The notes under the pieces were generated by a model. The model was not told the origin of the DNA and did no database searches. It worked only from the letters and a program-made list of their open reading frames with translations. The translations under genes were made by a program, and so were the position numbers. Positions 1 to 64,000 of a DNA stretch of 64,000 nucleotides are shown piece by piece; the stretch's first letter is position 1; every line of letters begins with the position of its first letter. Origin of the DNA: Gammaproteobacteria bacterium (GTDB lineage: Bacteria; Pseudomonadota; Gammaproteobacteria; Ga0077536); assembly GCA_016191285.1 (NCBI GenBank), contig JACPPA010000016.1, positions 124,001 to 188,000 of the forward strand, in the 5' to 3' direction.

Positions 1-106
1 TGTCAAAGCTTTCGGAAGTTCGGTAAGTTGCAATGCGACATAGTGAAGTCGCACCCTAGCGGATTCGCCAATAGCCGTATACCCAACGGCGCCAGATGAG
101 TTGATT

Positions 107-136
107 TCGACATACAATCAGAATGTCGATTTTTTT
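107..136 (+). terminator. possible rho-independent terminator of an upstream gene
   Basis: A 7-bp perfect stem (TCGACAT at 107-113, ATGTCGA at 123-129) with a 9-nt loop is followed directly by seven T residues. This is the layout of an intrinsic terminator for a plus-strand gene outside the window. The stem is short and AT-rich, so termination may be weak. The rest of 1-239 shows no gene. Confidence 0.4.
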
Positions 137-239
137 ATTGCTTGTCGATCAGTAGAGACTATAAGATTTCAGGCGCTGGGAATAATAATGCGCTTTAGCG
201 GGCTTGCGCGTGCTCAATCTTTAATCGAAGGGTCATCTT

Positions 240-1739
240 ATGTCGCAAGAAGCTGCACTCAAAGCCATGCCCGCGCTCAAGCGCGAGGTCATGCATTTCA
301 TTAACGGACACTACGTCCGGTCGGCAAACGGCAAGACCTTTGCCGACATCAGTCCGGTCGACGGCACGCAGATCGCGACGGTACACGAAGCCGGCAAGGC
401 CGAAGTCGACGCTGCGGTCGCCGCGGCGCGCGCCGCGCTGAGTGGTCCCTGGGGCAAAATGACGGTCCCGGACCGGACCGCGCTGTTGCACAAGCTCGCT
501 GACTGTATCCAAAAACGTTTTGATGAATTCGTCGAAGCCGAGTGTCTCGACACCGGCAAACCGTATGGCGATTGCAGCCATATCGATATTCCACGCGGCG
601 CCGCCAATTTTCGCGTGTTCGCCGATATCGTCAAGAATGTTCCAACCGAAGCGTTCACGATGCACGCGCCCGATGGCGCGAATGTGCTGAATTATTCGTT
701 GCGGGTGCCAAAGGGCGTGGTGGCGGTGGTGTGTCCGTGGAATTTGCCGCTGATGCTGATGACCTGGAAGGTCGGCCCGGCGCTCGCCTGCGGTAATACC
801 GTGGTGGTCAAACCGTCCGAGGAGACGCCGCTGACGACCTCATTGCTCGGCGAAGTGATGAACGAAGCCGGGATCCCGCCCGGGGTCTACAACGTGATCA
901 ATGGCTTCGGCCCGGATTCAGCGGGGGCGTTCCTAACCGAGCACCCGGACGTGGACGCGATAACCTTCACCGGCGAGACACGCACCGGCGAAGCCATCAT
1001 GCGCGCCGCGTCAAAGGGCTTGCGCGCGGTGTCCTTCGAACTCGGCGGCAAGAATCCCGCGCTGGTGTTCGCCGACTGCGATCTCGATTTCGCGATCGCG
1101 ACCACCATCCGCTCCACCTTCGTCAATTGTGGCCAGGTATGTCTGGGCACCGAACGCATTTATGTCGAACGCGCATTGTTTCCGGTCTTCGTGCAAAAGC
1201 TGAAGGAAGCGGCCGAGAAACTCAAAATCGGCCCGCCCAAGGAGCCCGGCGTGACGCTCGGGCCATTGATCAGCCAAGAGCATCGCGCGAAGGTGATGCG
1301 TTACTACAAGCTCGCAGTTGAGGAAGGGGCGACGGTGGTGACTGGCGGAGGTGTCCCGATTATGCCCGACGCGCTCAAACACGGCGCGTGGGTGCAACCG
1401 ACGATCTGGACCGGCCTGCCGCCTTCGGCACGCACCAATCGTGAAGAGATCTTCGGACCCTGTTGTCATATCGCCCCTTTCGATAGCGAAGACGAAGTGA
1501 TCCGGATCGCCAACGACACGCCGTATGGACTGACGAGCGTGGTATGGACGCGAGATCTCGCACGGGCGCATCGCGTGGCGGCGCAATTACAATCCGGGAT
1601 CACCTGGGTCAATAGCTGGTTTCTGCGCGATCTACGCACGCCGTTCGGCGGCATGAAACACTCGGGCATCGGTCGCGAAGGGGGCGTGCACTCGCTAGAG
1701 TTCTACACCGAATTACGCAACATCTGCATCAGGTACTGA
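240..1739 (+). CDS. dmpC: 2-hydroxymuconic semialdehyde dehydrogenase
   Basis: A 499-residue aldehyde dehydrogenase that would oxidise 2-hydroxymuconic semialdehyde, the ring-cleavage product of catechol, to 4-oxalocrotonate with NAD+ in the cytoplasm. The family signature FELGGKNP contains general base Glu267, and GQVC contains nucleophile Cys301. The cofactor-binding stretch PWNLP lies near residue 167 and the C-terminal SGIGREGG motif is present. Length matches DmpC/XylG. The next gene (dmpE-type hydratase) begins 1 nt after the stop, and the whole lower meta pathway follows, which makes this substrate far more likely than another aldehyde. The start is the only ATG compatible with a full N-terminus. 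No convincing promoter was identified in the 239 bases upstream. Confidence 0.93.
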   Translation: MSQEAALKAMPALKREVMHFINGHYVRSANGKTFADISPVDGTQIATVHEAGKAEVDAAVAAARAALSGPWGKMTVPDRTALLHKLADCIQKRFDEFVEAECLDTGKPYGDCSHIDIPRGAANFRVFADIVKNVPTEAFTMHAPDGANVLNYSLRVPKGVVAVVCPWNLPLMLMTWKVGPALACGNTVVVKPSEETPLTTSLLGEVMNEAGIPPGVYNVINGFGPDSAGAFLTEHPDVDAITFTGETRTGEAIMRAASKGLRAVSFELGGKNPALVFADCDLDFAIATTIRSTFVNCGQVCLGTERIYVERALFPVFVQKLKEAAEKLKIGPPKEPGVTLGPLISQEHRAKVMRYYKLAVEEGATVVTGGGVPIMPDALKHGAWVQPTIWTGLPPSARTNREEIFGPCCHIAPFDSEDEVIRIANDTPYGLTSVVWTRDLARAHRVAAQLQSGITWVNSWFLRDLRTPFGGMKHSGIGREGGVHSLEFYTELRNICIRY

Positions 1740-1740
1740 C

Positions 1741-2529
1741 ATGGTCGATACTGCCACGCTCGATCGCTACAGCGACGAACTCTATCAGGCGCTCCGCCAA
1801 CGCGCGGTTGTCGCGCCACTTACCGAGCGTACCCCCGAACTCACCCAAGACGACGCTTATCAAATCTCGCTGGGGATCCTGAAACGGCGCGAAGCCGATG
1901 GCGAGCGCGTGGTCGGCAAAAAAATTGGCGCGACCAGCCGCGCGGTACAGGACATGCTCAAGGTCAATCAACCGGATTTCGGATTCCTGACCGATCGCAT
2001 GCAATGTAAAGCCGGGGCGCCGGTCCCAATCGGCCGCGAGCTCATTCAGCCGCGCGCGGAAGGTGAGATCGCCTTTGTCTTGAAGCACGATCTGCAGGGT
2101 CCGGGGGTGACGAACGCCGATGTGCTTGGCGCCACGGCGGGCGTCAAAGCCTGCTTCGAAATTGTCGATTCGCGAGTTCGCGATTGGAAGATCAAGATTC
2201 AGGACACCATCGCGGACAATGCCTCGTGCGGATTATTTATCGCGGCTGATGAGTTGGTCGATCCCCACAGTGTCGATCTCGTGACCTGTGGCATGGCGCT
2301 GTGGAAGAACGGTGAATTGGTCGCCACTGGCGCGGGCGCCGCCGCATTGGGCTCGCCGGTGAACTGCGTGACCTGGCTGGCGAATGCCTTAGGCCGATAC
2401 GGCGTCGGGCTGAAATCCGGTGACATTATTCTCTCGGGCTCGCTAGTGCCGCTCATTCCCATCAAAGCCGGCGATGAAATGGAACTCGCGGTCGGTGGAA
2501 TTGGCCGCTTGCACGCAAAATTTATCTAG
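1741..2529 (+). CDS. dmpE: 2-oxopent-4-enoate (2-hydroxypenta-2,4-dienoate) hydratase
   Basis: A 262-residue member of the FAH-fold hydratase/decarboxylase family. It would add water to 2-hydroxypenta-2,4-dienoate to give 4-hydroxy-2-oxovalerate. The family core is visible: [12 protein letters not shown] near residue 60, the metal-binding segment around [19 protein letters not shown] and the glycine-rich [10 protein letters not shown]. It is paralogous to the decarboxylase at 4488. This copy has GKKIGATS where the decarboxylase has GLKMGLTS, the difference that normally separates DmpE from DmpH, so I assign hydratase here. It sits 1 nt after dmpC and is followed by dmpF, the usual operon arrangement. 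Confidence 0.9.
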
Positions 2530-2537
2530 AGGTGGTT

Positions 2538-3455
2538 ATGAAAATTAACTGCGCATTAATCGGCTCCGGCAATATCGGCACCGACCTCATGGTCAAGGCG
2601 CTGCGGAGCCCGTGGCTGAACCCGGTGTGGATGATCGGCGTTGATCCGGACTCCGATGGCTTGGCCAAGGCGCGCGCGGCGGGCTTGAAAGCGACCCACG
2701 ACGGGCTTGAAGCCGCGCTTCCCCATTTCAAAGCCGATGGCATCCAAATCGCGTTCGATGCGACCTCGGCGTATGCGCATGCCGAGAACAGCCGCAAGGT
2801 GCTGGCGCAAGGCGTGTTCATGATCGATCTCACCCCGGCTGCGATCGGCCCATTTTGCGTGCCGCCGGTCAATCTCGAACAACACATGCAAAGCCAAACC
2901 GCGAACGTCAATATGGTGAGCTGCGGTGGTCAGGCGACCATCCCCATCGTGCACGCGGTGGCGCGCGTACAAGCCGTGGCGTATGCCGAAATCGTCGCGA
3001 CGGTCGCGTCGAAATCGGCGGGCCCGGGCACGCGCAAGAATATCGATGAATTCACGCGTACCACGGCGCGCGGCATCGAGCGCGTCGGCGGCGCCAAGAA
3101 GGGCAAGGCGATCATCATTCTAAATCCGGCGGAACCGCCGCTGTTGATGCGCGATACCGTGCATTGTCTGACCGAAGACACTCCGGATGAAGCGAAGATC
3201 ACGGCGTCGATAAAAGCCATGGTCGCCGAAGTCCAGCGTTATGTGCCGGGCTACAAGCTGAAACAAAACCCGGTGTTTGATGGCAAGCGCGTATCGGTAT
3301 TTTTAGAAGTGGCGGGGCTCGGCGATTACCTGCCGAAGTACGCCGGCAATCTCGACATCATGACCGCCGCGGCGCTGCGCACGGGTGAGATGTTGGCGCA
3401 GCGCTTGGGCAACGGCAGTTTAAGTTTTCCGCAAATGCGCACGGAGGCTGCATGA
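2538..3455 (+). CDS. dmpF: acetaldehyde dehydrogenase (acylating)
   Basis: A 305-residue acylating aldehyde dehydrogenase that converts acetaldehyde, CoA and NAD+ to acetyl-CoA. The N-terminal Rossmann motif GSGNIGTDL is at residues 9-17, and the catalytic Cys129 lies in [10 protein letters not shown]. The start chosen is ATG 2538, which has a GAGG Shine-Dalgarno just upstream; a GTG at 2532 would add two residues but overlaps that site. In this family the enzyme forms a channelling complex with the aldolase encoded next (dmpG), whose start overlaps this stop by 4 nt. That overlap fits the equimolar expression such a complex needs. Confidence 0.94.
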
Positions 3456-4495
3456 TGGTCAAATCCATGCAGGTTAAAATTCACGATATGTGTCTGCGTG
3501 ATGGCATGCACCCGAAGCAGCATCGGATCACGCTCGAGCAAATGCATTCCATCGCGACCGGGCTCGACGATGCCGGCGTGGATTACATCGAAGTGACGCA
3601 TGGCGACGGTCTGGGCGGCGCGTCGATCAATTACGGCTTCTCGGCGTTTAGCGATGAGCAATATCTCCGGCACGTCATTCCAGCGTTAAAGCAGACCAAG
3701 GTGTCGGTCCTGCTGATTCCAGGGATTGGTACGGCGGACGATCTACAGATGGCCTACGAGTGCGGGATCCATACCGTGCGGGTCGCGACGCTGTGCACCG
3801 AAGCCGATGTATCCGAGCAGCACATCAAGCGCGCGCGAACCTTAGGGTTAGACACGGTCGGCTTTCTGATGATGGCGCACATGATCGAAGCCGATGCGTT
3901 AGCCGTGCAGGGCAAGCAAATGGAAGACTACGGTGCGAACTGTATCTATTGCACCGATTCGGCCGGCTACATGCTGCCAGCCGATGTCACGGCGCGGATC
4001 GCCGCACTCCGCCGCGTGCTGAAACCGGAGACCGAGATCGGTTTTCATGGGCATCATAATCTGGCGCTGGGCGTGACGAATTCAATCGCCGCGGTTGAAG
4101 CGGGAGCGAATCGCATTGATGGCTCGGCGGCCGGGCTCGGCGCCGGTGCGGGCAATACGCCGGTCGAAGCTTTCGTCGCGGTCTGCAAGCGCATGGGGAT
4201 CTCGACCAATGTCGATCTCTACAAAATCATGGATGTCGCCGAGGAGCGCGTGCTGCCGATCATGGATCAGCAGATCAGACTCGATCGCGATTCGTTACTG
4301 ATCGGTTACACGGGTGTGTATTCGACGTTTCTGCTGTTCGCGCAACGGGCAGCGGCGCGTTATGGCGTGTCGTCACGCGACATCCTGGCCGAGATGGGGC
4401 GGCGGCGAACCGTCGGCGGACAAGAGGATTTGATCGAAGAAGTCGCCATGGAATTACAGCAGCAACAAGCCGCACGGAAGGTCGCCAATGCTTAA
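3452..4495 (+). CDS. dmpG: 4-hydroxy-2-oxovalerate aldolase
   Basis: A 347-residue HMG-CoA-lyase-like TIM-barrel aldolase that splits 4-hydroxy-2-oxovalerate into pyruvate and acetaldehyde, passing the acetaldehyde to DmpF. Metal and catalytic elements are present: LRDGMH with Asp17 near the N-terminus, [10 protein letters not shown] with the HxH metal pair, and the DmpG_comm-type C-terminal region. The ATG overlaps the dmpF stop (ATGA), and the 3' end overlaps dmpH by 8 nt, so translation of dmpF-G-H is probably coupled. Length is typical for the family. Confidence 0.95.
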
Positions 4496-5288
4496 CGAAC
4501 GCACCTTGGACGCGGGCGCGATCACGCTGCTTGCAGAGCGTGTGGACAACGCCGCGCGCAATCGCACCGCCATCGACATGCTGACGGCGGATTATCCGCA
4601 GATGAAACTCGGCGATGCCTATGCGGTGCAAAACGCCTTGCGCGCGCGGATGGAAGCGCGGGGCACGCGAGTGACCGGACTCAAGATGGGCTTAACCTCG
4701 CGCGCGAAGATGCTGCAAATGGGCGTCGCCGAATCCTTGCATGGCTTTATCACCGATGACGGCGCGTATGCCGATGGCGCTGAAATTCCCGTCGCGCGCT
4801 ACATCCATCCGCGGATTGAAGCGGAGATTGCGGTGGTCATGAAGACCGCGCTCAAGGGGCCGAATTGTGATGTCAAGAAAGCGGCGGCGGCGATCGATTT
4901 TGTGCTGCCCGCGATCGAGATTATCGACTCCCGCTTCGCGGATTTTAAGTTCGACATCATGAGCGTGGTGGCGGATAACACTTCGGCTGCCGGTTACGTG
5001 GTGGGCGGCCGCACGCGCCGCCTGCACGAACTCGAGCTGGTAACCGAAGGCATTGTTCTGACCCGCAATGGCCAAGTTGCGGAAGTAGGCGCCGGCGCCG
5101 CGGTGTTGGGCGACCCACTGGAAGCGGTCGCCATGCTCGCCAATCAGCGCGCCGAACTCGGCGCCGACATTCCGGCCGGCTGTCTGGTCATGACCGGTGG
5201 CGTCACCGCCGCAATTCACGTACAGGCCGGGGACGTGATCGTCGTCCATTACCAAAGCCTTGGCGCGGTGCGGATGCGCTTTGTTTAA
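4488..5288 (+). CDS. dmpH: 4-oxalocrotonate decarboxylase
   Basis: A 266-residue paralogue of the dmpE product. It carries the decarboxylase-type signature [17 protein letters not shown], followed by [22 protein letters not shown] and [15 protein letters not shown]. It would decarboxylate 2-oxohex-3-enedioate to 2-hydroxypenta-2,4-dienoate, and in this family works as a complex with the hydratase. The start overlaps the end of dmpG. A block of palindromic repeats follows, so the transcript may be processed or partly stopped here. The tautomerase (dmpI) that normally feeds this enzyme is not in the window. Confidence 0.92.
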
Positions 5289-5641
5289 AAGCTTTATTCG
5301 AAATTTTCAACGCGATAAATGGGCCGCTAGCGCTCCAACGCGAGACCGTGATCGCGCGGTATTCCCCCTCACCCCAGCCCTCTCCCGCGAGGGGAGAGGG
5401 AGGAAAGCGAGCCAGTCCGCTTCGGCGAGGGGAGAGGGAGGAAAGCGACTACTCGGGCTACCCCTCCCGATGGGAGAGGGTGAAAATCGATCACCGCCCG
5501 CTCTCCACCTATGGGAGAGGGAGTACGGTGATTACGCGATCTGTCCCCTCTCCCCTTGCGGGAGAGGGCTAGGGTGAGGGGTAGAGGACTTGGCCATGCA
5601 CCCACTTGGAAAGAACAAAGAGCAGTTTAAGGAGTTCGCGC
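5289..5641. repeat. cluster of CCCTCTCCC...GGGAGAGGG palindromic repeats (family B)
   Basis: No gene is credible in this 353-base gap. From about 5364 to 5581 it holds several copies or halves of a palindrome of the form CCCTCACCC..CCCTCTCCCGCGAGGGGAGAGGG, some head-to-head, ending in GGGTGAGGGG. The same family recurs at 42074-42192 and 44523-44637. Open frames through it are artefacts of the repeat. It is a REP-like intergenic element that could fold into strong hairpins in RNA and separate expression of the dmpCEFGH genes from the downstream block. The remaining bases, 5582-5641, carry the leader and Shine-Dalgarno (AAGGAG) of the next gene. Confidence 0.8.
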
Positions 5642-7363
5642 ATGTCCGACGTTGCACCACTCGATGACTATGTCACCGACGAATGGTATCCAGGATTTAA
5701 GCCGAATTTCGAACAGGCAGCGTGGGCGATCGAACCGTTTCGCACATTCAATAAAGAAGACGAATCGCGCTTTTGGTTTTTAGATTTTCATTGGCCCCGT
5801 GGCATGACGCCATTGGGCCTCATCTGGTGCGAGGACGGCTACACCTGGGGCTCACAATTAGCCGCCGAGACGCTGCCGTTGCCGCCGGGCTACGGCGTGG
5901 CCTGCCGCATCGCCGGCACCCACATTTATGGGAATGGTATCGACGTGCACTCGGCGCACGAGATTGCGCAGCGCGGCGCCCGCATGGCGCGCAATCTGCC
6001 GCCAATCCTGCAACGCTTTCCCGAGCTCTGGGCCGAGCGCGCCGAAGAACTCAAATCCGCGCTGCATTATTTTGAGAATTTCGATTACCGGCAGCGTTCG
6101 TTAGCCGGCCTATGGCAGCCGCTGTTCGAGGCGCGGCGTTTCTTCAAGCGCAGTTTCGAAATCCACTTCGAGTTGATGTATCCCTTGCTGGTGAACTACA
6201 TCGGCTTTCGCGGCCTATGCCAAGAACTCGGGATCGACCCGGCCGAGATCGGAAAATTCTGCCAGGGCTACGACAATAAAATTCTCGAAACCGATCGTGA
6301 ACTGTGGAAAGTCACCGCTGAAGCGCGGCGCCTCGGCATCTCCGACATTTTTGCGGCGAACGAACCCGAAAACCTGAAGACCGCGTTGCAAGCAGCAGGC
6401 GGCAATGCCCAACGCTGGCTCGATAGGTTCGATGAGTTCTTGGGCGTCTATGGCTATCGCACGGAAGGCGCTTGCGACGTCTATTTGCCCGCATGGATCG
6501 AAGATCCAACGCCGCCGCTCGGCACCATCCGCACCTTTCTCCAAAAGTCGCGCGATTTCGATTTTGCCGCCGCGCGCCGCGGCGCGATCGACGAACGCGA
6601 TACCGCGGTCGAGGTGGCGCGGTCGAAACTTTCGCGCGCCGAACTTGAGGCTTTCAATGCCGGGCTCGACTCGGTGCGGCATGCGAATTTCGCGTGGTGG
6701 AACGATGAACATAATTTTCTGATCGATCTACGCTCGACCCTGCCCTTGCGCCGCGCCGCACTGGCGATCGGCGAAGCCGCGGGCGCCGAGCGCAAGGACG
6801 ATACGTGCTTCCTCTTCTGGCCGGAATTGCGCGATCTCTGTGCCGGAAAGCGCACTTGGCATTCGTTCCGCGGCATCGTCAAGGATCGCCGTGACTATTA
6901 CGCTTATTGGAATGCGCGCCGGCCGCAGATGCCCAAGGTGCTGGGGACCATCCCCGCTCACGTCAGCGATCCGGTGTTGATTGAAATCTTCGGTTTGCAT
7001 CATCATTTCTTCGAAGGTATCCGCAACGCCGGCAAACAAGTCGATACCTTGGTGGGTGTGGCGGCGTCTTCCGGCCTGGTACGTGGCCGGGCGCGTGTGT
7101 TGTTCACGGCGGATCAACTGCATCGGATCGAACCCGGAGAAATTCTGATCTGTGAGTCGACTTCGCCGAATTGGACGCCGTGCTTCGGCAAAATCGCCGC
7201 CTGCGTGTGCGACGGCGGCGGCACCTTGGCGCATGCGTCGATCGTGTCGCGCGAATATCGCATTCCGTGCGTGGTGGGGGTCGGTACCGCGACGTTGATG
7301 ATCAAGACCGGTGACACCGTCGAAGTCGACGGCGGTAAAGGCATCGTGCGGGTGATTCGGTAA
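5642..7363 (+). CDS. PEP-synthase-like swivelling-domain subunit, phenylphosphate synthase subunit 1-like
   Basis: A 573-residue protein whose C-terminus is the phosphohistidine mobile domain of PEP synthase and pyruvate phosphate dikinase: CDGGGTLAHASIVSRE with catalytic His531, then the usual ending GDTVEVDGGKGIVRV. The first 440 or so residues are the less conserved central region and lack an ATP-binding domain; that domain is supplied by the next gene, which overlaps by 1 nt. Size and domain split match the large subunit of Thauera-type phenylphosphate synthase (His near the C-terminus) and the CreI-type subunit that phosphorylates cresol aerobically. Expected chemistry is transfer of a phosphoryl group from ATP through His to a phenolic hydroxyl. 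The substrate is inferred from the operon. The start at ATG 5642 has AAGGAG 8 nt upstream. Confidence 0.75.
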   Translation: MSDVAPLDDYVTDEWYPGFKPNFEQAAWAIEPFRTFNKEDESRFWFLDFHWPRGMTPLGLIWCEDGYTWGSQLAAETLPLPPGYGVACRIAGTHIYGNGIDVHSAHEIAQRGARMARNLPPILQRFPELWAERAEELKSALHYFENFDYRQRSLAGLWQPLFEARRFFKRSFEIHFELMYPLLVNYIGFRGLCQELGIDPAEIGKFCQGYDNKILETDRELWKVTAEARRLGISDIFAANEPENLKTALQAAGGNAQRWLDRFDEFLGVYGYRTEGACDVYLPAWIEDPTPPLGTIRTFLQKSRDFDFAAARRGAIDERDTAVEVARSKLSRAELEAFNAGLDSVRHANFAWWNDEHNFLIDLRSTLPLRRAALAIGEAAGAERKDDTCFLFWPELRDLCAGKRTWHSFRGIVKDRRDYYAYWNARRPQMPKVLGTIPAHVSDPVLIEIFGLHHHFFEGIRNAGKQVDTLVGVAASSGLVRGRARVLFTADQLHRIEPGEILICESTSPNWTPCFGKIAACVCDGGGTLAHASIVSREYRIPCVVGVGTATLMIKTGDTVEVDGGKGIVRVIR

Positions 7364-8415
7364 TGACGGTGCGCTGGCTCGAGGCGCTCGATGCGGAGTC
7401 TTTACCGCTCGCCGGTTCGAAGATGAATCGCCTGGCCGAACTCGCGCGACTTGGATTGGCGGTGCCACCGGGGTTTGTCGTGACCACCGCAGCCTATCGC
7501 GCGTTTCTCGACGCGAGCGGCATCGAACGCGAGATTGACGCGCGGATCGCGGCCCTTAATGATCCGCGCGATGTCGATGCACTGACGGCGTGTTCGGTCC
7601 GCATCGCGGAGCGCTTTGAATGCGCGCCGCTGGATGATGCGCTGACCTGCGCCATCGAAACGGCTTACGATGAACTCTGCGATCGCCGCGCGGCGCTGGC
7701 GTTGCCGGTCGCGGTGCGTTCATCGGCGACGGGTGAAGACGCGGCCGCCGCGAGTTTCGCGGGCCAATTCGAAACCTATTTAGGCATCACCGGTGCGGCC
7801 GAAATCGTCAGCGCCGTACGACGCTGCTGGGCGAGCCTGTTCACGCCGCGTGCGCTCGGCTATCGCAAAGCACGCGAGCTCGCCCATCGTGACTCGCCGA
7901 TGGCGGTGGGCGTGCTCGAATTAGTGAACGCGCAGGCCTCGGGCGTGGCATTTTCTATTCATCCGGTGTCGGGCAAACGCGATCGCATCGTCGTCGAGAG
8001 TAGTTGGGGCTGGGGCGAAGCCATCGTGCAAGGCCTCGTGACCCCGGATCATTTCGAAATCGACAAAGGCGATGAGCGGATTCTGCAACGCGAAATCAGG
8101 GCAAAGACCGTGGTGTCGATGTTCGATTATCGACGTGGGCGGGTGGTCGAGTGTGCCATGCCCGTGCGCTTGCGCGAACGCGCTTCGCTCGACGCTGAAC
8201 AACTGACCGCGATCGCCACGGCCGTCAAGCAAATCGAAACGCATTATGGCTATCCCGTGGACGTCGAATGGGTGCTCGATCGTCACCGGCGCGCGGGCGA
8301 GCCAATTACCATCGTGCAGGCGCGACCGGAGACGGTACAGGTAGCGACGGACAGGCCAGCACCGACCTGGGACATTTTGAGCGCCGCCAACCGATACGTC
8401 TTCGCGAAACGGTAG
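7363..8415 (+). CDS. PEP-synthase-like ATP-binding subunit, phenylphosphate synthase subunit 2-like
   Basis: A 350-residue stand-alone PPDK_N (pyruvate phosphate dikinase, PEP/pyruvate-binding) domain. Visible signatures are the N-terminal LAGSKMNRLAEL, the nucleotide-binding AVRSSATGEDAAAASFAGQFETYLGI around residues 117-142, GVAFSIHPVSG, and the closing IVQARPETVQ. The protein would bind ATP and phosphorylate the catalytic histidine of its partner encoded immediately upstream (1-nt overlap). It lacks the swivelling and PEP-binding TIM-barrel domains of full-length PEP synthase, so ordinary PEP synthase activity is unlikely. The arrangement (large subunit first, about 39 kDa small subunit second) is that of phenylphosphate synthase; a third regulatory CBS-domain subunit is absent. 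Confidence 0.77.
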   Translation: MTVRWLEALDAESLPLAGSKMNRLAELARLGLAVPPGFVVTTAAYRAFLDASGIEREIDARIAALNDPRDVDALTACSVRIAERFECAPLDDALTCAIETAYDELCDRRAALALPVAVRSSATGEDAAAASFAGQFETYLGITGAAEIVSAVRRCWASLFTPRALGYRKARELAHRDSPMAVGVLELVNAQASGVAFSIHPVSGKRDRIVVESSWGWGEAIVQGLVTPDHFEIDKGDERILQREIRAKTVVSMFDYRRGRVVECAMPVRLRERASLDAEQLTAIATAVKQIETHYGYPVDVEWVLDRHRRAGEPITIVQARPETVQVATDRPAPTWDILSAANRYVFAKR

Positions 8416-8423
8416 GATCTTTT

Positions 8424-9581
8424 ATGCAACGCAGCCTTGAACGCCTGTTAACCACCCACGTCGGCAGCTTGGCGCGACCGCCGGCGCTGCTCGAAACGAT
8501 GCGCGAAAAAGAGAACGGCCGACCCTACGATCAGGTCTTGTTCGAACGTCAGGTGCGCGACGCGGTCGCCGATTGCGTACGGCGGCAGGTCGAAGCCGGC
8601 ATCGATATCGTGACCGACGGCGAGCAGGGCAAGGTCGCGTTCTTGAACTATGTGAAGGATCGATTAACGGGCTTTGAAGCGGCGAATGACGAACCGATCA
8701 TGCCCGAATCGTGGAAAAAAGAAGTGGCCGATTTCCCCGATTATTATCACGGCTACTTTAATAAATATTCAGCCGCCGTGTCGCCGCTACGCGTGCTGGT
8801 GTGTCGCGGTCCCATCCGCTACGAAGGGCAAGCCAGTTTGAAGGCCGATTTAGATAATCTCAGCGAGGCCATGCATGGTCATTCGATCGTTGAAGGCTTC
8901 ATGCCATCGATCAGCCCGCGCGGTTTCGGTCGCAACGAATACTACGCAAATGATGCCGAGTACTACGCGGCGGTAGCAGAGGCGATGCGTACCGAATATC
9001 TCGGCATCGTCGACGCGGGTTTCGTTTTGCAGGTGGACGATCCCTGGTTGATCGAGATCCTAAGCGACCCAACGCTTGAGCCGGCCGCGCGCCGACAAGA
9101 CGCGGCCCGGCATGTTGAAATCCTAAATCACGCGCTGCGCGGTATTCCGCCCGACAAAATTCGTTTGCACACCTGCTATGGATTGAATCACGGCCCGCGG
9201 TTAAACGATATTCCGATGCGCGAGGTGCTGCCTTTCATGCTCGCCATTAACGCGGGTGCTTACTCATTTGAAGTCGCCAATCCTCGCCACTACCACGAAT
9301 GGCATTTATGGGAGACGGTCAAGTTAGCGCCGGGCAAAATCCTCATCCCCGGTTTGCTCGGACATGCGACTAACTATGTCGAACATCCCGAGATGATCGC
9401 CGAGTATCTCGTGAACTACGCCAATTTGGTGGGACGAGAGGCGGTTATCGCTGGCGCCGATTGCGGATTCTCGTCGCGCGCCTCGTTCGCGCCGGAAGTG
9501 CACCCCACGGTCGCCTGGGCCAAACTCGCGGCCCTCGCCGAGGGCGCCGCGCTCGCGAGCAAACGCTTATGGCCGCGCTGA
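8424..9581 (+). CDS. MetE C-terminal-domain-like zinc methyl/alkyltransferase
   Basis: A 385-residue protein that equals only the catalytic C-terminal half of cobalamin-independent methionine synthase. The zinc ligands appear intact: His249 and Cys251 in LHTCYG, Glu283 in SFEVAN, and Cys347 in GADCGFSSR. The N-terminus LLTTHVGSLARPP is typical of the stand-alone family, which includes epoxyalkane:coenzyme M transferase and various uncharacterised thiol alkylating enzymes. Here it lies between the PEP-synthase-like pair and a HAD phosphatase inside a phenol operon, which argues against housekeeping methionine synthesis. A role in demethylating a methoxyaromatic or conjugating a thiol to an intermediate is possible but not shown. 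ATG 8424 has AGGA 6 nt upstream. Confidence 0.7.
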   Translation: MQRSLERLLTTHVGSLARPPALLETMREKENGRPYDQVLFERQVRDAVADCVRRQVEAGIDIVTDGEQGKVAFLNYVKDRLTGFEAANDEPIMPESWKKEVADFPDYYHGYFNKYSAAVSPLRVLVCRGPIRYEGQASLKADLDNLSEAMHGHSIVEGFMPSISPRGFGRNEYYANDAEYYAAVAEAMRTEYLGIVDAGFVLQVDDPWLIEILSDPTLEPAARRQDAARHVEILNHALRGIPPDKIRLHTCYGLNHGPRLNDIPMREVLPFMLAINAGAYSFEVANPRHYHEWHLWETVKLAPGKILIPGLLGHATNYVEHPEMIAEYLVNYANLVGREAVIAGADCGFSSRASFAPEVHPTVAWAKLAALAEGAALASKRLWPR

Positions 9582-9585
9582 AAGC

Positions 9586-9620
9586 CGTCATTGCGAGCGC
9601 AGGGAAGCAAAGCAATCCAG
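9586..9620. repeat. CGTCATTGCGAGC...GCAATCCAG interspersed repeat (family C)
   Basis: The stretch beginning CGTCATTGCGAGCGCAGGGA and ending GCAATCCAG belongs to a widespread interspersed repeat type (GTCATTGCGAGNNNNGAAGCAATCC). A longer, hairpin-forming relative is at 25196-25276. It falls just after the MetE-like stop and supports an intergenic assignment for 9582-9634. Confidence 0.6.
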
Positions 9621-9634
9621 TGAATACCTCCGCA

Positions 9635-10285
9635 ATGCCGCACTACGCCGGATTGCTGCTCGACTTCGGTGGGGTGTGCCTGCGCTTGCCGATGGAATTG
9701 CATCGCACGGTCGAGCGCGAGCTTGGCCTCCCGGCGCAGTCGTTGACGTGGATGGGACCGGTGGCGCCAGAAACCGATCCGCTATGGCGCGCGATTTGGG
9801 CCGGCGAACTTACCGAGCGCGAATATTGGGATCGACGTGCCGCTGAATTGAGCCGCGCCACCGGACACACCCTGAGCGCCCGCGATTACATGCGTCTGTG
9901 CGTCAACCGCGCGGAGACCCAAGTGATTCGAGCGGAAGCCGTCACCGTGATTCGTAGGGCGCGCGCGGCCGGCGTGAAAGTCGGGATCCTGACCAATGAC
10001 CTCGCCGCTTTCGTCGGCTCGGAATGGAAAGACCAGTTAAGCTTTTTCCGCGAGGTCGATGCGTTCACCGATGTTTCATTCGGGACGATGAAACCTCAAC
10101 CGGAGGCCTACGCCTTAGGGTTAAAGAACCTTGGAACCAGTGCGGCGGCGACCCTCTTTGTCGATGATCAGCCGCGCAATGTCGAGGGCGCGGCGCGGGT
10201 GGGCTTGGCGGCGATCAGATTCGATGTCAGGCAGCCGGCAAGCGCGTGGGCCATGGTCGAATCGCGATTGTTCGACACGCAATGA
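9635..10285 (+). CDS. HAD-superfamily hydrolase (phosphatase or dehalogenase)
   Basis: A 216-residue haloacid-dehalogenase-fold protein. The motif I region is GLLLDFGGVC near residue 5, where the usual DxDGT/V has Gly in place of the second Asp, as in the epoxide-hydrolase N-terminal and HAD-IA groups. Motif II is GILTNDL, the motif III Lys lies in FGTMKPQPEAY, and motif IV is LFVDDQPRNVEGA. I place the start at ATG 9635 because an upstream ATG (9569) would translate an interspersed repeat. Expected activity is dephosphorylation or dehalogenation of a small molecule. Its place three genes after an apparent aryl-phosphorylating pair makes removal of an aryl phosphate an attractive but unproven role. 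A TATGAT -10-like element follows at about 10315, upstream of the dioxygenase gene. Confidence 0.7.
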   Translation: MPHYAGLLLDFGGVCLRLPMELHRTVERELGLPAQSLTWMGPVAPETDPLWRAIWAGELTEREYWDRRAAELSRATGHTLSARDYMRLCVNRAETQVIRAEAVTVIRRARAAGVKVGILTNDLAAFVGSEWKDQLSFFREVDAFTDVSFGTMKPQPEAYALGLKNLGTSAAATLFVDDQPRNVEGAARVGLAAIRFDVRQPASAWAMVESRLFDTQ

Positions 10286-10363
10286 AGCGCTGTCCTCGAA
10301 AATTCCCGTCGACTATGATGCTAAATCTCGATCCCTTTCCCATAGCAATAAACGGAGGAGCCC

Positions 10364-11293
10364 ATGGCCATACGCGGCGTACTCAGAATTGGTGAAGTCG
10401 CGGTGCGGGTGCTCGACCTGGAGGCCGCGGTCCGGCACTACGGCCAGCACATCGGCTTGCATGAAGTCATGCGCGAGAAGGACAAGGCCTATTTCAAAGC
10501 CTGGGACGAGCATGATCACCACAGTGTCGTCATTCGCGAAGCAGATTCCGCCGGCCTCGATTACTTTGCGTACAAGGTCTATGACGATGCGACGTTAACG
10601 GAGCTGGAAGGCAAGATTAAAGCTCATGGCCTGGCAGTCGAGCGTATTGCCGCTGGCGTTTATCCGAAGAGTGGCCGACGTATCCAGTTCGAACTTCCCG
10701 GTGGTCATCTGATGCAGTTGTACGCGGAAAAAGCGCAGATCGGGAACAGTATGCCGACGCGTAATCCGGGTGTGTTGCCGGACGAGGGGATCATTCGCGG
10801 CATGGGCGCCACTCGTCTCGATCATGTATTGCTGGCCGGCCCCAATGTCACCGAGACCACTCAATTTTTTATCGAGGTGCTCAATTTCGATCTTGGCGAA
10901 GAGCTCATCGATAACGACAGCGGCATGCAACTCGGCACCTTCCTGTGTTGTTCCAACAAACCACACGACATTGCGTTTGTGCTGCGCGAAGAACGCGGCA
11001 AATTTCATCACATGTCGTTTTATCTTGATTCAGTTCAAGATGTTTATCACGCGGGGGACATCATGGGTAAGCATAATATTTCAGTGGATGTGGGACCGAC
11101 GCGTCATGGCATCACGCGCGGCGCGACGATTTATTTTTACGATCCTTCCGGTAATCGGAATGAGGTGTTCTCGGGCGGTTACATCCATTATCCCGATCGG
11201 CCGCATTTGACCTGGGACACCACGCAGCTCGGGCATGCGGCGTTTGCGATCGACAATCAGCCGCGGCCGAGCTTTTTTAATGTGGTGACATGA
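10364..11293 (+). CDS. catechol 2,3-dioxygenase, first paralogue (extradiol, two-domain)
   Basis: A 309-residue type I extradiol dioxygenase with two vicinal-oxygen-chelate domains. Fe(II) ligands match the C23O set: His154 (RLDHVLL), His216 (FHHMSF) and Glu267 (NRNEVF). The acid-base His near TRHGITRG is also present. It would open catechol or a substituted catechol to 2-hydroxymuconic semialdehyde. It is related to, but clearly different from, the copy at 16965 (for example KPHDIAFVLREERGK against [15 protein letters not shown]), so the two may prefer different catechols. GGAGGAG lies just before the ATG. It is placed between the HAD gene and the isomerase-like gene rather than beside the hydroxylase. 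Confidence 0.88.
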   Translation: MAIRGVLRIGEVAVRVLDLEAAVRHYGQHIGLHEVMREKDKAYFKAWDEHDHHSVVIREADSAGLDYFAYKVYDDATLTELEGKIKAHGLAVERIAAGVYPKSGRRIQFELPGGHLMQLYAEKAQIGNSMPTRNPGVLPDEGIIRGMGATRLDHVLLAGPNVTETTQFFIEVLNFDLGEELIDNDSGMQLGTFLCCSNKPHDIAFVLREERGKFHHMSFYLDSVQDVYHAGDIMGKHNISVDVGPTRHGITRGATIYFYDPSGNRNEVFSGGYIHYPDRPHLTWDTTQLGHAAFAIDNQPRPSFFNVVT

Positions 11294-11331
11294 AGCGTGT
11301 CGCGCGAGTTTGAACTAAGCGAGGGCTGGAC

Positions 11332-11937
11332 ATGAACTTAGGTTATCCCGCACCGAAACCGGTTTATCTCTATTTTCATTTCCGGAGTCCGTATTGCTAT
11401 TTGGCGTCGAAGACGCTGTGGTCGATCGTGGACGACTTTCACGCCGAATTAATTTGGCGCCCGCTCGGTGGCTGGAACGGCCGCTCACCGCCGGATCGCG
11501 CTAAAGTCAAAGTACCCATCGCGCGCCAAGATCTCGCGCGCTTCTGCCGGCGCATGGGGATCCCGTGTGCGCCGCCGCCGATCACCACCGATGCCACCTT
11601 GGCCGGAGTGGGCTCGCTGTTGGCGGAGGAACGCGGACTGCTGCGTGCGTATGTGGTGGAGATGATGCGAGCCGAATGGGCGGGTGGTAACGACATCGGG
11701 CTCCCGGAAGTGCGGAATACCGTGGCGCGTAACGTCGGTCTCGACGTGGCTGAATATGAGCGTTACGTCAATTCAGAGTCCAACCAGCAACGGCTCGTCG
11801 CCAATTGGGAAGAAGCGCAGACCAAGGGCGTGATCGGCGTGCCGTCGTTCGTGATCGACGATCAGATTTTTTGGGGCAACGACCGCCTCGACTTCGTCCT
11901 CGAAACGTTGACTGAACTGCGGCTCGCCAAAAGATAA
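11332..11937 (+). CDS. DsbA-fold protein, 2-hydroxychromene-2-carboxylate isomerase-like
   Basis: A 201-residue thioredoxin-fold protein of the kappa-GST/HCCA isomerase family. The N-terminal FRSPYCYLA motif near residue 18 carries the Ser that activates glutathione. The C-terminal KGVIGVPSFVIDDQIFWGNDRLDF is the family hallmark (cis-Pro of GVPSF). NahD enzymes of naphthalene degradation isomerise 2-hydroxychromene-2-carboxylate to trans-o-hydroxybenzylidenepyruvate with glutathione. No naphthalene dioxygenase or aldolase is in the window, so the substrate here is unclear: a fused-ring or alkyl-catechol cleavage product is possible. Its stop codon overlaps the start of dmpK by 1 nt, tying it to the hydroxylase. 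Confidence 0.75.
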   Translation: MNLGYPAPKPVYLYFHFRSPYCYLASKTLWSIVDDFHAELIWRPLGGWNGRSPPDRAKVKVPIARQDLARFCRRMGIPCAPPPITTDATLAGVGSLLAEERGLLRAYVVEMMRAEWAGGNDIGLPEVRNTVARNVGLDVAEYERYVNSESNQQRLVANWEEAQTKGVIGVPSFVIDDQIFWGNDRLDFVLETLTELRLAKR

Positions 11938-12233
11938 TGCGCTCGGTTAACCATGACGACCGGAGCTTCCCATACGCGCGAGCCAGCCGCCTCACCGCGC
12001 TGAACGAGTCCACTCGTTATGTGCGAGTGACCCGCGAAGTGCGTGGCGGCTTTGTTGAATTTCAATTCGCAATTGGAGACCCGGCGCTGTACTTGGAAAT
12101 GATTCTACCCACGGTGGCGTTTGCGGAATTTTGCGCCACGAATAAGGTAGTCCACCTCACGTTGGAACAGCGCAAGATGGTCGACGCCGATCGCCAGAAA
12201 TGGCGCGAAGGTCGACCCGCGCGCGAATTATAA
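11937..12233 (+). CDS. dmpK: phenol hydroxylase component P0 (assembly)
   Basis: A 98-residue protein matching the DmpK/PhhK family. The core YVRVTREVRGGFVEFQFAIGDP followed by LEMILP and AFAEFC, then QRKMVDADRQKW, is typical. In characterised systems DmpK is not catalytic but is needed to assemble active, iron-loaded oxygenase. The TAATG junction overlaps the preceding gene's stop, and the gene opens the canonical K-L-M-N-O-P series. After its stop a short AGTCC..GGACT hairpin plus T-run (about 12246-12266) might modulate read-through to dmpL; it is weak. Confidence 0.85.
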   Translation: MRSVNHDDRSFPYARASRLTALNESTRYVRVTREVRGGFVEFQFAIGDPALYLEMILPTVAFAEFCATNKVVHLTLEQRKMVDADRQKWREGRPAREL

Positions 12234-12287
12234 AATTAAATGGGATGAGTCCGTTCTGGACTTTTTCGAGCACGTAAAGAGGACCGC

Positions 12288-13286
12288 ATGTCAGTCGAAA
12301 TTAAAACCGCGATCATCGAGCCGGTGCGCCTCACGTTCGACCACCTCGAAGCGCGCATCGGCAAGGGCAAAGCGGCGACGCGTTATCAAGAAGCCGTGCA
12401 CGACATGCAGTCGACGCAAAACTTCCACTATCGTCCCACGTGGGAGCCTGAGCTTGAACTCTTCGATAAACGCCGTACCGCGATCGTCCTCGAGGACTTC
12501 GATCAATTACTCGATCCGCGCCAGTACTACTACGCGCCCTATACCCTGCAGCGCGCCCACCAGCAAGAACTGGCCGATGGCAATTTCGACATGGTCGAAA
12601 AACGCGCGATGTTCGCGACGCTCGCGCCGGCGTGGGCGGATAAGATCCGGCGTCTGATCGTGCCGCTACGTCATGCGGAGTGGGGCGCGAACACCGCCAA
12701 CTGCTTCATGAGTGCTTATGCCTATGGCGCGCCGTTCAATTCAGCCGCCTTGATGCAAGCGATGGATCGGCTGGGGATTGCGCAATACCTCACACGTCTG
12801 GCGCTGGTGCTGGATGACCACAACCCGCAAATTCTCGATCGCGGTAAGGAATTGTGGTTGAACGATCCGGTGTGGCAGCCGTTGCGCCATGTGATTGAAG
12901 ACGGGATGGTGTTGAAAGATTGGTTCGAAGTGCATGTCCTGCAAAATCTGCTGCTGGACGGCGCCATCTTTCCGTACGCCTATCGGCACTTCGATCAAGC
13001 CATCGGGTCGCAGGGGGGCGTTGCCTATACCTTGGTGACCGAATTCATGCGCGACTGGTATGCCGAGTCGGTACGTTGGACCGAGTCGACGATCAAAGTC
13101 GCCATCGATGCGTCGGCCGCGAATAGGGCGGTGGTCGAGAGCTGGGTAAAAGCGTGGGAGCCACGGGTGCGCGCCGCACTGACGCCGCTGGCGGAGGCGG
13201 CGTTTGCGGAGGCGGCAGCGACCGTGGTTGAGAGCATTTTCACGGACCAGGCCGCGCGGCGCGTCAAGCTTGGGCTCGCCGGCTAG
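12288..13286 (+). CDS. dmpL: phenol hydroxylase component P1, oxygenase beta subunit
   Basis: A 332-residue ferritin-like beta subunit of the soluble diiron monooxygenase family. It pairs with DmpN to form the (alpha-beta-gamma)2 hydroxylase and lacks its own diiron ligands. Recognisable segments are QSTQNFHYRPTWEPE near residue 42, DPRQYYYAPYTLQRA, and ANTANCFMSAYAYGAPFNSAA around 130-150. Length fits DmpL. An AAGAGGA ribosome site precedes the ATG. The gene sits between the dmpK and dmpM homologues, as in Pseudomonas CF600. Confidence 0.92.
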   Translation: MSVEIKTAIIEPVRLTFDHLEARIGKGKAATRYQEAVHDMQSTQNFHYRPTWEPELELFDKRRTAIVLEDFDQLLDPRQYYYAPYTLQRAHQQELADGNFDMVEKRAMFATLAPAWADKIRRLIVPLRHAEWGANTANCFMSAYAYGAPFNSAALMQAMDRLGIAQYLTRLALVLDDHNPQILDRGKELWLNDPVWQPLRHVIEDGMVLKDWFEVHVLQNLLLDGAIFPYAYRHFDQAIGSQGGVAYTLVTEFMRDWYAESVRWTESTIKVAIDASAANRAVVESWVKAWEPRVRAALTPLAEAAFAEAAATVVESIFTDQAARRVKLGLAG

Positions 13287-13296
13287 GACGGACACG

Positions 13297-13572
13297 ATGC
13301 AAGATAAAGTATTCATCTCGTTTCAAAACAACGACGAGGCGCGCCCCGTAATCGATGCCATCATGGAAGACAATCCAACGGCAGTGTTAAGCGAGATGCC
13401 GGCAATGGTAAAAATCGACGCGCCGATGCGACTCGTCGTCAGGCGCGAAACGATTGAGAAAAATCTTGGGCGGGCCTTCGATCTGCAAAGTATTCATATC
13501 AATTTAATTTCGCTGTCCGGCAACATCGATGAAAGCGAAGACGAATTCATTTTGGCCTGGGGCAGGCGTTAA
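13297..13572 (+). CDS. dmpM: phenol hydroxylase component P2, effector protein
   Basis: A 91-residue cofactor-free coupling protein. DmpM binds the hydroxylase and gates substrate and electron access at the diiron site. The sequence begins QDKVFISFQNNDEARPVIDAI and contains ALS-like EMPAMVKIDAP followed by ESEDEFILAWG at the C-terminus, which is the family pattern. ATG 13297 is the correct start; longer readings would run back through the end of dmpL. Neighbours are dmpL (10 nt upstream) and dmpN. Confidence 0.92.
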   Translation: MQDKVFISFQNNDEARPVIDAIMEDNPTAVLSEMPAMVKIDAPMRLVVRRETIEKNLGRAFDLQSIHINLISLSGNIDESEDEFILAWGRR

Positions 13573-13623
13573 GCGGTTCGGCGTGCGGCCGAACTGTCCT
13601 CAACATCGCGAACGGAGAGCGTC

Positions 13624-15162
13624 ATGGCAGTTAAAAAAGCGAGTCTGAAAGAGAAATATCGGTTGATGACGCGCGGTCTCGATTGGGAGACGACGTATCA
13701 GCCCATGGATAAAGTCTTTCCGTACGATAAATACGAAGGCATCAAGATCAAGGACTGGGACAAATGGGAAGATCCGTTCCGCCTTACGATGGACGCGTAC
13801 TGGAAATATCAGGCTGAAAAGGAACGCAAGCTCTACGCGATTCTGGACAGCTTCTCGCAGAACAACGGTCAATTGAATCTGTCGGACGCGCGGTATCTGA
13901 CGGCGATCAAGCTTTGGATGCAGGGCATAACCCCGCTCGAATATGCCGCCCACCGCGGCTTCTCGCATGTCGGCCGCCAGTTTCGCGGCGCCGGCGCGCG
14001 CGTCGCGTGCCAGATGCAGGCGCTCGATGAGCTGCGCCATGCGCAGACCCAGATGCATGCATTTAGCCACTACAACAAATATTTCAGCGGCTTTCACCAA
14101 GCGAATCATATGCGCGATCGCGCGTGGTATCTGTCCATTCCGAAATCGTTTTTCGAAGACGCCATGACGGCTGGCCCCTTCGAGTTTGTGACGTCGATCT
14201 CGTTCGCCTTCGAGTACGTGCTGACCAACCTGCTGTTCATGCCGTTCGTGTCCGGCGCGGCGTATAACGGCGACGTGGCAACGACAACTTTCGGATTTTC
14301 CGCGCAATCCGATGAATCTCGACATATGACACTCGGTCTCGAGGTCGTGAAGTTCGTGCTTGAACAGCACGAAGACAATGTGCCGATCATGCAGCGCTAT
14401 ATCGACAAATGGTTCTGGCGCGGATATCGGTTGTTGGCGCTGGTCGGCACGATGATGGACTACATGCTGCCGAAGAAAGTCATGTCGTGGGCCGAGGCGT
14501 GGGGCGTTTATTGGGAAGAGAACGGCCTCGCGCTGTTCAACGATCTAAGCCGCTATGGCATACGTCTGCCGAAGTATCACGAGATTGCGACCAAGGAAAA
14601 GCTGCACATCACGCATCAGGCGTGGATGGTGTTTTACACCGCCTGTCCGGCGACCGCGTTCCATGCGTGGTTGCCGCAGCCCTATGAAATGGATTGGCTG
14701 TCGGAGAAATATGGTGAAACGTTCGATCGCTTTTACCGGCCGCGCTTCGAGAAATTCGGTGATCTGGAAAAAGCAGGGAAGCGTTTTTACACGAACCGGC
14801 TGCCGTTGGTGTGTCAGACCTGCCAGATCCCGGACTTCTTTACTGAAGTCGACAACCCGATGAAACAAGCCGTCCGGCACTCTGAGTGGCGCGGCATGAA
14901 ATTCAATTTCTGTTCGGATGGATGCAAGGACATCTTCGTCAACGAACCTGAAAAATTCTGTCAAGCTTACATTCCACCGCAGCAAATTTATCAAGGCAAT
15001 GCGGGCGGCGCGCGGACCTTGGCGGAATACGCGGCCTGGCTGCGTTGCGGGATGGGGACCGAATCCGGCGATTATTACAGCTCGGACGATTACGCGAATT
15101 GGCTGAAGTGGCATGGTGAGCGCGATACCACGCCGTCTTCTAGCGCGGCGGCTCAGCCTTAA
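13624..15162 (+). CDS. dmpN: phenol hydroxylase component P3, oxygenase alpha subunit (diiron)
   Basis: A 512-residue catalytic subunit that hydroxylates phenol to catechol with O2. All carboxylate-bridged diiron ligands are visible: Glu106 (TPLEY), Glu136 and His139 (DELRH), Glu197 (FAFEY), Glu231 and His234 (DESRH). The C-terminal third contains the small zinc-binding YHS-type region CQTCQ...FNFCSDGCKDIF, followed by EKF, as in DmpN and related phenol and toluene ortho-hydroxylases. Exact substrate (phenol, cresol, benzene, toluene) cannot be read from sequence. GGAGAG lies 6 nt before the ATG. Confidence 0.95.
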   Translation: MAVKKASLKEKYRLMTRGLDWETTYQPMDKVFPYDKYEGIKIKDWDKWEDPFRLTMDAYWKYQAEKERKLYAILDSFSQNNGQLNLSDARYLTAIKLWMQGITPLEYAAHRGFSHVGRQFRGAGARVACQMQALDELRHAQTQMHAFSHYNKYFSGFHQANHMRDRAWYLSIPKSFFEDAMTAGPFEFVTSISFAFEYVLTNLLFMPFVSGAAYNGDVATTTFGFSAQSDESRHMTLGLEVVKFVLEQHEDNVPIMQRYIDKWFWRGYRLLALVGTMMDYMLPKKVMSWAEAWGVYWEENGLALFNDLSRYGIRLPKYHEIATKEKLHITHQAWMVFYTACPATAFHAWLPQPYEMDWLSEKYGETFDRFYRPRFEKFGDLEKAGKRFYTNRLPLVCQTCQIPDFFTEVDNPMKQAVRHSEWRGMKFNFCSDGCKDIFVNEPEKFCQAYIPPQQIYQGNAGGARTLAEYAAWLRCGMGTESGDYYSSDDYANWLKWHGERDTTPSSSAAAQP

Positions 15163-15173
15163 GGAAAGCAGCA

Positions 15174-15533
15174 ATGGGGATGGTGACAATTGGTGCTTAC
15201 GATTTTCCGCCGGCTGACCGCATCGAGAACTATGGCGGCGACATCAACCTTTATTGCTGCTGGGAGCACCATTTGCTGGTGCCCTGCCCCGCGGCCTATC
15301 GCTTACCGCCGGATATTACGCTCCGCGACTTTTTGGAGCAGATGTTTAAGCCCGATCATGATCATCATCCGGAGATGAAGCTGCTCGATTACGCCAAATT
15401 ACGGTGGACGCTCGATAGTAAGCCGTGGCAACCCGCGCTGGATAAATCGCTGCGCGACAATGGCGTCACGCACATGAGTTATCTCAGCTTCTATCAGCCG
15501 GGCTTGGATGGCATCGCGGGCTCCGGTGTGTAG
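15174..15533 (+). CDS. dmpO: phenol hydroxylase component P4, oxygenase gamma subunit
   Basis: A 119-residue gamma subunit of the hydroxylase. Typical features are YDFPPADRIENYGGD near the N-terminus, NLYCCWEHHLLVPCP, FKPDHDHHPE, and the closing SYLSFYQPGLDGIAG. AAGGAA lies 7 nt upstream of ATG 15174; an internal ATG at 15180 would give almost the same protein. It is structural rather than redox-active. The position between dmpN and dmpP is canonical. Confidence 0.92.
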   Translation: MGMVTIGAYDFPPADRIENYGGDINLYCCWEHHLLVPCPAAYRLPPDITLRDFLEQMFKPDHDHHPEMKLLDYAKLRWTLDSKPWQPALDKSLRDNGVTHMSYLSFYQPGLDGIAGSGV

Positions 15534-15544
15534 CGTCATCCCAC

Positions 15545-16612
15545 GTGGCGTTTCAACTTACCATCGAACCACTGGGTGAAACCATCGAAGTTGCCGATGG
15601 TCAGCGCATTTTAGACGCTTGCCTGCGCGCTGGGATCTGGTTGCCGTATGCGTGTAATCACGGGCTGTGCGGTACCTGTAAGGTGCAGGTACTGGAAGGC
15701 GAGATCGAACATACCGAAGATGCTTCGCCTTTTGCCTTGATGGACATCGAACGTGAGGAAGGGAAATGCCTCGCGTGTTCGACAGTGCTCGCCACCGATT
15801 GCATCATCGAAGCGGATATCGATCCCGAGCCCGACGCCGCCAACCATCCCATCCGCGATTTCGTCGCGACGGTCACGCGCATCGAAACGCTGACGCCGAC
15901 GATCAAGGGAATTTTCTTGGGTTTACCTGGCGTGGGACTCGACTTTCAGGCCGGCCAATACATCAACGTGGATGTCCCCGGCATCGAAGGGCCGCGCGCG
16001 TTTTCAATCGCATCCAGTCCCGCCGCGCGCAATGAACTCGAACTCAATGTGCGGCGCGTGGACGGCGGTGCGGCGACGACGTATTTGTGCGAGCGCCTGA
16101 AAGTGGGCGACACCGTTTCCTGTAGCGGTCCGCTCGGACGCTTCTTCGTGCGCGAATCGGCACCCGAACCGCTGTTGTTTTTGGCGGGTGGTTCGGGACT
16201 CTCAAGCCCGAAATCGATGATCGAAGATCGCTTCGAGCGTGGCGAAACGCGGCCAGTGACGCTGATCTACGGGGCGCGCAGTCTTGCAGAGCTGTATTAC
16301 GCCGAACGTTTCCGCGCGTTGGCGGCGCGCTTCGCCAACTTTACGTATATCCCGGTGTTGTCCGAGCCGCAAGCCGCCGACCAGTGGCGCGGTGAAATCG
16401 GCTTCGTCCACGACGCGGCCGCGCGGCACTTCAACGCACGCTTCGAAGGCCACAAAGCATATCTCTGCGGGCCACCGCCTATGATCGAAGCCTGTATTCG
16501 CACGTTGATGCAAGGCCGATTATTCGAGCGTGACATCTATACCGAAAAATTTCTGACGGCTGCCGACGCGGCGCAAGGTCTGGCCAAGAGTCCGTTATTC
16601 AAACGGCTATGA
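15545..16612 (+). CDS. dmpP: phenol hydroxylase component P5, NADH:ferredoxin-type reductase
   Basis: A 355-residue electron-transfer reductase passing electrons from NADH through FAD and a [2Fe-2S] centre to DmpN. The plant-type ferredoxin domain is N-terminal (Cys37, Cys42, Cys45, then Cys75/Cys78 in CLAC). The FAD-binding barrel has PRAFSIAS (RxxS), and the NADH domain has LFLAGGSGLSSPKSM and the terminal CGPPPMIEACI. The start is GTG 15545, 11 nt after the dmpO stop, with no clear Shine-Dalgarno, so translation may depend on coupling. The next gene overlaps its stop by 4 nt. Confidence 0.93.
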   Translation: MAFQLTIEPLGETIEVADGQRILDACLRAGIWLPYACNHGLCGTCKVQVLEGEIEHTEDASPFALMDIEREEGKCLACSTVLATDCIIEADIDPEPDAANHPIRDFVATVTRIETLTPTIKGIFLGLPGVGLDFQAGQYINVDVPGIEGPRAFSIASSPAARNELELNVRRVDGGAATTYLCERLKVGDTVSCSGPLGRFFVRESAPEPLLFLAGGSGLSSPKSMIEDRFERGETRPVTLIYGARSLAELYYAERFRALAARFANFTYIPVLSEPQAADQWRGEIGFVHDAAARHFNARFEGHKAYLCGPPPMIEACIRTLMQGRLFERDIYTEKFLTAADAAQGLAKSPLFKRL

Positions 16613-16935
16613 ACAGCGCGGCATTTGAAATTGTGATTGAAGATACCGGCGAACGTTTTACCTGTGCCGCCGGCGAAAATATTTTGAAGGCCATGGAACG
16701 TCTACAGCGCAAAGGGATCCCGGTTGGCTGCCGTGGCGGTGGCTGTGGCGTGTGCAAAGTAAAAGTCAATTCGGGCGCCTACACGGCGCGCAAGATGAGT
16801 CGCGAACATGTCAGTGTGGATGAAGAAGCGGGTGGTGTCGGCCTTGCGTGTCGCTTGTTTCCCATCTCTGATCTGAACGTGGAAGTAGTGGGCGGTTTAC
16901 GCAAAAGTGTGCTGGCGGAGCGGCTCCGGCATTAA
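16609..16935 (+). CDS. dmpQ: plant-type [2Fe-2S] ferredoxin, DmpQ/XylT-like
   Basis: A 108-residue ferredoxin with the four cluster cysteines Cys41, Cys46, Cys49 and Cys81 (CRGGGCGVC, then LACR). In dmp and xyl operons this protein reactivates catechol 2,3-dioxygenase by reducing its oxidised iron. Its place directly between the reductase (4-nt overlap) and catechol 2,3-dioxygenase (29 nt upstream of it) fits that role exactly. The C-terminus is somewhat extended compared with photosynthetic ferredoxins. Confidence 0.88.
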
Positions 16936-16964
16936 TCAAACATTTAATTGAAGGGAGCAATGGC

Positions 16965-17885
16965 ATGGCACAGTCAAGCGTCATTAGACCGGGTCACATC
17001 AGCCTTCGCGTGCTCGATATGGAGCCCGCGCTCGTGCACTACCGAGAGCGTATGGGGTTACAGGAAGTCGATCGCGACGCCCACGGCCGGGTCTATCTCA
17101 AAGGGTGGGATGAACAGGATTGGTTCTCGGTGGTCTTGCGCGAAGCCGACCGTCCGGGCATGGACTATGTCGGTTTCAAGGTCATCAATGAAGCGGCCTT
17201 AAATACCCTCGAACGCGATCTACGCGCGTTTGGTTGTACCACTGAACGCATTCCGGCCGATGAACTCAAGCATTGCGGCGAGCGCGTACGCTTTACCATC
17301 CCCACCGGTCACGTGATCGAGCTGTATGCGCGCAAGGATTACATGGGCAATGGCCTGGGCCGCGTGAATCCCGATCCGTGGCCGGAAGGCTTGAAAGGGA
17401 TGCAGGCACAGCGTTTCGATCATTGCCTGCTGTACGGCGACGATCTCGATGGCAACTTAAAGCTCTTCACCGAAGTACTGAAATTTGATCTCACCGAACA
17501 AGTGGTGGATGGCGATCTAAAACTCGCGACGTTTCTGTCGTGTTCCAACAAGGTCCATGACATTGCTTTTATCCGGCACCCGGAGAAGGGCAAGTTCCAT
17601 CATGCGTCGTTTCTGCTGGGGACATGGGAAGAAGTGCTACGCGCCGCCGACCTCATTTCGATGCACGATATTTCGCTGGATTTAGGCCCGACCCGGCACG
17701 GCATCACCCGTGGCCGGACGATCTATTTCTTCGACCCGTCGGGTAACCGTAACGAGGTTTTCTGCGGGGATTACACCTGGTATCCGGACCATCAACCGAT
17801 TACGTGGACGGCTGATCAGCTGGGTCGCGCCATTTTCTATCACGACCGCAAGCTCAATCAGAATTTCTTGTCGGTGGTGACTTAG
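16965..17885 (+). CDS. dmpB: catechol 2,3-dioxygenase, second paralogue
   Basis: A 306-residue extradiol dioxygenase of the XylE/DmpB type. Iron ligands are His153 (RFDHCLL), His213 (FHHASF) and Glu264 (NRNEVF), practically the same positions as in XylE. It cleaves catechol from the hydroxylase to 2-hydroxymuconic semialdehyde, the substrate of the dmpC product at the head of this run. Order hydroxylase-ferredoxin-dioxygenase is the classical dmp order, so I give the dmpB symbol to this copy rather than to the one at 10364. GAAGGGAG precedes the ATG at 16965. Confidence 0.92.
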
Positions 17886-17935
17886 ATCGATCGCGTCGAA
17901 GGCTTCGAAATTAGATAGAAATATCGATAAAAAGA

Positions 17936-17963
17936 TTGCATATCGATGAAGCAGGCATATACT
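17936..17963 (+). promoter_or_regulatory. probable sigma-70 promoter for the YCF48/RND module
   Basis: TTGCAT (17936-17941) and TATACT (17958-17963) are separated by 16 bases, in an AT-richer stretch between the dioxygenase stop and the GTG start at 18063. This suggests the export-type module can be transcribed independently of the phenol operon. Confidence 0.45.
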
Positions 17964-18062
17964 CGGGCCGGGATCGCGATACTGCGCGAGAAATTCTGAG
18001 TCACGCGCAAAAAACTGGCGTCGCGCGACAGACGTGCGCAAATAAGACTGGACGAGGGGCGG

Positions 18063-19073
18063 GTGAGGGGACATTTTCGAACACTGTTCGGTCCGGGTAG
18101 CGGACGGCACTGGGCCACTGCGCTGGCCGTCCTGCTGGCGTCCGGTTTATTGGGTTGCGAAGCCAAACTTCGCCTGCAGGATGTGGCCAAAGCGCGTACC
18201 GAAGCGATCCGGCGCACGGATCAGTTCCAGGCAGGGATTATCGCCGGCAAGCTGCTCGTTGTCGTCGCCAGCCATGGCGTTATCGTCAAGTCGACGGATC
18301 GAGGCCTGACCTGGGTCCGCCAAGAACTCGCCGGTTGGCCATCCTTAATCGATATCACGCAATGTCCGAATGGCGACGTAATCGCGCTCGCGTTTGAGGG
18401 TCAGATTTGGACTGCGCCAGCGTCCGCCGACAAGTGGACGCTGCACAAGATTGACAGCAAAGAAACGCCGCAGGCGCTTACGTGCGACCCACATGGCCGC
18501 TTATGGGTGGTCGGGAGTTATAGCTCCATCGTCAACAGCGCCGATGGCGGCAAGACCTGGACGACGCAGTCGTTGGATCAAGATCTATTTCTGACGTCGA
18601 TCCAATTTTTGGATGACAAAAATGCGATTGCCACTGGCGAGTTCGGCACGGTCGCGAAGACTCACGACGGCGGCACGAGTTGGCAGTCGCAAAACGCGAT
18701 CCCCGAAGAGTTTTATCCGGCAGATACCTGGTTTCAAAACCTGTCTGTGGGTTGGGCGGTGGGCTTGCGCGGGCGGGTTATGCAAACAGTGGATGGCGGC
18801 ACGACCTGGACGTTGCAATCCACGCCAACGTTGGCGCCGCTCTTCCGGCTCAACAGTGTCGATGGTGTGCCGTACGCCGTCGGTGGCGACGGCGTGATCA
18901 TGCGTTTCGAGGGCGGTGCCTGGCAGCTCGTACCCTACGATTCTCCGTTTCATCTTTATCTACGCGTACTGTTGCCGATCGGCGATGAATTGCTCATTGC
19001 TGGCGGGAGCGGCGCCTTACGCGTTCTACCCCGCGCGGCCCCGGTCAAGGCGCTCGCCGATGTGGCGCGATAA
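18063..19073 (+). CDS. YCF48/BNR-repeat-like outer-envelope lipoprotein
   Basis: A 336-residue probable lipoprotein: an N-terminal hydrophobic segment (WATALAVLLASGLLGC) ends in a lipobox with Cys near residue 30. The mature part is a beta-propeller of repeated DGGKTW-type motifs (STDRGLTWVRQ, SADGGKTWTTQ, THDGGTSWQSQ, TVDGGTTWTLQ), as in YCF48/photosystem II stability factors. No photosynthetic context exists. Such proteins commonly accompany an RND transporter plus DUF1329 and DUF1302 genes, exactly the three genes downstream, so a role as periplasmic accessory of that transporter is likely. Start is GTG with GAGGGG 4 nt upstream. Confidence 0.75.
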   Translation: MRGHFRTLFGPGSGRHWATALAVLLASGLLGCEAKLRLQDVAKARTEAIRRTDQFQAGIIAGKLLVVVASHGVIVKSTDRGLTWVRQELAGWPSLIDITQCPNGDVIALAFEGQIWTAPASADKWTLHKIDSKETPQALTCDPHGRLWVVGSYSSIVNSADGGKTWTTQSLDQDLFLTSIQFLDDKNAIATGEFGTVAKTHDGGTSWQSQNAIPEEFYPADTWFQNLSVGWAVGLRGRVMQTVDGGTTWTLQSTPTLAPLFRLNSVDGVPYAVGGDGVIMRFEGGAWQLVPYDSPFHLYLRVLLPIGDELLIAGGSGALRVLPRAAPVKALADVAR

Positions 19074-19084
19074 CGTTGGTCACG

Positions 19085-21481
19085 ATGATTAAGCGCGCCG
19101 AAATTTTTCCGTGGCTGGGCGATATGCTCTTCAGCAATCGCCGGCGTGTGTTGGCGGTAATCTTCGCCATCACCGCGTTTTTCGCCTTCCATATTCCGCT
19201 GGTGAAGATGGTGTCGGATTTCGCCGATCTGCTGCCGCAAGATCATCCCTATATCAAGCTGCACAATAAAATTCGTGACATCTTTGGCGGCGCCAACATC
19301 ATCATTCTCGCGGTCGAGGTCGATGAGGGCACGATTTTTAATGACGATACCCTGGCGCGTATCGATCGCATCACGCTCGCGCTCGACACGGTTCACGGCA
19401 TCAATCACAACCTGTTGACGAGTCTTACTCACCGCAACACGCGCAAGATTTGGTTGACGCAAGACGGATCGATCAAGTCCACGCCCTATTTTGATCCGCA
19501 TAAAGGCGGTTATTCGGCGGACGAATATAAGCAGATGATCACCGACGTCGAGACCAACCCGGCGGTTTACGGTCTGTTGGTTTCCCCTGATCTCAAGGCC
19601 GCGATCATCAAGGGCACTTTGAACGAGGGCGCTTTGAATTATGCGAAGGTGTTTTCGCAGCTCCAGAAGATCCGTAGCGACGAGACCGTGCCGGGGGTCC
19701 ATATCTATGCGACGGGTCACCCCGTGTTGGTCGGCTGGGTGTCGACATACGGACCGCAAATCCTCCAAATATTTCTCTACACGATATTTATCGTTATCGG
19801 CATCCTCGTGGTCTACACGCGGCGACTCTACGGGATCCTCCTGCCAACTTTCGGGATGATTCTGACCAGCATTTGGGGCGTGGGTTTCATGGGTGTGTTT
19901 GGCTATCACCTCGACCCCCTGATGTTGGTCGTCCCATTTTTGATCTCGGCGCGTTCGATGTCGCACGGGATCCAAAAAGTCGAACGTTATTTTCAGGAGC
20001 TCGAAGCCACGAACAATCGCTCGATTGCGGCGCGCAACACCTTCAACAGTTTGTTCAGGCCGGGCGCGCTCGCGATTGTCGCGGATGCGGCCGCGCTATT
20101 TCTGATTGGTCTTGGTTCGGTCCCGATCAACGACAAGATGGCTGTGTATGCTTCGTTCTGGGCGCTCTCGATGGTGGTCACCGTGCTCGTTACCATCCCG
20201 ATGTTGCTTGCGTTACTGCCACAGCCCCGTGACATTCGGATTCGACAGGGGCTCAGTCGCCGCATCTTTCCGAAACTCGCCCTGGTCACCGCCACCCCGG
20301 AACGCTCGCGACGCGTATTATGGACGTGCCTCGCAATCGCCGTCGTCGCGGGGTATATGAGTACCAAGGTCGTCGTTGGTGAGCCTGAACCGGGTTCGCC
20401 ACTATTGTTCCCCAATCACGACTACAACATTTCGTCACGCGCGATCAATAAACGTTTCCCGGGTTCCGAAGAGCTCTACATCGTCGCGCGCACGAGCGAG
20501 AAAGGCGGCCTCAAACGGCCCGAGGTGCTGCGCGCGCTGCAAGACTTTCAGAACGCAATGATGCTCGATCCGGCGCTCGGCGGGAGCAAGGGCACGAACA
20601 ATCTCGTGACCCAGGTGCATCGCATGACGCGCAACGACGATCCCCGTTGGGCAGTGATCCCGACCGAGGCGCGAGATGCCGGTGGGCTCATGTTTACCTA
20701 CATGATGTCCGCGCCGATCCCCGGGGCGCTCAATCAATTCCAAGATAGCGACGACCAGATCGCGAACATGGTTTTTTATTACAAGGACCATACGGGCGAA
20801 ACGATCAGACGCGCGATCTACATGGCCAAGGAATGGGCCGCGAAGGTGGGTAGCAAGGTCGACGGTTTTGCGCTCGATCTCGCGGGGGGACCGGTCGGCG
20901 TTACGGCCGCGATCAATGAAGAAGCCTACCAGACGAATCTGATCGTGGTGCCGTCGGTGCTGGCGCTGATCTTTGCGTTCACGCTGTGGTTCTACGGCTC
21001 GGTACATGCTGGGGTGATGATGCTGGCCTCGATGGGGATTGCGACGATCCTCACTTATGCGTGCATGGGTTGGCTGGGCATGGGACTTAACGTCAACACG
21101 GTGCCGATGATCGCGGTGGGCATCGGTCTCGGCGTCGATTACGCGATCTACATGATGGATCGCATCAAGGAAGAAATGCATTCGCAACCTAACCTGCAAC
21201 TCGCGGTAACGCGCGCCGTCAGCACGACCGGAGTCGCGATTGCCTTCACGGCGTCAACTCTCGTTGGCGGGATCATGATGTGGATCTTCCTTTCGGATCT
21301 ACGGTTCCAGGCCGATGCCGCGCGCTTGCTCAGCATCATGTTGCTCTTGAACGCCTGCGCGGCGATGTTCTTGGTTCCGGCATGGGTTGAAATTTTCAAG
21401 CCCAAGTTCATCATGCAGGGCGCGATGGTGGGTGTCGGCGGGACCGCTGGAGCGTCATCGACGCAGGCGCGCGCGGCGTAA
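19085..21481 (+). CDS. RND-superfamily (MMPL-type) transporter
   Basis: A 798-residue inner-membrane protein with two repeats of the RND layout: one transmembrane helix (RRRVLAVIFAITAFFAFHIPL), a large periplasmic domain, then a helix bundle (from about IFLYTIFIVIGILVVY), followed by the same order in the second half (VVPSVLALIFAFTLWFYGS, AVGIGLGVDYAIYMMDRI). GVDYAIYMMD carries the proton-relay Asp type found in MMPL/HpnN-like exporters. It is shorter than tripartite AcrB pumps and has no adaptor or TolC gene nearby, so it probably moves hydrophobic compounds or lipids. ATG 19085 is preferred over a TTG at 19076. The upstream lipoprotein gene and downstream DUF1329/DUF1302 genes form its unit. 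Confidence 0.85.
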   Translation: MIKRAEIFPWLGDMLFSNRRRVLAVIFAITAFFAFHIPLVKMVSDFADLLPQDHPYIKLHNKIRDIFGGANIIILAVEVDEGTIFNDDTLARIDRITLALDTVHGINHNLLTSLTHRNTRKIWLTQDGSIKSTPYFDPHKGGYSADEYKQMITDVETNPAVYGLLVSPDLKAAIIKGTLNEGALNYAKVFSQLQKIRSDETVPGVHIYATGHPVLVGWVSTYGPQILQIFLYTIFIVIGILVVYTRRLYGILLPTFGMILTSIWGVGFMGVFGYHLDPLMLVVPFLISARSMSHGIQKVERYFQELEATNNRSIAARNTFNSLFRPGALAIVADAAALFLIGLGSVPINDKMAVYASFWALSMVVTVLVTIPMLLALLPQPRDIRIRQGLSRRIFPKLALVTATPERSRRVLWTCLAIAVVAGYMSTKVVVGEPEPGSPLLFPNHDYNISSRAINKRFPGSEELYIVARTSEKGGLKRPEVLRALQDFQNAMMLDPALGGSKGTNNLVTQVHRMTRNDDPRWAVIPTEARDAGGLMFTYMMSAPIPGALNQFQDSDDQIANMVFYYKDHTGETIRRAIYMAKEWAAKVGSKVDGFALDLAGGPVGVTAAINEEAYQTNLIVVPSVLALIFAFTLWFYGSVHAGVMMLASMGIATILTYACMGWLGMGLNVNTVPMIAVGIGLGVDYAIYMMDRIKEEMHSQPNLQLAVTRAVSTTGVAIAFTASTLVGGIMMWIFLSDLRFQADAARLLSIMLLLNACAAMFLVPAWVEIFKPKFIMQGAMVGVGGTAGASSTQARAA

Positions 21482-21547
21482 GCATAGACCACGACGATTC
21501 ACAACATAACAAGGTTCCTAGGTACACACGCGGGGAGGAGATCACCG

Positions 21548-22888
21548 ATGATTCAACTATACAATTCAATGCAATCAGTTTTTCGATGGACGCTAGGTCT
21601 CGGCCTCTGCGCTGTCGCCGTGCTGGCGACAGCGCGCGAAGTCACCGATGCGGACATCGACTACTCATTCTATCCGTATAAGCAAGAAGGCTTTCCGCAG
21701 ATCGGCGGCGCCGAGATCGGAAAAACGATCAACCAATCGAATGTCGACCTGGTAAAAGACTTTCTCGATCCGGGCACCTACAAATTCATCAAGGACGGTT
21801 GGTGGGAGATGCGGGTTGGCGCGCCGTTCGAGTATGAATTGCACCAGGGCTACATGCAGGCGTCGAAAGCGAACAAAGGAGTGGGGATCGAGAGCGGCAA
21901 CCTCACCAACTACGTGAGCGGTCGACCGTTTCCCTATAAGCCCGACAAGAGCGATCCGCTGGCGGGCGAGAAACTGCTGTGGAACTTCGAGTATGGGCGG
22001 ATCTGGGGTGATCTCGGGTGTTTGCAACCTTGGTACTGGGAATACAAGGATATAAAGACCGCGAAGATCGAGCGTACCTTGAAATATGACCGCATGTGCC
22101 TCGCACGCTTCGGTTATCGCACGGTCGATGAGCCGAAACCCGACTGGGGCGCAAATCCAGACGGCATCTATCGCGGGATCTACCTGCGCGTTGAATCCCC
22201 GTTTGATCTCAAAAACACCCAACTACTGATCCATAAGTACAAGAACGACACGAAACAACTCGACGGTTGGATTTACCTCGGCTTTCAGCGTCGCGTGCGG
22301 CGCTTCGCCACCGGCCAGATGACCGACGCGTTCCTGGGTAGCGATATCATGGTCGAGGACTTCGAAGGTTACGAAGGACAGATCTCGCAGTACACCTGGG
22401 AATACAAAGGCGAGAAAACCATCTTAGCGCCGTTTTGGAAACATAACGACGCAGTGGCTGGTTATCAATCGAAATTTCCGGGCCCCGAAGGTTACAAATA
22501 CATCGGCTATACCGGTAAGGGCGAATGTTTTCCGAATGCACCGTGGTCGGCGCGCAAAGTTTATGTGGTGGAGGGCAAGCCGAAGGATCCCAATCATCCG
22601 ATCTCCAAGCGCGAAATGTATATCGATGCGCAAGTCAATGAGATCCCGATATCGTTGATCTATGACCGCAAGGGCGAGTGGTGGAAGTGGTTCCACATCG
22701 GTCACGTCGACAACAAGGATCATCTTCCAATCAACAAGGAAACCGGCGGCGTGGTGCATGACTCGGCATCGCTCATCGATGTTCAGGCTCAGCATTGCAC
22801 GACCATCTATTTCCACGGCGTGGTCGATCCCAAACTCACCGACGAGAAATTATTCAACGTCCAAAATTTGCGGTCTTCAGGCCGCTGA
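21548..22888 (+). CDS. DUF1329 periplasmic protein (LolB-like fold family)
   Basis: A 446-residue secreted protein: signal peptide WTLGLGLCAVAVLATARE ends near residue 31. The mature protein contains aromatic-rich segments characteristic of DUF1329 (GAPFEYELHQGYMQAS, YVSGRPFPY, WNFEYGRIWGD, then DYEGYEGQ-type VEDFEGYEGQISQYTWEY, and YIDAQVNEIPISLIYDRKGEWWKW). The family is thought to adopt a lipoprotein-carrier (LolA/LolB)-like fold; no enzymatic function is known. It lies between an RND transporter and a DUF1302 barrel, consistent with a periplasmic carrier for a hydrophobic ligand. GGGAGGAG lies 8 nt before the ATG. Confidence 0.82.
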   Translation: MIQLYNSMQSVFRWTLGLGLCAVAVLATAREVTDADIDYSFYPYKQEGFPQIGGAEIGKTINQSNVDLVKDFLDPGTYKFIKDGWWEMRVGAPFEYELHQGYMQASKANKGVGIESGNLTNYVSGRPFPYKPDKSDPLAGEKLLWNFEYGRIWGDLGCLQPWYWEYKDIKTAKIERTLKYDRMCLARFGYRTVDEPKPDWGANPDGIYRGIYLRVESPFDLKNTQLLIHKYKNDTKQLDGWIYLGFQRRVRRFATGQMTDAFLGSDIMVEDFEGYEGQISQYTWEYKGEKTILAPFWKHNDAVAGYQSKFPGPEGYKYIGYTGKGECFPNAPWSARKVYVVEGKPKDPNHPISKREMYIDAQVNEIPISLIYDRKGEWWKWFHIGHVDNKDHLPINKETGGVVHDSASLIDVQAQHCTTIYFHGVVDPKLTDEKLFNVQNLRSSGR

Positions 22889-22952
22889 ACGAAACAGAGG
22901 CAAGGTCGCGGCCGCAGTGCCGCGTGTGGGATTGGTATTAGGGGGATATCAC

Positions 22953-25097
22953 ATGCAAACAACGATTATCGTGCGCGACACACGCGCAGGCGCAATAGGT
23001 CTCGGTTTGGCAGTCGCCGGGTTAATCGCCACGGCGCCGATCCCGGCCGTGGCGTGGAATTCGGCCGACGGCTCATGGGTGGTTCACGGCTATCTCGATA
23101 ACACCACGCACGAACGGCAGCGGGTCGGATTGAGCAAAATGCGCAATCGCGCGGCGGCCGAATTCACGAAGGATTTTGGCGCCGCGGGACCGTTCTCCGC
23201 CGTCCGCCTGCAGGGCACGTTGCGCGCGAGCTACGATGCGGTTTACGACATCAACAGCGGCCATTGGGGGGACGACGCCGGACATGCCGTGACGATCGAA
23301 AACCAAGGTGGACCGGCCACGATCGCGGGAGGAAGTCCACTCGCGGGTGCGCCCTTTATCAACACCGCCTCGCACGTCCAGTGGGGTCAAGGTTTCGGGA
23401 GCAGTCAAAATCCGCTTCCGCCGGGTTTTTTCAACCCGCCGATCCCAGGGTTGCCACTTAACGGCGGTGGCTTCGGCTTTGACTTGAGCAAGAATCCGAA
23501 TCAGGGTCTGCGCATTGTCGGGGAGGAATCGTTCAAAACTACCGGTGGATTCCCTGGCTTTGGGGGCGTGCAGCTCGCCTACCCGACGCGTCCTTGTGAC
23601 ATCGACAACCGCGGCTGCATCCCGGGCTACATGGACAAGGACTCGGATGAACTCAAATTCAGCGAGTTCAACGAGCGCCAGGATTGGTTGCGCGAACTGT
23701 ACATGGATTTCGAACTGCCGGTGAATATGGACCAACGGATCGTGCTCCGTGTCGGCCGGCAACAAGTGGTGTGGGGACGGACAGATCTTTTCCGCGTGTT
23801 GGACGTAATCAACCCGGTCGACTATTCGATTCAGAACATCTACGAGGAATTGGGCGACTCGCGGATCCCGCTCGGGATCGTGAACGCCGAATATCAATTT
23901 GGGGCTACCGGGCCGTTCGCGTCGTTGAATGTGCAGGCGGTGTGGATTGCGGAACCTTTTCGACCCAGTGTGTTAGGCCAGGGCGGACAACCGTATTCGA
24001 TCCTCGACGCGGGGCCGACGTTTCGGGCGCTCAAGAATTGCTGGGACAACGGCTGCACGGTCGGCAATTTCGCCCCCAATAATAACCCCAACGCGGGGCC
24101 GGCGCTGGCTGGCTTCGCCTTGCCGAACGGCCTGTTAGCCACCGATTTTCCGCGCCATTCCATCGGCATCCGCCAAGCGAATATTCCGGATTGGAAGCTT
24201 GAGAATACGCAGTTCGGCATGCGGCTCGAAGGCGAAATAAAGGGTTTTGGCTTTTCGCTTAACGCCTTGAGTTACTACTCTCAGTTGCCCTCGCTACACG
24301 GCGGGCAATCTGCAGTGAATCCGTTCATCGCGCTCGGTGTGAAGGATTTCTCCGGCGAAGTGGGCGGCACCGAAAAACCGCGTCCCTATCTGATCGCGTT
24401 CGATATCAATTTCCCGCGGATCTTTTTGGTTGGCGGTTCTCTTGATACTTCAATCGACGCGATTAAATCGACATTTCGCGTCGAGTTCGCACATACCAAC
24501 GGCGAAGAATTCGCGAATACCCTGCGCCCGCAATTGTTTTCGAAATCGCGCGTGATCCGTTGGGTTGTGGGTTGGGATCGTCCGACCTGGATCAAGTTCC
24601 TTAATCCGAATCGCACCTTCATTCTATCCGCGCAGATCTTCGGCCAGCATTTGCTCGATCACGAACTGGTGAAGCTTGCGCATAGCGCGGCCGGCATGCC
24701 TGACTGGGAAAATAATTTTATCGGTACCTTCCTGATTCAAGGCAACTACATGAACGATCGGCTCACGCCCCAGCTAATCATGGCGTACGACGTGCGGGCG
24801 CGCGCGTCGGCCGTGGCGCCGTCGGTCACTTGGTTGATTACGGATCACTGGCAAATGAGCTTCGGCGCCAATTTGAAATTTGGCCGTCGCGTTAACCAGT
24901 TTGACGATAACCGGATAGGGAATCCCTTTCCGCCTTATACCGACCCGAGCTTCGGGCTGAATCCGGCAACCGGTGTGGCCGGACAAGTCGCGGATCGCAT
25001 CGGTGGGGCGACTCCGCTCGGTATCTTCCGTTCGGGCCCGCTCGGCACCGCCAGTACGGAGGATGAGCTCCAGTTGACAGTCCGCTATCGGTTCTAA
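22953..25097 (+). CDS. DUF1302 outer-membrane beta-barrel protein
   Basis: A 714-residue protein with a signal sequence (AGAIGLGLAVAGLIATAPIPAVA) and a long beta-rich mature part that ends in the aromatic terminal strand LTVRYRF, the signature recognised by the BAM complex. DUF1302 hallmarks include the segment RIVLRVGRQQVVWGRTDLFRVLDVINPVDY around residues 265-290. These proteins are inferred outer-membrane channels found with DUF1329 and RND genes in steroid, terpene and aromatic degraders. Here it closes the four-gene module. AGGGGGA lies upstream of ATG 22953; a longer frame reading back into the DUF1329 gene is spurious. Confidence 0.83.
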   Translation: MQTTIIVRDTRAGAIGLGLAVAGLIATAPIPAVAWNSADGSWVVHGYLDNTTHERQRVGLSKMRNRAAAEFTKDFGAAGPFSAVRLQGTLRASYDAVYDINSGHWGDDAGHAVTIENQGGPATIAGGSPLAGAPFINTASHVQWGQGFGSSQNPLPPGFFNPPIPGLPLNGGGFGFDLSKNPNQGLRIVGEESFKTTGGFPGFGGVQLAYPTRPCDIDNRGCIPGYMDKDSDELKFSEFNERQDWLRELYMDFELPVNMDQRIVLRVGRQQVVWGRTDLFRVLDVINPVDYSIQNIYEELGDSRIPLGIVNAEYQFGATGPFASLNVQAVWIAEPFRPSVLGQGGQPYSILDAGPTFRALKNCWDNGCTVGNFAPNNNPNAGPALAGFALPNGLLATDFPRHSIGIRQANIPDWKLENTQFGMRLEGEIKGFGFSLNALSYYSQLPSLHGGQSAVNPFIALGVKDFSGEVGGTEKPRPYLIAFDINFPRIFLVGGSLDTSIDAIKSTFRVEFAHTNGEEFANTLRPQLFSKSRVIRWVVGWDRPTWIKFLNPNRTFILSAQIFGQHLLDHELVKLAHSAAGMPDWENNFIGTFLIQGNYMNDRLTPQLIMAYDVRARASAVAPSVTWLITDHWQMSFGANLKFGRRVNQFDDNRIGNPFPPYTDPSFGLNPATGVAGQVADRIGGATPLGIFRSGPLGTASTEDELQLTVRYRF

Positions 25098-25110
25098 CGC
25101 TTACGTCTAG

Positions 25111-25171
25111 GTGGGAGCTGCTTTATCGGCGAATTCTTGAGGGTCAATTCGCGGCTAAAGCCGCTCCCGCG
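25111..25171. repeat. GTGGGAGC-GCTTTAGC-GCGAAT palindrome (family A), degenerate copy
   Basis: An inverted pair of the family A repeat, consensus GTGGGAGCSGCTTTAGCSGCGAAT facing its complement, with a short spacer. This copy has substitutions (GCTGCTTTATCGGCGAAT, CCGCTCCCGC). It lies directly after the DUF1302 gene and could act as a 3' stem-loop stabiliser or terminator of that operon. Confidence 0.75.
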
Positions 25172-25195
25172 GTGAGCTTTAGAGTTGCCATCGCT

Positions 25196-25276
25196 CGTCA
25201 TCGCGAGGAGTGAAACGACGAAGCTTTTCCGGAAGGCAGTGCATGATGAATTGCTTCGCTTGGGCTCGCCATGACG
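25196..25276. repeat. CGTCATCGCGAG...CTCGCCATGACG hairpin repeat (family C)
   Basis: CGTCATCGCGAGGAG at the left end and GGGCTCGCCATGACG at the right end are imperfect inverted repeats, with GAAGC..GAATTGCTTCGC inside. It is the fuller form of the family C element seen at 9586-9620. It lies at the left edge of the rearranged patch containing the toxin-antitoxin genes. Confidence 0.6.
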
Positions 25277-25298
25277 GCGGTGGTCGGACGTTGATTCC

Positions 25299-25629
25299 TC
25301 AACTCGCTAGCGACTGCCACATCTCCGCATCGCGCTCGGCGGTCCAAATTCTGGGATCGACCAGTCCGCCTGCTTCATCGAAGGCACGCGTCACATCGAA
25401 CGGTAGGCAGTGATCGAAAATCACCCAATGGCCGAATTCGGTTTTCAGCGCCGCGTAAGTCTCGTCATACGCCTGTTTCAGCGTTTTGCCAGCCGCGCGC
25501 GCGGCGCGGACATTGCCAAACATTTTCGTGATGAAGGCGCGCGTACCGCTTAGCGCGGCGGTGACTTCTGCCGGGGTTGTAAGTGCAGCGCCACGACCGG
25601 GAACTAACGCCCGTGGTTGAAGAGCTGCG
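25299..25629 (-). pseudogene. 3' fragment duplicate of the MBL-fold gene at 26779-27729
   Basis: About 330 bases here are over 90% identical to the 3' end of the intact metallo-hydrolase gene at 26779-27729 and encode the same C-terminus (from about VPGRGAALTTPAEV to MWQSLAS). The 5' two thirds, including all metal-binding motifs, are missing: identity stops abruptly at about 25629, and unrelated sequence leads into the antitoxin gene. An in-frame ATG gives a 74-residue open frame, but it would be only the helical tail of the enzyme, so I call it a remnant. The orientation matches the parent, so this is a partial direct duplication bracketing the toxin-antitoxin pair. Confidence 0.8.
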
Positions 25630-25665
25630 AAATGCAGCCACTTGAGGCATCCGTCCGAGGGTTCT

Positions 25666-25986
25666 TTAAGTCACGTGCAATGTCGGCGCACTGTGTCTGC
25701 CCCGGTGTGGTTTGATCACGATTTCAACATCCTGATCGAGTTTCACGAGGAAACGCAGCAACCGTTCAACCGAAAACTGTCGAAACTCGCCCCGGAGCAT
25801 CTTGGATATGTCAGGCTGGCGAACGCCAAACAACGCGGCCGCTTCGTTTTGTTTCATGCGACGATTTTTCATGATCGCGTCGATTTTGAGCATCAACTGT
25901 GCCTTCACCAAATGCTCTTCGGCATTCGGCACCCCGATATCCGCGAAGACATTTCGGCTCCCGATTTCGTGCCCCTTTTTGCTCAT
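25666..25986 (-). CDS. XRE-family antitoxin, HigA-like
   Basis: A 106-residue DNA-binding antitoxin. The helix-turn-helix is visible as MKQNEAAALFGVRQPDISKMLRGEF near residues 43-67, followed by FSVERLLRFLVKLDQDVEIVI, the standard end of the HTH antitoxins paired with Gp49/HigB-type toxins. It would bind and neutralise the toxin and repress the operon. Its ATG overlaps the toxin stop by 4 nt (ATGA), so the toxin gene comes first, as in higBA. The palindrome at 26364-26375 in front of the toxin is the probable operator. Confidence 0.85.
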   Translation of the reverse strand: MSKKGHEIGSRNVFADIGVPNAEEHLVKAQLMLKIDAIMKNRRMKQNEAAALFGVRQPDISKMLRGEFRQFSVERLLRFLVKLDQDVEIVIKPHRGRHSAPTLHVT

Positions 25987-26351
25987 GACTGTTCTCCCTG
26001 TGCGATCTGCTCGGCTTCGCGCAGTCGTTGTTTAATCAATTCCATATCCCGGCGCGGCGTTTCCCGTCCGGTCTTCGATTTTTTCTGAAAGGCGTGAAGC
26101 ACATAGACAGCAGTCGCATACCGCAACGTATATACCGCGCGGAAGGTGTCTCCGCGATAGTCCTTGATGATTTCCACCACCCCCGAGCCACCGAAACCGG
26201 CCAAGATTTTCGTGTCCCGATGCTGGCCGCCTTGCTGTGCGACATACAGGGCATAACCCACGTGGTCCTGAACGAGGTCGGGGAACTCGCGTAAATCTTT
26301 ACGGCTCGATCCGAGCCAAACGACCGGCTTCAAAGGCGGCTCATTGATCAT
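25983..26351 (-). CDS. RelE/HigB-like toxin (phage-derived Gp49-like family)
   Basis: A 122-residue toxin-like protein. The signature KPVVWLGSSRKDLREFP at the N-terminus and GDTFRAVYTLRYATAVYVLHAFQKKSKTG are typical of the Gp49-like/DUF891 ribosome-dependent mRNA interferases; the basic KKSKTG segment contains the likely catalytic or RNA-binding residues. It is followed by a 4-nt-overlapping XRE antitoxin. The start is ATG 26351 (GTG 26354 is also in frame). The predicted transcription start lies within a base or two of this ATG, so the mRNA may be leaderless. Function is inferred from family and pairing. Confidence 0.84.
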   Translation of the reverse strand: MINEPPLKPVVWLGSSRKDLREFPDLVQDHVGYALYVAQQGGQHRDTKILAGFGGSGVVEIIKDYRGDTFRAVYTLRYATAVYVLHAFQKKSKTGRETPRRDMELIKQRLREAEQIAQGEQS

Positions 26352-26357
26352 CACGAC

Positions 26358-26387
26358 ATATAAAGTGATATCACTATATTATGTCAA
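26358..26387 (-). promoter_or_regulatory. promoter and palindromic operator of the toxin-antitoxin operon
   Basis: Read on the minus strand, TTGACA (26387-26382) and TTATAT (26363-26358) are 18 bases apart. The spacer contains the perfect 12-bp palindrome AGTGATATCACT at 26364-26375. An XRE antitoxin bound there would block RNA polymerase, the normal autoregulation for this kind of operon. Confidence 0.65.
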
Positions 26388-26778
26388 GATAACCTTGCGG
26401 CCGCTGTGCATTGAAGGTAGTCAATACTGTGGTTTTCGCGATTTGAGTCTCGCTATGGTGGCCACGGTCTGCAAAGGATCGGGACCTCCCGCCCGTCAGC
26501 TCTTGACTTACTGTCATTAAAAGCTCGGTTGGCTTTAATAAATTCCAATCTCGAAAAGCCCTTGAACAGGCAATGGCGACCTCAAAGTAAACCGCGGATT
26601 TTCTATCTTGAGGCGTTACCGCTGCGACTTGTGATCTCTATATCGACCTGGTGTATTCCATCCCAATTGGGTTCGCACGGCCAGGACGCGCCGCTAACGA
26701 TCCTCGCATTTAACCCAAGAAAGGACGAGAAAAGCAGACTATCAAAACAGCTTTCGTCGTCCGCGAGTTCAATAAAAC
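26388..26778. other. gap between toxin-antitoxin operon and MBL gene: no gene recognised
   Basis: About 390 bases with lower GC than the surroundings (for example TTAATAAATTCC at about 26537). No frame here resembles a known protein, and the plus-strand open frame from 26529 runs into the antisense of the MBL gene. I see no inverted terminal repeats or transposase remnant. It is probably debris from the event that duplicated the MBL 3' end. Confidence 0.5.
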
Positions 26779-27729
26779 TCAACTTGCTAACGACCGCCAC
26801 ATTTCCGCATCGCGCTCGGCGGTCCAAATTCTGGGATCGACCAGTCCGCCTGCTTCATCGAACGCACGCGTCACATCGAACGGCAGGCAGTGATCGAAAA
26901 TCACCCAATCTCCGAATTCGGTTTTCAGCGCCGCGTAAGTTTCGTCATACGCCTGTTTCAGCGTTTTGCCAGCCGCGCGCGCGGCGCGGACATTGCCAAA
27001 CATTTTCGTGATGAAGGCGCGCGTACCGCTCAAGGCTGCCGCTACTTCTGCTGGAGTGGTGAGCGCTGCGCCACGACCGGGAACCAATGCGCGTGGTTGC
27101 AGAGCGGCGATGCGATCAAGCGTCGCCGGCCATTCGGTCAGGTAGGCGTCGCCGGTATAGGGCGTTGCTCCGAACTCAACCAAATCGCCGCTAAAGAGCA
27201 CGCGCTCTTGCGGCATCCAGGCCACCGTGTCGCCCTTGGTGTGACCGCGTCCGATCTGCATCAAGCGCACTTCGGTGCGGCCGAGCCACAGTGTGATTTC
27301 GCCGCTAAAAACGACATTCGGCCAGGTGAGACCCGGGATTGAATCCACCGCCTGAAACAGGCGCGGGAAGCGTTCGAATTCCGATTGGTAATCTTGCTGG
27401 CCGCGTTCGACGATGAGATCGTAGGTCTCGCGGCTCGCAATAATATTCGCGGCATCGTACCCGCTCGCGCCTAACACGCGCACCGCATGGTAGTGCGTGA
27501 GGACTACATGCTTAATCGGTTTGTCGGTGACGGTTCTGATCTTGGCGATGACATCCTGGGCCATCACGGGCGTGGCCTGCGCATCCAACACCATCACGCA
27601 ATCGTCGCCGATGATGACGCCGGTATTCGGATCGCCCTCGGCCGTATAGGCATAGGCGTTGTCGGCAAGTTTGGTGAAGGAGATCTGCTTGGGGGCTAGA
27701 TCTCCCTTGGAGGCGAAGGCTTTATTCAT
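26779..27729 (-). CDS. MBL-fold metallo-hydrolase with atypical HYHAVR motif
   Basis: A 316-residue protein with metallo-beta-lactamase fold layout: VIIGDDCVMVLDAQATP near residue 40, HVVLTHYHAVRVLGASGY near 75, IGRGHTKGDTVAW and FSGDLVEFG. The central HxHxDH motif is replaced by HYHAVR, so the second zinc site's Asp-His are missing, although the downstream His (GRGH) and Asp (SGD) are kept. It may therefore bind one metal or hydrolyse an unusual substrate. About 80 C-terminal residues form a helical extension, the part duplicated at 25299-25629. Genes of this type occur near aromatic catabolism loci, but no substrate can be named. Confidence 0.78.
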   Translation of the reverse strand: MNKAFASKGDLAPKQISFTKLADNAYAYTAEGDPNTGVIIGDDCVMVLDAQATPVMAQDVIAKIRTVTDKPIKHVVLTHYHAVRVLGASGYDAANIIASRETYDLIVERGQQDYQSEFERFPRLFQAVDSIPGLTWPNVVFSGEITLWLGRTEVRLMQIGRGHTKGDTVAWMPQERVLFSGDLVEFGATPYTGDAYLTEWPATLDRIAALQPRALVPGRGAALTTPAEVAAALSGTRAFITKMFGNVRAARAAGKTLKQAYDETYAALKTEFGDWVIFDHCLPFDVTRAFDEAGGLVDPRIWTAERDAEMWRSLAS

Positions 27730-27812
27730 TGGGATCCTCTCAACTAGTAATCATTCTTGTCGAAGTTACAGTGGTCGATTTGCATTGCCCACTCAAAATT
27801 CACCTGTGGCAC

Positions 27813-27998
27813 TTTAAGGAACCTCTGAATAAGTCCATCCTGGACTTATTCAGAGTACGGGAAGCAAAAAGTATGATTTTTGCTTCCCTTCATTTTCAAT
27901 GGTTTGCAACCATCGAAAATGGCGGCACCTCCCTGTGCCGCGGGAAGCTCTGCTCCCTGTGCCGCGGGAAGCTCTGCCTTTTGCAGAGCTTCCTTAAA
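27813..27998. mobile_element. MITE-like element built of five successive hairpins
   Basis: The 186-bp element has imperfect terminal inverted repeats: TTTAAGGAACCTCTGAATAA at 27813-27832 pairs with the complement of 27979-27998, and 18 of 21 terminal positions match. Inside are perfect or near-perfect stems: 14 bp (27823-27836/27842-27855), 12 bp (27859-27870/27877-27888), 14 bp with one mismatch (27891-27904/27908-27921), 7 bp (27922-27928/27935-27941) and 11 bp (27967-27977/27983-27993). A 24-bp perfect tandem duplication occupies 27929-27952 and 27953-27976. There is no transposase and no clear target-site duplication. It lies between two genes on the minus strand, 28 nt beyond the FAH stop. 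Confidence 0.65.
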
Positions 27999-28026
27999 CG
28001 ATCGCGCGTCTGCGAGGCGCATGTTT

Positions 28027-29013
28027 TTACCCGGCAATTGCCGTCACTATTTGGTCGATGGCGCCAAACAGTGATTCGCCATTGGCGCCGAACATTTCGA
28101 TTCGAACGCGGTCGCCAAAATGTAAAAACGCGGTGGTCGGCGCGCCGGCGCTCAATGTTTCCAGCATGCGTCGTTCGGCCACGCAGGCGGAGCCGCGGCT
28201 GCGATCATAGTTCGATACCGTGCCAGATCCGAGTATTGTCCCGGCGCCGAGCTTACGAGTTTTCGTCACGTGCGCGATGAGATCGTGAAAGCTAAAGGTC
28301 ATGTCCTCGCCGCACTCGGGCCGACCGAACAGCGCGCCGTTGATATGCGAGGTCAGCGGTAGATGGACTTTCCCATCGCGCCACGCACCACCCAGTTCAT
28401 CCGGCGTGATGGCGACCGGTGAAAACGCGGTGGAAGGTTTGCCATGATAGAACCCGAATCCTTTCGCGAGTTCGTCCGGAATTAAATTGCGCAGTGACAC
28501 ATCGTTGACCAGCATCAAGAGCACGATGTGGGGCGCGGCGTGCGCGGCATCGGTACCCAGCGGCACATCGTCGGTGATCACGGCGACTTCGCCTTCGAGA
28601 TCGATGCCCTGTGCCTCACTCACCGCGAGAATGGGATCGGTCGCGCCGAGTAGATCATCCGATCCACCCTGATACACCAAGGGGTCGGTCCAAAAACTCT
28701 CGGGCATTTCCGCGCCGCGCGCTTTGCGCACTAACTCAACATGATTCACGTAGGCGCTACCATCAACCCAGTGAAACGCGCGGGGTAGCGGTGCCGCCGC
28801 TTGTGCTGCATGGAAGGAGCGCGCGTCATCGAGCTCACGCCGGCAGAGCGCGTCGTAAATTACACGCAATGCATCAACCACTTCAGACCAGTGATCGAGC
28901 GCCTCCTGCAAGGTGCGCGCGATTTGCGGGACGGGCAAGCATTTCGTCAGTGTGCGATCGACGACTACCAACTGACCGTCACGCGTGGTTGATTTAAGAC
29001 TCGCTAGTTTCAA
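28027..29013 (-). CDS. fumarylacetoacetate hydrolase family protein (likely fumarylacetoacetase)
   Basis: A 328-residue FAH-fold protein, divergently paired with homogentisate dioxygenase, so most likely the last step of tyrosine/homogentisate breakdown: fumarylacetoacetate to fumarate and acetoacetate. Key stretches are AFHWVDGSAYVNHVELVRKARG, GIDLEGEVAVITDDVP with the ExE metal ligands, LLMLVNDVSLRN, and GAGTILGSGTVSN. The protein is of the shorter bacterial type. Homologues begin MKLATLK, matching a TTG at 29013 (LKLASLKS); a second TTG at 29019 would add two residues. No maleylacetoacetate isomerase gene is nearby. Confidence 0.82.
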   Translation of the reverse strand: MKLASLKSTTRDGQLVVVDRTLTKCLPVPQIARTLQEALDHWSEVVDALRVIYDALCRRELDDARSFHAAQAAAPLPRAFHWVDGSAYVNHVELVRKARGAEMPESFWTDPLVYQGGSDDLLGATDPILAVSEAQGIDLEGEVAVITDDVPLGTDAAHAAPHIVLLMLVNDVSLRNLIPDELAKGFGFYHGKPSTAFSPVAITPDELGGAWRDGKVHLPLTSHINGALFGRPECGEDMTFSFHDLIAHVTKTRKLGAGTILGSGTVSNYDRSRGSACVAERRMLETLSAGAPTTAFLHFGDRVRIEMFGANGESLFGAIDQIVTAIAG

Positions 29014-29082
29014 GAGCAATCCAATTCGCTAATCAAGACGTCAGAATCTATACTCGTCGCACATCGACTATCAAGCAAGCCA

Positions 29083-30393
29083 ATGAGCAAATTCGTTGAA
29101 TTGACCTACCACTCCGGGTTCACTAACGAACATTGCAGCGAAGCGCTGACGGGCACCTTACCGATCGGCCAGTTCTCTCCGCAGCAAGTGCCGTTCGGCC
29201 TGTACGCCGAGAAATTCAGCGCCACCGCCTTCACCGCGCCGCGCCACCAGAATCGCCGCACTTGGTTTTATCGCATCCGTCCGTCGGTATTGCACGGCGC
29301 GTTTTCGCCATTGCCAGCGCGATTATGGCGCACCGCGCCGCTCAATGAAGGGCCGGCGATTCCTGATCAATTGCGGTGGGATCCGTTACCGATGCCAACG
29401 TCGCCTTGTGATTTCATCGATGGCATGGTGAGCATGGCGGCCACCGGCAACGCCGCGTTGCAGCTGGGGATGGCGGCGCATGTCTATGCCGCGAATCAAT
29501 CGATGGCAAACCGTTATTTCTACAATGCCGATGCGGAAATGTTGATCCTGCCGCAGCTCGGAAGGCTTTTATTGTTAACGGAGTGCGGTCAACTGCCGGT
29601 CGCCCCGGGCGAGATGGCGCTGATTCCCCGCGGCATGAAATTTCGCGTCGAACTTCCCGATCAAGCCGGCCGTGGCTACGTCTGCGAAAACTACGGCGCG
29701 TTGTTACGGCTTCCGGAGCGTGGACCCGTGGGCTCGGATGGTTTTGCCAACGATCGCGATTTTCTGGCGCCCCACGCGTGGTTTGAGGACCGCGAAGGCG
29801 AGTTTGAATTAGTCTGCAAATTCGGTGGGCATTTTTATCGCGCGACGCTCGATCACTCACCGCTCGATGTGGTGGGGTGGATCGGAACCGCCGCGCCGTA
29901 TAAGTACGATCTGTCGCGCTTTAATGTCATTAACACAGTCAGTTTCGATCATCCGGACCCTTCGATTTTTACGGTGCTGACCGCGCCGTCGGATACGCCT
30001 GGCGTGGCCAATCTTGATTTCGTTATTTTTCCACCGCGCTGGCTGGTCGCCGAGCACACGTTTCGGCCGCCGTGGTTTCACCGCAATGTCATGAGTGAAT
30101 TCATGGGCCTCATTCATGGCAAATATGACGCGAAGGAACGGGGTTTTGAGCCGGGCGGCGTGAGCCTGCATAACTGCATGTCCGCGCATGGACCCGAACA
30201 GGCGGCATATGCCAAAGCGACGAACTTGGTGTTGACTCCCGCCAAGCTCGACGCGACGCTCGCCTTTATGTTCGAATCACGCTACGTCATTCAGACCACG
30301 CAACACGCGCTTCAATTAACCACGCTGCAGACGGATTACCGTGCGTGCTGGGATGGATTGGCGCGGGAGTTTCAACAGCCGGGAAAACGCTAA
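29083..30393 (+). CDS. hmgA: homogentisate 1,2-dioxygenase
   Basis: A 436-residue cupin-type Fe(II) dioxygenase that opens homogentisate to maleylacetoacetate. It starts with YHSGFTNEHCSEAL, the standard beginning of HmgA, and carries the conserved PRHQNRRTWFYRIRPS. The metal site is visible in WFHRNVMSEFMGLIHGKYDA (His and Glu) and SLHNCMSAHGPE (His). Length is typical. It is transcribed away from the FAH gene across a 69-bp gap that contains TATACT at 29049-29054, a likely -10 for hmgA. Confidence 0.96.
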   Translation: MSKFVELTYHSGFTNEHCSEALTGTLPIGQFSPQQVPFGLYAEKFSATAFTAPRHQNRRTWFYRIRPSVLHGAFSPLPARLWRTAPLNEGPAIPDQLRWDPLPMPTSPCDFIDGMVSMAATGNAALQLGMAAHVYAANQSMANRYFYNADAEMLILPQLGRLLLLTECGQLPVAPGEMALIPRGMKFRVELPDQAGRGYVCENYGALLRLPERGPVGSDGFANDRDFLAPHAWFEDREGEFELVCKFGGHFYRATLDHSPLDVVGWIGTAAPYKYDLSRFNVINTVSFDHPDPSIFTVLTAPSDTPGVANLDFVIFPPRWLVAEHTFRPPWFHRNVMSEFMGLIHGKYDAKERGFEPGGVSLHNCMSAHGPEQAAYAKATNLVLTPAKLDATLAFMFESRYVIQTTQHALQLTTLQTDYRACWDGLAREFQQPGKR

Positions 30394-30420
30394 TGTCCTG
30401 ACTTGCATGATTCGCGCGCC

Positions 30421-30612
30421 GTGGGAGCCGCTTTAGCGGCGAATACCACGGAATTCCCCCATTCGCGGCTAAAGCCGCTCCCACAAGAGTTGGATATCAA
30501 GCCGAGCTGTAGTTTGTGAAAGCTTATTCCGTGGGAGCTGCTTTAGCCGCGAATCTTTTAGGGTTTGTCATTGAGGGAGTAGCTAAGATTCGGGGCTAAA
30601 GCCGCTCCCACA
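30421..30612. repeat. two family A palindromes downstream of hmgA
   Basis: Two inverted pairs of the GTGGGAGCSGCTTTAGCSGCGAAT repeat at 30421-30485 and 30531-30612. The second is less regular (right arm AGATTCGGGGCTAAAGCCGC). Together they fill most of the 277-base space between convergent hmgA and the hydrolase gene ending at 30671, a place where bidirectional transcript-end hairpins are expected. Confidence 0.8.
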
Positions 30613-30670
30613 AGAGCAACGCGTCAATAGATGAAAGTTCGTTGCGGAACACCACAAGGCTAATTAACGT

Positions 30671-31531
30671 TCAAAGCACGTTGAGCGGGATTTTAAGATA
30701 AACCGTGCCGTTGGCAGCCGCAGGCGGCAAACGCCCGGCGCGAATGTTGACTTGAATTGACGGGATGATGAGCAGCGGCATGTCGAGGGTTTTATCGCGC
30801 GCCGTGCGCATCGCCACGAACGCCTCCTCCGAGATGCCGTCGTGCACATGAATATTGTCCGACCGTTGCGTGGCCACCGTCGTCTCGCACACTGGTCCAC
30901 GGGTTGCCGGTGGGTAATCGTGACAGACAAACAACCGGGTTGCCGGTGGGAGATCGAGCAATCGGCGTATCGATTTGTACAAGGTGCGCGCGTCACCCCC
31001 GGGAAAATCACAACGTGCGGTGCCGATATCCGGCATGAATAATGTGTCGCCGACAAACAGCAAATCGTCGATCAGAAAGGCCACGCAGGCTGGCGTGTGG
31101 CCTGGCACGAACAGCGTCTTTCCGACGATCGAGCCGATCGCAAACGTGGCGCCATCGTCGAACAGCGCGTCAAACTGCGAACCGTCGACGGCGAACGCCG
31201 ATTCCAAATCGAAGATCTTCTTGAAGGTTGCCTGGACCACGCCAATCCGCGACCCAATTCCGACGTTCCCGCCGACCATGGATTTTAAGTAGCTGGCGCC
31301 AGAGAGATGGTCGGCATGGGCATGAGTTTCCAAGATCCACGCCACGGTGAGTTTTTTCTCGCGCACAAATTGGATAACGTCGTCGCAGCCTCGGCTGCGC
31401 GTGCGACCGGCCTTGTGATCGTACTCGAGGACCGGATCGATGATTGCCGCGGTACCGCCACTCGCATCGAAAACCACGTACGTGAAAGTCGAGGTGCCGT
31501 GATCGAAAAATTCTTTTACTTGAACTGGCAT
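30671..31531 (-). CDS. persulfide dioxygenase/Blh-like MBL-fold hydrolase
   Basis: A 286-residue metallo-beta-lactamase-fold protein of the ETHE1/Blh group. The full motif THAHADHLSG is present near residue 66, with the later ligands in VPGHTPACVAF, LFVGDTLFMPD and LFVCHDYPP. The conserved start is PVQVKEFFDHGTSTFTYVVFD. The group oxidises glutathione persulfide to sulfite and GSH. It is divergent from an ArsR repressor of the BigR/SqrR type across a palindromic operator, the same arrangement as the blh-bigR loci of plant-associated bacteria. I choose the ATG at 31531; an in-frame codon at 31552 would add seven residues over the operator-proximal region. Confidence 0.85.
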   Translation of the reverse strand: MPVQVKEFFDHGTSTFTYVVFDASGGTAAIIDPVLEYDHKAGRTRSRGCDDVIQFVREKKLTVAWILETHAHADHLSGASYLKSMVGGNVGIGSRIGVVQATFKKIFDLESAFAVDGSQFDALFDDGATFAIGSIVGKTLFVPGHTPACVAFLIDDLLFVGDTLFMPDIGTARCDFPGGDARTLYKSIRRLLDLPPATRLFVCHDYPPATRGPVCETTVATQRSDNIHVHDGISEEAFVAMRTARDKTLDMPLLIIPSIQVNIRAGRLPPAAANGTVYLKIPLNVL

Positions 31532-31562
31532 CGTGAAGGCTCCGCTTGGCACTTGAGTGGTA

Positions 31563-31598
31563 TTAATAACATTATATTAGAATATATAATGTTATTAA
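31563..31598. promoter_or_regulatory. 15-bp-arm inverted repeat, probable BigR-type operator
   Basis: TTAATAACATTATAT (31563-31577) is a perfect inverted repeat of 31584-31598, with a 6-base centre. It is strongly AT-rich in a GC-rich background and lies midway between the divergent hydrolase and ArsR-family genes. Its size and composition match the AT-rich palindromes bound by BigR/SqrR repressors, so it probably controls both directions. Confidence 0.75.
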
Positions 31599-31622
31599 GT
31601 CATCAATTCGTTGTCGCCAATC

Positions 31623-31943
31623 ATGGAAACTGCCTATACTCGCCGCATGCGCCGGGGCGCCAACGAAGCGGCTGGGGTCTTGCGCGTGTTGGCGAATGAA
31701 GCGCGCCTCCTGTTGGTTTGCCAATTAACCGAAAAAGAACACTGCGTCAGTGAACTTGAGTCGGCGCTCGGGATTCATCAGCCGACGCTCTCGCAACAAC
31801 TCAGCGTTTTGCGCAAAGTGGGTCTGATTACCGCGCGGCGCGAGGGTAAACGCATCTACTATCGGGTTACGGACCAACGCTTGAAGAACTTGTTGGATAC
31901 GGTTCACGCCACATTCTGCGCCAAAGTCCCGCGAGGTAAATGA
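31623..31943 (+). CDS. ArsR-family repressor, BigR/SqrR-like persulfide sensor
   Basis: A 106-residue winged-helix regulator. The recognition region is [29 protein letters not shown], and the wing is [10 protein letters not shown]. Cysteines are Cys33 (LLVCQL), Cys41 and Cys99 (ATFCAK). The Cys33-Cys99 separation of 66 residues equals that of the redox pair in BigR (42/108) and SqrR (41/107), which form a tetrasulfide bridge with persulfides and release DNA. No metal-binding CVC motif is seen, so metal sensing is unlikely. The ATG at 31623 is 25 nt from the operator palindrome. Its stop overlaps the next gene's start. Confidence 0.85.
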
Positions 31944-32380
31944 TGTTGATCAACTGGGAGCAGTTTACACCGTGGTCGTCGCTTGCTGGCGGCGCGCTAA
32001 TCGGGGCGGCCGCCGCGATATTAATTTTATTAAATGGGCGAATCGCCGGGATTAGCGGCGTGGTGGGTGGGTTATTGCGTCCCACATCGGGTGAGATTAG
32101 CTGGCGTGTCGCCTTTGTTGCCGGTTTGGTGATCTCGCCGTTCGGTTATCAATTTATCCGCGAATTGCCGCCCATCCAAATCGACGCGAGTTATTCGATG
32201 CTCGTCGTCGCCGGCCTGCTAGTGGGGTGCGGCACCAGATTTGGCGCGGGGTGCACCAGTGGTCATGGGGTCTGCGGTCTGTCGCGATTCTCGCCGCGCT
32301 CATTGGTCGCCGCGCCTTTATTCATGACGGCCGGATTTTTCACTGTATATCTCGTTCGTCACCTCATCGGGCAAGTGTGA
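31940..32380 (+). CDS. YeeE/YedE-family half-transporter, first half
   Basis: A 146-residue membrane protein of the sulphur-transport YeeE/YedE family, with about four hydrophobic segments. The conserved cysteine region [24 protein letters not shown] near residues 95-118 carries the thiol relay seen in thiosulfate transporter TsuA. Many proteobacteria encode the family as two adjacent half-proteins, and the second follows 5 nt later. The ATG overlaps the ArsR stop (AATGATG, with a second ATG at 31943). It probably imports or exports thiosulfate or a persulfide under control of the repressor. Confidence 0.83.
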
Positions 32381-32385
32381 ATCTT

Positions 32386-32805
32386 ATGCTGACGATAACG
32401 GCTTTGCTCGCAGGAATAGTTTTTGGGCTTGGATTAATCCTCGGTGGTATGGCGAATCCCGCCAAGGTCCTCGACTTCCTTGATCTCGCTGGGCGTTGGG
32501 ATCCGTCGCTCGCACTGGTGATGGGCGGCGCCATCGCTGTCGGTGTTTTCCCTTTCGCGCGCGCGAGAAATCGTACCCGCACGGTGCTGGGTGCGCCAAT
32601 ACAACTGCCAACCTCCCGTCAGATCGATAAACGTTTAGTCTTGGGCAGCATCACTTTTGGGATCGGCTGGGGCTTGGCGGGTTTTTGTCCAGGGCCGGCC
32701 CTGGTTGCGCTGGGTTTCGGCATGCCGAAAGCGGCAGTATTTGTCGGCGCAATGATCGCCGGCATGGTGCTGTTTGAAATTATCGACCGCGGTTCGAAAT
32801 CATGA
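32386..32805 (+). CDS. YeeE/YedE-family half-transporter, second half (DUF6691-type)
   Basis: A 139-residue membrane protein, partner of the preceding half. It starts with LLAGIVFGLGLILGGMANPAKVLDFLD and contains the cysteine motif GWGLAGFCPGPALVALG near residue 100, followed by a last helix (AAVFVGAMIAGMVLFEI). Together the two halves would make one sulphur-compound channel in the inner membrane. Longer frames starting inside the upstream gene are spurious. Its stop overlaps a 33-codon open frame at 32802. Confidence 0.83.
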   Translation: MLTITALLAGIVFGLGLILGGMANPAKVLDFLDLAGRWDPSLALVMGGAIAVGVFPFARARNRTRTVLGAPIQLPTSRQIDKRLVLGSITFGIGWGLAGFCPGPALVALGFGMPKAAVFVGAMIAGMVLFEIIDRGSKS

Positions 32806-32903
32806 TCAGTCGCTGGTTACGATCGTACTCGCCGATGCGCTCGCTCGGTGATCTGCCCGCGGCCCCGGTGGTTGCCGGACCGATCACGGTGAGCCAACGA
32901 TGA
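32802..32903 (+). CDS. possible 33-residue coupled small ORF
   Basis: An ATG-initiated frame whose start overlaps the half-transporter stop (ATGA) and whose stop TGA overlaps the start codon of the next gene. It encodes MISRWLRSYSPMRSLGDLPA and 13 more residues, with no recognised domain. The double overlap would keep ribosomes moving from the transporter to the SDR gene, so the frame may serve translational coupling rather than encode a functional peptide. No independent ribosome site was seen. Confidence 0.35.
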   Translation: MISRWLRSYSPMRSLGDLPAAPVVAGPITVSQR

Positions 32904-33736
32904 CAGGCGTGGATACGCCGCAATCAATACCACTTCAATCCCGAACTCGCGTATTGATCACGGGCGCGTCAGCCGGTATTGGCGCCGAATTCGCCGCGCA
33001 GTATGCCGCACGTCAGGCTGATCTAACTCTAGTCGCGCGCCGGCGTGACAAGCTTGACGCATTGGCGAAGGCGCTTACCGAGCGCTTCGGTGTTGACGCG
33101 CAGGTGATCGTTGAAGACCTCGCGGATCCACACGCACCAGCGCGAATCGTCGCCGAACTCGCCGCGCGCGAGCTTAACGTCGACATCTTGATCAATAACG
33201 CGGGCTATGGCGTGCCGGGCAGTTTCTTGAGCCCGTCCTGGCGCGTGCATGCCGATTTTCAGCAAGTGCTGGTCAATGCCGTCGCGGAGCTCTGCTATCG
33301 CCTGCTCCCCGGCATGCTCGAGCGCGGACACGGCGCCATCATCAATGTCGCGTCACTCGCGGGTTTAATGCCGGGCAGTGCGGGACATACCTTGTATGGA
33401 CCGTGCAAAGCGTGGCTCATCAAATTTTCCGAGTCGTTGGCGTTCGAAGTAAAGCCCCAAGGGGTACGGGTGCTCGCGCTCTGCCCTGGTTTCACTTACA
33501 CCGAGTTCCATGATGTCAACGGCATGCGACCGCAGGTCTCGCGCTTGCCGACCTGGCTTTGGATGTCGGCGGAGTCGGTCGTACGCGATGCGATAGCCGC
33601 GGTTGAGCGCGGCGCCGTTGTGCGGGTTCCGGGCTTCATCAATCGCGCACTCGCACTGAGTGCACGGGTGTTGCCCCAGCGCTGGTTGCGAGCGGCGATA
33701 GCGTCACGCGAGCGCGATTTTCGGCGTGTCGATTGA
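32900..33736 (+). CDS. short-chain dehydrogenase/reductase
   Basis: A 278-residue classical SDR. The NAD(P) motif TGASAGIGAEFA lies near residues 21-32, and ARRRD after beta-2 suggests NADPH. The structural NNAGYG is near residue 98. The catalytic Ser lies in INVASLAGLMPGSAGHTLYGPCKAW, where Tyr and Lys of the YxxxK motif are visible as YGPCK. The C-terminus has a basic extension typical of membrane-associated DHRS7-like SDRs. Substrate unknown. It is translationally linked through overlapping codons to the persulfide locus, though a functional relation is not evident. Confidence 0.85.
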   Translation: MTGVDTPQSIPLQSRTRVLITGASAGIGAEFAAQYAARQADLTLVARRRDKLDALAKALTERFGVDAQVIVEDLADPHAPARIVAELAARELNVDILINNAGYGVPGSFLSPSWRVHADFQQVLVNAVAELCYRLLPGMLERGHGAIINVASLAGLMPGSAGHTLYGPCKAWLIKFSESLAFEVKPQGVRVLALCPGFTYTEFHDVNGMRPQVSRLPTWLWMSAESVVRDAIAAVERGAVVRVPGFINRALALSARVLPQRWLRAAIASRERDFRRVD

Positions 33737-34180
33737 AAGCCTGACACGACATCCGTGGCCGGGTTCCTGATCGGCGCCGACGATTGCGACTCATGGTTCC
33801 GTACCGCGTGGTGCATGGCGAAACTGAGGTGCTGCGCGTGGTGCGCTCCAATCCTGCCCACAGGCAGTCGGCTGTGAACGCGCTATCGGCCGGCAAAAAC
33901 CCGCAAAAACCCGCCGTAAACCGCGAAAAATACGTGCTGTCAAGGCTTACAAAACGAGCGCGACCGATTATATTAACGCTCGCGATTAACGAGCTTCCGG
34001 TTTCATTGTTCCCCGGTGAAACCATCCGGGGAAGACGGAAAGAGCGATGGAGCGCGTTGGTTTGGAATGCTGGTGTTGCGCTAAGTCCACGTTAATAAGC
34101 AATCACCCCCATACGGACGAAATGGCACGGGAGCTGTTTAAACCACGCGCGATGATTTATCCAAGATTTTGGGAGGAGTT
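33737..34180. other. gap before HU-like gene: no gene, possible promoter elements
   Basis: No credible gene in these 444 bases. One open frame (33784-34095) has no recognisable motif and no ribosome site. A TATATT at 33969-33974, with TTACAA 16 bases upstream, is a candidate promoter for the downstream HU-like gene. TTCCCCGG and CCGGGGAA at about 34010-34034 can pair as an 8-bp stem in the leader. Confidence 0.4.
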
Positions 34181-34516
34181 ATGAGTCGAGCTAAACCAGC
34201 TATTAAAGAACGCGAAACGAAGAGCCAGATTGTTGCCGCCATTGCGGAGTCAACAGAACTCACCAAGAAGCAAGTGCAAGCCGTGTTGGCTGCTACTCGC
34301 GAGCACGCCATTCGGCATTTGAATGCGCGCGGTTCGGGTGAGATGAGCGTACCGGAACTTGGCGTCAAGTTACGGCGAGTAAAGAAAGCGGCCCGTAAGG
34401 CCGGCATGGCGCGCAACCCCTTCACCGGTGAAATGGTGAAAGTGGAGGCCCGCCCAGCCAGCATTTCAGTGCGCGCTGGCGCGCTCAAAGCGCTTAAAGA
34501 CGCCGCCGCCGGTTAA
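34181..34516 (+). CDS. HU/IHF-family DNA-binding protein with basic extension
   Basis: A 111-residue histone-like protein. The N-terminal dimerisation helices are KSQIVAAIAESTELTKKQVQAVL; the beta-arm portion includes PELGVKLRRVKKAARKAGMARNPFTGEMVKV, where RNPFTGE is the conserved arm-tip RNPxTGE motif; and the last helix is AGALKALKDA. It is longer than canonical HU (90 residues) because of a short leading segment and a lysine/arginine-rich insert before the arm, a form common in beta/gammaproteobacteria. GGGAGGAG lies 4 nt before ATG 34181. A strong terminator follows, so it is monocistronic. Confidence 0.88.
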   Translation: MSRAKPAIKERETKSQIVAAIAESTELTKKQVQAVLAATREHAIRHLNARGSGEMSVPELGVKLRRVKKAARKAGMARNPFTGEMVKVEARPASISVRAGALKALKDAAAG

Positions 34517-34538
34517 CGACGCCGGAGGTTCTGCCGAA

Positions 34539-34576
34539 ACGGCCGGCACGTTAATTCGTGCCGGCCGTTTTTTTTA
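34539..34576 (+). terminator. strong rho-independent terminator after the HU-like gene
   Basis: A 12-bp perfect GC-rich stem (ACGGCCGGCACG at 34539-34550, complement at 34557-34568) with a 6-base loop is followed by a run of nine T. Confidence 0.92.
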
Positions 34577-34614
34577 TTGACCGCGTAACGCTTCCCACGT
34601 ACGCTCCCGCCTCG

Positions 34615-34817
34615 AATCGTGATGGGTGCTTCAAGGCCAGCCGGCCTTGAAGATAATCGGGAAGCCGGTGTGCAATTGCTCGCAATCGCAAACCCGGCGC
34701 TGCCCCCGCAACGGTAAACGAATGGTCCGCCGCTTTTGTCACTGTGCGAAACCGCATGGGAAGACGTGCGAACCTGATCGCTTGCGCGATCGCTCGTGAG
34801 CCCGGAGACCGGCCCAT
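34615..34817 (+). promoter_or_regulatory. cobalamin riboswitch
   Basis: The adenosylcobalamin-riboswitch signature is clear: GGGAAGCCGGTG at about 34670, the B12 box GCTGCCCCCGCAACGGTAA at 34699-34717, a second GGGAAG after CACTGTGC, and the closing GAGCCCGGAGACCGGCC at about 34799-34815. It lies 133 bases before the btuB-like gene. Binding of cobalamin would be expected to shut off translation or transcription of the receptor. The HU terminator just upstream means this RNA has its own promoter within about 34577-34614. Confidence 0.95.
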
Positions 34818-34950
34818 CGCCCCCAATAACCGTAGTCGCGGCGGGCGACGCGGGGTGCATAGTGGTCGCGATAGTGACTCCTTTCCCCTAAGAATTCCGC
34901 AGGCGATGAACCATGGCCGTGCTCGGGTGTGAGCGCGCCAGGAGACTCTC

Positions 34951-36897
34951 ATGCGTGCTTTATTGCTACTGGTTTGTCTACCTCTATCCGTGGCCGCGAC
35001 CCCGCCTCCGCTGAATCCTGCTGGCGACGACGAGATGATCGTCACGGCCGCGCGCACACCCATTCCGCGCGCGCGCGCCGTTGGCGGTGTGACGATCATC
35101 GACCGCACCACCATTGTCGCCCGGCAACCGCAGTTCGTGACCGACCTGTTGCGCGATGTCCCCGGATTCGCGGTCAGCCGCAACGGTGGTTCCGGCGCGC
35201 AAACACAGGTTCGCGTGCGCGGCGCCGAAGGTAATCATCTATTGGTTTTGATCGATGGCGTTGAAGCCAACGATTTCAGTAACAACGACGAATTCGATTT
35301 CGCGCATTTGAATGCCGATGACATCGAGCGCATTGAAATTGTGCGCGGACCGCAAAGTTCACTGTGGGGCTCGGATGCCTTGGCTGGGGTGGTCAACATC
35401 ATCACGCGTAGCGCCAGCCGTCCGTTTGAACTTGATGGCGCAACCGAACACGGATCGTTTGGCACCCACGCGGGATCGATTGGGATCGGCGCCGCGCGCG
35501 ACGGTTTAAACGGCCGTTTGAGTTTCAGCAGCTTCGATAGCGATGGCATCAACGTATCCGCTCAAGGCAAAGAAACCGACGGTTACCGCAATCGCACGCT
35601 CAATTTGAAGCTTGGCTGGCAACTGACCCCAGTGCTCAAGGCGGATCTAACCGGCCGTGCGACCGATGCGCGGACCGACTTCGATAGCGTCGATTTCACC
35701 ACCGGACTGCATACGGATACGCCGGCGGCCACCGATATCGTGCAGGGCTATGTGGGCGCCCGTTTACACGCCGATACTTTCGATGGTCATTGGCAGCATC
35801 AGCTGGTCGCTAATTGGACGCGGGTCGACAATTTTACTTTCGATCCCTTTGATGCCGGTCGGCGGCGGACCGGTGGACACAAATATGGCCTCGATTACCA
35901 ATCGACGTGGCGCTTTGCCTCCGACTGGGCATTGCCGATGGCGCACACCTTCACGCTCGCGGTCGACTATGAGCTCGAAAAATTCCGGCAACGCGGCCCG
36001 ATTCAATTTGGATCTGATCCCAATCAAGATCGTCAGCTGCACACGTTGAGTTACATCGCGGAGTATCGCGTGGCGCTCGGTCAATCGACCAACTTGAGTG
36101 CGGGCGGGCGGTGGGATAACAACAGTGCGTTCGCCGATATCGGGACCTACCGCGTCGCGCTTAGTCACCACATCGACGTCACCGGCACCACCTTGTCGTT
36201 CGCCTACGCCACCGGACAAAAGGCGCCGACCTTTGTTGAACGTTTTGGGTTTTTCGGCGGCGGCTTTCCCTTCGTGGGCAATGCGCAACTCGCGCCGGCA
36301 TCATCGCGCGGCTATGAACTCGGGATCCGGCAAGGACTGTTCGCGGAGCGCCTCACACTCGGACTTAATTATTTCAATGAACGTCTATTGAACGAGATCG
36401 ATGGCTTCTTTTTCGATACCAAACGTGGACTCTTCACCGCGCGAAATCGCAGTGGCACGAGCTCACGCGAGGGCGTCGAGCTAACCGTGGGTGCGACGTT
36501 AACCGAGCAACTGAAAGTGTCTGGAAGTTATACTTATCTCGACGCGCAGGAGCGGAGCGTAACCGGGCAACGGGTCGACGAAGTTCGGCGACCGAATCAG
36601 CAGGGTGCGGCGAGTCTTGATTGGCGCGGTCTCGATCGCAAACTCAACGTCAATGTTCATCTAAGTTATACGGGTACGCGCGACGATCTGACGTTCCTTC
36701 CACCAACGTTCTCCGGTCGCACGACTTTGCGTCCGTTCACGCTGGCTGGCGTCACGTTGGCGTACACGGTAAATCCGCATCTCACCTTAACTGGGCGCGC
36801 GGAAAACGTATTCAATGACAAATACCAAGAAGTGTTTGATTTTCAGACCGAAGGGATTGCTGGCTACGTGGGTTTGAAATTCAATTTCGGGCGCTGA
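34951..36897 (+). CDS. btuB: TonB-dependent vitamin B12 outer-membrane receptor
   Basis: A 648-residue TonB-dependent receptor. A signal peptide (MRALLLLVCLPLSVAA) is followed by the TonB box region DEMIVTAARTP. The plug domain contains LLRDVPGFAVSRNGGSGAQTQVRVRG, HLLVLIDGVEANDFS, RIEIVRGPQSSLWGSDALAGVVNIITR, and the barrel extends to the C-terminal strand YVGLKFNFGR. The size is that of BtuB (about 600), and the cobalamin riboswitch directly upstream assigns cobalamin or a corrinoid as the ligand. No btuCDF or cobalamin biosynthesis genes are adjacent; family A repeats follow it. Confidence 0.93.
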   Translation: MRALLLLVCLPLSVAATPPPLNPAGDDEMIVTAARTPIPRARAVGGVTIIDRTTIVARQPQFVTDLLRDVPGFAVSRNGGSGAQTQVRVRGAEGNHLLVLIDGVEANDFSNNDEFDFAHLNADDIERIEIVRGPQSSLWGSDALAGVVNIITRSASRPFELDGATEHGSFGTHAGSIGIGAARDGLNGRLSFSSFDSDGINVSAQGKETDGYRNRTLNLKLGWQLTPVLKADLTGRATDARTDFDSVDFTTGLHTDTPAATDIVQGYVGARLHADTFDGHWQHQLVANWTRVDNFTFDPFDAGRRRTGGHKYGLDYQSTWRFASDWALPMAHTFTLAVDYELEKFRQRGPIQFGSDPNQDRQLHTLSYIAEYRVALGQSTNLSAGGRWDNNSAFADIGTYRVALSHHIDVTGTTLSFAYATGQKAPTFVERFGFFGGGFPFVGNAQLAPASSRGYELGIRQGLFAERLTLGLNYFNERLLNEIDGFFFDTKRGLFTARNRSGTSSREGVELTVGATLTEQLKVSGSYTYLDAQERSVTGQRVDEVRRPNQQGAASLDWRGLDRKLNVNVHLSYTGTRDDLTFLPPTFSGRTTLRPFTLAGVTLAYTVNPHLTLTGRAENVFNDKYQEVFDFQTEGIAGYVGLKFNFGR

Positions 36898-36944
36898 AGG
36901 CATGCTGTCACCCGATGAACTTTAATAAATCCATACGTGGTGAT

Positions 36945-37052
36945 TGTGGGAAAGGCTTTAGCTGCGAATGGGCCGTAGCGATTGTGGGAGCGGCTTTAGC
37001 CGCGAATGGGCCCTCAACTGAGATTCGAAGCCCAAAGTGACTCCCACAAAGC
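36945..37052. repeat. family A repeats after btuB
   Basis: Three units in a row: a degenerate left arm (TTGTGGGAAAGGCTTTAGCTGCGAATGG), a clean left arm (GTGGGAGCGGCTTTAGCCGCGAATGG) and a decayed right arm ending GACTCCCAC. They lie between convergent btuB and the GFA gene. Confidence 0.75.
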
Positions 37053-37082
37053 ACCGTCCGTAGCTCGCAATTTGGAGAGACG

Positions 37083-37532
37083 CTATGGTTGATCCGGACC
37101 GGCGTCGGCGTGACGCGGTAAATTATCCGTGGTCTCGAACCAAGGAATCCGGCTCATCCGCCAAATGTGATATTCGGGTTCAATCGCCGTGGGTGTATCC
37201 AAACTGGCGAGCGTGAAGTCGACGAACCGAGGTGCGCGCTGTCCGCGAAATACGATGGACGTACCGCACATCGCGCAAAATTCACGTTGATAACGCATGG
37301 AGGACGGATAAATCGCAGGCGATCCCTTGCTATAACGAAACGCCGCGACCGGTACTGTGCCCCACGCGACGGTGGGCGCGCCAGTGGCGCGTTGACACAT
37401 CCGGCAGTGACAAAATCCGGCATCGATTGGTGGCCCGCTAACAAGGTAGCGCAGTCCGCCGCACAGGCAACCGCCGAGTAGGTGCAGCGGCGGAGGATTA
37501 CATTTCGATATGTTCGACGCCATCCGCGCCAT
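37083..37532 (-). CDS. GFA-family (DUF636) zinc-binding protein
   Basis: A 149-residue protein of the glutathione-dependent formaldehyde-activating family. Zinc-binding cysteines are in GGCLCGGLRY, FCHCRMCQRATGA and FCAMCGTS, the three-part CxC / CxxC / CxxC arrangement. Despite the family name most members have no proven formaldehyde activity; a small thiol-related role is likely. It overlaps the upstream gene by 35 nt; if ATG 37523 is used instead of 37532 the protein is three residues shorter. Confidence 0.82.
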   Translation of the reverse strand: MARMASNISKCNPPPLHLLGGCLCGGLRYLVSGPPIDAGFCHCRMCQRATGAPTVAWGTVPVAAFRYSKGSPAIYPSSMRYQREFCAMCGTSIVFRGQRAPRFVDFTLASLDTPTAIEPEYHIWRMSRIPWFETTDNLPRHADAGPDQP

Positions 37533-38022
37533 CTAATTTATCGAGCAAGGCGCGATAGCGCGGATCGCGGGTGTCCATCGAGATGGTATCCGACAGATCA
37601 TTCGGGTGCGCGTTATCGAGAGGCCGCTTGGAGTCAAGTTTGACGATGTGGTACTCGCTCAATTGCCTTAAAAAGAGATCGCGAGTCACCGGTTCAATCT
37701 GACCGACCTGCGCGCCTTTTTTCAGATCGGCGACGAGTTGCGGTAAGGATTTGCCGACTTTGGCGCGTTGCTCGATCGAGGTTATCGGCAACACGCTAAA
37801 CAACAAACGTCGCGTCGCGTCGACCGCCTGTGACCATTCGGCGCTGGCTTCGCCCCGATGGTGATGCACCATCGCCAGATAACGCCGCCATTGGCTCAAC
37901 AAGAATTCGACTAAAAAATGTGGCGGCAGCGGACCATCGGCGTCGGCAATGCAGCGGCGAATCGCGACGCTGGCAGCTTTGATGTCAGTGAGATAGGAAA
38001 TTTTGCTGGCGTTGTCGGTCAC
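37498..38022 (-). CDS. DUF1631-like protein, short form
   Basis: A 174-residue protein resembling the C-terminal region of DUF1631 proteins: PPHFLVEFLLSQWRRYLAMVHHHRGEASAEWSQAVDATRRLLFSV, then RAKVGKSLPQLVADLKKGAQVGQI. Full DUF1631 proteins exceed 600 residues, so this is a compact or truncated relative. It has no signal peptide or membrane segment, and the role is unknown. Family assignment rests on pattern memory only. It is followed by the overlapping GFA gene and preceded by a repeat-containing gap. Confidence 0.6.
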   Translation of the reverse strand: MTDNASKISYLTDIKAASVAIRRCIADADGPLPPHFLVEFLLSQWRRYLAMVHHHRGEASAEWSQAVDATRRLLFSVLPITSIEQRAKVGKSLPQLVADLKKGAQVGQIEPVTRDLFLRQLSEYHIVKLDSKRPLDNAHPNDLSDTISMDTRDPRYRALLDKLDGADGVEHIEM

Positions 38023-38152
38023 TGGTTTGGTTATTGCTCAAAAGTCTAGAGAATTTGACGGGCCCATATTTGACCATTCCACGGCACTTTAATCCACCGT
38101 CGTGGCGTGTGCTGCTCGGCCCCAACCTTCGATAAATCGCCGCTTAGGTCTG

Positions 38153-38203
38153 GTGGGAGCCGCTTTAGCGGCGAATCGAGAATTCGCCGCTAAAGCGGCC
38201 CCA
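38153..38203. repeat. family A palindrome
   Basis: One compact inverted pair (GTGGGAGCCGCTTTAGCGGC, short centre, GCCGCTAAAGCGGCCCCAC) between two minus-strand transcription units. The other bases of 38023-38310 show no gene. Confidence 0.85.
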
Positions 38204-38310
38204 CTTAGTTCAATGTTTCGCCGCCGGTAGCAGGATAATTTGTGTCCACGACCTATTAAATTTGCTGAAGTCTGACGGTGGGCTTAACTACTCGATTCAA
38301 TGCGGACATT

Positions 38311-40332
38311 TTAATGCTTGCTGACGATTTCGATCGTCAGTGCCACGCTGAGCGGTTGCTCAGTGGCGACCCACCGTAGTTCGAGACGCGCTGCCTGCAT
38401 GATTTGTTCGAAGCCCGCCTCCGACTGCGAGGCCGTGTGGTAGGGCTCGGCGCTAAATTCGACCGCATGCGACGCGTGTAAGTGCAGGCGTGCACCGAGT
38501 TCGGCGTCTTCCAACCAGATCTCACGCAGCGCTGCGATGTGTAGCTGCTGGCCAAAGCCACACGGAATGCTCTGATCGCTTAGGCGGTAGCGGCCGCCAA
38601 ACCCATCACAACTCGGCAGTGCCAAGTGCAGGACGCTGAGCAACGGTGCGCCGTGCGGCGCCGTGCAATGATAATTGACCGTGAGCGTCGCGCCGGTGAG
38701 CCGGAGCTCTTTTATCAACTCACCGCGATCCTCCGATAAGGTGGATGCGAAGCTTGCCGCGTCGGCACTGCTGCTAAGCAGTCGATAATCGCTGATCACA
38801 CAGGCCTCGGCATCGTTGCCGATCGAATCGATAAAAATGCCTCGAGCGTGGCGATCGGGAATCAGGGTCCGCGGATCCAGCGGCGTTTTATACGCCACGC
38901 GCTCGTGTGGCGAGGCGATCCCCGTGCTATTCGACTCCGTGGCGCTTGGCGCTTCGGCGTTTGCGATCAACGCGTGATAATGCTCCGCGCTACGGCGTAG
39001 CGTATCGCCAAAATTGTGCAACTCGCGGTAGCTCGAGAATTCGTGTAGTGCGCCAAGACCATCGATGCGGATCGCCGCCAACGCATCGGTGTTCCGCAAA
39101 ATGGCTTCGTCGTGGCCATCCAAGTCCAAATCGCGAGGCGCCGACTCGATTATCGCTGGCAGCGCCGCTTCTACTTCTAAAAGATTGCGCCAAATCGCAC
39201 GGCGTAAGTGCGGCAGATAGATCCCACCGAACAGGCCATGCCAATACGCGTCGTTGGCCTGCGCGCGATAGAGCGCGCCAAGGAGTTCTGCGCGCCGTGG
39301 ATGCGCTGGCGCGGCAGCCAGGCGTGCGGACACATCGAGCATCCGTTTGTGCATCCAATTGGCCTCGGGATAGCGCGTTAGAAAATTGCGCCAAATACCA
39401 CCGCGCAAGAACGGCCTATCGCGCGCCAGACTATTTTCGTCGCGGGCGTGTTGCACCAACGCAGCGTAGTTCACGGCTGCGTCGGCGGGCAGCGTCCATT
39501 CGTTCATTTCACTGTAGGAGGTCGTCGGCAAGTACACCACCCCGCGCGTACGGTGGCTGACCCTGAAGTCGGCATACGTCGAGGTGATCAACTTTGGTGA
39601 CGCCAACACGCCTTCGATGAATTGCGTGAGCCAACCACGCGTGTAGACCCAATCGTAAGTCTCCGGCCAAATGCCAAATTTCTCGATGTCGTCGAAATAA
39701 ATCGCCGCGCGATCGCCGCGCGCGGCAAGTTTTTCCAGATACGCCACGGCGTCCAGGGCCGGCGTGAACGGCAAGCGGTAGCGCAGACCCTCGGCGATGG
39801 GGAACAAATCCACCGTGTGCCCACCTTCCTCCGTGGTGTAGTGGCCATCGAGCGCGGTCGCCGGCAGTCCGGTGCACAGAAAATGATAGTCATCGACCGT
39901 CACGTAGCGAATCTTGCAGGTCGCGAGCGCCGGCACTATGGCGGCCTCCCATACGCGCTCGGTTAACCACGCGCCAGTCGGGCGGACGCCGTAATGCTGC
40001 GCTAGATGCGCGGACAAGGCGTCGAGTTGCCCACAACGATCGCGATGCGGGATCGCGGCGAGCACGGGTTCCGCCATGCCACCACCGACCAATTCAATTT
40101 GACCGCGCGCGACCATCACCCGGACCAGGTCCATATCCGCTGGATACCCGCGCTCTAGTTCTTCGAGCAACCAACCTGAAAAATGCACGGCAAAGCGAAA
40201 CTCAGGATAGCGATACAGCGTACGCAGAAAGGGTTGGTAGGATTTCTCATGCGCTTCGGCGATTACTGCTGGAAAATTGCCGACCGGCTGATGGACGTGA
40301 ACGCCGAGCAGAAGCGTGAGCGGTGAATTCAT
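38311..40332 (-). CDS. GH57 4-alpha-glucanotransferase-like enzyme
   Basis: A 673-residue family 57 glycoside hydrolase. The N-terminal (beta/alpha)7 barrel begins LLLGVHVHQPVGNF (the HxHQP motif). The nucleophile Glu lies in TGAWLTERVWE, and the acid/base Asp in AIYFDDIEKFGIWPETYDW. The rest is the two beta-rich DUF1925/DUF1926 domains of Thermococcus-type 4-alpha-glucanotransferase. It would transfer alpha-1,4-glucan segments between maltooligosaccharides in the cytoplasm (no signal peptide). ATG 40332 overlaps the stop of the other GH57 gene (ATGA); longer frames running back through that gene are spurious. Pairing with a second GH57 enzyme, glgB and glucokinase points to glycogen turnover. 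Confidence 0.88.
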   Translation of the reverse strand: MNSPLTLLLGVHVHQPVGNFPAVIAEAHEKSYQPFLRTLYRYPEFRFAVHFSGWLLEELERGYPADMDLVRVMVARGQIELVGGGMAEPVLAAIPHRDRCGQLDALSAHLAQHYGVRPTGAWLTERVWEAAIVPALATCKIRYVTVDDYHFLCTGLPATALDGHYTTEEGGHTVDLFPIAEGLRYRLPFTPALDAVAYLEKLAARGDRAAIYFDDIEKFGIWPETYDWVYTRGWLTQFIEGVLASPKLITSTYADFRVSHRTRGVVYLPTTSYSEMNEWTLPADAAVNYAALVQHARDENSLARDRPFLRGGIWRNFLTRYPEANWMHKRMLDVSARLAAAPAHPRRAELLGALYRAQANDAYWHGLFGGIYLPHLRRAIWRNLLEVEAALPAIIESAPRDLDLDGHDEAILRNTDALAAIRIDGLGALHEFSSYRELHNFGDTLRRSAEHYHALIANAEAPSATESNSTGIASPHERVAYKTPLDPRTLIPDRHARGIFIDSIGNDAEACVISDYRLLSSSADAASFASTLSEDRGELIKELRLTGATLTVNYHCTAPHGAPLLSVLHLALPSCDGFGGRYRLSDQSIPCGFGQQLHIAALREIWLEDAELGARLHLHASHAVEFSAEPYHTASQSEAGFEQIMQAARLELRWVATEQPLSVALTIEIVSKH

Positions 40333-42023
40333 TCCGAGCCTCCCCGGCGCATGGTGCCGCCGAGTTCGGGGGCGCCGCCGCCGCTGCTGACGGAGTGCTC
40401 GAGCGCCGCGGGCGGCGGCCGGCCCAAGCGCTGATACAAGGCCTGCAGGTTGTGGCGAAATAAATGATCGAAACTCGCGACGGCAGTGGCTGGGTTGTAA
40501 TCGCCGAACCACCAAAACCAATCGGAACCCTCGCACGCGCGCAGCAGCCGTTCCGCTTCGACGCGGTCGCTTGGCGCAAGGTGTTCGATGGTCTCGTCGT
40601 AAACCGTTTTCGCGGCACACAGCAGATCCCACGCGCGATTCTTGTCCGCGTCCCCAATCCACGTCGACAAACTGCCATAGACCCAACTGCCGGCGCACAC
40701 CCTCGGCAAGGTCTGCGTACGCGCGAGGTGATCGGGACTCGCGAGCGCGGCGCACAGCGTGGTGGTGCGGATCATCGGGTGCCTGCTTAGCGCGCTGTAT
40801 AACTCGGAGAAAAAATAATACCCGTTATACGGGTAGTACTCCCAGGCGTTTTCGCCGTCGAGCGCGATGCACACCAGCGGCGTTTCAGTGTCCGGGACCG
40901 CCGCGCGAACGGCTTCGAGTTCGGCGATGAAATGTCGAGCCGCGTCGCGACCATGCCATTTCGCGTACTCGAAGCCAATCAGATCCGATAACTTGTCATC
41001 GCGAAACACCACGCTAATTCCGCTCGCATCGCGCCATGGCCGATAGAGGGCGAGTTCGCGTTGGTAGGGAATATTGGCCTGATGCAGGGTGTTGGCAAGC
41101 ACCGCTTCGCCGCTCGCGACCCACCGGCAACCCAGATCAGCGAATTCAACTAACGCTGGGCCAGAGATCGCACCTTCCGCCGGCCACATCCCCACGGGCG
41201 CGTGACCGAAGCGTTGTTGATGATCCAGAACGGCGAGGCTTAGGTGACTGCGCAGACGCTCGCGGCCGCCCGGATATGCGTTGGCGCTTGGCAAGGCCAA
41301 CCCGGGTAGCACTTCGCGCGCCGCCCCGAACTCGAGCAATAGGGGAGCGAGGGGATGCGCGTAGGGGGTGGTCGATAATTCAATTTGACCGCGATCGGCG
41401 AGTGCGCGGTAACGCGTGGGTAGGGCGGCTAATTCGTCGCCGATCAAAGTTAATAAGCGCAGCCGATCTTCGAGCGTGAAGCCTTCGCCTTGCGCCATCA
41501 GCATGGGAAGCCAGGCATGTCGCCGGCGTACGGTTTCCCCCATCCAGGCCAAGTGATACCACGTTACCAAATCGGCGAAGTAAGCGCCGCCGAGATAGCG
41601 ACTGGCTGTCAAGCCGAGCGTTTGCGTCGCGGTAAATAGCTCGTGCAAGCGCTGATACGGTGCAAACGGCGCGAGCATGCGTTCGTGATTGGCTTTGAAG
41701 CAGGCCGCGAGCACCAGATCGCGTTCGGCCTCGGACCAGGCGTGAGGGGTTGGATGCGCCAACAGGCGAAGTAGCGGATCACGCAGTTGGCGGGTGGCGA
41801 TTTGCGCAGCGTAATCCGCCAACTGCGCCAATAGTATCGGCACGAAATTGACTACCGCATGCACCTCGGGATGGCGCTCGAGGTGGTCTGCCATGTCGGT
41901 GTAATCCTTGATGCCGTGCAAGTAGGTCCACGGCAGCGCGTACTCATCGCGTGCATAGTCGCGGTAATCTGGCTGATGCATATGCCAGAGCCAAACGAGA
42001 TCGAGGTGCGTGTCGGTGGTCAT
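40329..42023 (-). CDS. GH57 alpha-amylase-like enzyme
   Basis: A 564-residue glycoside hydrolase family 57 protein. Motifs: LVWLWHMHQPDYRD at the N-terminus, the GMWPAEGAISGPAL region containing the likely nucleophile Glu, and CIALDGENAWEYYPYNGYYFF, characteristic of the GH57 amylase subgroup. It lacks a signal peptide, so it acts on intracellular alpha-glucan. Start ATG 42023 (TTDTHLDLVW); an upstream in-frame codon would translate family B repeats. It is the first gene of a two-gene unit with the glucanotransferase and lies opposite glgB. Confidence 0.84.
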   Translation of the reverse strand: MTTDTHLDLVWLWHMHQPDYRDYARDEYALPWTYLHGIKDYTDMADHLERHPEVHAVVNFVPILLAQLADYAAQIATRQLRDPLLRLLAHPTPHAWSEAERDLVLAACFKANHERMLAPFAPYQRLHELFTATQTLGLTASRYLGGAYFADLVTWYHLAWMGETVRRRHAWLPMLMAQGEGFTLEDRLRLLTLIGDELAALPTRYRALADRGQIELSTTPYAHPLAPLLLEFGAAREVLPGLALPSANAYPGGRERLRSHLSLAVLDHQQRFGHAPVGMWPAEGAISGPALVEFADLGCRWVASGEAVLANTLHQANIPYQRELALYRPWRDASGISVVFRDDKLSDLIGFEYAKWHGRDAARHFIAELEAVRAAVPDTETPLVCIALDGENAWEYYPYNGYYFFSELYSALSRHPMIRTTTLCAALASPDHLARTQTLPRVCAGSWVYGSLSTWIGDADKNRAWDLLCAAKTVYDETIEHLAPSDRVEAERLLRACEGSDWFWWFGDYNPATAVASFDHLFRHNLQALYQRLGRPPPAALEHSVSSGGGAPELGGTMRRGGSE

Positions 42024-42073
42024 GGTGCGGCTACAATCCTCTTCTGCGGGAGCGGACGCGGCGTAACTCTTTT

Positions 42074-42192
42074 TCCCCTCACCCCGGGTCCTCTTCCGCA
42101 AGGGGAGAGGGAGTGTGTCGTTCGCGTTGTATCGACCCTCAAGGTCCTGTCCTGTCCCCTCTCCCCTTGCGGGAGAGGGCTAGGGTGAGGGG
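42074..42192. repeat. family B palindromes between the divergent GH57 and glgB genes
   Basis: CCCCTCACCCCGGGTCCTCTTCCGC..GGGGAGAGGG on the left and CCCCTCTCCCCTTGCGGGAGAGGG..GGGTGAGGGG on the right form nested inverted repeats. They occupy the divergent intergenic region, where promoters for both units must also lie. Confidence 0.85.
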
Positions 42193-42248
42193 AATTGAAT
42201 GTCCGAGTGACGTCATCGTTCGTTAGCGGCTGAATCGATCCCGGCCTA

Positions 42249-44441
42249 ATGGCGCGCCGCCCAGTGACTTCAACCGGTATCATACCGGCCACGATGCCAA
42301 TTACCGATGCCCAAATTCGACGCCTGGTCGAGGCCACCGAACATGATCCGTTTGCGACGCTCGGCTTGCACCCCGACGGCGCGGCGTGGGTGGTGCGGGT
42401 GTATCGCGTCGGTGCCAACACGCTGCGCTGGGGTGGGCCTGATGGCGCCAAGTTTGCACGCCTGCATCCGAGCGGACTGTTTCAGATTCGGCTTGAAAGT
42501 CCGCCGACGCAACCGTGGCAATTGTGGGTTGATGGTCAGCCGCAGTTCGACGCCTATGCTTTTCCACCAGAACCGCCCGCTGACGCGCTGTATTTGTTCG
42601 CCGAAGGCCGCAACACCCAAAGCTACCGCTTGCTCGGTGCGTTGCCCCACCTCCGTCACGGCGTTGTTGGCGTGCAGTTTCGAGTGTGGGCGCCGAATGC
42701 GGCGCGGGTCTCGGTGGTGGGCGAATTTAATGCATGGGACGGACGTTGCCATCCGCTGGCGACTCTCGGCGCCAGCGGTGTGTGGGAGCTTTTCATTCCC
42801 GAACTGGCCGCCGGCACGCGCTACAAATTTGAGTTGCGCCATCGCGCGAGCGGAACGGTATTGGTACGGGCTGACCCGTGTGCCCGCGCGAGCGAGTTCA
42901 GGCCGGCGACGGCATCGCTGGTCTACCGTTCAACCCACACGTGGAACGACGCTGACTGGTGCCGGGCCCGCGGCGCGTGGGATTGGCTGCATGCTCCCAT
43001 CAACATTTATGAATTGCACGCCGGATCGTGGATGCGTCATCCGGATGGCCGGTTTTATTCGTATCGCGAACTCGCGGCGCGCCTGATTCCGTACGTTCTC
43101 GAACACGGCTACACCCATCTCGAATTTCTCCCGCTCACCGAGCACCCGTTGGATGAATCCTGGGGTTATCAAACGACTGGCTATTTCGCACCGACCTCGC
43201 GCTTCGGCAGTGCGGACGATCTGAAGTGGTTGATCGATGAATGTCATCGCGCGGGACTCGGCGTACTGCTCGATTGGGTGCCCGGACATTTTCCGGCGGA
43301 TGACGGCGCGCTCGCGCATTTCGACGGCAGCGCGCTTTACGAACACGCCGATCCGAGACTCAACCGTCATCCCGACTGGGGCACCTATATTTTCAATTAT
43401 GGCCGCAATGAGGTCGTGAGCTTTTTGCTCTCGAGCGCGCACTACTGGCTGGCTGAATTTCATTTCGATGGACTGCGCGTCGACGCGGTCGCCTCGATGC
43501 TTTATCTCGACTACTCGCGCCGCGCCGGCGAATGGGTCCCGAATCGCTTTGGCGGGCGTGAAAATCTCGAAGCGATCGAGTTTCTGCGCCGCTTAAATGA
43601 CATGGTTCACCGCGAATTTCCGGGGGTGCTGACCATCGCCGAGGAATCGACCTCGTGGCCGCGCGTGACGCATGCCACCAGTGACGGCGGCCTCGGCTTT
43701 TCGCTTAAGTGGAACATGGGGTGGATGAACGACACCTTGAGCTATCTAAAGCTCGAACCGATCCATCGCCGCTTCCATCATGGGCTGCTGACCTTCGGCC
43801 AGCTTTATGCGTACAGCGAGCGGTTTTTATTGCCGCTCTCGCATGATGAAGTGGTGCATGGCAAGGGAAGCTTGCCGGCCAAGATGGCCGGTGACTCGTG
43901 GCAGCGCTATGCGAATGTTCGTTTGTTGATGCTTTATCAACTCTCGACCCCAGGCAAAAAACTCAACTTCATGGGCAACGAATTCGGCCAGCCGCGCGAG
44001 TGGCGGAGCGGTTGGGAACTCGACTGGGCCTGGATGGCGGAGCCGGCGCACGCCGGGCTTCTGCGCCTGGCGTCCGATCTCAATCATCTGTACAAGGCGA
44101 ATTCCGCCTTGTACGACCTGGATTGCGAGCCGGGTGGTTTTGCGTGGATCGAGTGCGACGATGCGCCGCACTCGATCCTCAGCTACACGCGCCGCGATCG
44201 CACCGGCCGGCACGTGCTGGCGGTGCTTAATTTTACGCCCGTGCCGCGTCCGGGTTATCGGCTACCGATCCCAGAAGCCGTCCAATATCGTGAACTCATC
44301 AACAGTGATTCGGCGTATTACGGCGGGACTAATGTCGGCAACCTCGCGCTGCTGCCGAGCATCGATGCGCACGGCAACGCATCTCTGGTGTTGACCTTGC
44401 CGCCGTTGGCGGGATTACTCTTGGCACCCGTCGACGTCTGA
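42249..44441 (+). CDS. glgB: 1,4-alpha-glucan branching enzyme (GH13)
   Basis: A 730-residue branching enzyme that moves alpha-1,4 segments to 1,6 positions in glycogen. The N-terminal CBM48 regions (DPFATLGLHPDG; VGVQFRVWAPNAARVSVVGEFNAWDG) precede the GH13 barrel: YTHLEFLPLTEHPLDESWGYQ, GLGVLLDWVPGHFP, the nucleophile Asp in FHFDGLRVDAVASMLYLDYSR, the acid Glu in LTIAEEST, and LPLSHDEVVHGKGSL. A first ATG at 42249 is used; ATG 42294 (MPITDAQIRRLV) is an equally good start and would remove 15 residues. Confidence 0.94.
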   Translation: MARRPVTSTGIIPATMPITDAQIRRLVEATEHDPFATLGLHPDGAAWVVRVYRVGANTLRWGGPDGAKFARLHPSGLFQIRLESPPTQPWQLWVDGQPQFDAYAFPPEPPADALYLFAEGRNTQSYRLLGALPHLRHGVVGVQFRVWAPNAARVSVVGEFNAWDGRCHPLATLGASGVWELFIPELAAGTRYKFELRHRASGTVLVRADPCARASEFRPATASLVYRSTHTWNDADWCRARGAWDWLHAPINIYELHAGSWMRHPDGRFYSYRELAARLIPYVLEHGYTHLEFLPLTEHPLDESWGYQTTGYFAPTSRFGSADDLKWLIDECHRAGLGVLLDWVPGHFPADDGALAHFDGSALYEHADPRLNRHPDWGTYIFNYGRNEVVSFLLSSAHYWLAEFHFDGLRVDAVASMLYLDYSRRAGEWVPNRFGGRENLEAIEFLRRLNDMVHREFPGVLTIAEESTSWPRVTHATSDGGLGFSLKWNMGWMNDTLSYLKLEPIHRRFHHGLLTFGQLYAYSERFLLPLSHDEVVHGKGSLPAKMAGDSWQRYANVRLLMLYQLSTPGKKLNFMGNEFGQPREWRSGWELDWAWMAEPAHAGLLRLASDLNHLYKANSALYDLDCEPGGFAWIECDDAPHSILSYTRRDRTGRHVLAVLNFTPVPRPGYRLPIPEAVQYRELINSDSAYYGGTNVGNLALLPSIDAHGNASLVLTLPPLAGLLLAPVDV

Positions 44442-44522
44442 CGTTCTAGCGGCGGGAGTGAATTTATCCGCAGATCTTCTAGGCAAGAACGCGCGTAAAG
44501 ATTTCCAAGTCGCGGCTCTTTT

Positions 44523-44637
44523 TCCCCTCACCCCGGCCCTCTCCCGCAAGGGGAGAGGGAGTGTGTAGTTCGACGTTGCTTTGACCACCGCCGTCCTGTC
44601 CCTCTCCCCTTGCGGGAGAGGGACAGGGTGAGGGGGC
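44523..44637. repeat. family B palindromes plus a family A half-site after glgB
   Basis: CCCTCACCCCGGCCCTCTCCC..GGGGAGAGGG and CCCTCTCCCC..GGGAGAGGGACAGGGTGAGGG, the same nested arrangement as at 42074-42192. A lone right arm of family A (AAGCGGCTCCCACAAT) follows at about 44704. The gap 44442-44732 has no gene. Confidence 0.85.
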
Positions 44638-44732
44638 GGGGTGTTGAAGCAACTGCGCTTCTATGAGGGGGCGCCCGGGGCTACCTGTGAAGATTCGAAG
44701 CTCAAAGCGGCTCCCACAATAGCAATACTCGC

Positions 44733-45674
44733 TTAAGCGCCTGGTACATCCACCGCCGCCCCGCGTAACGCAAGATCTTCGGCGAGCACCACCTGCACCG
44801 GGATCCGCCGCACCAAGTCTGAATGTTCGGCTTTACTGTTGAATGCCTCGAGGAACGCCCCGGTCTGCAAATGGTTAAGAATTTTTGGTGCGACACCTCC
44901 GGTGAGATAGACGCCACCGCGGGCGAGGAAGGTCAACGCCAGATCGCCGGCGAAGGCGCCAAACAAGCGTGCGAACAAGGCCAAGGCGTGGCGTGCATCG
45001 GGATCGTAGGTGCTATCGGCGCGGCGCACGACTTCCGCCGGATCGAGATCCGGGGGCAGCGCGTGGCCGGCGCGGATCAAACAGAAGCGATAGCAGGCGA
45101 GGAGTCCCGGTCCGGAGCACACGCGCTCCGCGATCAACCGGCGATGCTCACCCCCGAGAAAGCGCCACAGGTCGACCTGCTCGCTGTCGGTTGGCGCAAA
45201 CGCGATATGGCCCCCTTCGCTCGCTATCACCTGCCCATTCGCGACGGCGGCGACCCCGAGACCAGTCCCTGGGCCGAGGCATAGCTGCGGTGAACTGGGC
45301 TCAGTCTGCCCAGCTTGCAGGGTGACAAGCTCGGCTGGCGTGAGGCCGGCGAGGCCCAAGGCGGTGGCGACGAAGTCGTTACGCAACACCACTTCCGACA
45401 CGCGCAATAGCCTGGCCAGCGCCGCCTTCTGAAGATGCCAGTGCGGGCGATTCGTGACCCGCGCCGAGTCCGTATGCACGGGACCGGCGACCGCGAGACT
45501 TGCTTGTCGTAATCCGCCGCGAGTGGCCGTCGGCAAGGTCTCGAGGTAGCGCGCCAGCAGTGTATCCGCCGAATTGAACTCGACGTTTTCGTAGCGCGCT
45601 TGATGGCTGAGCGCGCCGCCGTCGGCGACCGCCAACAGGGTTTTTGTACCACCGATATCTGCAACCAGTTTCAC
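44733..45674 (-). CDS. glk: glucokinase
   Basis: A 313-residue Glk-type hexokinase that phosphorylates glucose with ATP. The phosphate-binding motif LVADIGGTKTLLAV is at residues 3-16, the catalytic Asp is in RNDFVATALG, and the second phosphate motif is CLGPGTGLGVA with SEGGHIAFAP. LYLTGG-like GGVYLTGGVAPKIL closes the C-terminal domain. It fits free glucose released by the GH57 enzymes. It is convergent with glgB across the repeats and divergent from the DadA-like gene. Confidence 0.92.
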   Translation of the reverse strand: MKLVADIGGTKTLLAVADGGALSHQARYENVEFNSADTLLARYLETLPTATRGGLRQASLAVAGPVHTDSARVTNRPHWHLQKAALARLLRVSEVVLRNDFVATALGLAGLTPAELVTLQAGQTEPSSPQLCLGPGTGLGVAAVANGQVIASEGGHIAFAPTDSEQVDLWRFLGGEHRRLIAERVCSGPGLLACYRFCLIRAGHALPPDLDPAEVVRRADSTYDPDARHALALFARLFGAFAGDLALTFLARGGVYLTGGVAPKILNHLQTGAFLEAFNSKAEHSDLVRRIPVQVVLAEDLALRGAAVDVPGA

Positions 45675-45790
45675 CTAAGTCCTCCTTGCCATCAAAGGTC
45701 ACGCAAGGCGCGCCGCGCCGAAGTGCGCGCGCGGTAAGATAGAACAGCTCGCGGCTACCTTATCACCGATTGATTATTAGGTCCTCACGC

Positions 45791-47050
45791 ATGCGCGTTC
45801 TCATTGTCGGCGCCGGCCTCTTAGGATTGACCACGGCGTTTTTTTTGCGCCGCCACCAATTCGAGGTCACCGTGATCGACCGCGCTAGCGGACCCGGTCT
45901 TGAAACCAGTTTCGCCAACGGCGGCATGCTGCACGCGAGCCAGGCTAATCCGTGGAATGCACCGGGCGTATTCTGGCAAGCCCTCAACATGCTCGGCCGC
46001 GAAGATGCGGCATTGCTCGTGCGTCCGGCGGCGATCCCGCGCCTGCTTGCGTGGGGCGCCGCCTTTATCCGCCATTCCACACCCTCTCACTATTTACGCA
46101 ACTTCGAGAAAAACGCGCGGCTCGCACGCTATTCGCTGACGCAAATGAAGGTTTTGCGCGAAGCGCTTGACGGTGACTACGATTATCGCCAACGCGGCAC
46201 GATCAAAATATTTAGAACCGGGTCTGAAGTCGCCGCCGCGGTGGTGCTCTGCGATTTACTGCGGCAATGGAATATTGCGCATGAAGTGATTAGTCCCGTG
46301 CGCACCGTCGAACTCGAACCCGCGCTTGCGCCGATCGCCGCACAACTCGCGGGTGGGCTGTATTTTCCGAAGGATGAAGCGGGCGACGCGTATCGCTTCT
46401 GTCAATTACTCGCCGCCGATCTCGAGCGATACGGCGTTACTTTTCGCTATGGCACACGCATCGAACGGGTACTCTTACGTGGCGGTCGCGCGGTCGGCGT
46501 GGTGACTCACCGTGACGAGCAAAATGCCGAGCATGTCGTGCTTGCCGCGGGTAGCTATACCCCGTTGCTCACCAAGGGACTGGGTCTGCGCGTGCCGGTC
46601 GCCCCGGCGAAAGGCTATTCGATCACGTTGTCCCTAAATGGCTGGCAAGCAGGTCCAGCAATTCCGGTGATCGACGACCATCTCCATGCCGCGGTCTGCC
46701 CGCTCGGCAATCGTTTGCGGGTGGCCGGCACCGCCGAGTTCGCGGGCTACAATCTTGCGTTGACGCCGAGTCGCATCAATAATTTGTACGACTTGGTCAA
46801 ACAACTTTATCCGGCGTTTGAGCCGTATCTCGAGCGCGATTCAGGCGCGGCATGGACGGGATTGCGTCCGATGAGCGTCGATGGCGTCGGGATCATGGGC
46901 GCGACCGCCGTGCCGGGTCTGTACCTCAATACCGGTCACGGTCCGTTAGGGTGGACGATGGCGGCCGGCGCCGGTCGTCTCGTCGCCGATGAAATTGCCG
47001 GGGTGCGCGCGGAATTGGATCTCGCGCCTTATCGTTTAGCGCGGTTTTAG
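45791..47050 (+). CDS. dadA: D-amino acid dehydrogenase family FAD oxidoreductase
   Basis: A 419-residue DAO/DadA-family flavoprotein. The FAD motif VLIVGAGLLGLTTAFFLRRHQFEVTVID is at the N-terminus. LETSFANGGMLHASQANPWNAPG is the DadA family signature, and GLRPMSVDGVGIMGAT with YLNTGHGPLGWTMAAGAGRLVADEI forms the C-terminal FAD/substrate site. It would deaminate D-amino acids to 2-oxo acids, passing electrons to the quinone pool. No alanine racemase gene is adjacent, so the substrate range is uncertain. ATG 45791 gives the standard short N-terminus. Confidence 0.85.
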   Translation: MRVLIVGAGLLGLTTAFFLRRHQFEVTVIDRASGPGLETSFANGGMLHASQANPWNAPGVFWQALNMLGREDAALLVRPAAIPRLLAWGAAFIRHSTPSHYLRNFEKNARLARYSLTQMKVLREALDGDYDYRQRGTIKIFRTGSEVAAAVVLCDLLRQWNIAHEVISPVRTVELEPALAPIAAQLAGGLYFPKDEAGDAYRFCQLLAADLERYGVTFRYGTRIERVLLRGGRAVGVVTHRDEQNAEHVVLAAGSYTPLLTKGLGLRVPVAPAKGYSITLSLNGWQAGPAIPVIDDHLHAAVCPLGNRLRVAGTAEFAGYNLALTPSRINNLYDLVKQLYPAFEPYLERDSGAAWTGLRPMSVDGVGIMGATAVPGLYLNTGHGPLGWTMAAGAGRLVADEIAGVRAELDLAPYRLARF

Positions 47051-47233
47051 TTTATCGCTCCCCTTTTCGTCGATGAGCAACTTTCCTGTCGAAGAAGCAC
47101 CCGACAACCGCCACGGCCTCGATACCGTTGATGAAAAAAAATCGCGCAAAAGGCGCGCCTCCGCGCGCGGCGAATCGGCTAGACTATCGCTCCAAGATTG
47201 ATCGATTCCAGGCCCCAACCGGAGCGACATTTC

Positions 47234-48085
47234 ATGCACAAGCACCGCACCCAATTACTCGTCGATGGCTTCGTTTTTCTCGAAGGGCCACGTTGGCACC
47301 AGGGTCATCTGTGGTTTTCCGATATGTGGGCTTTCAAGGTCTACAAAATGAGCGCGACCGGCGTCAGCAGCGTGGTGTGTGAAGTGCCGCAACGTCCGTC
47401 GGGGCTGGGCTTTCTGCCCGATGGCACGTTACTCGTGGTGTCGATGGCGGATCGCAAGATCATGAAACTCGTCAATGGCAAGCTCGTGGTGCATGCGGAG
47501 TTAAAACAACTTGCCGCCGGCGATGTGAACGACGTCGTCACCGATGCCAAGGGCCGGACCTATGCCGGCAATTTCGGCTACGACTTGTTTGCGGGTGCGG
47601 CAACCGCCTTGGCTGATTTGATCCTGGTCGAACCCGATGGCAAAGCGCGTGTAGTAGCGGGCGAACTCGACTTTCCTAATGGCACCGTGATCAAAGATGG
47701 CGGCAAGACGCTGGTGGTTGCCGAGACCTGGGCCAAGCGCTTATCGGCCTTCGATATCGCCGCCGACGGCAGCCTGTCCAATCGTCGGGTCTACGCAACC
47801 TTCGGCGAGCGCATGCCCGACGGCATTTGCCTCGATGCCGCCGGCGGGATCTGGGTCTCGTGCTTCAATTCCGGAGAATTTATCCGCGTGCTCGAGGGCG
47901 GCGAGATCACCGACCTCGTCGAGCTCGGTGACAAACGCGCCGTGGCGTGTCAGCTCGGTGGGGATGATGGCAAGACACTTTTTTGTCTGACTTATGACGG
48001 GCAGCTAGAGGATATACACCAACAAAAAGCTGCCGGCGCCGTGGAAACCGTACGCGTTACGGTCGGCAGCGGCGGTTCGCCATAA
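47234..48085 (+). CDS. SMP-30/gluconolactonase/LRE-family hydrolase
   Basis: A 283-residue six-bladed beta-propeller lactonase family protein. Conserved segments: FLEGPRWHQGHLWFSDMW with the metal-ligand Glu, GDVNDVVTDAKGRTYAGNFG with the Asn, ELDFPNGTVIKDGGKTLVVAETWAKRL and RMPDGICLDAAGGIWVS with the Asp. Members hydrolyse sugar or aromatic lactones; the exact substrate is unknown. ATG 47234 is chosen; upstream codons would add an unrelated basic leader. It is 183 nt after dadA, with no terminator seen between. Confidence 0.85.
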   Translation: MHKHRTQLLVDGFVFLEGPRWHQGHLWFSDMWAFKVYKMSATGVSSVVCEVPQRPSGLGFLPDGTLLVVSMADRKIMKLVNGKLVVHAELKQLAAGDVNDVVTDAKGRTYAGNFGYDLFAGAATALADLILVEPDGKARVVAGELDFPNGTVIKDGGKTLVVAETWAKRLSAFDIAADGSLSNRRVYATFGERMPDGICLDAAGGIWVSCFNSGEFIRVLEGGEITDLVELGDKRAVACQLGGDDGKTLFCLTYDGQLEDIHQQKAAGAVETVRVTVGSGGSP

Positions 48086-48104
48086 AACACGTTGTGACCT
48101 TCGC

Positions 48105-49076
48105 ATGATCAATGCCTTCGAGCTCGATTCCGGTCGCCTGCGCCAGGTACAGGTCGACTCGCTCGAAGACCTGCGCGCCGTACGGCCGGTGTGGGTCGAT
48201 TTTGACGAAGCGACCACCGCCGAGCTCGGCTGGGCGCAGGAAGTCTTTGGCATGACGTTAAAAGCCCAAGAAGATGAAGAAGAAGTCGAAGATATCGAAG
48301 CCTCGGCGCGCTTCTTCGTCGAGGAAAACGGCGAAGTGCACATTCGTTCCGATTTTTTTCTGTTGAACGAAGAAGACAGCGAAGTCGTGCGCGTCGCGTT
48401 CGTGCTGCGCGATAATATCCTGTTTAGCATTCATGCCGAAGACATCCCGGTCTTCCGCTTGTTGCGGTTGCGTGCACGCATGCAGCCCGGCTACGTGGAA
48501 GAAGGCAAGGATGTGTTGCTCGAACTGTATGCCGCGAATGCCGAATATTCCGCCGACGCGCTCGAAGGGATCTACGCGCGGTTGAATAAATTCAGCGATA
48601 AGGTGTTGGGCACCAATTTAAACGACGAAGCGGCCGCCGAAGTGTTGTCGGAGATCGCGCAAGAAGAAGATTTAAACGGATATATCCGGCGCAATTTGAT
48701 GGACACGCGCCGTGCGACGTCAGCCCTGATGCGCGGTCGCGTGCTGTCTAGTGAACAATTCGATGTCGCACGGCAGATTATGCGCGACATCGATTCACTC
48801 GATAGTCACACCGGATTTCTCTTCGATAAGCTCAATTTTTTGATGGACGCCACGGTTGGTTTCATCAACATCAACCAGAACAAAATCATCAAGATCTTCT
48901 CGGTGGCGTCGGTGGCGCTCCTGCCGCCGACGTTGATTGCGAGTCTTTACGGCATGAATTTCAAATTCATGCCGGAGCTTACGTGGCAGTACGGATATCC
49001 CATGGCATTGGTCTTGATGGGGTTGTCGATTCTGGCGCCATTTTGGTATTTTGGGCGTAAGGGCTGGTTGAAGTAG
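48105..49076 (+). CDS. corA: CorA-family magnesium/cobalt transporter
   Basis: A 323-residue CorA channel: a long acidic cytoplasmic N-terminal domain rich in Glu/Asp, a stalk helix, and two C-terminal transmembrane helices with the pore signature YGMNFKFMPEL between them (GMN near residue 286). It ends in the basic FGRKGWLK. It mediates Mg2+ or Co2+ uptake down the membrane potential. It lies 19 nt after the SMP-30 gene, possibly in one transcript, and is followed by a family A palindrome. Confidence 0.95.
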   Translation: MINAFELDSGRLRQVQVDSLEDLRAVRPVWVDFDEATTAELGWAQEVFGMTLKAQEDEEEVEDIEASARFFVEENGEVHIRSDFFLLNEEDSEVVRVAFVLRDNILFSIHAEDIPVFRLLRLRARMQPGYVEEGKDVLLELYAANAEYSADALEGIYARLNKFSDKVLGTNLNDEAAAEVLSEIAQEEDLNGYIRRNLMDTRRATSALMRGRVLSSEQFDVARQIMRDIDSLDSHTGFLFDKLNFLMDATVGFININQNKIIKIFSVASVALLPPTLIASLYGMNFKFMPELTWQYGYPMALVLMGLSILAPFWYFGRKGWLK

Positions 49077-49085
49077 ACAGTCCTT

Positions 49086-49150
49086 GGTGGGCGCGGCTAG
49101 CGGCGAATGGCCTTAAGAATTCTCTATTCGCGGCTAAAGCCGCTCCCACA
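49086..49150. repeat. family A palindrome after corA
   Basis: Left arm GGTGGGCGCGGCTAGCGGCGAATGG (degenerate) and right arm ATTCGCGGCTAAAGCCGCTCCCAC, in the convergent space between corA and the cupin gene. Confidence 0.8.
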
Positions 49151-49182
49151 AATACACAAAAATCACGGTGGGAGAACCCTGG

Positions 49183-49518
49183 CTACTGGCGTTTGGTCTC
49201 CACCAGAATTTCGCGATACCGTGTCGGACCCGCATTACGCGCGCTGTGCGTCGCCGGTACCCGCAGGCCTTTATCGTCCGCCGAGAGCAGTTCGTCGCCG
49301 TCGATCTTCAACGGAAACGTAGCGCCGGTTTTCGATTCGAACGAACCCAGATATTTATCGTTCTTATCGAATACTTCGAGCGTGGTGCCTTCGAGCACGT
49401 AAAACAGATAGTCGTGCCGATGCGTGTGGCAGGGCGTGGTTTCGCCCGGCTCGAGCACGAACTCCCATAAAATGATTTTGTCGTTTTCGAAAACTTTGGT
49501 GGTGCCGACTTCGCCCAT
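49183..49518 (-). CDS. small cupin-domain protein
   Basis: A 111-residue single cupin. Motif 1 is ETTPCHTHRHDYLFYVLEG, with the His ligands and Glu; the second motif is weaker (GLRVPATHSARNAGPTRYREI). The family is heterogeneous (dioxygenases, isomerases, binding proteins), so no reaction can be assigned. The ATG at 49518 has GAGGA 8 nt upstream; further in-frame ATGs would add up to 19 residues without a ribosome site. Confidence 0.75.
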   Translation of the reverse strand: MGEVGTTKVFENDKIILWEFVLEPGETTPCHTHRHDYLFYVLEGTTLEVFDKNDKYLGSFESKTGATFPLKIDGDELLSADDKGLRVPATHSARNAGPTRYREILVETKRQ

Positions 49519-49731
49519 GGGGATCATCCTCGGTAGGGTTGGTTGGTGGGGTGGCATGAACATTCGCGCTGCCATCGAGTCCCGTCATGAGCCAAATAAT
49601 AAGGATTCAAATTGCCGCTGGCTATCGGCGCTGTCCGCGCTTTAGGGGCCGCCGTTAGCATGAGTTCTAGGCCGCTTTCGGTCAGTGCTGTAAAGTGGGC
49701 TAACACTACAACGCGTGTTTAAGGGGAGACC

Positions 49732-50322
49732 ATGCTTGCCATCCAACGCAGTACCGTACTAAGTCTGGTGTTATTGCTCGCCGGCTGCGGTTACAACACC
49801 TTGCAAACCACCGATGAGGCGATCAAAACCGCCTGGTCGGAAGTGCTAAACCAATACCAACGCCGCGCCGATCTCATTCCGAACTTGGTCAAGACCGTTG
49901 AAGGATTTGCCAAACAAGAACGCGACGTGATTATCGGCGTGACGCAAGCACGCGCCAAAGTCGGCTCCATCCAGGCCACGCCGGAGCTCATTAATAATCC
50001 GCAGGCGTTCCAGCAATTCCAAGCCGCGCAAGGCGAGTTATCGAGCGCCCTGTCACGGTTGATGGTGGTGGTTGAGCGCTATCCGGATTTGAAATCGGAT
50101 CAGAATTTCCGCGACCTGCAAGCGCAACTCGAGGGCACCGAAAATCGGATCGCGGTCGCGCGCAAACGCTATATCGATTCGGTTCAGGCGTACAACGTAA
50201 CGGTGCGCTCGTTTCCGTCGAACCTCACCGCCAAGATGTTTGGTTTTACGACCAAGCCGAACTTCGCGGTAGAAAACGAAGCCGCGCTCGCCAAACCGCC
50301 AGAAGTTAATTTCGGGAAATAG
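49732..50322 (+). CDS. lemA: LemA-family lipoprotein
   Basis: A 196-residue LemA protein. The N-terminus has a lipobox (VLLLAGC, Cys near residue 19), followed by the family's coiled-coil helical core: AWSEVLNQYQRRADLIPNLVKTVEGFAKQERDVIIGVTQARAKV and LSRLMVVVERYPDLKSDQNFRDLQAQLEGTENRIAVARKRYIDSVQAYN. LemA genes typically precede one or two TPM-domain genes, as here. The function of the set is unclear (envelope homeostasis or protein quality control). GGGGAG lies 5 nt before the ATG. Confidence 0.92.
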   Translation: MLAIQRSTVLSLVLLLAGCGYNTLQTTDEAIKTAWSEVLNQYQRRADLIPNLVKTVEGFAKQERDVIIGVTQARAKVGSIQATPELINNPQAFQQFQAAQGELSSALSRLMVVVERYPDLKSDQNFRDLQAQLEGTENRIAVARKRYIDSVQAYNVTVRSFPSNLTAKMFGFTTKPNFAVENEAALAKPPEVNFGK

Positions 50323-50368
50323 GCCGGGCGAAAAGGCGAAATTCAGTGACGATGATTGGCGACCCAGC

Positions 50369-50726
50369 ATGGACTTTAATCAATCGACGCCTGGTTATCG
50401 TGGGGCCATTGTGGGAGCCGCTTTAGCGGCGAATCTTCATTGAAAGACTCATTCGCCGCTAAAGCGGCTCCCACAATGCGATTCGCACCACGCGGCTTTC
50501 ACCAGACGTCGCCAGCCGCACGCGAATTATGCAGATTCGACGAATGGGCATTTCAATAAAGATTCGTCCTAGCCTGGCGCTCCGTCATGGACTTTAATCA
50601 ATCGACGCCTGGTTATCGTGGGGCCATTGTGGGAGCGGCTTTAGCCGCGAACGGGCGCCCCGATAGAGATTCGCCGCTAAAGCGGCTCCCACAATGCGAT
50701 TTGCACCACGCGACTTCCACCACACG
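50369..50726 (+). repeat. 140-bp direct repeat containing family A palindromes
   Basis: Copies at 50369-50508 and 50587-50726 start with the same ATGGACTTTAATCAATCGAC and end CACCACGCG..CTT.CACCA.ACG. They differ mainly in the loop of the enclosed family A palindrome (50411-50474 and 50629-50692). The 78 bases between them show no feature. The second copy supplies the 5' end of the following TPM gene, so the first may be a duplicated, silent 5' end. Confidence 0.85.
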
Positions 50727-51558
50727 CCGCTTAATCGTATGGGTCGTCTTGCTGGTCGGCATGGCCGCGCACGCCGAAGTGGCCGTTCCGCCATTCGCAC
50801 ATTGGGTGACCGATACCACCGGCACGCTCACACCACAGGAGCAAGCCACATTAGAGACGCGGCTCGCCGAGTTCACTAAACAAAAAGGGGCGCAGGTCGC
50901 GGTGTTGCTAGTGCCGACCACCGATGGCGAGGCGATCGAGAGCTTTACATTACGCGTCGCGGAAGCGTGGAAGCTCGGCCGCAAAGGAGTGGACGATGGT
51001 GCGATCTTGGTGATCGCCAAAGACGATCGACGACTGCGGATTGAAGTAGGCTACGGCTTGGAAGGCGTGCTGCCGGACGCGATCGCGAAGCGCATCATCG
51101 ATGAAACCGTGGTGCCGCATTTCAAATCGGGAAACCTATATGCCGGCGTGAATGCCGGAGTCGAACGCATGTTGGCGGTGATTCAAGGCGAAGCGTTGCC
51201 AGTACCGAGGCAAGCGCCGGTGGCCGGCGGCAACGCCCTGCCGATAGCGCTGTTCTTGGCCTTTTTCTTTGCGACCTTTTTTCGTGGCCGTGGCGGCGCG
51301 GCGCCGATCCGCAGTGGCTTAGCCGGCCTCGCGAGCGGCGGCATTACCTACTTGTTGACGAGTTTCCTGCCGATGGCGGGTCTATCGGCCGTCGCGGCCA
51401 TTATTATCGCGAGCTTATTTGGCGGCGCCGGTGGCGGTCCGTGGGTGAGCTCCGGCCGCTACGGCGGTTTCGGGGGCTTAGGGGGAGGGTTCGGCGGCGG
51501 ATTTGGCGGCGGCGGGGGTGGTTCGTTCGGCGGCGGCGGCGCCTCGGGGAGTTGGTAA
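50701..51558 (+). CDS. TPM-domain protein (YgcG-type) with glycine-rich tail
   Basis: A 285-residue envelope protein. After a signal-like segment (RRLIVWVVLLVGMAAHAEV) comes a TPM domain: VTDTTGTLTPQEQATLE, KGAQVAVLLVPTTDGEAIESFTLRVAEAWKLGRKGVDDGAILVIAKDDRRLRIEVGYGLEGVLPDAIAKRI. Hydrophobic stretches follow, then an extreme Gly-rich tail (GGFGGLGGGFGGGFGGG and on) typical of the family. The start is uncertain: TTG 50701 gives a plausible signal peptide, whereas the upstream ATG 50587 would translate a REP-like palindrome. No ribosome site is seen for either. It is in the LemA operon context. Confidence 0.82.
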   Translation: MHHATSTTRRLIVWVVLLVGMAAHAEVAVPPFAHWVTDTTGTLTPQEQATLETRLAEFTKQKGAQVAVLLVPTTDGEAIESFTLRVAEAWKLGRKGVDDGAILVIAKDDRRLRIEVGYGLEGVLPDAIAKRIIDETVVPHFKSGNLYAGVNAGVERMLAVIQGEALPVPRQAPVAGGNALPIALFLAFFFATFFRGRGGAAPIRSGLAGLASGGITYLLTSFLPMAGLSAVAAIIIASLFGGAGGGPWVSSGRYGGFGGLGGGFGGGFGGGGGGSFGGGGASGSW

Positions 51559-52055
51559 TGTTACGGCGTGTCTGGCGTCACTTGATCACCACGCGTTGGC
51601 ATCTGCGCGCGGCGTTTCCGCCGGCCGCCCTCGATCATATCGAAGCCGCGATCCACACCGGCGAAGTAGCGCATACGGGTGAACTCCGGTTCGCGATTGA
51701 AGGCGCGCTGCACTGGGAGGAATTGTGGATGCATCGTTCCGCCGCGGCGCGCGCGCAGGCGGTTTTTAATCAATTACGCGTATGGGATACCGATCTTAAT
51801 AATGGCGTGCTGCTGTACGTACTGTTGGCCGAGCGCGCGATTGAAATCGTGGCCGACCGCGGATATCGCGGACGGGTGACAGAACACGAATGGCGCGCCG
51901 CCTGCGCGGCGGCCGAGACGGAATTCGCGGCGGGGCGTTATGAGCGGGGCGCGATGGTGTTGGTTCAGTGTGTGGACGAATTAATCGCGCGCCATTTCCC
52001 GGATACGACGGGACACCAGAACGAGCTTCCCGACCGGCCGGTGATTCTGCGTTAA
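51558..52055 (+). CDS. second TPM-domain protein (short form)
   Basis: A 165-residue soluble TPM-domain protein lacking a signal peptide. Typical pieces are AIHTGEVAHTGELRFAIEGAL, RAQAVFNQLRVWDTDLNNGVLLYVLLAERAIEIVADRGY and the C-terminal NELPDRPVILR. It is the third member of the LemA-TPM-TPM arrangement seen in many proteobacteria. The ATG overlaps the previous stop by 1 nt (TAATG). Its last 75 nt overlap the convergent cobA gene. Confidence 0.85.
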   Translation: MLRRVWRHLITTRWHLRAAFPPAALDHIEAAIHTGEVAHTGELRFAIEGALHWEELWMHRSAAARAQAVFNQLRVWDTDLNNGVLLYVLLAERAIEIVADRGYRGRVTEHEWRAACAAAETEFAAGRYERGAMVLVQCVDELIARHFPDTTGHQNELPDRPVILR

Positions 52056-52787
52056 ATCAGCGGGCAGCACCTGCCGCCGAACCACTTCTCCAATCACGAT
52101 AATCGCTGGACTCGCGACACTCGGCGACAGACCATGGCTTTCTAATTCACCTAGACTCATCAATTCCGCGCATTCGTCGACCCCCGATGCACGGGCAATC
52201 ACCGCGACCGGGGTAGCCGCCGTCATCCCACCGGCGACGAGTTGCGCCGCAATCGCTCGCGCCCGTGCCGTTCCCATGTAGATCACCAGCGACAAATTAG
52301 TTGCCGCCAGCGCGCGCCAGTCGGGCTCGGCGCCATCACGGGTGTGGCCGGTGACAAAAATAACACCGGGTCCCGCCTCACGATGCGTGACCGGGATCCC
52401 AAAAGCGGTCGGCGCCGCGATGCCGGCCGTAATGCCATTGATGATTTCGACTTCGATGCCGGCGCGCGTCAACGCTTCCACCTCTTCGCCGCCGCGTCCG
52501 AACATACAGGGATCGCCGCCTTTCACGCGCGCCACCACCAGTCCCGCCCGTGCTTCGCGCATCATTAACCGTTCGATCAACGCTTGCGGGGTCGATCGAC
52601 AACCGCCGCGCTTGCCAACTTCGATCACGCGGACCCGCGCTTGCGCATGCTCGAGCACGGCGGGATTGACCAAGGCGTCGATTAAAATAACGTCGGCCGC
52701 GCCGAGCGCTTTCACCGCCTTAATCGTCAACAGCTCGGGATCGCCGGGACCCGCACCGATCAAGAAAACCTTGCCACGTTTGTTCAT
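51981..52787 (-). CDS. cobA: uroporphyrinogen-III C-methyltransferase (siroheme synthesis)
   Basis: A 268-residue SUMT that adds two SAM-derived methyls to uroporphyrinogen III, giving precorrin-2. Signatures: VFLIGAGPGDPELLTIKAVKAL near residue 7, ADVILIDALVN, VRVIEVGKRGGCRSTPQ, VVARVKGGDPCMFGRGGEEVEAL, and IEVEIINGITAGIAAPTAFGIPVTHRE. It lacks the CysG dehydrogenase/ferrochelatase part. It is last in the nitrate assimilation operon, where it supplies siroheme for NirB. The tail-to-tail overlap with the TPM gene is 75 nt. Confidence 0.94.
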   Translation of the reverse strand: MNKRGKVFLIGAGPGDPELLTIKAVKALGAADVILIDALVNPAVLEHAQARVRVIEVGKRGGCRSTPQALIERLMMREARAGLVVARVKGGDPCMFGRGGEEVEALTRAGIEVEIINGITAGIAAPTAFGIPVTHREAGPGVIFVTGHTRDGAEPDWRALAATNLSLVIYMGTARARAIAAQLVAGGMTAATPVAVIARASGVDECAELMSLGELESHGLSPSVASPAIIVIGEVVRRQVLPADLTQNHRPVGKLVLVSRRIREMARD

Positions 52788-52911
52788 AGGCGTTTTCCGA
52801 TTCCAGTGGGCGATTCGGAAATAATCCGTCGATCGCGCATTTTCTCAGACATCTTCAGCAGCGATTTATCGCGTGATTTTCTCCATCCAAAATTCCAATT
52901 CGATTTTTTCA

Positions 52912-53901
52912 TCACCCGTTGCCACGCGATAAATGCCGACGAAGCAGCGCGTGTGCCGCGTCCAAGTGATCAGCGGCACGCGCCGCGACGAGCACAACCG
53001 CCGCTTGCTGAAGAATGGGTGCGGGAATGAGTTCGGGCTGTGAGCTGAGCGCGCGTTGAATAAAATCGGCGGTCGCGGCGGCGTCCAACGACGGTAGGTG
53101 CGCGGTTCCGGGGTCGGTGTTTTCAGTGGCCAAGCTCGGCAGTTCACTATGTACGCCGGCGTCAAAGCGATCCATCGCCGGTAAGCGCTTGGCGCTCGCC
53201 ACTGCTTCCCCTTCGGCGCCGCGCAGCAGCAGCGCCGTTGCCTTCGTTAACGACAACAATTCGCGCAGTAATTCGTGATACGCCGGGTGCGTGATCGCGA
53301 CCAGCCGTAGACTGCTTCCCACCATCGGATCAATCAACTTTGCCAAGCTGTGCGCGATATTGCGTACGCCGAGCGTCGATCGCCAGGCGAGAAGGTTGGC
53401 GAGCGGTGGTGATAAATATTCGGTGGGTAAAAAGGCCAGCTGTGTGGCGGCGAGCTGTGACACCGCTTCCGCGCACGACATCGCCGGTTGAATCTTTAGG
53501 CTCGAGAGGATTTGCGCGGTCGTGATCCGTTCGGCGACGTCGAGCGGCCCGTGAATCAAGACCCTGATCCCCAGTTCGCGTAACAGTAACGCCAGCAGGG
53601 GCAGCAGATTTGGTTGGCGGCGGGCGCCGTTATAGCTCGGGATCACCACCGTCAAATGGGGGTGAGGAGGGAGATGCAGTTGCGCGATATCGGGAGTAAG
53701 CGCCGTATGAAAGCCCAGTAGTTCATCTAACGATTCACCCTTCATACGCAGCGCGATCAGAATTGCGCCGAGCACGCCGGGCGGTACAACGCCTGCGAAC
53801 ACTGCCCGGCCAAGTGCCTCGGCATCGGCGCAGGACAGGCTTCTCGCGCCGTGACTACCGCGGCCGATTTCTTTTATATAACGCGCGAATGGACTGGCCA
53901 C
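52912..53901 (-). CDS. TrpD2/YbiB-like anthranilate phosphoribosyltransferase-fold protein
   Basis: A 329-residue homologue of the glycosyltransferase family 3 fold. It starts ASPFARYIKEIGRG and includes LSCADAEALGRAVFAGVVPPGVLGAILIALRMKGES and HLTVVIPSYNGARRQPNLLPLLALLLRELGIRVLIHGP. The phosphoribosyl-binding GTGGD of true TrpD is replaced by SYNGARR, as in TrpD2/YbiB proteins, which bind nucleic acid rather than make tryptophan. GTG 53901 is the likely start, 5 nt after the nasA stop. It sits inside a nitrate operon, a neighbourhood it often shares for reasons unknown. Confidence 0.82.
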   Translation of the reverse strand: MASPFARYIKEIGRGSHGARSLSCADAEALGRAVFAGVVPPGVLGAILIALRMKGESLDELLGFHTALTPDIAQLHLPPHPHLTVVIPSYNGARRQPNLLPLLALLLRELGIRVLIHGPLDVAERITTAQILSSLKIQPAMSCAEAVSQLAATQLAFLPTEYLSPPLANLLAWRSTLGVRNIAHSLAKLIDPMVGSSLRLVAITHPAYHELLRELLSLTKATALLLRGAEGEAVASAKRLPAMDRFDAGVHSELPSLATENTDPGTAHLPSLDAAATADFIQRALSSQPELIPAPILQQAAVVLVAARAADHLDAAHALLRRHLSRGNG

Positions 53902-53906
53902 GATAA

Positions 53907-56642
53907 CTAACCCGTGGCTGCCGCCGTGCGGTCCGCAATCAAGCGCCGGATCTCGGGACCGCAAGAACCACAGCCCGTGCCGCATTTCAGTTCCCGCTGG
54001 AGGTAGCCATACACGGCGGGTTCATGCGCGTTAACGCGTTTCAGCGCCGACTCGATCGCGGCTTCGGTCACGTTCTCACACCCGCAGATCACGCGGCTCG
54101 CCAGCGGCGTGGCGCGTGGTGGCAGCGCGCTTGGCGCGAGCAAGCGAGCGCCAGTCTCAAGCGTTGAATGGCCCGCGTCCAACCATTCTTGCAGCCAGTC
54201 AAAACCGGTGATATCGCCCGCCAGGAAGACCGCCACCAGGCGGCCGCCGTGGACTCGCAATAAGCGACTCATGCCGCGCGCGCGATCTTCGTACGCCATC
54301 AGTTCCGCCGACGGCTGTAAGCCAAGATCCGCTTGTAGGCTCGCCAATAGATCGGCACTCGGCGCACTACGATGCGCGGCCCGCAAGATCAGCCCTTCGT
54401 GGGTGCTGCCAAAACGGCCGCAGCTCGCGTAGTCAAACTTTTCGAGATACCGGCGCAGCCGTGTTAAGTCGCACGCGTCGTGATCCGCGCCGCCGTCCAC
54501 CATGACCATCAAGCGCCACGGCAGGTTCGCGGCTTCGAGATTGATCGCCGCGGCCTTGAGTTCGGGTTGCTTCGATACCGGATCAAAGGCGTCCTGGGTT
54601 AGGCCGTTGACGCCTAAGCCATTCCACCACTGACTACCCCAGTGCATCGGAATAAAACTTTGCCCGACGCTTACGCTGTCACTGGCATCGACCTTGAGTG
54701 TTACCGCGCCGCGTCGCGAGCGCACCGAGACTAAATCGCCAGTCGACAAACCGCGTCGTTGGAGATCTTGGGGATGGAGTTCGATCACGGGTTCGGGCGC
54801 ATGGTTGAACAAGCGCGTGACAGTTCCGGTCCGCGTCATGCCATGCCATTGATCGCGCAATCGACCGGTATTTAGTATCAGTGGAAAGCGCGCGTCGGGT
54901 GGCTCGGCGGTGGCCGCGTGATGCGTCGAATAAAAATGCGCGCGGCCCGTGGGTGTCGGGTAGTGTCCGTCGACGTATAAGCGCGCGGCGCCGACTGTTT
55001 CACCACTTCGATATGGCCATTGTTGTGGCCCGGACTCCAAGAGTTCGTAGCTAATGCCGGTAATGTCCAAGTCGCGCCCGCGCGTCAGCGCGCGATGTTC
55101 GTTGAACACGTCTTCGACCGTGGCATAAGGAAACAGGCTCGGTGCGTCTGGCCGCAGCGCGGCTTCACAACGCCGTGCGACATCGACGACGATTTCCCAG
55201 TCGGGACGCGCCGAGCCGGGTGGCGGAACCGCCGCGCGCACGCGCGCGATGCGTCGTTCGGAGTTGGTCATGGTGCCGTCTTTTTCGCCCCACGTGGCGG
55301 CCGGCAACAACACATCCGCATAAGCCGTGGTCTCGGTAGTCGTGTACGCCTCTTGGACTATCACCAGTTCGGCGCGTTCGAGCGCCGCGCGCACCAGCGA
55401 CTGATTCGGCAACGACTGTGCGGGGTTGGTGCACGCGATCCATAAGATTTTAATTTGGCCGGCGCGCACCGCCTCGAACATTTCGATCGCGGTCTTGCCC
55501 GGCGCGGCGGGTACGTCTTGCACGCCCCAGGCCGCGGCGACTTCAGCACGATGCGCGGGATTAGCCAGATCGCGATGTCCGGACAGCAGGGTCGCCATGC
55601 CACCGACCTCGCGCCCGCCCATGGCATTCGGCTGGCCCGTGAGTGAAAACGGTCCGGCGCCGGGGCGACCGATTTGTCCGGTCGCCAAATGCAAGTTGAT
55701 CAACGCCGCGTTATTCGCCGTGCCGTGCGTGGATTGATTAAGGCCTTGGCAATAGAGGGACAGGACCGCGCGCGATTCGCCAAACCACTGTGCGGCTTGG
55801 CGGAGCAATGCTTCTGGAATACCGCAGATCTGACTCACCAAGGTGGGTGGGTACTGATGCACGGCGGCCTTGAGGTCGAGAAAGCCTTCGGTGTGCGCGG
55901 TGATGTAGTCGTAGTCGAGCTTGCCGTCCCACAGCAGGAGATGCAGCAGGCCATTGAATAACGCCACATCGGTACCCGGCAAAATCTGCAGGTGTAAATC
56001 CGCTTCCGCCGCGGTTAACGTGCGCCGCGGATCGACCACGATCACGCGCGGCTTCCGCGCGCTGGCGCGCGCCGCTTCGAGTCGACGATAGAGGATGGGA
56101 TGGGCGTAAGCAGGGTTCGCGCCCGCGATAAAAAACAAATCCGCGTGTTCGATGTCGTCGTAGCAAGCCGGTGGGGCATCGGCGCCCAAGGTCGCCTTGT
56201 AGCCGGTTACCGCTGACGACATGCACAGGCGTGAATTGGTGTCGATGTTGTTGGTGCCGAACAACCCCTTGGCCAATTTGTTGAAGACGTAGTAGTCCTC
56301 GGTTAACAACTGACCCGAGATATAGAAGCCGATGGCATCTGGACCGTGGCGCTGGACGGTCGCGACCAAATGTTCGCTGATCCAGTCAAGCGTGGTATCC
56401 CAGGCCGCGGGTGCGCGCGTCTCCGCTCGCGTGCGCCGCAATTCGGGATGCAGCGCGCGGCCCTGCGGTCCCATCGTTAAACCAAGCGCCGCGCCCTTGC
56501 TGCACAGGCGACCGCGATTCGCCGGATGCGCCGGATCGCCGTGCACCGCGGTCACGCGCGCCGCCGTCGTTTCGATCAAAACGCCACAGCCGACCCCACA
56601 GTACGGGCAGACGCTGGCGGTGACCGCGCTGGTGTCAGGCAT
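53907..56642 (-). CDS. nasA: assimilatory nitrate reductase catalytic subunit
   Basis: A 911-residue Mo-bis-MGD oxidoreductase. The N-terminal [4Fe-4S] motif uses Cys12, Cys15, Cys19 and Cys47 (CPYCGVGC, then GRLCSKG). The substrate cofactor region contains DTNSRLCMSSAVTGYKATLG with the conserved Cys that ligates Mo in Nas/Nap enzymes. The molydopterin-dinucleotide domain includes LNTGRLRDQWHGMTRTGTV. The C-terminus is a BFD-like [2Fe-2S] domain (CGCENVTEAAIESAL, CGTGCGSCGPEI), as in Klebsiella NasA, so an additional redox centre is expected. It reduces nitrate to nitrite in the cytoplasm. The start overlaps the nirD stop by 8 nt. Confidence 0.94.
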   Translation of the reverse strand: MPDTSAVTASVCPYCGVGCGVLIETTAARVTAVHGDPAHPANRGRLCSKGAALGLTMGPQGRALHPELRRTRAETRAPAAWDTTLDWISEHLVATVQRHGPDAIGFYISGQLLTEDYYVFNKLAKGLFGTNNIDTNSRLCMSSAVTGYKATLGADAPPACYDDIEHADLFFIAGANPAYAHPILYRRLEAARASARKPRVIVVDPRRTLTAAEADLHLQILPGTDVALFNGLLHLLLWDGKLDYDYITAHTEGFLDLKAAVHQYPPTLVSQICGIPEALLRQAAQWFGESRAVLSLYCQGLNQSTHGTANNAALINLHLATGQIGRPGAGPFSLTGQPNAMGGREVGGMATLLSGHRDLANPAHRAEVAAAWGVQDVPAAPGKTAIEMFEAVRAGQIKILWIACTNPAQSLPNQSLVRAALERAELVIVQEAYTTTETTAYADVLLPAATWGEKDGTMTNSERRIARVRAAVPPPGSARPDWEIVVDVARRCEAALRPDAPSLFPYATVEDVFNEHRALTRGRDLDITGISYELLESGPQQWPYRSGETVGAARLYVDGHYPTPTGRAHFYSTHHAATAEPPDARFPLILNTGRLRDQWHGMTRTGTVTRLFNHAPEPVIELHPQDLQRRGLSTGDLVSVRSRRGAVTLKVDASDSVSVGQSFIPMHWGSQWWNGLGVNGLTQDAFDPVSKQPELKAAAINLEAANLPWRLMVMVDGGADHDACDLTRLRRYLEKFDYASCGRFGSTHEGLILRAAHRSAPSADLLASLQADLGLQPSAELMAYEDRARGMSRLLRVHGGRLVAVFLAGDITGFDWLQEWLDAGHSTLETGARLLAPSALPPRATPLASRVICGCENVTEAAIESALKRVNAHEPAVYGYLQRELKCGTGCGSCGPEIRRLIADRTAAATG

Positions 56643-56955
56643 CGGTCGGCGTGAGGTCGAGATACACACGGCCGGCATCGACGTGGACGGCGTACACCGC
56701 CGTGCAGCCGACATCGGGTGCAGTCGCCTTGCCGTCCCACAATCCAATCTGCCAATTGTGGAGCGGGCAGGCGACGTGGCGGCCAAAGACGATGCCTTGC
56801 GAGAGCGGACCGCCGCGGTGCGGGCAGCGATCGTCCAACGCGAAGACCTCGTCGTCCGCATTGCGGAAGATCGCGATGTTGCCAGTCGCACGTGCAAATA
56901 CGCGCGCGCCGAGACGCGGGATCTCTTCCAAGGCGCAGATGTCTATCCAGTTCAC
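56635..56955 (-). CDS. nirD: nitrite reductase (NADH) small subunit, Rieske type
   Basis: A 106-residue Rieske-fold subunit. Both ligand pairs are intact: CPHRGG and CPLHNW, so it should carry a [2Fe-2S] cluster, unlike E. coli NirD where the cysteines are lost. It starts with WIDICALEEIPRLGARVF. The start is most likely GTG 56955 (VNWIDIC), because there is no ATG in range. It works with the NirB siroheme subunit encoded 32 nt upstream. Confidence 0.88.
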   Translation of the reverse strand: MNWIDICALEEIPRLGARVFARATGNIAIFRNADDEVFALDDRCPHRGGPLSQGIVFGRHVACPLHNWQIGLWDGKATAPDVGCTAVYAVHVDAGRVYLDLTPTDA

Positions 56956-56987
56956 GCGTTGCTCTAAGGATTGGCTCGGGCGGGCAT

Positions 56988-59414
56988 TCACGCCGTCACG
57001 CTCGCATATTCGTGCGCCGCGGCGCCGTTCGCGCGCGCCGTCCACGGATCGAGTTCCCCGTCCACCGCGAAACGTAATCGTGAATACAGCGCGCGTCGAT
57101 TGGCGGCATCGCTGACGACCTGCGCTTTGCAGTAATCGAGGCCGGCGCGGCCGACGAAGTGCACGGTGCGTTCGAGGTAGTGGCCTTCTTCGCGATACAG
57201 CTGCAGAAACGCGCCGGCATGTTCGAGTACCTCGGCGGCATGGGTTACTTTCGCGAAAAATTGCGCCACCTCGGTTTTTATCCCGCCGTTGCCTGCGACA
57301 TAGATCTCCCAACCCGATTCCACACCAATGATTCCAACATCCTTGATCCCGGATTCGGCGCAATTGCGCGGACAGCCAGACACCGCGATCTTCACTTTGT
57401 GCGGCGCGTACATTCGCCATAGCGCGCGTTCGAGGTCGATCCCGAGCTGGGTTGAATCCTGCACGCCAAAGCGGCACCACTCGGCGCCGACGCAGGTCTT
57501 CACCGTGCGCAGTGCCTTGGCATAGGCGTGGCCCGACGGCATATCCAGATCGCGCCACACGCCGGGCAAATCGGCTTTTTTTACGCCGAGTAAATCGATG
57601 CGCTGGCCACCGGTGACCTTCACCGTTGGGATCTGATATTTGTCCACGACATCGGCGATCTTGCGTAATTCGTGCGCCGAGGTGGTGCCGCCCCACATGC
57701 GCGGAATGACCGAAAACGTGCCGTCTTTCTGAATATTCGCATGCGCGCGTTCGTTGATATAGCGCGACTGCGGATCGTCCTGTGCTTCACGCGGCCAGGT
57801 CGTCTGCAAATAATAATTGAGCGCGGGACGACAGGTCGCGCAACCATTGGGCGTGCGCCATTCGAGGAAGCGCTGGGTGTCCGCGATCGTCAATAGATGC
57901 TGCGCCTTGATCGCTTGCTTGACTTCCGCATGCGTGCGCTCGGTGCACACGCACAGCGGTTTGGTGCGCGGCGTCGCCGAATAATCCGCGCCGGCGGTCG
58001 CCATCAAGATCTGCTCGACCAGTCCCGTGCACGAACCGCAAGACGCCGACGCCTTGGTGTGCTTACGCACCTCGTCAAGGGTAATCAACTTATGGGTCTT
58101 GATGGCCGCGCAGATCGTGCCCTTGCTGACGCCATTGCAGCCGCACACTTCCATGCTATCGGCCATGCTCGCGGCCTGGCTTTGACCGAGGTGGCCGGTG
58201 TCGCCGAGGTTGCGTTCGCCGAACATCAAGCGGCCACGGATGTCGGCGATTGAACGCCCTTCGCGCATCAGCCGAAAGTACCACGCGCCATCGGTGGTAT
58301 CGCCATAGAGCACGCTGCCCTGCAAGCGTTCGTCCTTGATCACGAGTTTCTTGTAGACGCCATTCGCCGCGTCCGACAGCACAATCGTTTCGCTGCTGTC
58401 GTCGCCATGGAAATCGCCGGCCGAATATAAATCGATCCCGGTTACCTTGAGTTTGGTCGCGGTGACCGAGCCCGAGTAGCGCTGCGTCCCGAATTCAGCC
58501 AAATGGTTGGCCGCCACGCGCGCCATTTCGAACAGCGGGGCGACCAAACCGTAAGCGGTTCCGCGGTGATTCACACACTCGCCGACGGCGTAAATTCTGG
58601 GATCGAAAGTTTGCAAGGTGTCGTTGACGACGATCCCGCGCGCGCACCGTAGGCCGGCGCTTTCGGCGAGGTGGGTGTTGGGTCTGATCCCGACCGCCAT
58701 GACTACCAGCTCGGCTGCCAATTCGGTGTCGTCAGCGAGCGCCACGGCGCTGACGTGGCCGTGTTCGTCGCCGCGAATAGCCGCCGTATTGGCGCCCATG
58801 ATGAACCGAATGCCACGCGCTTCGAGCGCGGTTTGCAACAGGCGCCCGGCGACGGCATCGAGTTGCCGTTCCATCAGCGTGTCCATCAAATGAAGCACCG
58901 TCACGTCCATGCCGCGCGCGTTCAGTCCGTTGGCCGCTTCCAGACCCAACAGGCCGCCGCCGATCACCACGGCGTGCCGATGATTTTGCGCGGCCGCGAT
59001 CATGCGCTCGGTATCGGCGATATCGCGATAACCGATCACGCCTTCAAGATCGATGCCGGGAATAGGCAGGATGAAAGGAGTCGAACCAGTGGCGATCAGT
59101 AGCCGATCATAGTCGGCATAAGTACCGTCCGCGGCCGTTACCGTGCGGCGCTTGCGATCGATGGAGGTGACTTCCTTGCCGGTATGCAAATGAATGCCAT
59201 GCGTCGCGTACCAACCGCGATCGTTCAACACGATTTCGTCGAAGGTCTGTTCACCAGCAAGGACTGGCGACAACAAGATGCGATTGTAATTGGGCTGTGG
59301 TTCGGCGCCGAACACCGTGATGCCGTATAAATCCGGCGCAATCTTCACTAATTCTTCGACGGTTTTGATTCCCGCCATGCCGTTGCCAATAACCACCAAG
59401 CGCGCGCGTTGCAT
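56988..59414 (-). CDS. nirB: nitrite reductase (NADH) large subunit
   Basis: An 808-residue siroheme enzyme that reduces nitrite to ammonium. Domain order: FAD/NAD(P) domains (LVVIGNGMAGIKTVEELV; RHAVVIGGGLLGLEAANGL; GIVVNDTLQTFDPRIYAVGECVNH), then two BFD [2Fe-2S] modules (CGCNGVSKGTICAAI, CGSCTGLVEQ; CVCTERTHAEVKQAI, CATCRPALNYY), then the ferredoxin-like and siroheme/[4Fe-4S] domains with cysteines in CVGAEWCRFG and CPRNCAES. AAAGGAGGT lies 6 nt before the ATG, an unusually strong ribosome site. Family A repeats separate it from the ABC transporter genes. Confidence 0.96.
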   Translation of the reverse strand: MQRARLVVIGNGMAGIKTVEELVKIAPDLYGITVFGAEPQPNYNRILLSPVLAGEQTFDEIVLNDRGWYATHGIHLHTGKEVTSIDRKRRTVTAADGTYADYDRLLIATGSTPFILPIPGIDLEGVIGYRDIADTERMIAAAQNHRHAVVIGGGLLGLEAANGLNARGMDVTVLHLMDTLMERQLDAVAGRLLQTALEARGIRFIMGANTAAIRGDEHGHVSAVALADDTELAAELVVMAVGIRPNTHLAESAGLRCARGIVVNDTLQTFDPRIYAVGECVNHRGTAYGLVAPLFEMARVAANHLAEFGTQRYSGSVTATKLKVTGIDLYSAGDFHGDDSSETIVLSDAANGVYKKLVIKDERLQGSVLYGDTTDGAWYFRLMREGRSIADIRGRLMFGERNLGDTGHLGQSQAASMADSMEVCGCNGVSKGTICAAIKTHKLITLDEVRKHTKASASCGSCTGLVEQILMATAGADYSATPRTKPLCVCTERTHAEVKQAIKAQHLLTIADTQRFLEWRTPNGCATCRPALNYYLQTTWPREAQDDPQSRYINERAHANIQKDGTFSVIPRMWGGTTSAHELRKIADVVDKYQIPTVKVTGGQRIDLLGVKKADLPGVWRDLDMPSGHAYAKALRTVKTCVGAEWCRFGVQDSTQLGIDLERALWRMYAPHKVKIAVSGCPRNCAESGIKDVGIIGVESGWEIYVAGNGGIKTEVAQFFAKVTHAAEVLEHAGAFLQLYREEGHYLERTVHFVGRAGLDYCKAQVVSDAANRRALYSRLRFAVDGELDPWTARANGAAAHEYASVTA

Positions 59415-59454
59415 AGATGAACCTCCTTTAAATAGCTGTTCTTAAATCGCCGCT

Positions 59455-59572
59455 TGTGGGAGCGGCTTTGGCCGCTAACCGGGTAATCGTCACCCATTCG
59501 CCGCTTTGTGGGAGCGGCTTTAGCCGCGAATCGGGTAATCATCACCCATTCGCCGCTAAAGCGGCTCCCACC
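59455..59572. repeat. family A repeats between nrtCD and nirB
   Basis: Two left arms in tandem (TTGTGGGAGCGGCTTTGGCC and TTGTGGGAGCGGCTTTAGCC) followed by one right arm (CGCTAAAGCGGCTCCCAC), with GGGTAATC.TCACCCATTCGCCGC repeated between them. It lies inside the nitrate operon and may set relative levels of transporter and reductase mRNA. Confidence 0.85.
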
Positions 59573-59617
59573 ACGAGTGCCCATCGGACTGTAAAAATTC
59601 CTCACGGAAACGGCGCA

Positions 59618-61402
59618 CTAATTCGCCTGATCGCAGCCGGCAAGGAACGTGAGCAATTCTTCACGCAGACGGTAGTAATCCGCGTGATCCAGCAGCGCGC
59701 GGCGGGTGCGCGGGCGCGGCAGATCGACATTTAAAATGCGCCCGACTCGCGCGTTCGGACCGTTGGTCATCATGACCACGCGATCGGCGAGCAACAGCGC
59801 CTCGTCGATATCATGCGTGACGCAGATCGCCGTCAATTGATTGCTCGACCATACTTCCATCAACACTTCCTGCAGCTCCCAGCGCGTCAATGCGTCAAGC
59901 ATGCCGAACGGTTCGTCGAGCAGCAGAAGTTTCGGCTGCAGCGCGAACGCGCGCGCGATCCCGACGCGTTGTTGCATCCCCTTGGATAACTCGAACGCGC
60001 GCTTATGCAGCGCTTCGCGCAGCCCGACGCGCGTCAGATAATGTTCCGCGATGTCCTGCCGTTCGCCGGCGCTCGCGTGTGGGTAAACCTGCGCCACGCC
60101 CAAGGCCACGTTTTCAAAGGCGCTCAACCAGGGGATCAAGCTTGGACTCTGAAAGACCAAGCCGCGATCGGGTCCGGCGCCCGTGATTTCTTGAAAGTCG
60201 AGCACGATGCCGCCGCCGTTGGTCGGTGTAAGGCCCGCCGCCATCGACAGCACCGTCGATTTGCCGCAACCCGAATGGCCAATAATCGAAACGAATTCGC
60301 CTTTGGTGATCTGCAAATCGAATTTATCGACCACCGTGATCGGCCCGCGTGGCCCCGGATATACCTTCGACACGTGCGAGAAATCGACATAACGCGGCGT
60401 CTTATCCGTCGGCGTGATGTGATGCGCGGTGCCGATGGGCTGCATTTCGCGCGCGGTAACCGGACGTAACGTTGGCAACTCGTTAAGCGCGCACGGCGCG
60501 CGGGTTTGTTGGCCGCCGACTTCCAATAAATACTCGGTCACCGCCTTGCGCAGGGCGATGAATCGCGGATCGTGATTGCTTGCTTGTCGATCGCGCGGTC
60601 GCGGTAAATCAACGATGAACTCTGGACCTAGCGTCGCGCCCGGGCCCGGCGTCAGCGGAATAATACGATCGGCCAGCAGCAAGCCCTCGTCGACATCGTT
60701 CGTGATCAACACCACAGTTTTCCGCTCTTCACCCCAGATCCGCACCAGCTCGTCTTGGAGGTTGGCGCGCGTCAGCGCGTCAAGCGCCGACAGCGGCTCG
60801 TCGAGCAATAACACGTCGGGGTTCGCGGCCAGCGCGCGCGCCACCGCGACGCGCTGACGCATGCCACCCGACAGTTCCGCAGGCCGCTTAGCGCTTGCCG
60901 GCGTCAGATTCACCAAATCGATATAGCGCAGCACGCGTTCGCGGCGCAGGGCACGCGACTCGCGCGCAAACGCGGCATCGACGGCGAGCGCAATATTTTC
61001 CGTGACCGTCAACCACGGCATCAGCGAGTAACTTTGAAAGACCACGCCCCGGTCGGGCCCGGGCCCGGTGATTGGAGCGCCAAGTTTCAACACTTCGCCG
61101 GTGTCCGCCGGCTGCAATCCCGCGAGTAACGAAATAAGGGTGCTTTTACCGCTGCCCGAGTAGCCGACGATGGCGAGAAACTCGCCGTCGCGAACTTGGA
61201 GATTGATGTCGTGCAACACCCGGCTTCGGGTACGGCCAGCGCCAAACGATTTGCCGGCGCCGCGTAATTCGAGCATCGGTGATAACGGCGCTGCGCGGGG
61301 AAGCAGCTCCGCTTTCACCATGGTCAGCGATGGCTCGGTGGCCATGCCAGGCGGCCATGCCAGCGGTGGTAATGGCTGTTTTTTTAAACCGGCATTCGGC
61401 AT
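59618..61402 (-). CDS. nitrate ABC transporter ATPase, two ATPase domains fused
   Basis: A 594-residue protein with two complete ABC ATPase domains. Domain 1 has Walker [10 protein letters not shown], signature [15 protein letters not shown] and Walker [13 protein letters not shown]. Domain 2 has [24 protein letters not shown] and [12 protein letters not shown]. The second signature begins LSKG rather than LSGG. Cyanobacterial NrtC and NrtD are separate proteins, and NrtC carries a solute-binding-like tail; here the two NTPases are joined and that tail is absent. ATG 61402, with AAGGA upstream, is preferred over a TTG 21 nt earlier. It pairs with nrtA and nrtB upstream for nitrate uptake. Confidence 0.9.
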
Positions 61403-61493
61403 CGTGAGATCCTTGGTTTTCAAAGTGCGTGACTAGCGTGTCGTTCCACCGCGAATGCGCATAATTCGCCTGCTGCTGCTGCTGGTGGCGTTT

Positions 61494-61558
61494 TGTGGGA
61501 GCCGCTTTAGCGGCGAAATCATCGGATAGGTTGTATTCGCGGCTAAAGCCGCTCCCAC
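61494..61558. repeat. family A palindrome between nrtB and the ATPase gene
   Basis: A clean inverted pair (GTGGGAGCCGCTTTAGCGGCGAA, loop, ATTCGCGGCTAAAGCCGCTCCCAC) lying within the operon. Confidence 0.85.
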
Positions 61559-61600
61559 CAAACCAACCACCGGATCAACGAAGTTCATTGCGGGACCACA

Positions 61601-62614
61601 CTAACCGCGCGAGTAACTGGCGAGCTGTTGGATGCTCTGCATCACGCGATCGAGCAAAAAGCCAATCAGCCCAATCACGAACACCGCGACCATCATCCGG
61701 CCCAAGGATTGCGCGCTGCCGTTTTGAAATTCATCCCACACGAATTTCCCCAGGCCCGGGTTCTGGGCGAGCATTTCGGCCGCGATCAACACCATCCAAC
61801 CCACGCCCAAGGACAGCCGCAGCCCGGTGAAAATGAGCGGTAGCGCCGAGGGGATTACAATTTTGGTGATGCGGGTATACCAACTCAGATTCAGCACACG
61901 GGCGACATTAATGAGGTCTTTGTCGACCGCGCCGACGCCGAGTGCGGTGTTGATCAAGGTTGGCCATAACGAGCACAAGGTCACCGTGATGGCGGAGGTG
62001 ATAAACGATTTTTCGAACACGCCGTCCTGCGTGGTGTAAACCGCGCTGACCGCCAACGTCACGATCGGCAGCCATGCCAGCGGCGACACCGGTTTGAAAA
62101 TTTGAATCAGGGGATTCAGCGCGGCCTGGATCACGCGATTGGTCCCGCACAACACCCCCAATGGCACCGCGATCAAGGTCGCGATGACGAAGCCCGTAAA
62201 CACGGTTTTCAAGCTGGTCACGATCTGATCGAGGAAGGTGGCTTTACCGGTCCATGCATGCACACTGACCGCGGCCGCCGGATCCGCTTTCAAGCGCTCC
62301 GCGTTCCGCACGGCTTGACGATCGTAGAACGCAGTGGCTTTCGCGCGTTCGGCACGATGGGCATCGATTAACCCGTTAAACGCAGACCATACTTCAGCCG
62401 GCCCGGGTATCGAACCCAGACTGGTTTTGATGCCGGCCGCCGTGACCTGCCACACGCCGAGGAAGGCGATCAGCGCGAGGGCTGGAACCCCAATTTGAAA
62501 ACCAAGACTGCGCAGCTGCACGGCCGGCGCATCGCCGACGCATAGCCGAACCACTGGGGCGAGCCACGTCAAGCCGATACGTTCTAGAAATGAGGCGATT
62601 GAAAAAACGTTCAT
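61601..62614 (-). CDS. nrtB: nitrate ABC transporter permease
   Basis: A 337-residue inner-membrane permease of the NrtB/SsuC/TauC group. It has a first helix at [21 protein letters not shown], a long periplasmic or loop insert (residues about 75-125), then [21 protein letters not shown] and the coupling motif region [48 protein letters not shown] (EAA-like loop). Start ATG 62614; the longer frame includes antisense of nrtA. It follows nrtA by 34 nt. Confidence 0.92.
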
Positions 62615-62648
62615 GCGAGATCCCTCGATCGGACAAAAGTTCGTGTGC

Positions 62649-63977
62649 TTACTTTGCCGCCACGGCGTCCTTGCGGCCAATCGGCAATTTGGCGAGATAG
62701 GCATTGGGATGTTTGCCATCGAACTCAACGCCATCGATAAAGCCGGCATTTGGCGCCAGATAGCCGTCCGCCGCTGGCAGCGCCTCGAGTTTGACTTTGC
62801 CGCTGGCCTGTAGCGCATCCGCGGCGGTGCGATAAATATCCGGGCGATAAACCTTTTGCGCGACGTCGGCGTACCAGGCGTCCGGTTTAGCGTCCGCGAT
62901 CTGCCCCCAGCGGCGCATCTGCGTCAGGTACCAAACGGCGTCTGAATAGAATGGATAGCTCGCATGTTCACCGTAGTAACGATTGAACATCGGCTTCGCG
63001 CGCACGTCGCCGGCTTCGAATTGATACTGCCCGGTGATCGGCCCTTCAATCACCGCGACATCGGCGCCTACGTAATCCGGCCGCGACAAGATCTGCGCGA
63101 GTTCCTTGCGATTCGCCCCGTTCTCGGCATCCAACCACACGGCAGCGCGAATCAGCGCCTTGACCACGGCCTTGGTGGTATTCGGGTTCTTGGCGACGAA
63201 ATCGGCGCGCATGCCAAAAATTTTCTCCGGCGTACGCTGCCAGATCTCATCGGCCGTGATCACGGGTACGCCAATCCCCTTGCGTACCGCCTGCTGATTC
63301 CACGGCTCACCGACACTGAAACCATGAATGGTGCCGGACTCGAGTGTCGCCGGCATTTGCGGCGGCGGAGTTACCGAGAGCAAGACGTCACCGTCGGTCT
63401 GCCCGGTGCTATCGCTTGCCGAGTAGTAGCCGGGGTTCACACCGCCGGCCGCGAGCCAGTAGCGCAGCAGGTAGTTGTGCGTCGAGGTTGGGAAGACCAT
63501 CGCGAGATTGAACTTCTTGCCCGCCGTCTTGAAGGTATCGATGACGGGCTTCAGCGCCTCCGCTTTGATCGGATGCAACGGCTTGCCGCTGTCGGTCGCG
63601 ATCTTCGGCTTCATAAGGCCCCACACTTCATTCGACACGGTGATTGCCAGCGTGTTGACGCCCATCGCAAAGGGCGTCACCAGCGCGGCTTGAGTCCCGA
63701 ACCCTATCGCGGCGCTCAGCGGTTGGCCGGGCAACATATGCGAACCATCGAGCGAGCCATCAATCACGCGATCCAGCACCACCTTCCAATTGGCCTGCGC
63801 TTCGAGCGTGACATAGAGTCCTTCGTCTTCGAAAAAGCCCTTTTCGTAGGCCACGATCAGCGGCGCGCAATCGGTGAGTTTGATGAAGCCGAATTTCAAT
63901 TCCTGACGTTCGAGCGCATCGCCCGCGCGCGCATTCACGCTAAGCGCCGTGACTAGCACGCCAAGCATCAAAGGCAT
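62649..63977 (-). CDS. nrtA: nitrate-binding protein of ABC transporter (5' end may lie outside)
   Basis: A periplasmic solute-binding protein of the NrtA/NasF/CmpA type, 442 residues from ATG 63977. Hallmarks: [90 protein letters not shown], and [17 protein letters not shown]. The frame stays open past 63977 to the window edge (TFAVRRL before the Met), and the signal sequence [17 protein letters not shown] would be better with that basic lead, so the true start may be beyond 64000. It is the first visible gene of the operon; any promoter is outside. Confidence 0.92.
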
Positions 63978-64000
63978 TAAACGGCGAACGGCAAAGGTGG

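Follow-up and report, generated by a model that had tools for sequence, protein, structure and literature searches.

In the window, i.e., the whole stretch of 64,000 nucleotides that was analysed and to which all positions refer, an MBL gene (26779-27729) and a FAH gene (28027-29019) are separated by a 176-bp element in which no gene of its own was recognised. The minus strand is the sense strand for both genes, and the element lies upstream of MBL, 84 bases from its start codon. The preliminary description of this stretch had drawn the limits at 27813-27998; the element does lie inside this interval, which however also takes in the target-site duplications and one extra base on each side. The element and its parts are as follows:

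27814-27817, no strand assigned: left target-site duplication TTAA
27818-27993, no strand assigned: the element, 176 bp, equal to the family consensus of about 152 bp plus one 24-bp duplication
27818-27827, plus strand: left terminal inverted repeat GGAACCTCTG, an IS5-type end
27823-27855, minus strand: hairpin H1, 15-bp stem, minus-strand loop AGGAT with the GGA motif
27859-27888, no strand assigned: hairpin H2, 12-bp stem, loop GTATGA (GTRYGA in the family)
27891-27921, no strand assigned: stem-loop H3, with one A-C mismatch
27922-27941, minus strand: hairpin H4, minus-strand hexaloop AGGGAG on a stem closed by C-G (ANGGAX)
27929-27952, no strand assigned: copy 1 of the 24-bp tandem repeat, made of the 3' half of H4 and the 5' arm of H5
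27953-27976, no strand assigned: copy 2 of the 24-bp tandem repeat
27966-27993, no strand assigned: right terminal hairpin H5, in which the end sequence in direct orientation stands opposite the inverted end GCAGAGCTTCC
27994-27997, no strand assigned: right target-site duplication TTAA

The five hairpins take up nearly all bases of the element, the stems of H1 and H2 are perfect, and the folding energy of the stretch is far below that of its dinucleotide shuffles (z of -12.1 for DNA and -12.8 for RNA), with none of 200 shuffles as good. The five stems, the terminal inverted repeats matched at 18 of 21 positions and the two 24-bp units at 27929-27976 were all located where they had been described. 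The outer arms of H1 and H5 consist of the terminal sequences, and the left end recurs in direct orientation as the 5' arm of H5. The idea that the element had grown by duplication is borne out for the 24-bp unit, as the other copies have a consensus of about 152 bp and the repeat is private to the window copy, while two other copies (L002 and L007) carry other duplications which end at the same hairpin arm.

The host genome (5.1 Mb in 60 contigs, with the window at 124001-188000 of contig C40) was found to carry about 42 copies of the subfamily to which the window element belongs, and the subfamily end, with at most one mismatch allowed, occurs at 108 places in comparison to one place for the reversed pattern. 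The full copies are mostly about 152 bp long. Among 33 distinct full copies from several genomes with ends of this kind (type A, GGAANCTCTG, with 4-bp duplications), the duplication is exact in 23, in comparison to 13% in the mismatched-pair control, and it is mostly CTAA, TTAA or TTAG (YTAR). Two IS5-family ISs of the host genome have ends of the same type as the element, one of 1158 bp with an intact transposase (NF033581, 337 bits) and TTAG duplications (L061), and the other with a broken transposase and CTAA duplications (L064). In addition, several copies are inserted in a REP-like palindrome of the host genome, and for one of them (L017, ATTCGCGGCTAA/CTAAAGCTGCTCCC) the target is visible with CTAA duplicated. 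The full copies with matched 4-bp duplications, together with two IS5-family ISs having the same ends in one genome, argue so strongly for the non-autonomous transposon among the options originally listed that we regard the MITE reading, judged from the sequences, as good as settled, and IS5-family transposases would probably move the element in trans. The genome-wide search for the ends and for a matching IS that had been proposed as a check thus returned many copies and an IS with the same ends; with the compensatory stem changes given below, this is the reverse of the single copy, missing IS and uncompensated stems that had been named as grounds for abandoning the idea.

CTAA/TTAG occurs within the REP-like palindrome GTGGGAGCCGCTTTAGCGGCGAATC of the host; this palindrome repeatedly serves as the insertion site of the element or adjoins it (L004, L010, L017 and L147). 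Solo hairpins of about 27 bp which consist of just the two terminal repeats were also observed (L036, L040, L048, L110 at 3996-4022 and L126 at 3411-3437); they have TTAA or CTAA on both sides and are perhaps the smallest possible mobile derivative. REP palindromes are 20 to 40 bp long, intergenic, present in high copy number and associated with RAYT transposases. The element shares with the REP/BIME systems and their RAYT transposases the character of a high-copy intergenic palindrome, and membership in this group was rejected on the basis of its 176 bp, its terminal inverted repeats and its target duplications, in comparison to a palindrome of 20 to 40 bp.

Many copies end exactly at the tip of H5 (e.g., L003, L004 and L009), with at least a dozen stopping at the same H5 point in genome G013, and others start at the tip of H1 (L029 and L030). 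In the tip-truncated copies the outer end and its duplication are gone. Colinearity of both flanks in congeners shows that the junctions of L004, L005 and L011 are real, and misassembly was ruled out as the source of the truncation for these three copies; in L011 the neighbouring gene has lost its last codons to the junction. Our reading is that the tip truncations probably reflect breakage or template switching at hairpin tips. In the right flank of L005 (L196, about 3278-3440), another dispersed family, unrelated to the element and with ends CCTGTCGGACTTAGG, starts exactly at the tip-truncated end; more copies of this family are present in the host genome and in G003.

The complete chromosome of G048 contains head-to-tail repeats of a 124-bp unit (end-H1-H2-H3-H4), so that the element acts like a unit with direct copies of the end as its borders and a single inverted end to close it. 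The locus L226 (near 2569152) has three 124-bp units head to tail, followed by a partial unit. The BOX elements of Streptococcus pneumoniae are modular, structured, tandem-capable short repeats without genes, which are thought to be mobilised in trans. The present element is also short, structured, modular, able to form tandem repeats and devoid of a gene; the likeness is one of description between unrelated lineages, and the present element differs in having explicit ends and duplications and a fixed Csr-type loop.

A transcription barrier between the MBL and FAH genes had been another of the options listed, and a role specific to this pair is not supported, as copies were found in many unrelated contexts. 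The more general account, in which the element acts as a transcription barrier or bidirectional terminator between whichever genes flank it, is in agreement with the very stable RNA fold and with the position of 20 copies, out of 78 that have a gene on both sides, between convergent genes. It is hard to reconcile with the 46 of these 78 copies which lie between co-directional genes, with alignments that have no conserved T run after the last stem, and with the conservation of loops described below, which termination does not need, and we therefore consider it very improbable. Among the co-directional pairs, 18 copies were oriented minus-sense and 28 plus-sense (p = 0.18), and no promoter or terminator was identified for the element. 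The congeners offered no clean empty site for the window copy. Where both genes could be placed in them, the spacing between MBL and FAH is about 1.75 kb, and the one congener examined here, G003, has a 552-aa FAD-monooxygenase-like gene between them, which the window genome does not have there. At 27729-28027 the window genome has the element instead, which may be what a gene loss has left behind.

Other genera and families carry elements built in the same way, at about 77% identity, and a pattern of the H2 loop and H4 was matched in MAGs titled Gammaproteobacteria, Thiotrichales, Sedimenticola and Halothiobacillus. With a covariance model of the H2-H3-H4 core, matches were obtained in 61 of 369 genomes of Gammaproteobacteria and in 42 of 398 genomes of the phylum, most of the phylum-level matches being in another class (family f207). 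The core was found inside at least four kinds of ends, with duplications of 4 or 5 bp; besides type A these are:

Type B, ends GAGGGTGTCGCAAAAG: 5-bp duplications, exact in 12 of 17, in comparison to 0% in the mismatched-pair control
Type C, ends GGTAACCTCTAAAAA: 4-bp duplications, exact in 7 of 9, in comparison to 11% in the control
A further type, ends CAGGCTGTTGAAAAA, in G141 and G257: duplications read by eye only, e.g., CTAA in L374

Type C ends resemble those of type A, of which they may be a variant. Two kinds of ends occur within one genome in JALWKV (types A and B) and in G141 (type A and the CAGGCTGTTG type). A search for an autonomous IS with type B (5-bp) ends found none, and a composite query gave no match in the plasmid collection. 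In five copies of G153 (L234, L235, L238, L239 and L244) a different left part, TCAGGTCGCTCCCGCCCCTCCCTGGGCTGCGCGACATAAGTCC, replaces the usual end and H1, which may be another end type or a fused element.

From these comparisons the H2-H3-H4 core is far older than the ends around it. The preliminary description contained neither the core shared across the class nor the swapping of ends; both were found here. Known IS5-family MITEs have in common with the element the GGAANCTCTG inverted ends, the YTAR duplications, the lack of a gene, the many copies and the matching IS, while the present element differs from them in an interior which is conserved across classes and lies inside other ends in other lineages; beyond the ends, no sequence shared between the element and the ISs of the host genome was noticed. 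The main rival to a functional core is an ordinary IS5-derived MITE made of mere palindromes with functionless loops, in which template-switch correction would give rise to double changes without selection. The filler of such a MITE is not expected to survive in four different kinds of ends.

The covariation of the stems, which had been suggested as a check of RNA structure, shows compensatory changes. Among 24 diverse core sequences, 96.1% of the cells pair in comparison to 80% for shuffled and about 48% for slid sequences, both sides have changed in 21 of 32 pairs, and the covariation score is 0.437 in comparison to 0.143. Template switching that corrects quasi-palindromes could also give rise to such double changes. 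In the first 25 sequences the stem pairs are 94% Watson-Crick, G-U pairs are rare on both strands, and their strand preference is not significant. For all 107 copies, with events counted once per genome, pair and type, there are 47 G-U events on the minus strand and 29 on the plus strand (p = 0.05, borderline), a lean that is suggestive only. The high share of Watson-Crick pairs with rare G-U on both strands is what passive palindromes would give, as are the absence of an orientation bias and the clustering of breakpoints and duplications at hairpin tips, a pattern typical of replication or repair acting on hairpins.

Several of these observations also agree with another account, in which the hairpins, as single-stranded DNA or cruciforms, are recognised by a transposition, replication or other host DNA protein and the fixed TCC loops of the plus strand are the contacts: the G-U pairs are near-symmetric between the strands, the breakpoints are centred on the tips, and the outer arms of H1 and H5 are made of terminal sequences. 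The fixed-length target duplications, in turn, indicate a double-strand DDE mechanism and not a single-strand one, and the loop pattern fits a known RNA-protein rule in detail, which makes the DNA-hairpin account improbable in our judgement.

In the minus-strand reading, the loop of H4 is ANGGAN in 106 of 107 copies, a count which is inflated for the copies of the MAG set since these were collected with a TCC-containing pattern, and the covariance model also scores the loop letters. All four bases occur at positions N and X of this loop, and its closing pair is C-G in nearly all copies. The apical loop of H1, which lies outside the search model, contains GGA in 98 of 107 copies. Among 23 copies from the phylum-level search, mostly from the second class, NGGA was kept in the H4 loop of 20 and GGA in the H1 loop of 19, and the letters of the H4 stem differ in these copies, e.g., GGCCATGGATGGCC. 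Each unit thus has two GGA loops (H4 and H1), and tandem arrays have more. The folding program at times pairs the A with a U of the hexaloop, in which case the printed loops are shorter.

The high-affinity site for CsrA/RsmE is an ANGGAX hexaloop immediately on top of a stem; its N and X are looped out, and binding is weaker for loops without N (PMC4005645). The fixed and free positions of H4 fit this rule, and many H1 loops fit the weaker class. On the basis of this match we put forward the Csr/Rsm proposal: the best-conserved part of the element resembles a site bound by CsrA, a global RNA regulator, and the structured RNA that had been left as one option among others gains specific support from the minus-strand ANGGAX loops. 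A functional Csr-type RNA module would be the best-supported account of the conservation of the core, with a chance that we put somewhat above even. A passive palindromic MITE leaves the loop pattern unexplained, namely the loops that stay fixed despite turnover of the stems across two classes, the GGA loop common to the two unrelated stems of H1 and H4, and the fixity of only those bases that CsrA contacts; we accordingly rate this account as rather unlikely, even as the main rival.

An Rfam search with the window stretch and 13 loci returned no relevant family, and the models of CsrB, RsmY and RsmZ were unmatched. Among genomes with the element, 53 of 61 were found to have a CsrA gene, and among those without it 15 of 19; with CsrA about equally frequent in both groups, its presence has no power to predict the element and is no test of the proposal. 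Genome G151 (a 95%-complete assembly in 470 contigs) has several copies with mostly intact GGA loops, and a CsrA gene was not found in it.

The most likely working of the element, as suggested by the loops, would be as follows. IS5-family transposases would move the MITE-like element in trans, and transcription of the minus strand would present the ANGGAX hexaloop of H4 and the GGA loop of H1, i.e., the recognition signature of CsrA/RsmA/RsmE, to which CsrA may then bind. Such a transcript could serve as a leader that places the downstream gene under Csr control, or transcripts produced in bulk or from tandem arrays could act as a decoy for CsrA. On balance we favour an IS5-mobilised MITE whose old, separately conserved hairpin core is carried in several different transposon ends and whose minus-strand transcripts would bind CsrA as leader or decoy. 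Hence we propose a terminus-swapping MITE with a portable Csr/Rsm hairpin module, for which the mobility is well supported and the transcription and CsrA binding are presumed from the loops; as a transposon, the element may take a regulatory switch from one gene to another. The fuller version, in which a mobile family crosses classes, switches ends, multiplies in tandem and, with a portable CsrA/RsmA-binding module as its conserved cargo, rewires or titrates the Csr system of its hosts, is offered more tentatively, as a possibility with a little less than an even chance.

CsrB, RsmY and RsmZ also have GGA apical loops, including ANGGAX stem hexaloops and loops without N (PMC4005645), while the present element differs from them in being mobile and multicopy, with two GGA loops per unit and no Rfam match. 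The QMITEs of Coxiella burnetii are MITEs with stable folds, as is the present element, and some of them are transcribed as small RNAs; CsrA is unmentioned in their description, and the searches reported there found no orthologues of QMITE1 in other genomes (PMC5896051). The work on small RNAs of Alcanivorax concerns two particular CsrA-related small RNAs and not a dispersed repeat (PMC9788540). In a literature search, subscription papers aside, no description of this element was found.

MITEs are usually seen as shrunken, passive remnants of one IS. Here, the interior outlasts the ends, with one core in at least four kinds of termini and two classes and with loops that fit a protein-RNA rule, and the hairpin-tip truncations provide a natural record of DNA-hairpin breakage. 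If CsrA binds the core, new Csr targets and decoys would arise directly from mobile DNA in many Gammaproteobacteria, and the idea offers a concrete test of how global post-transcriptional networks may gain members.
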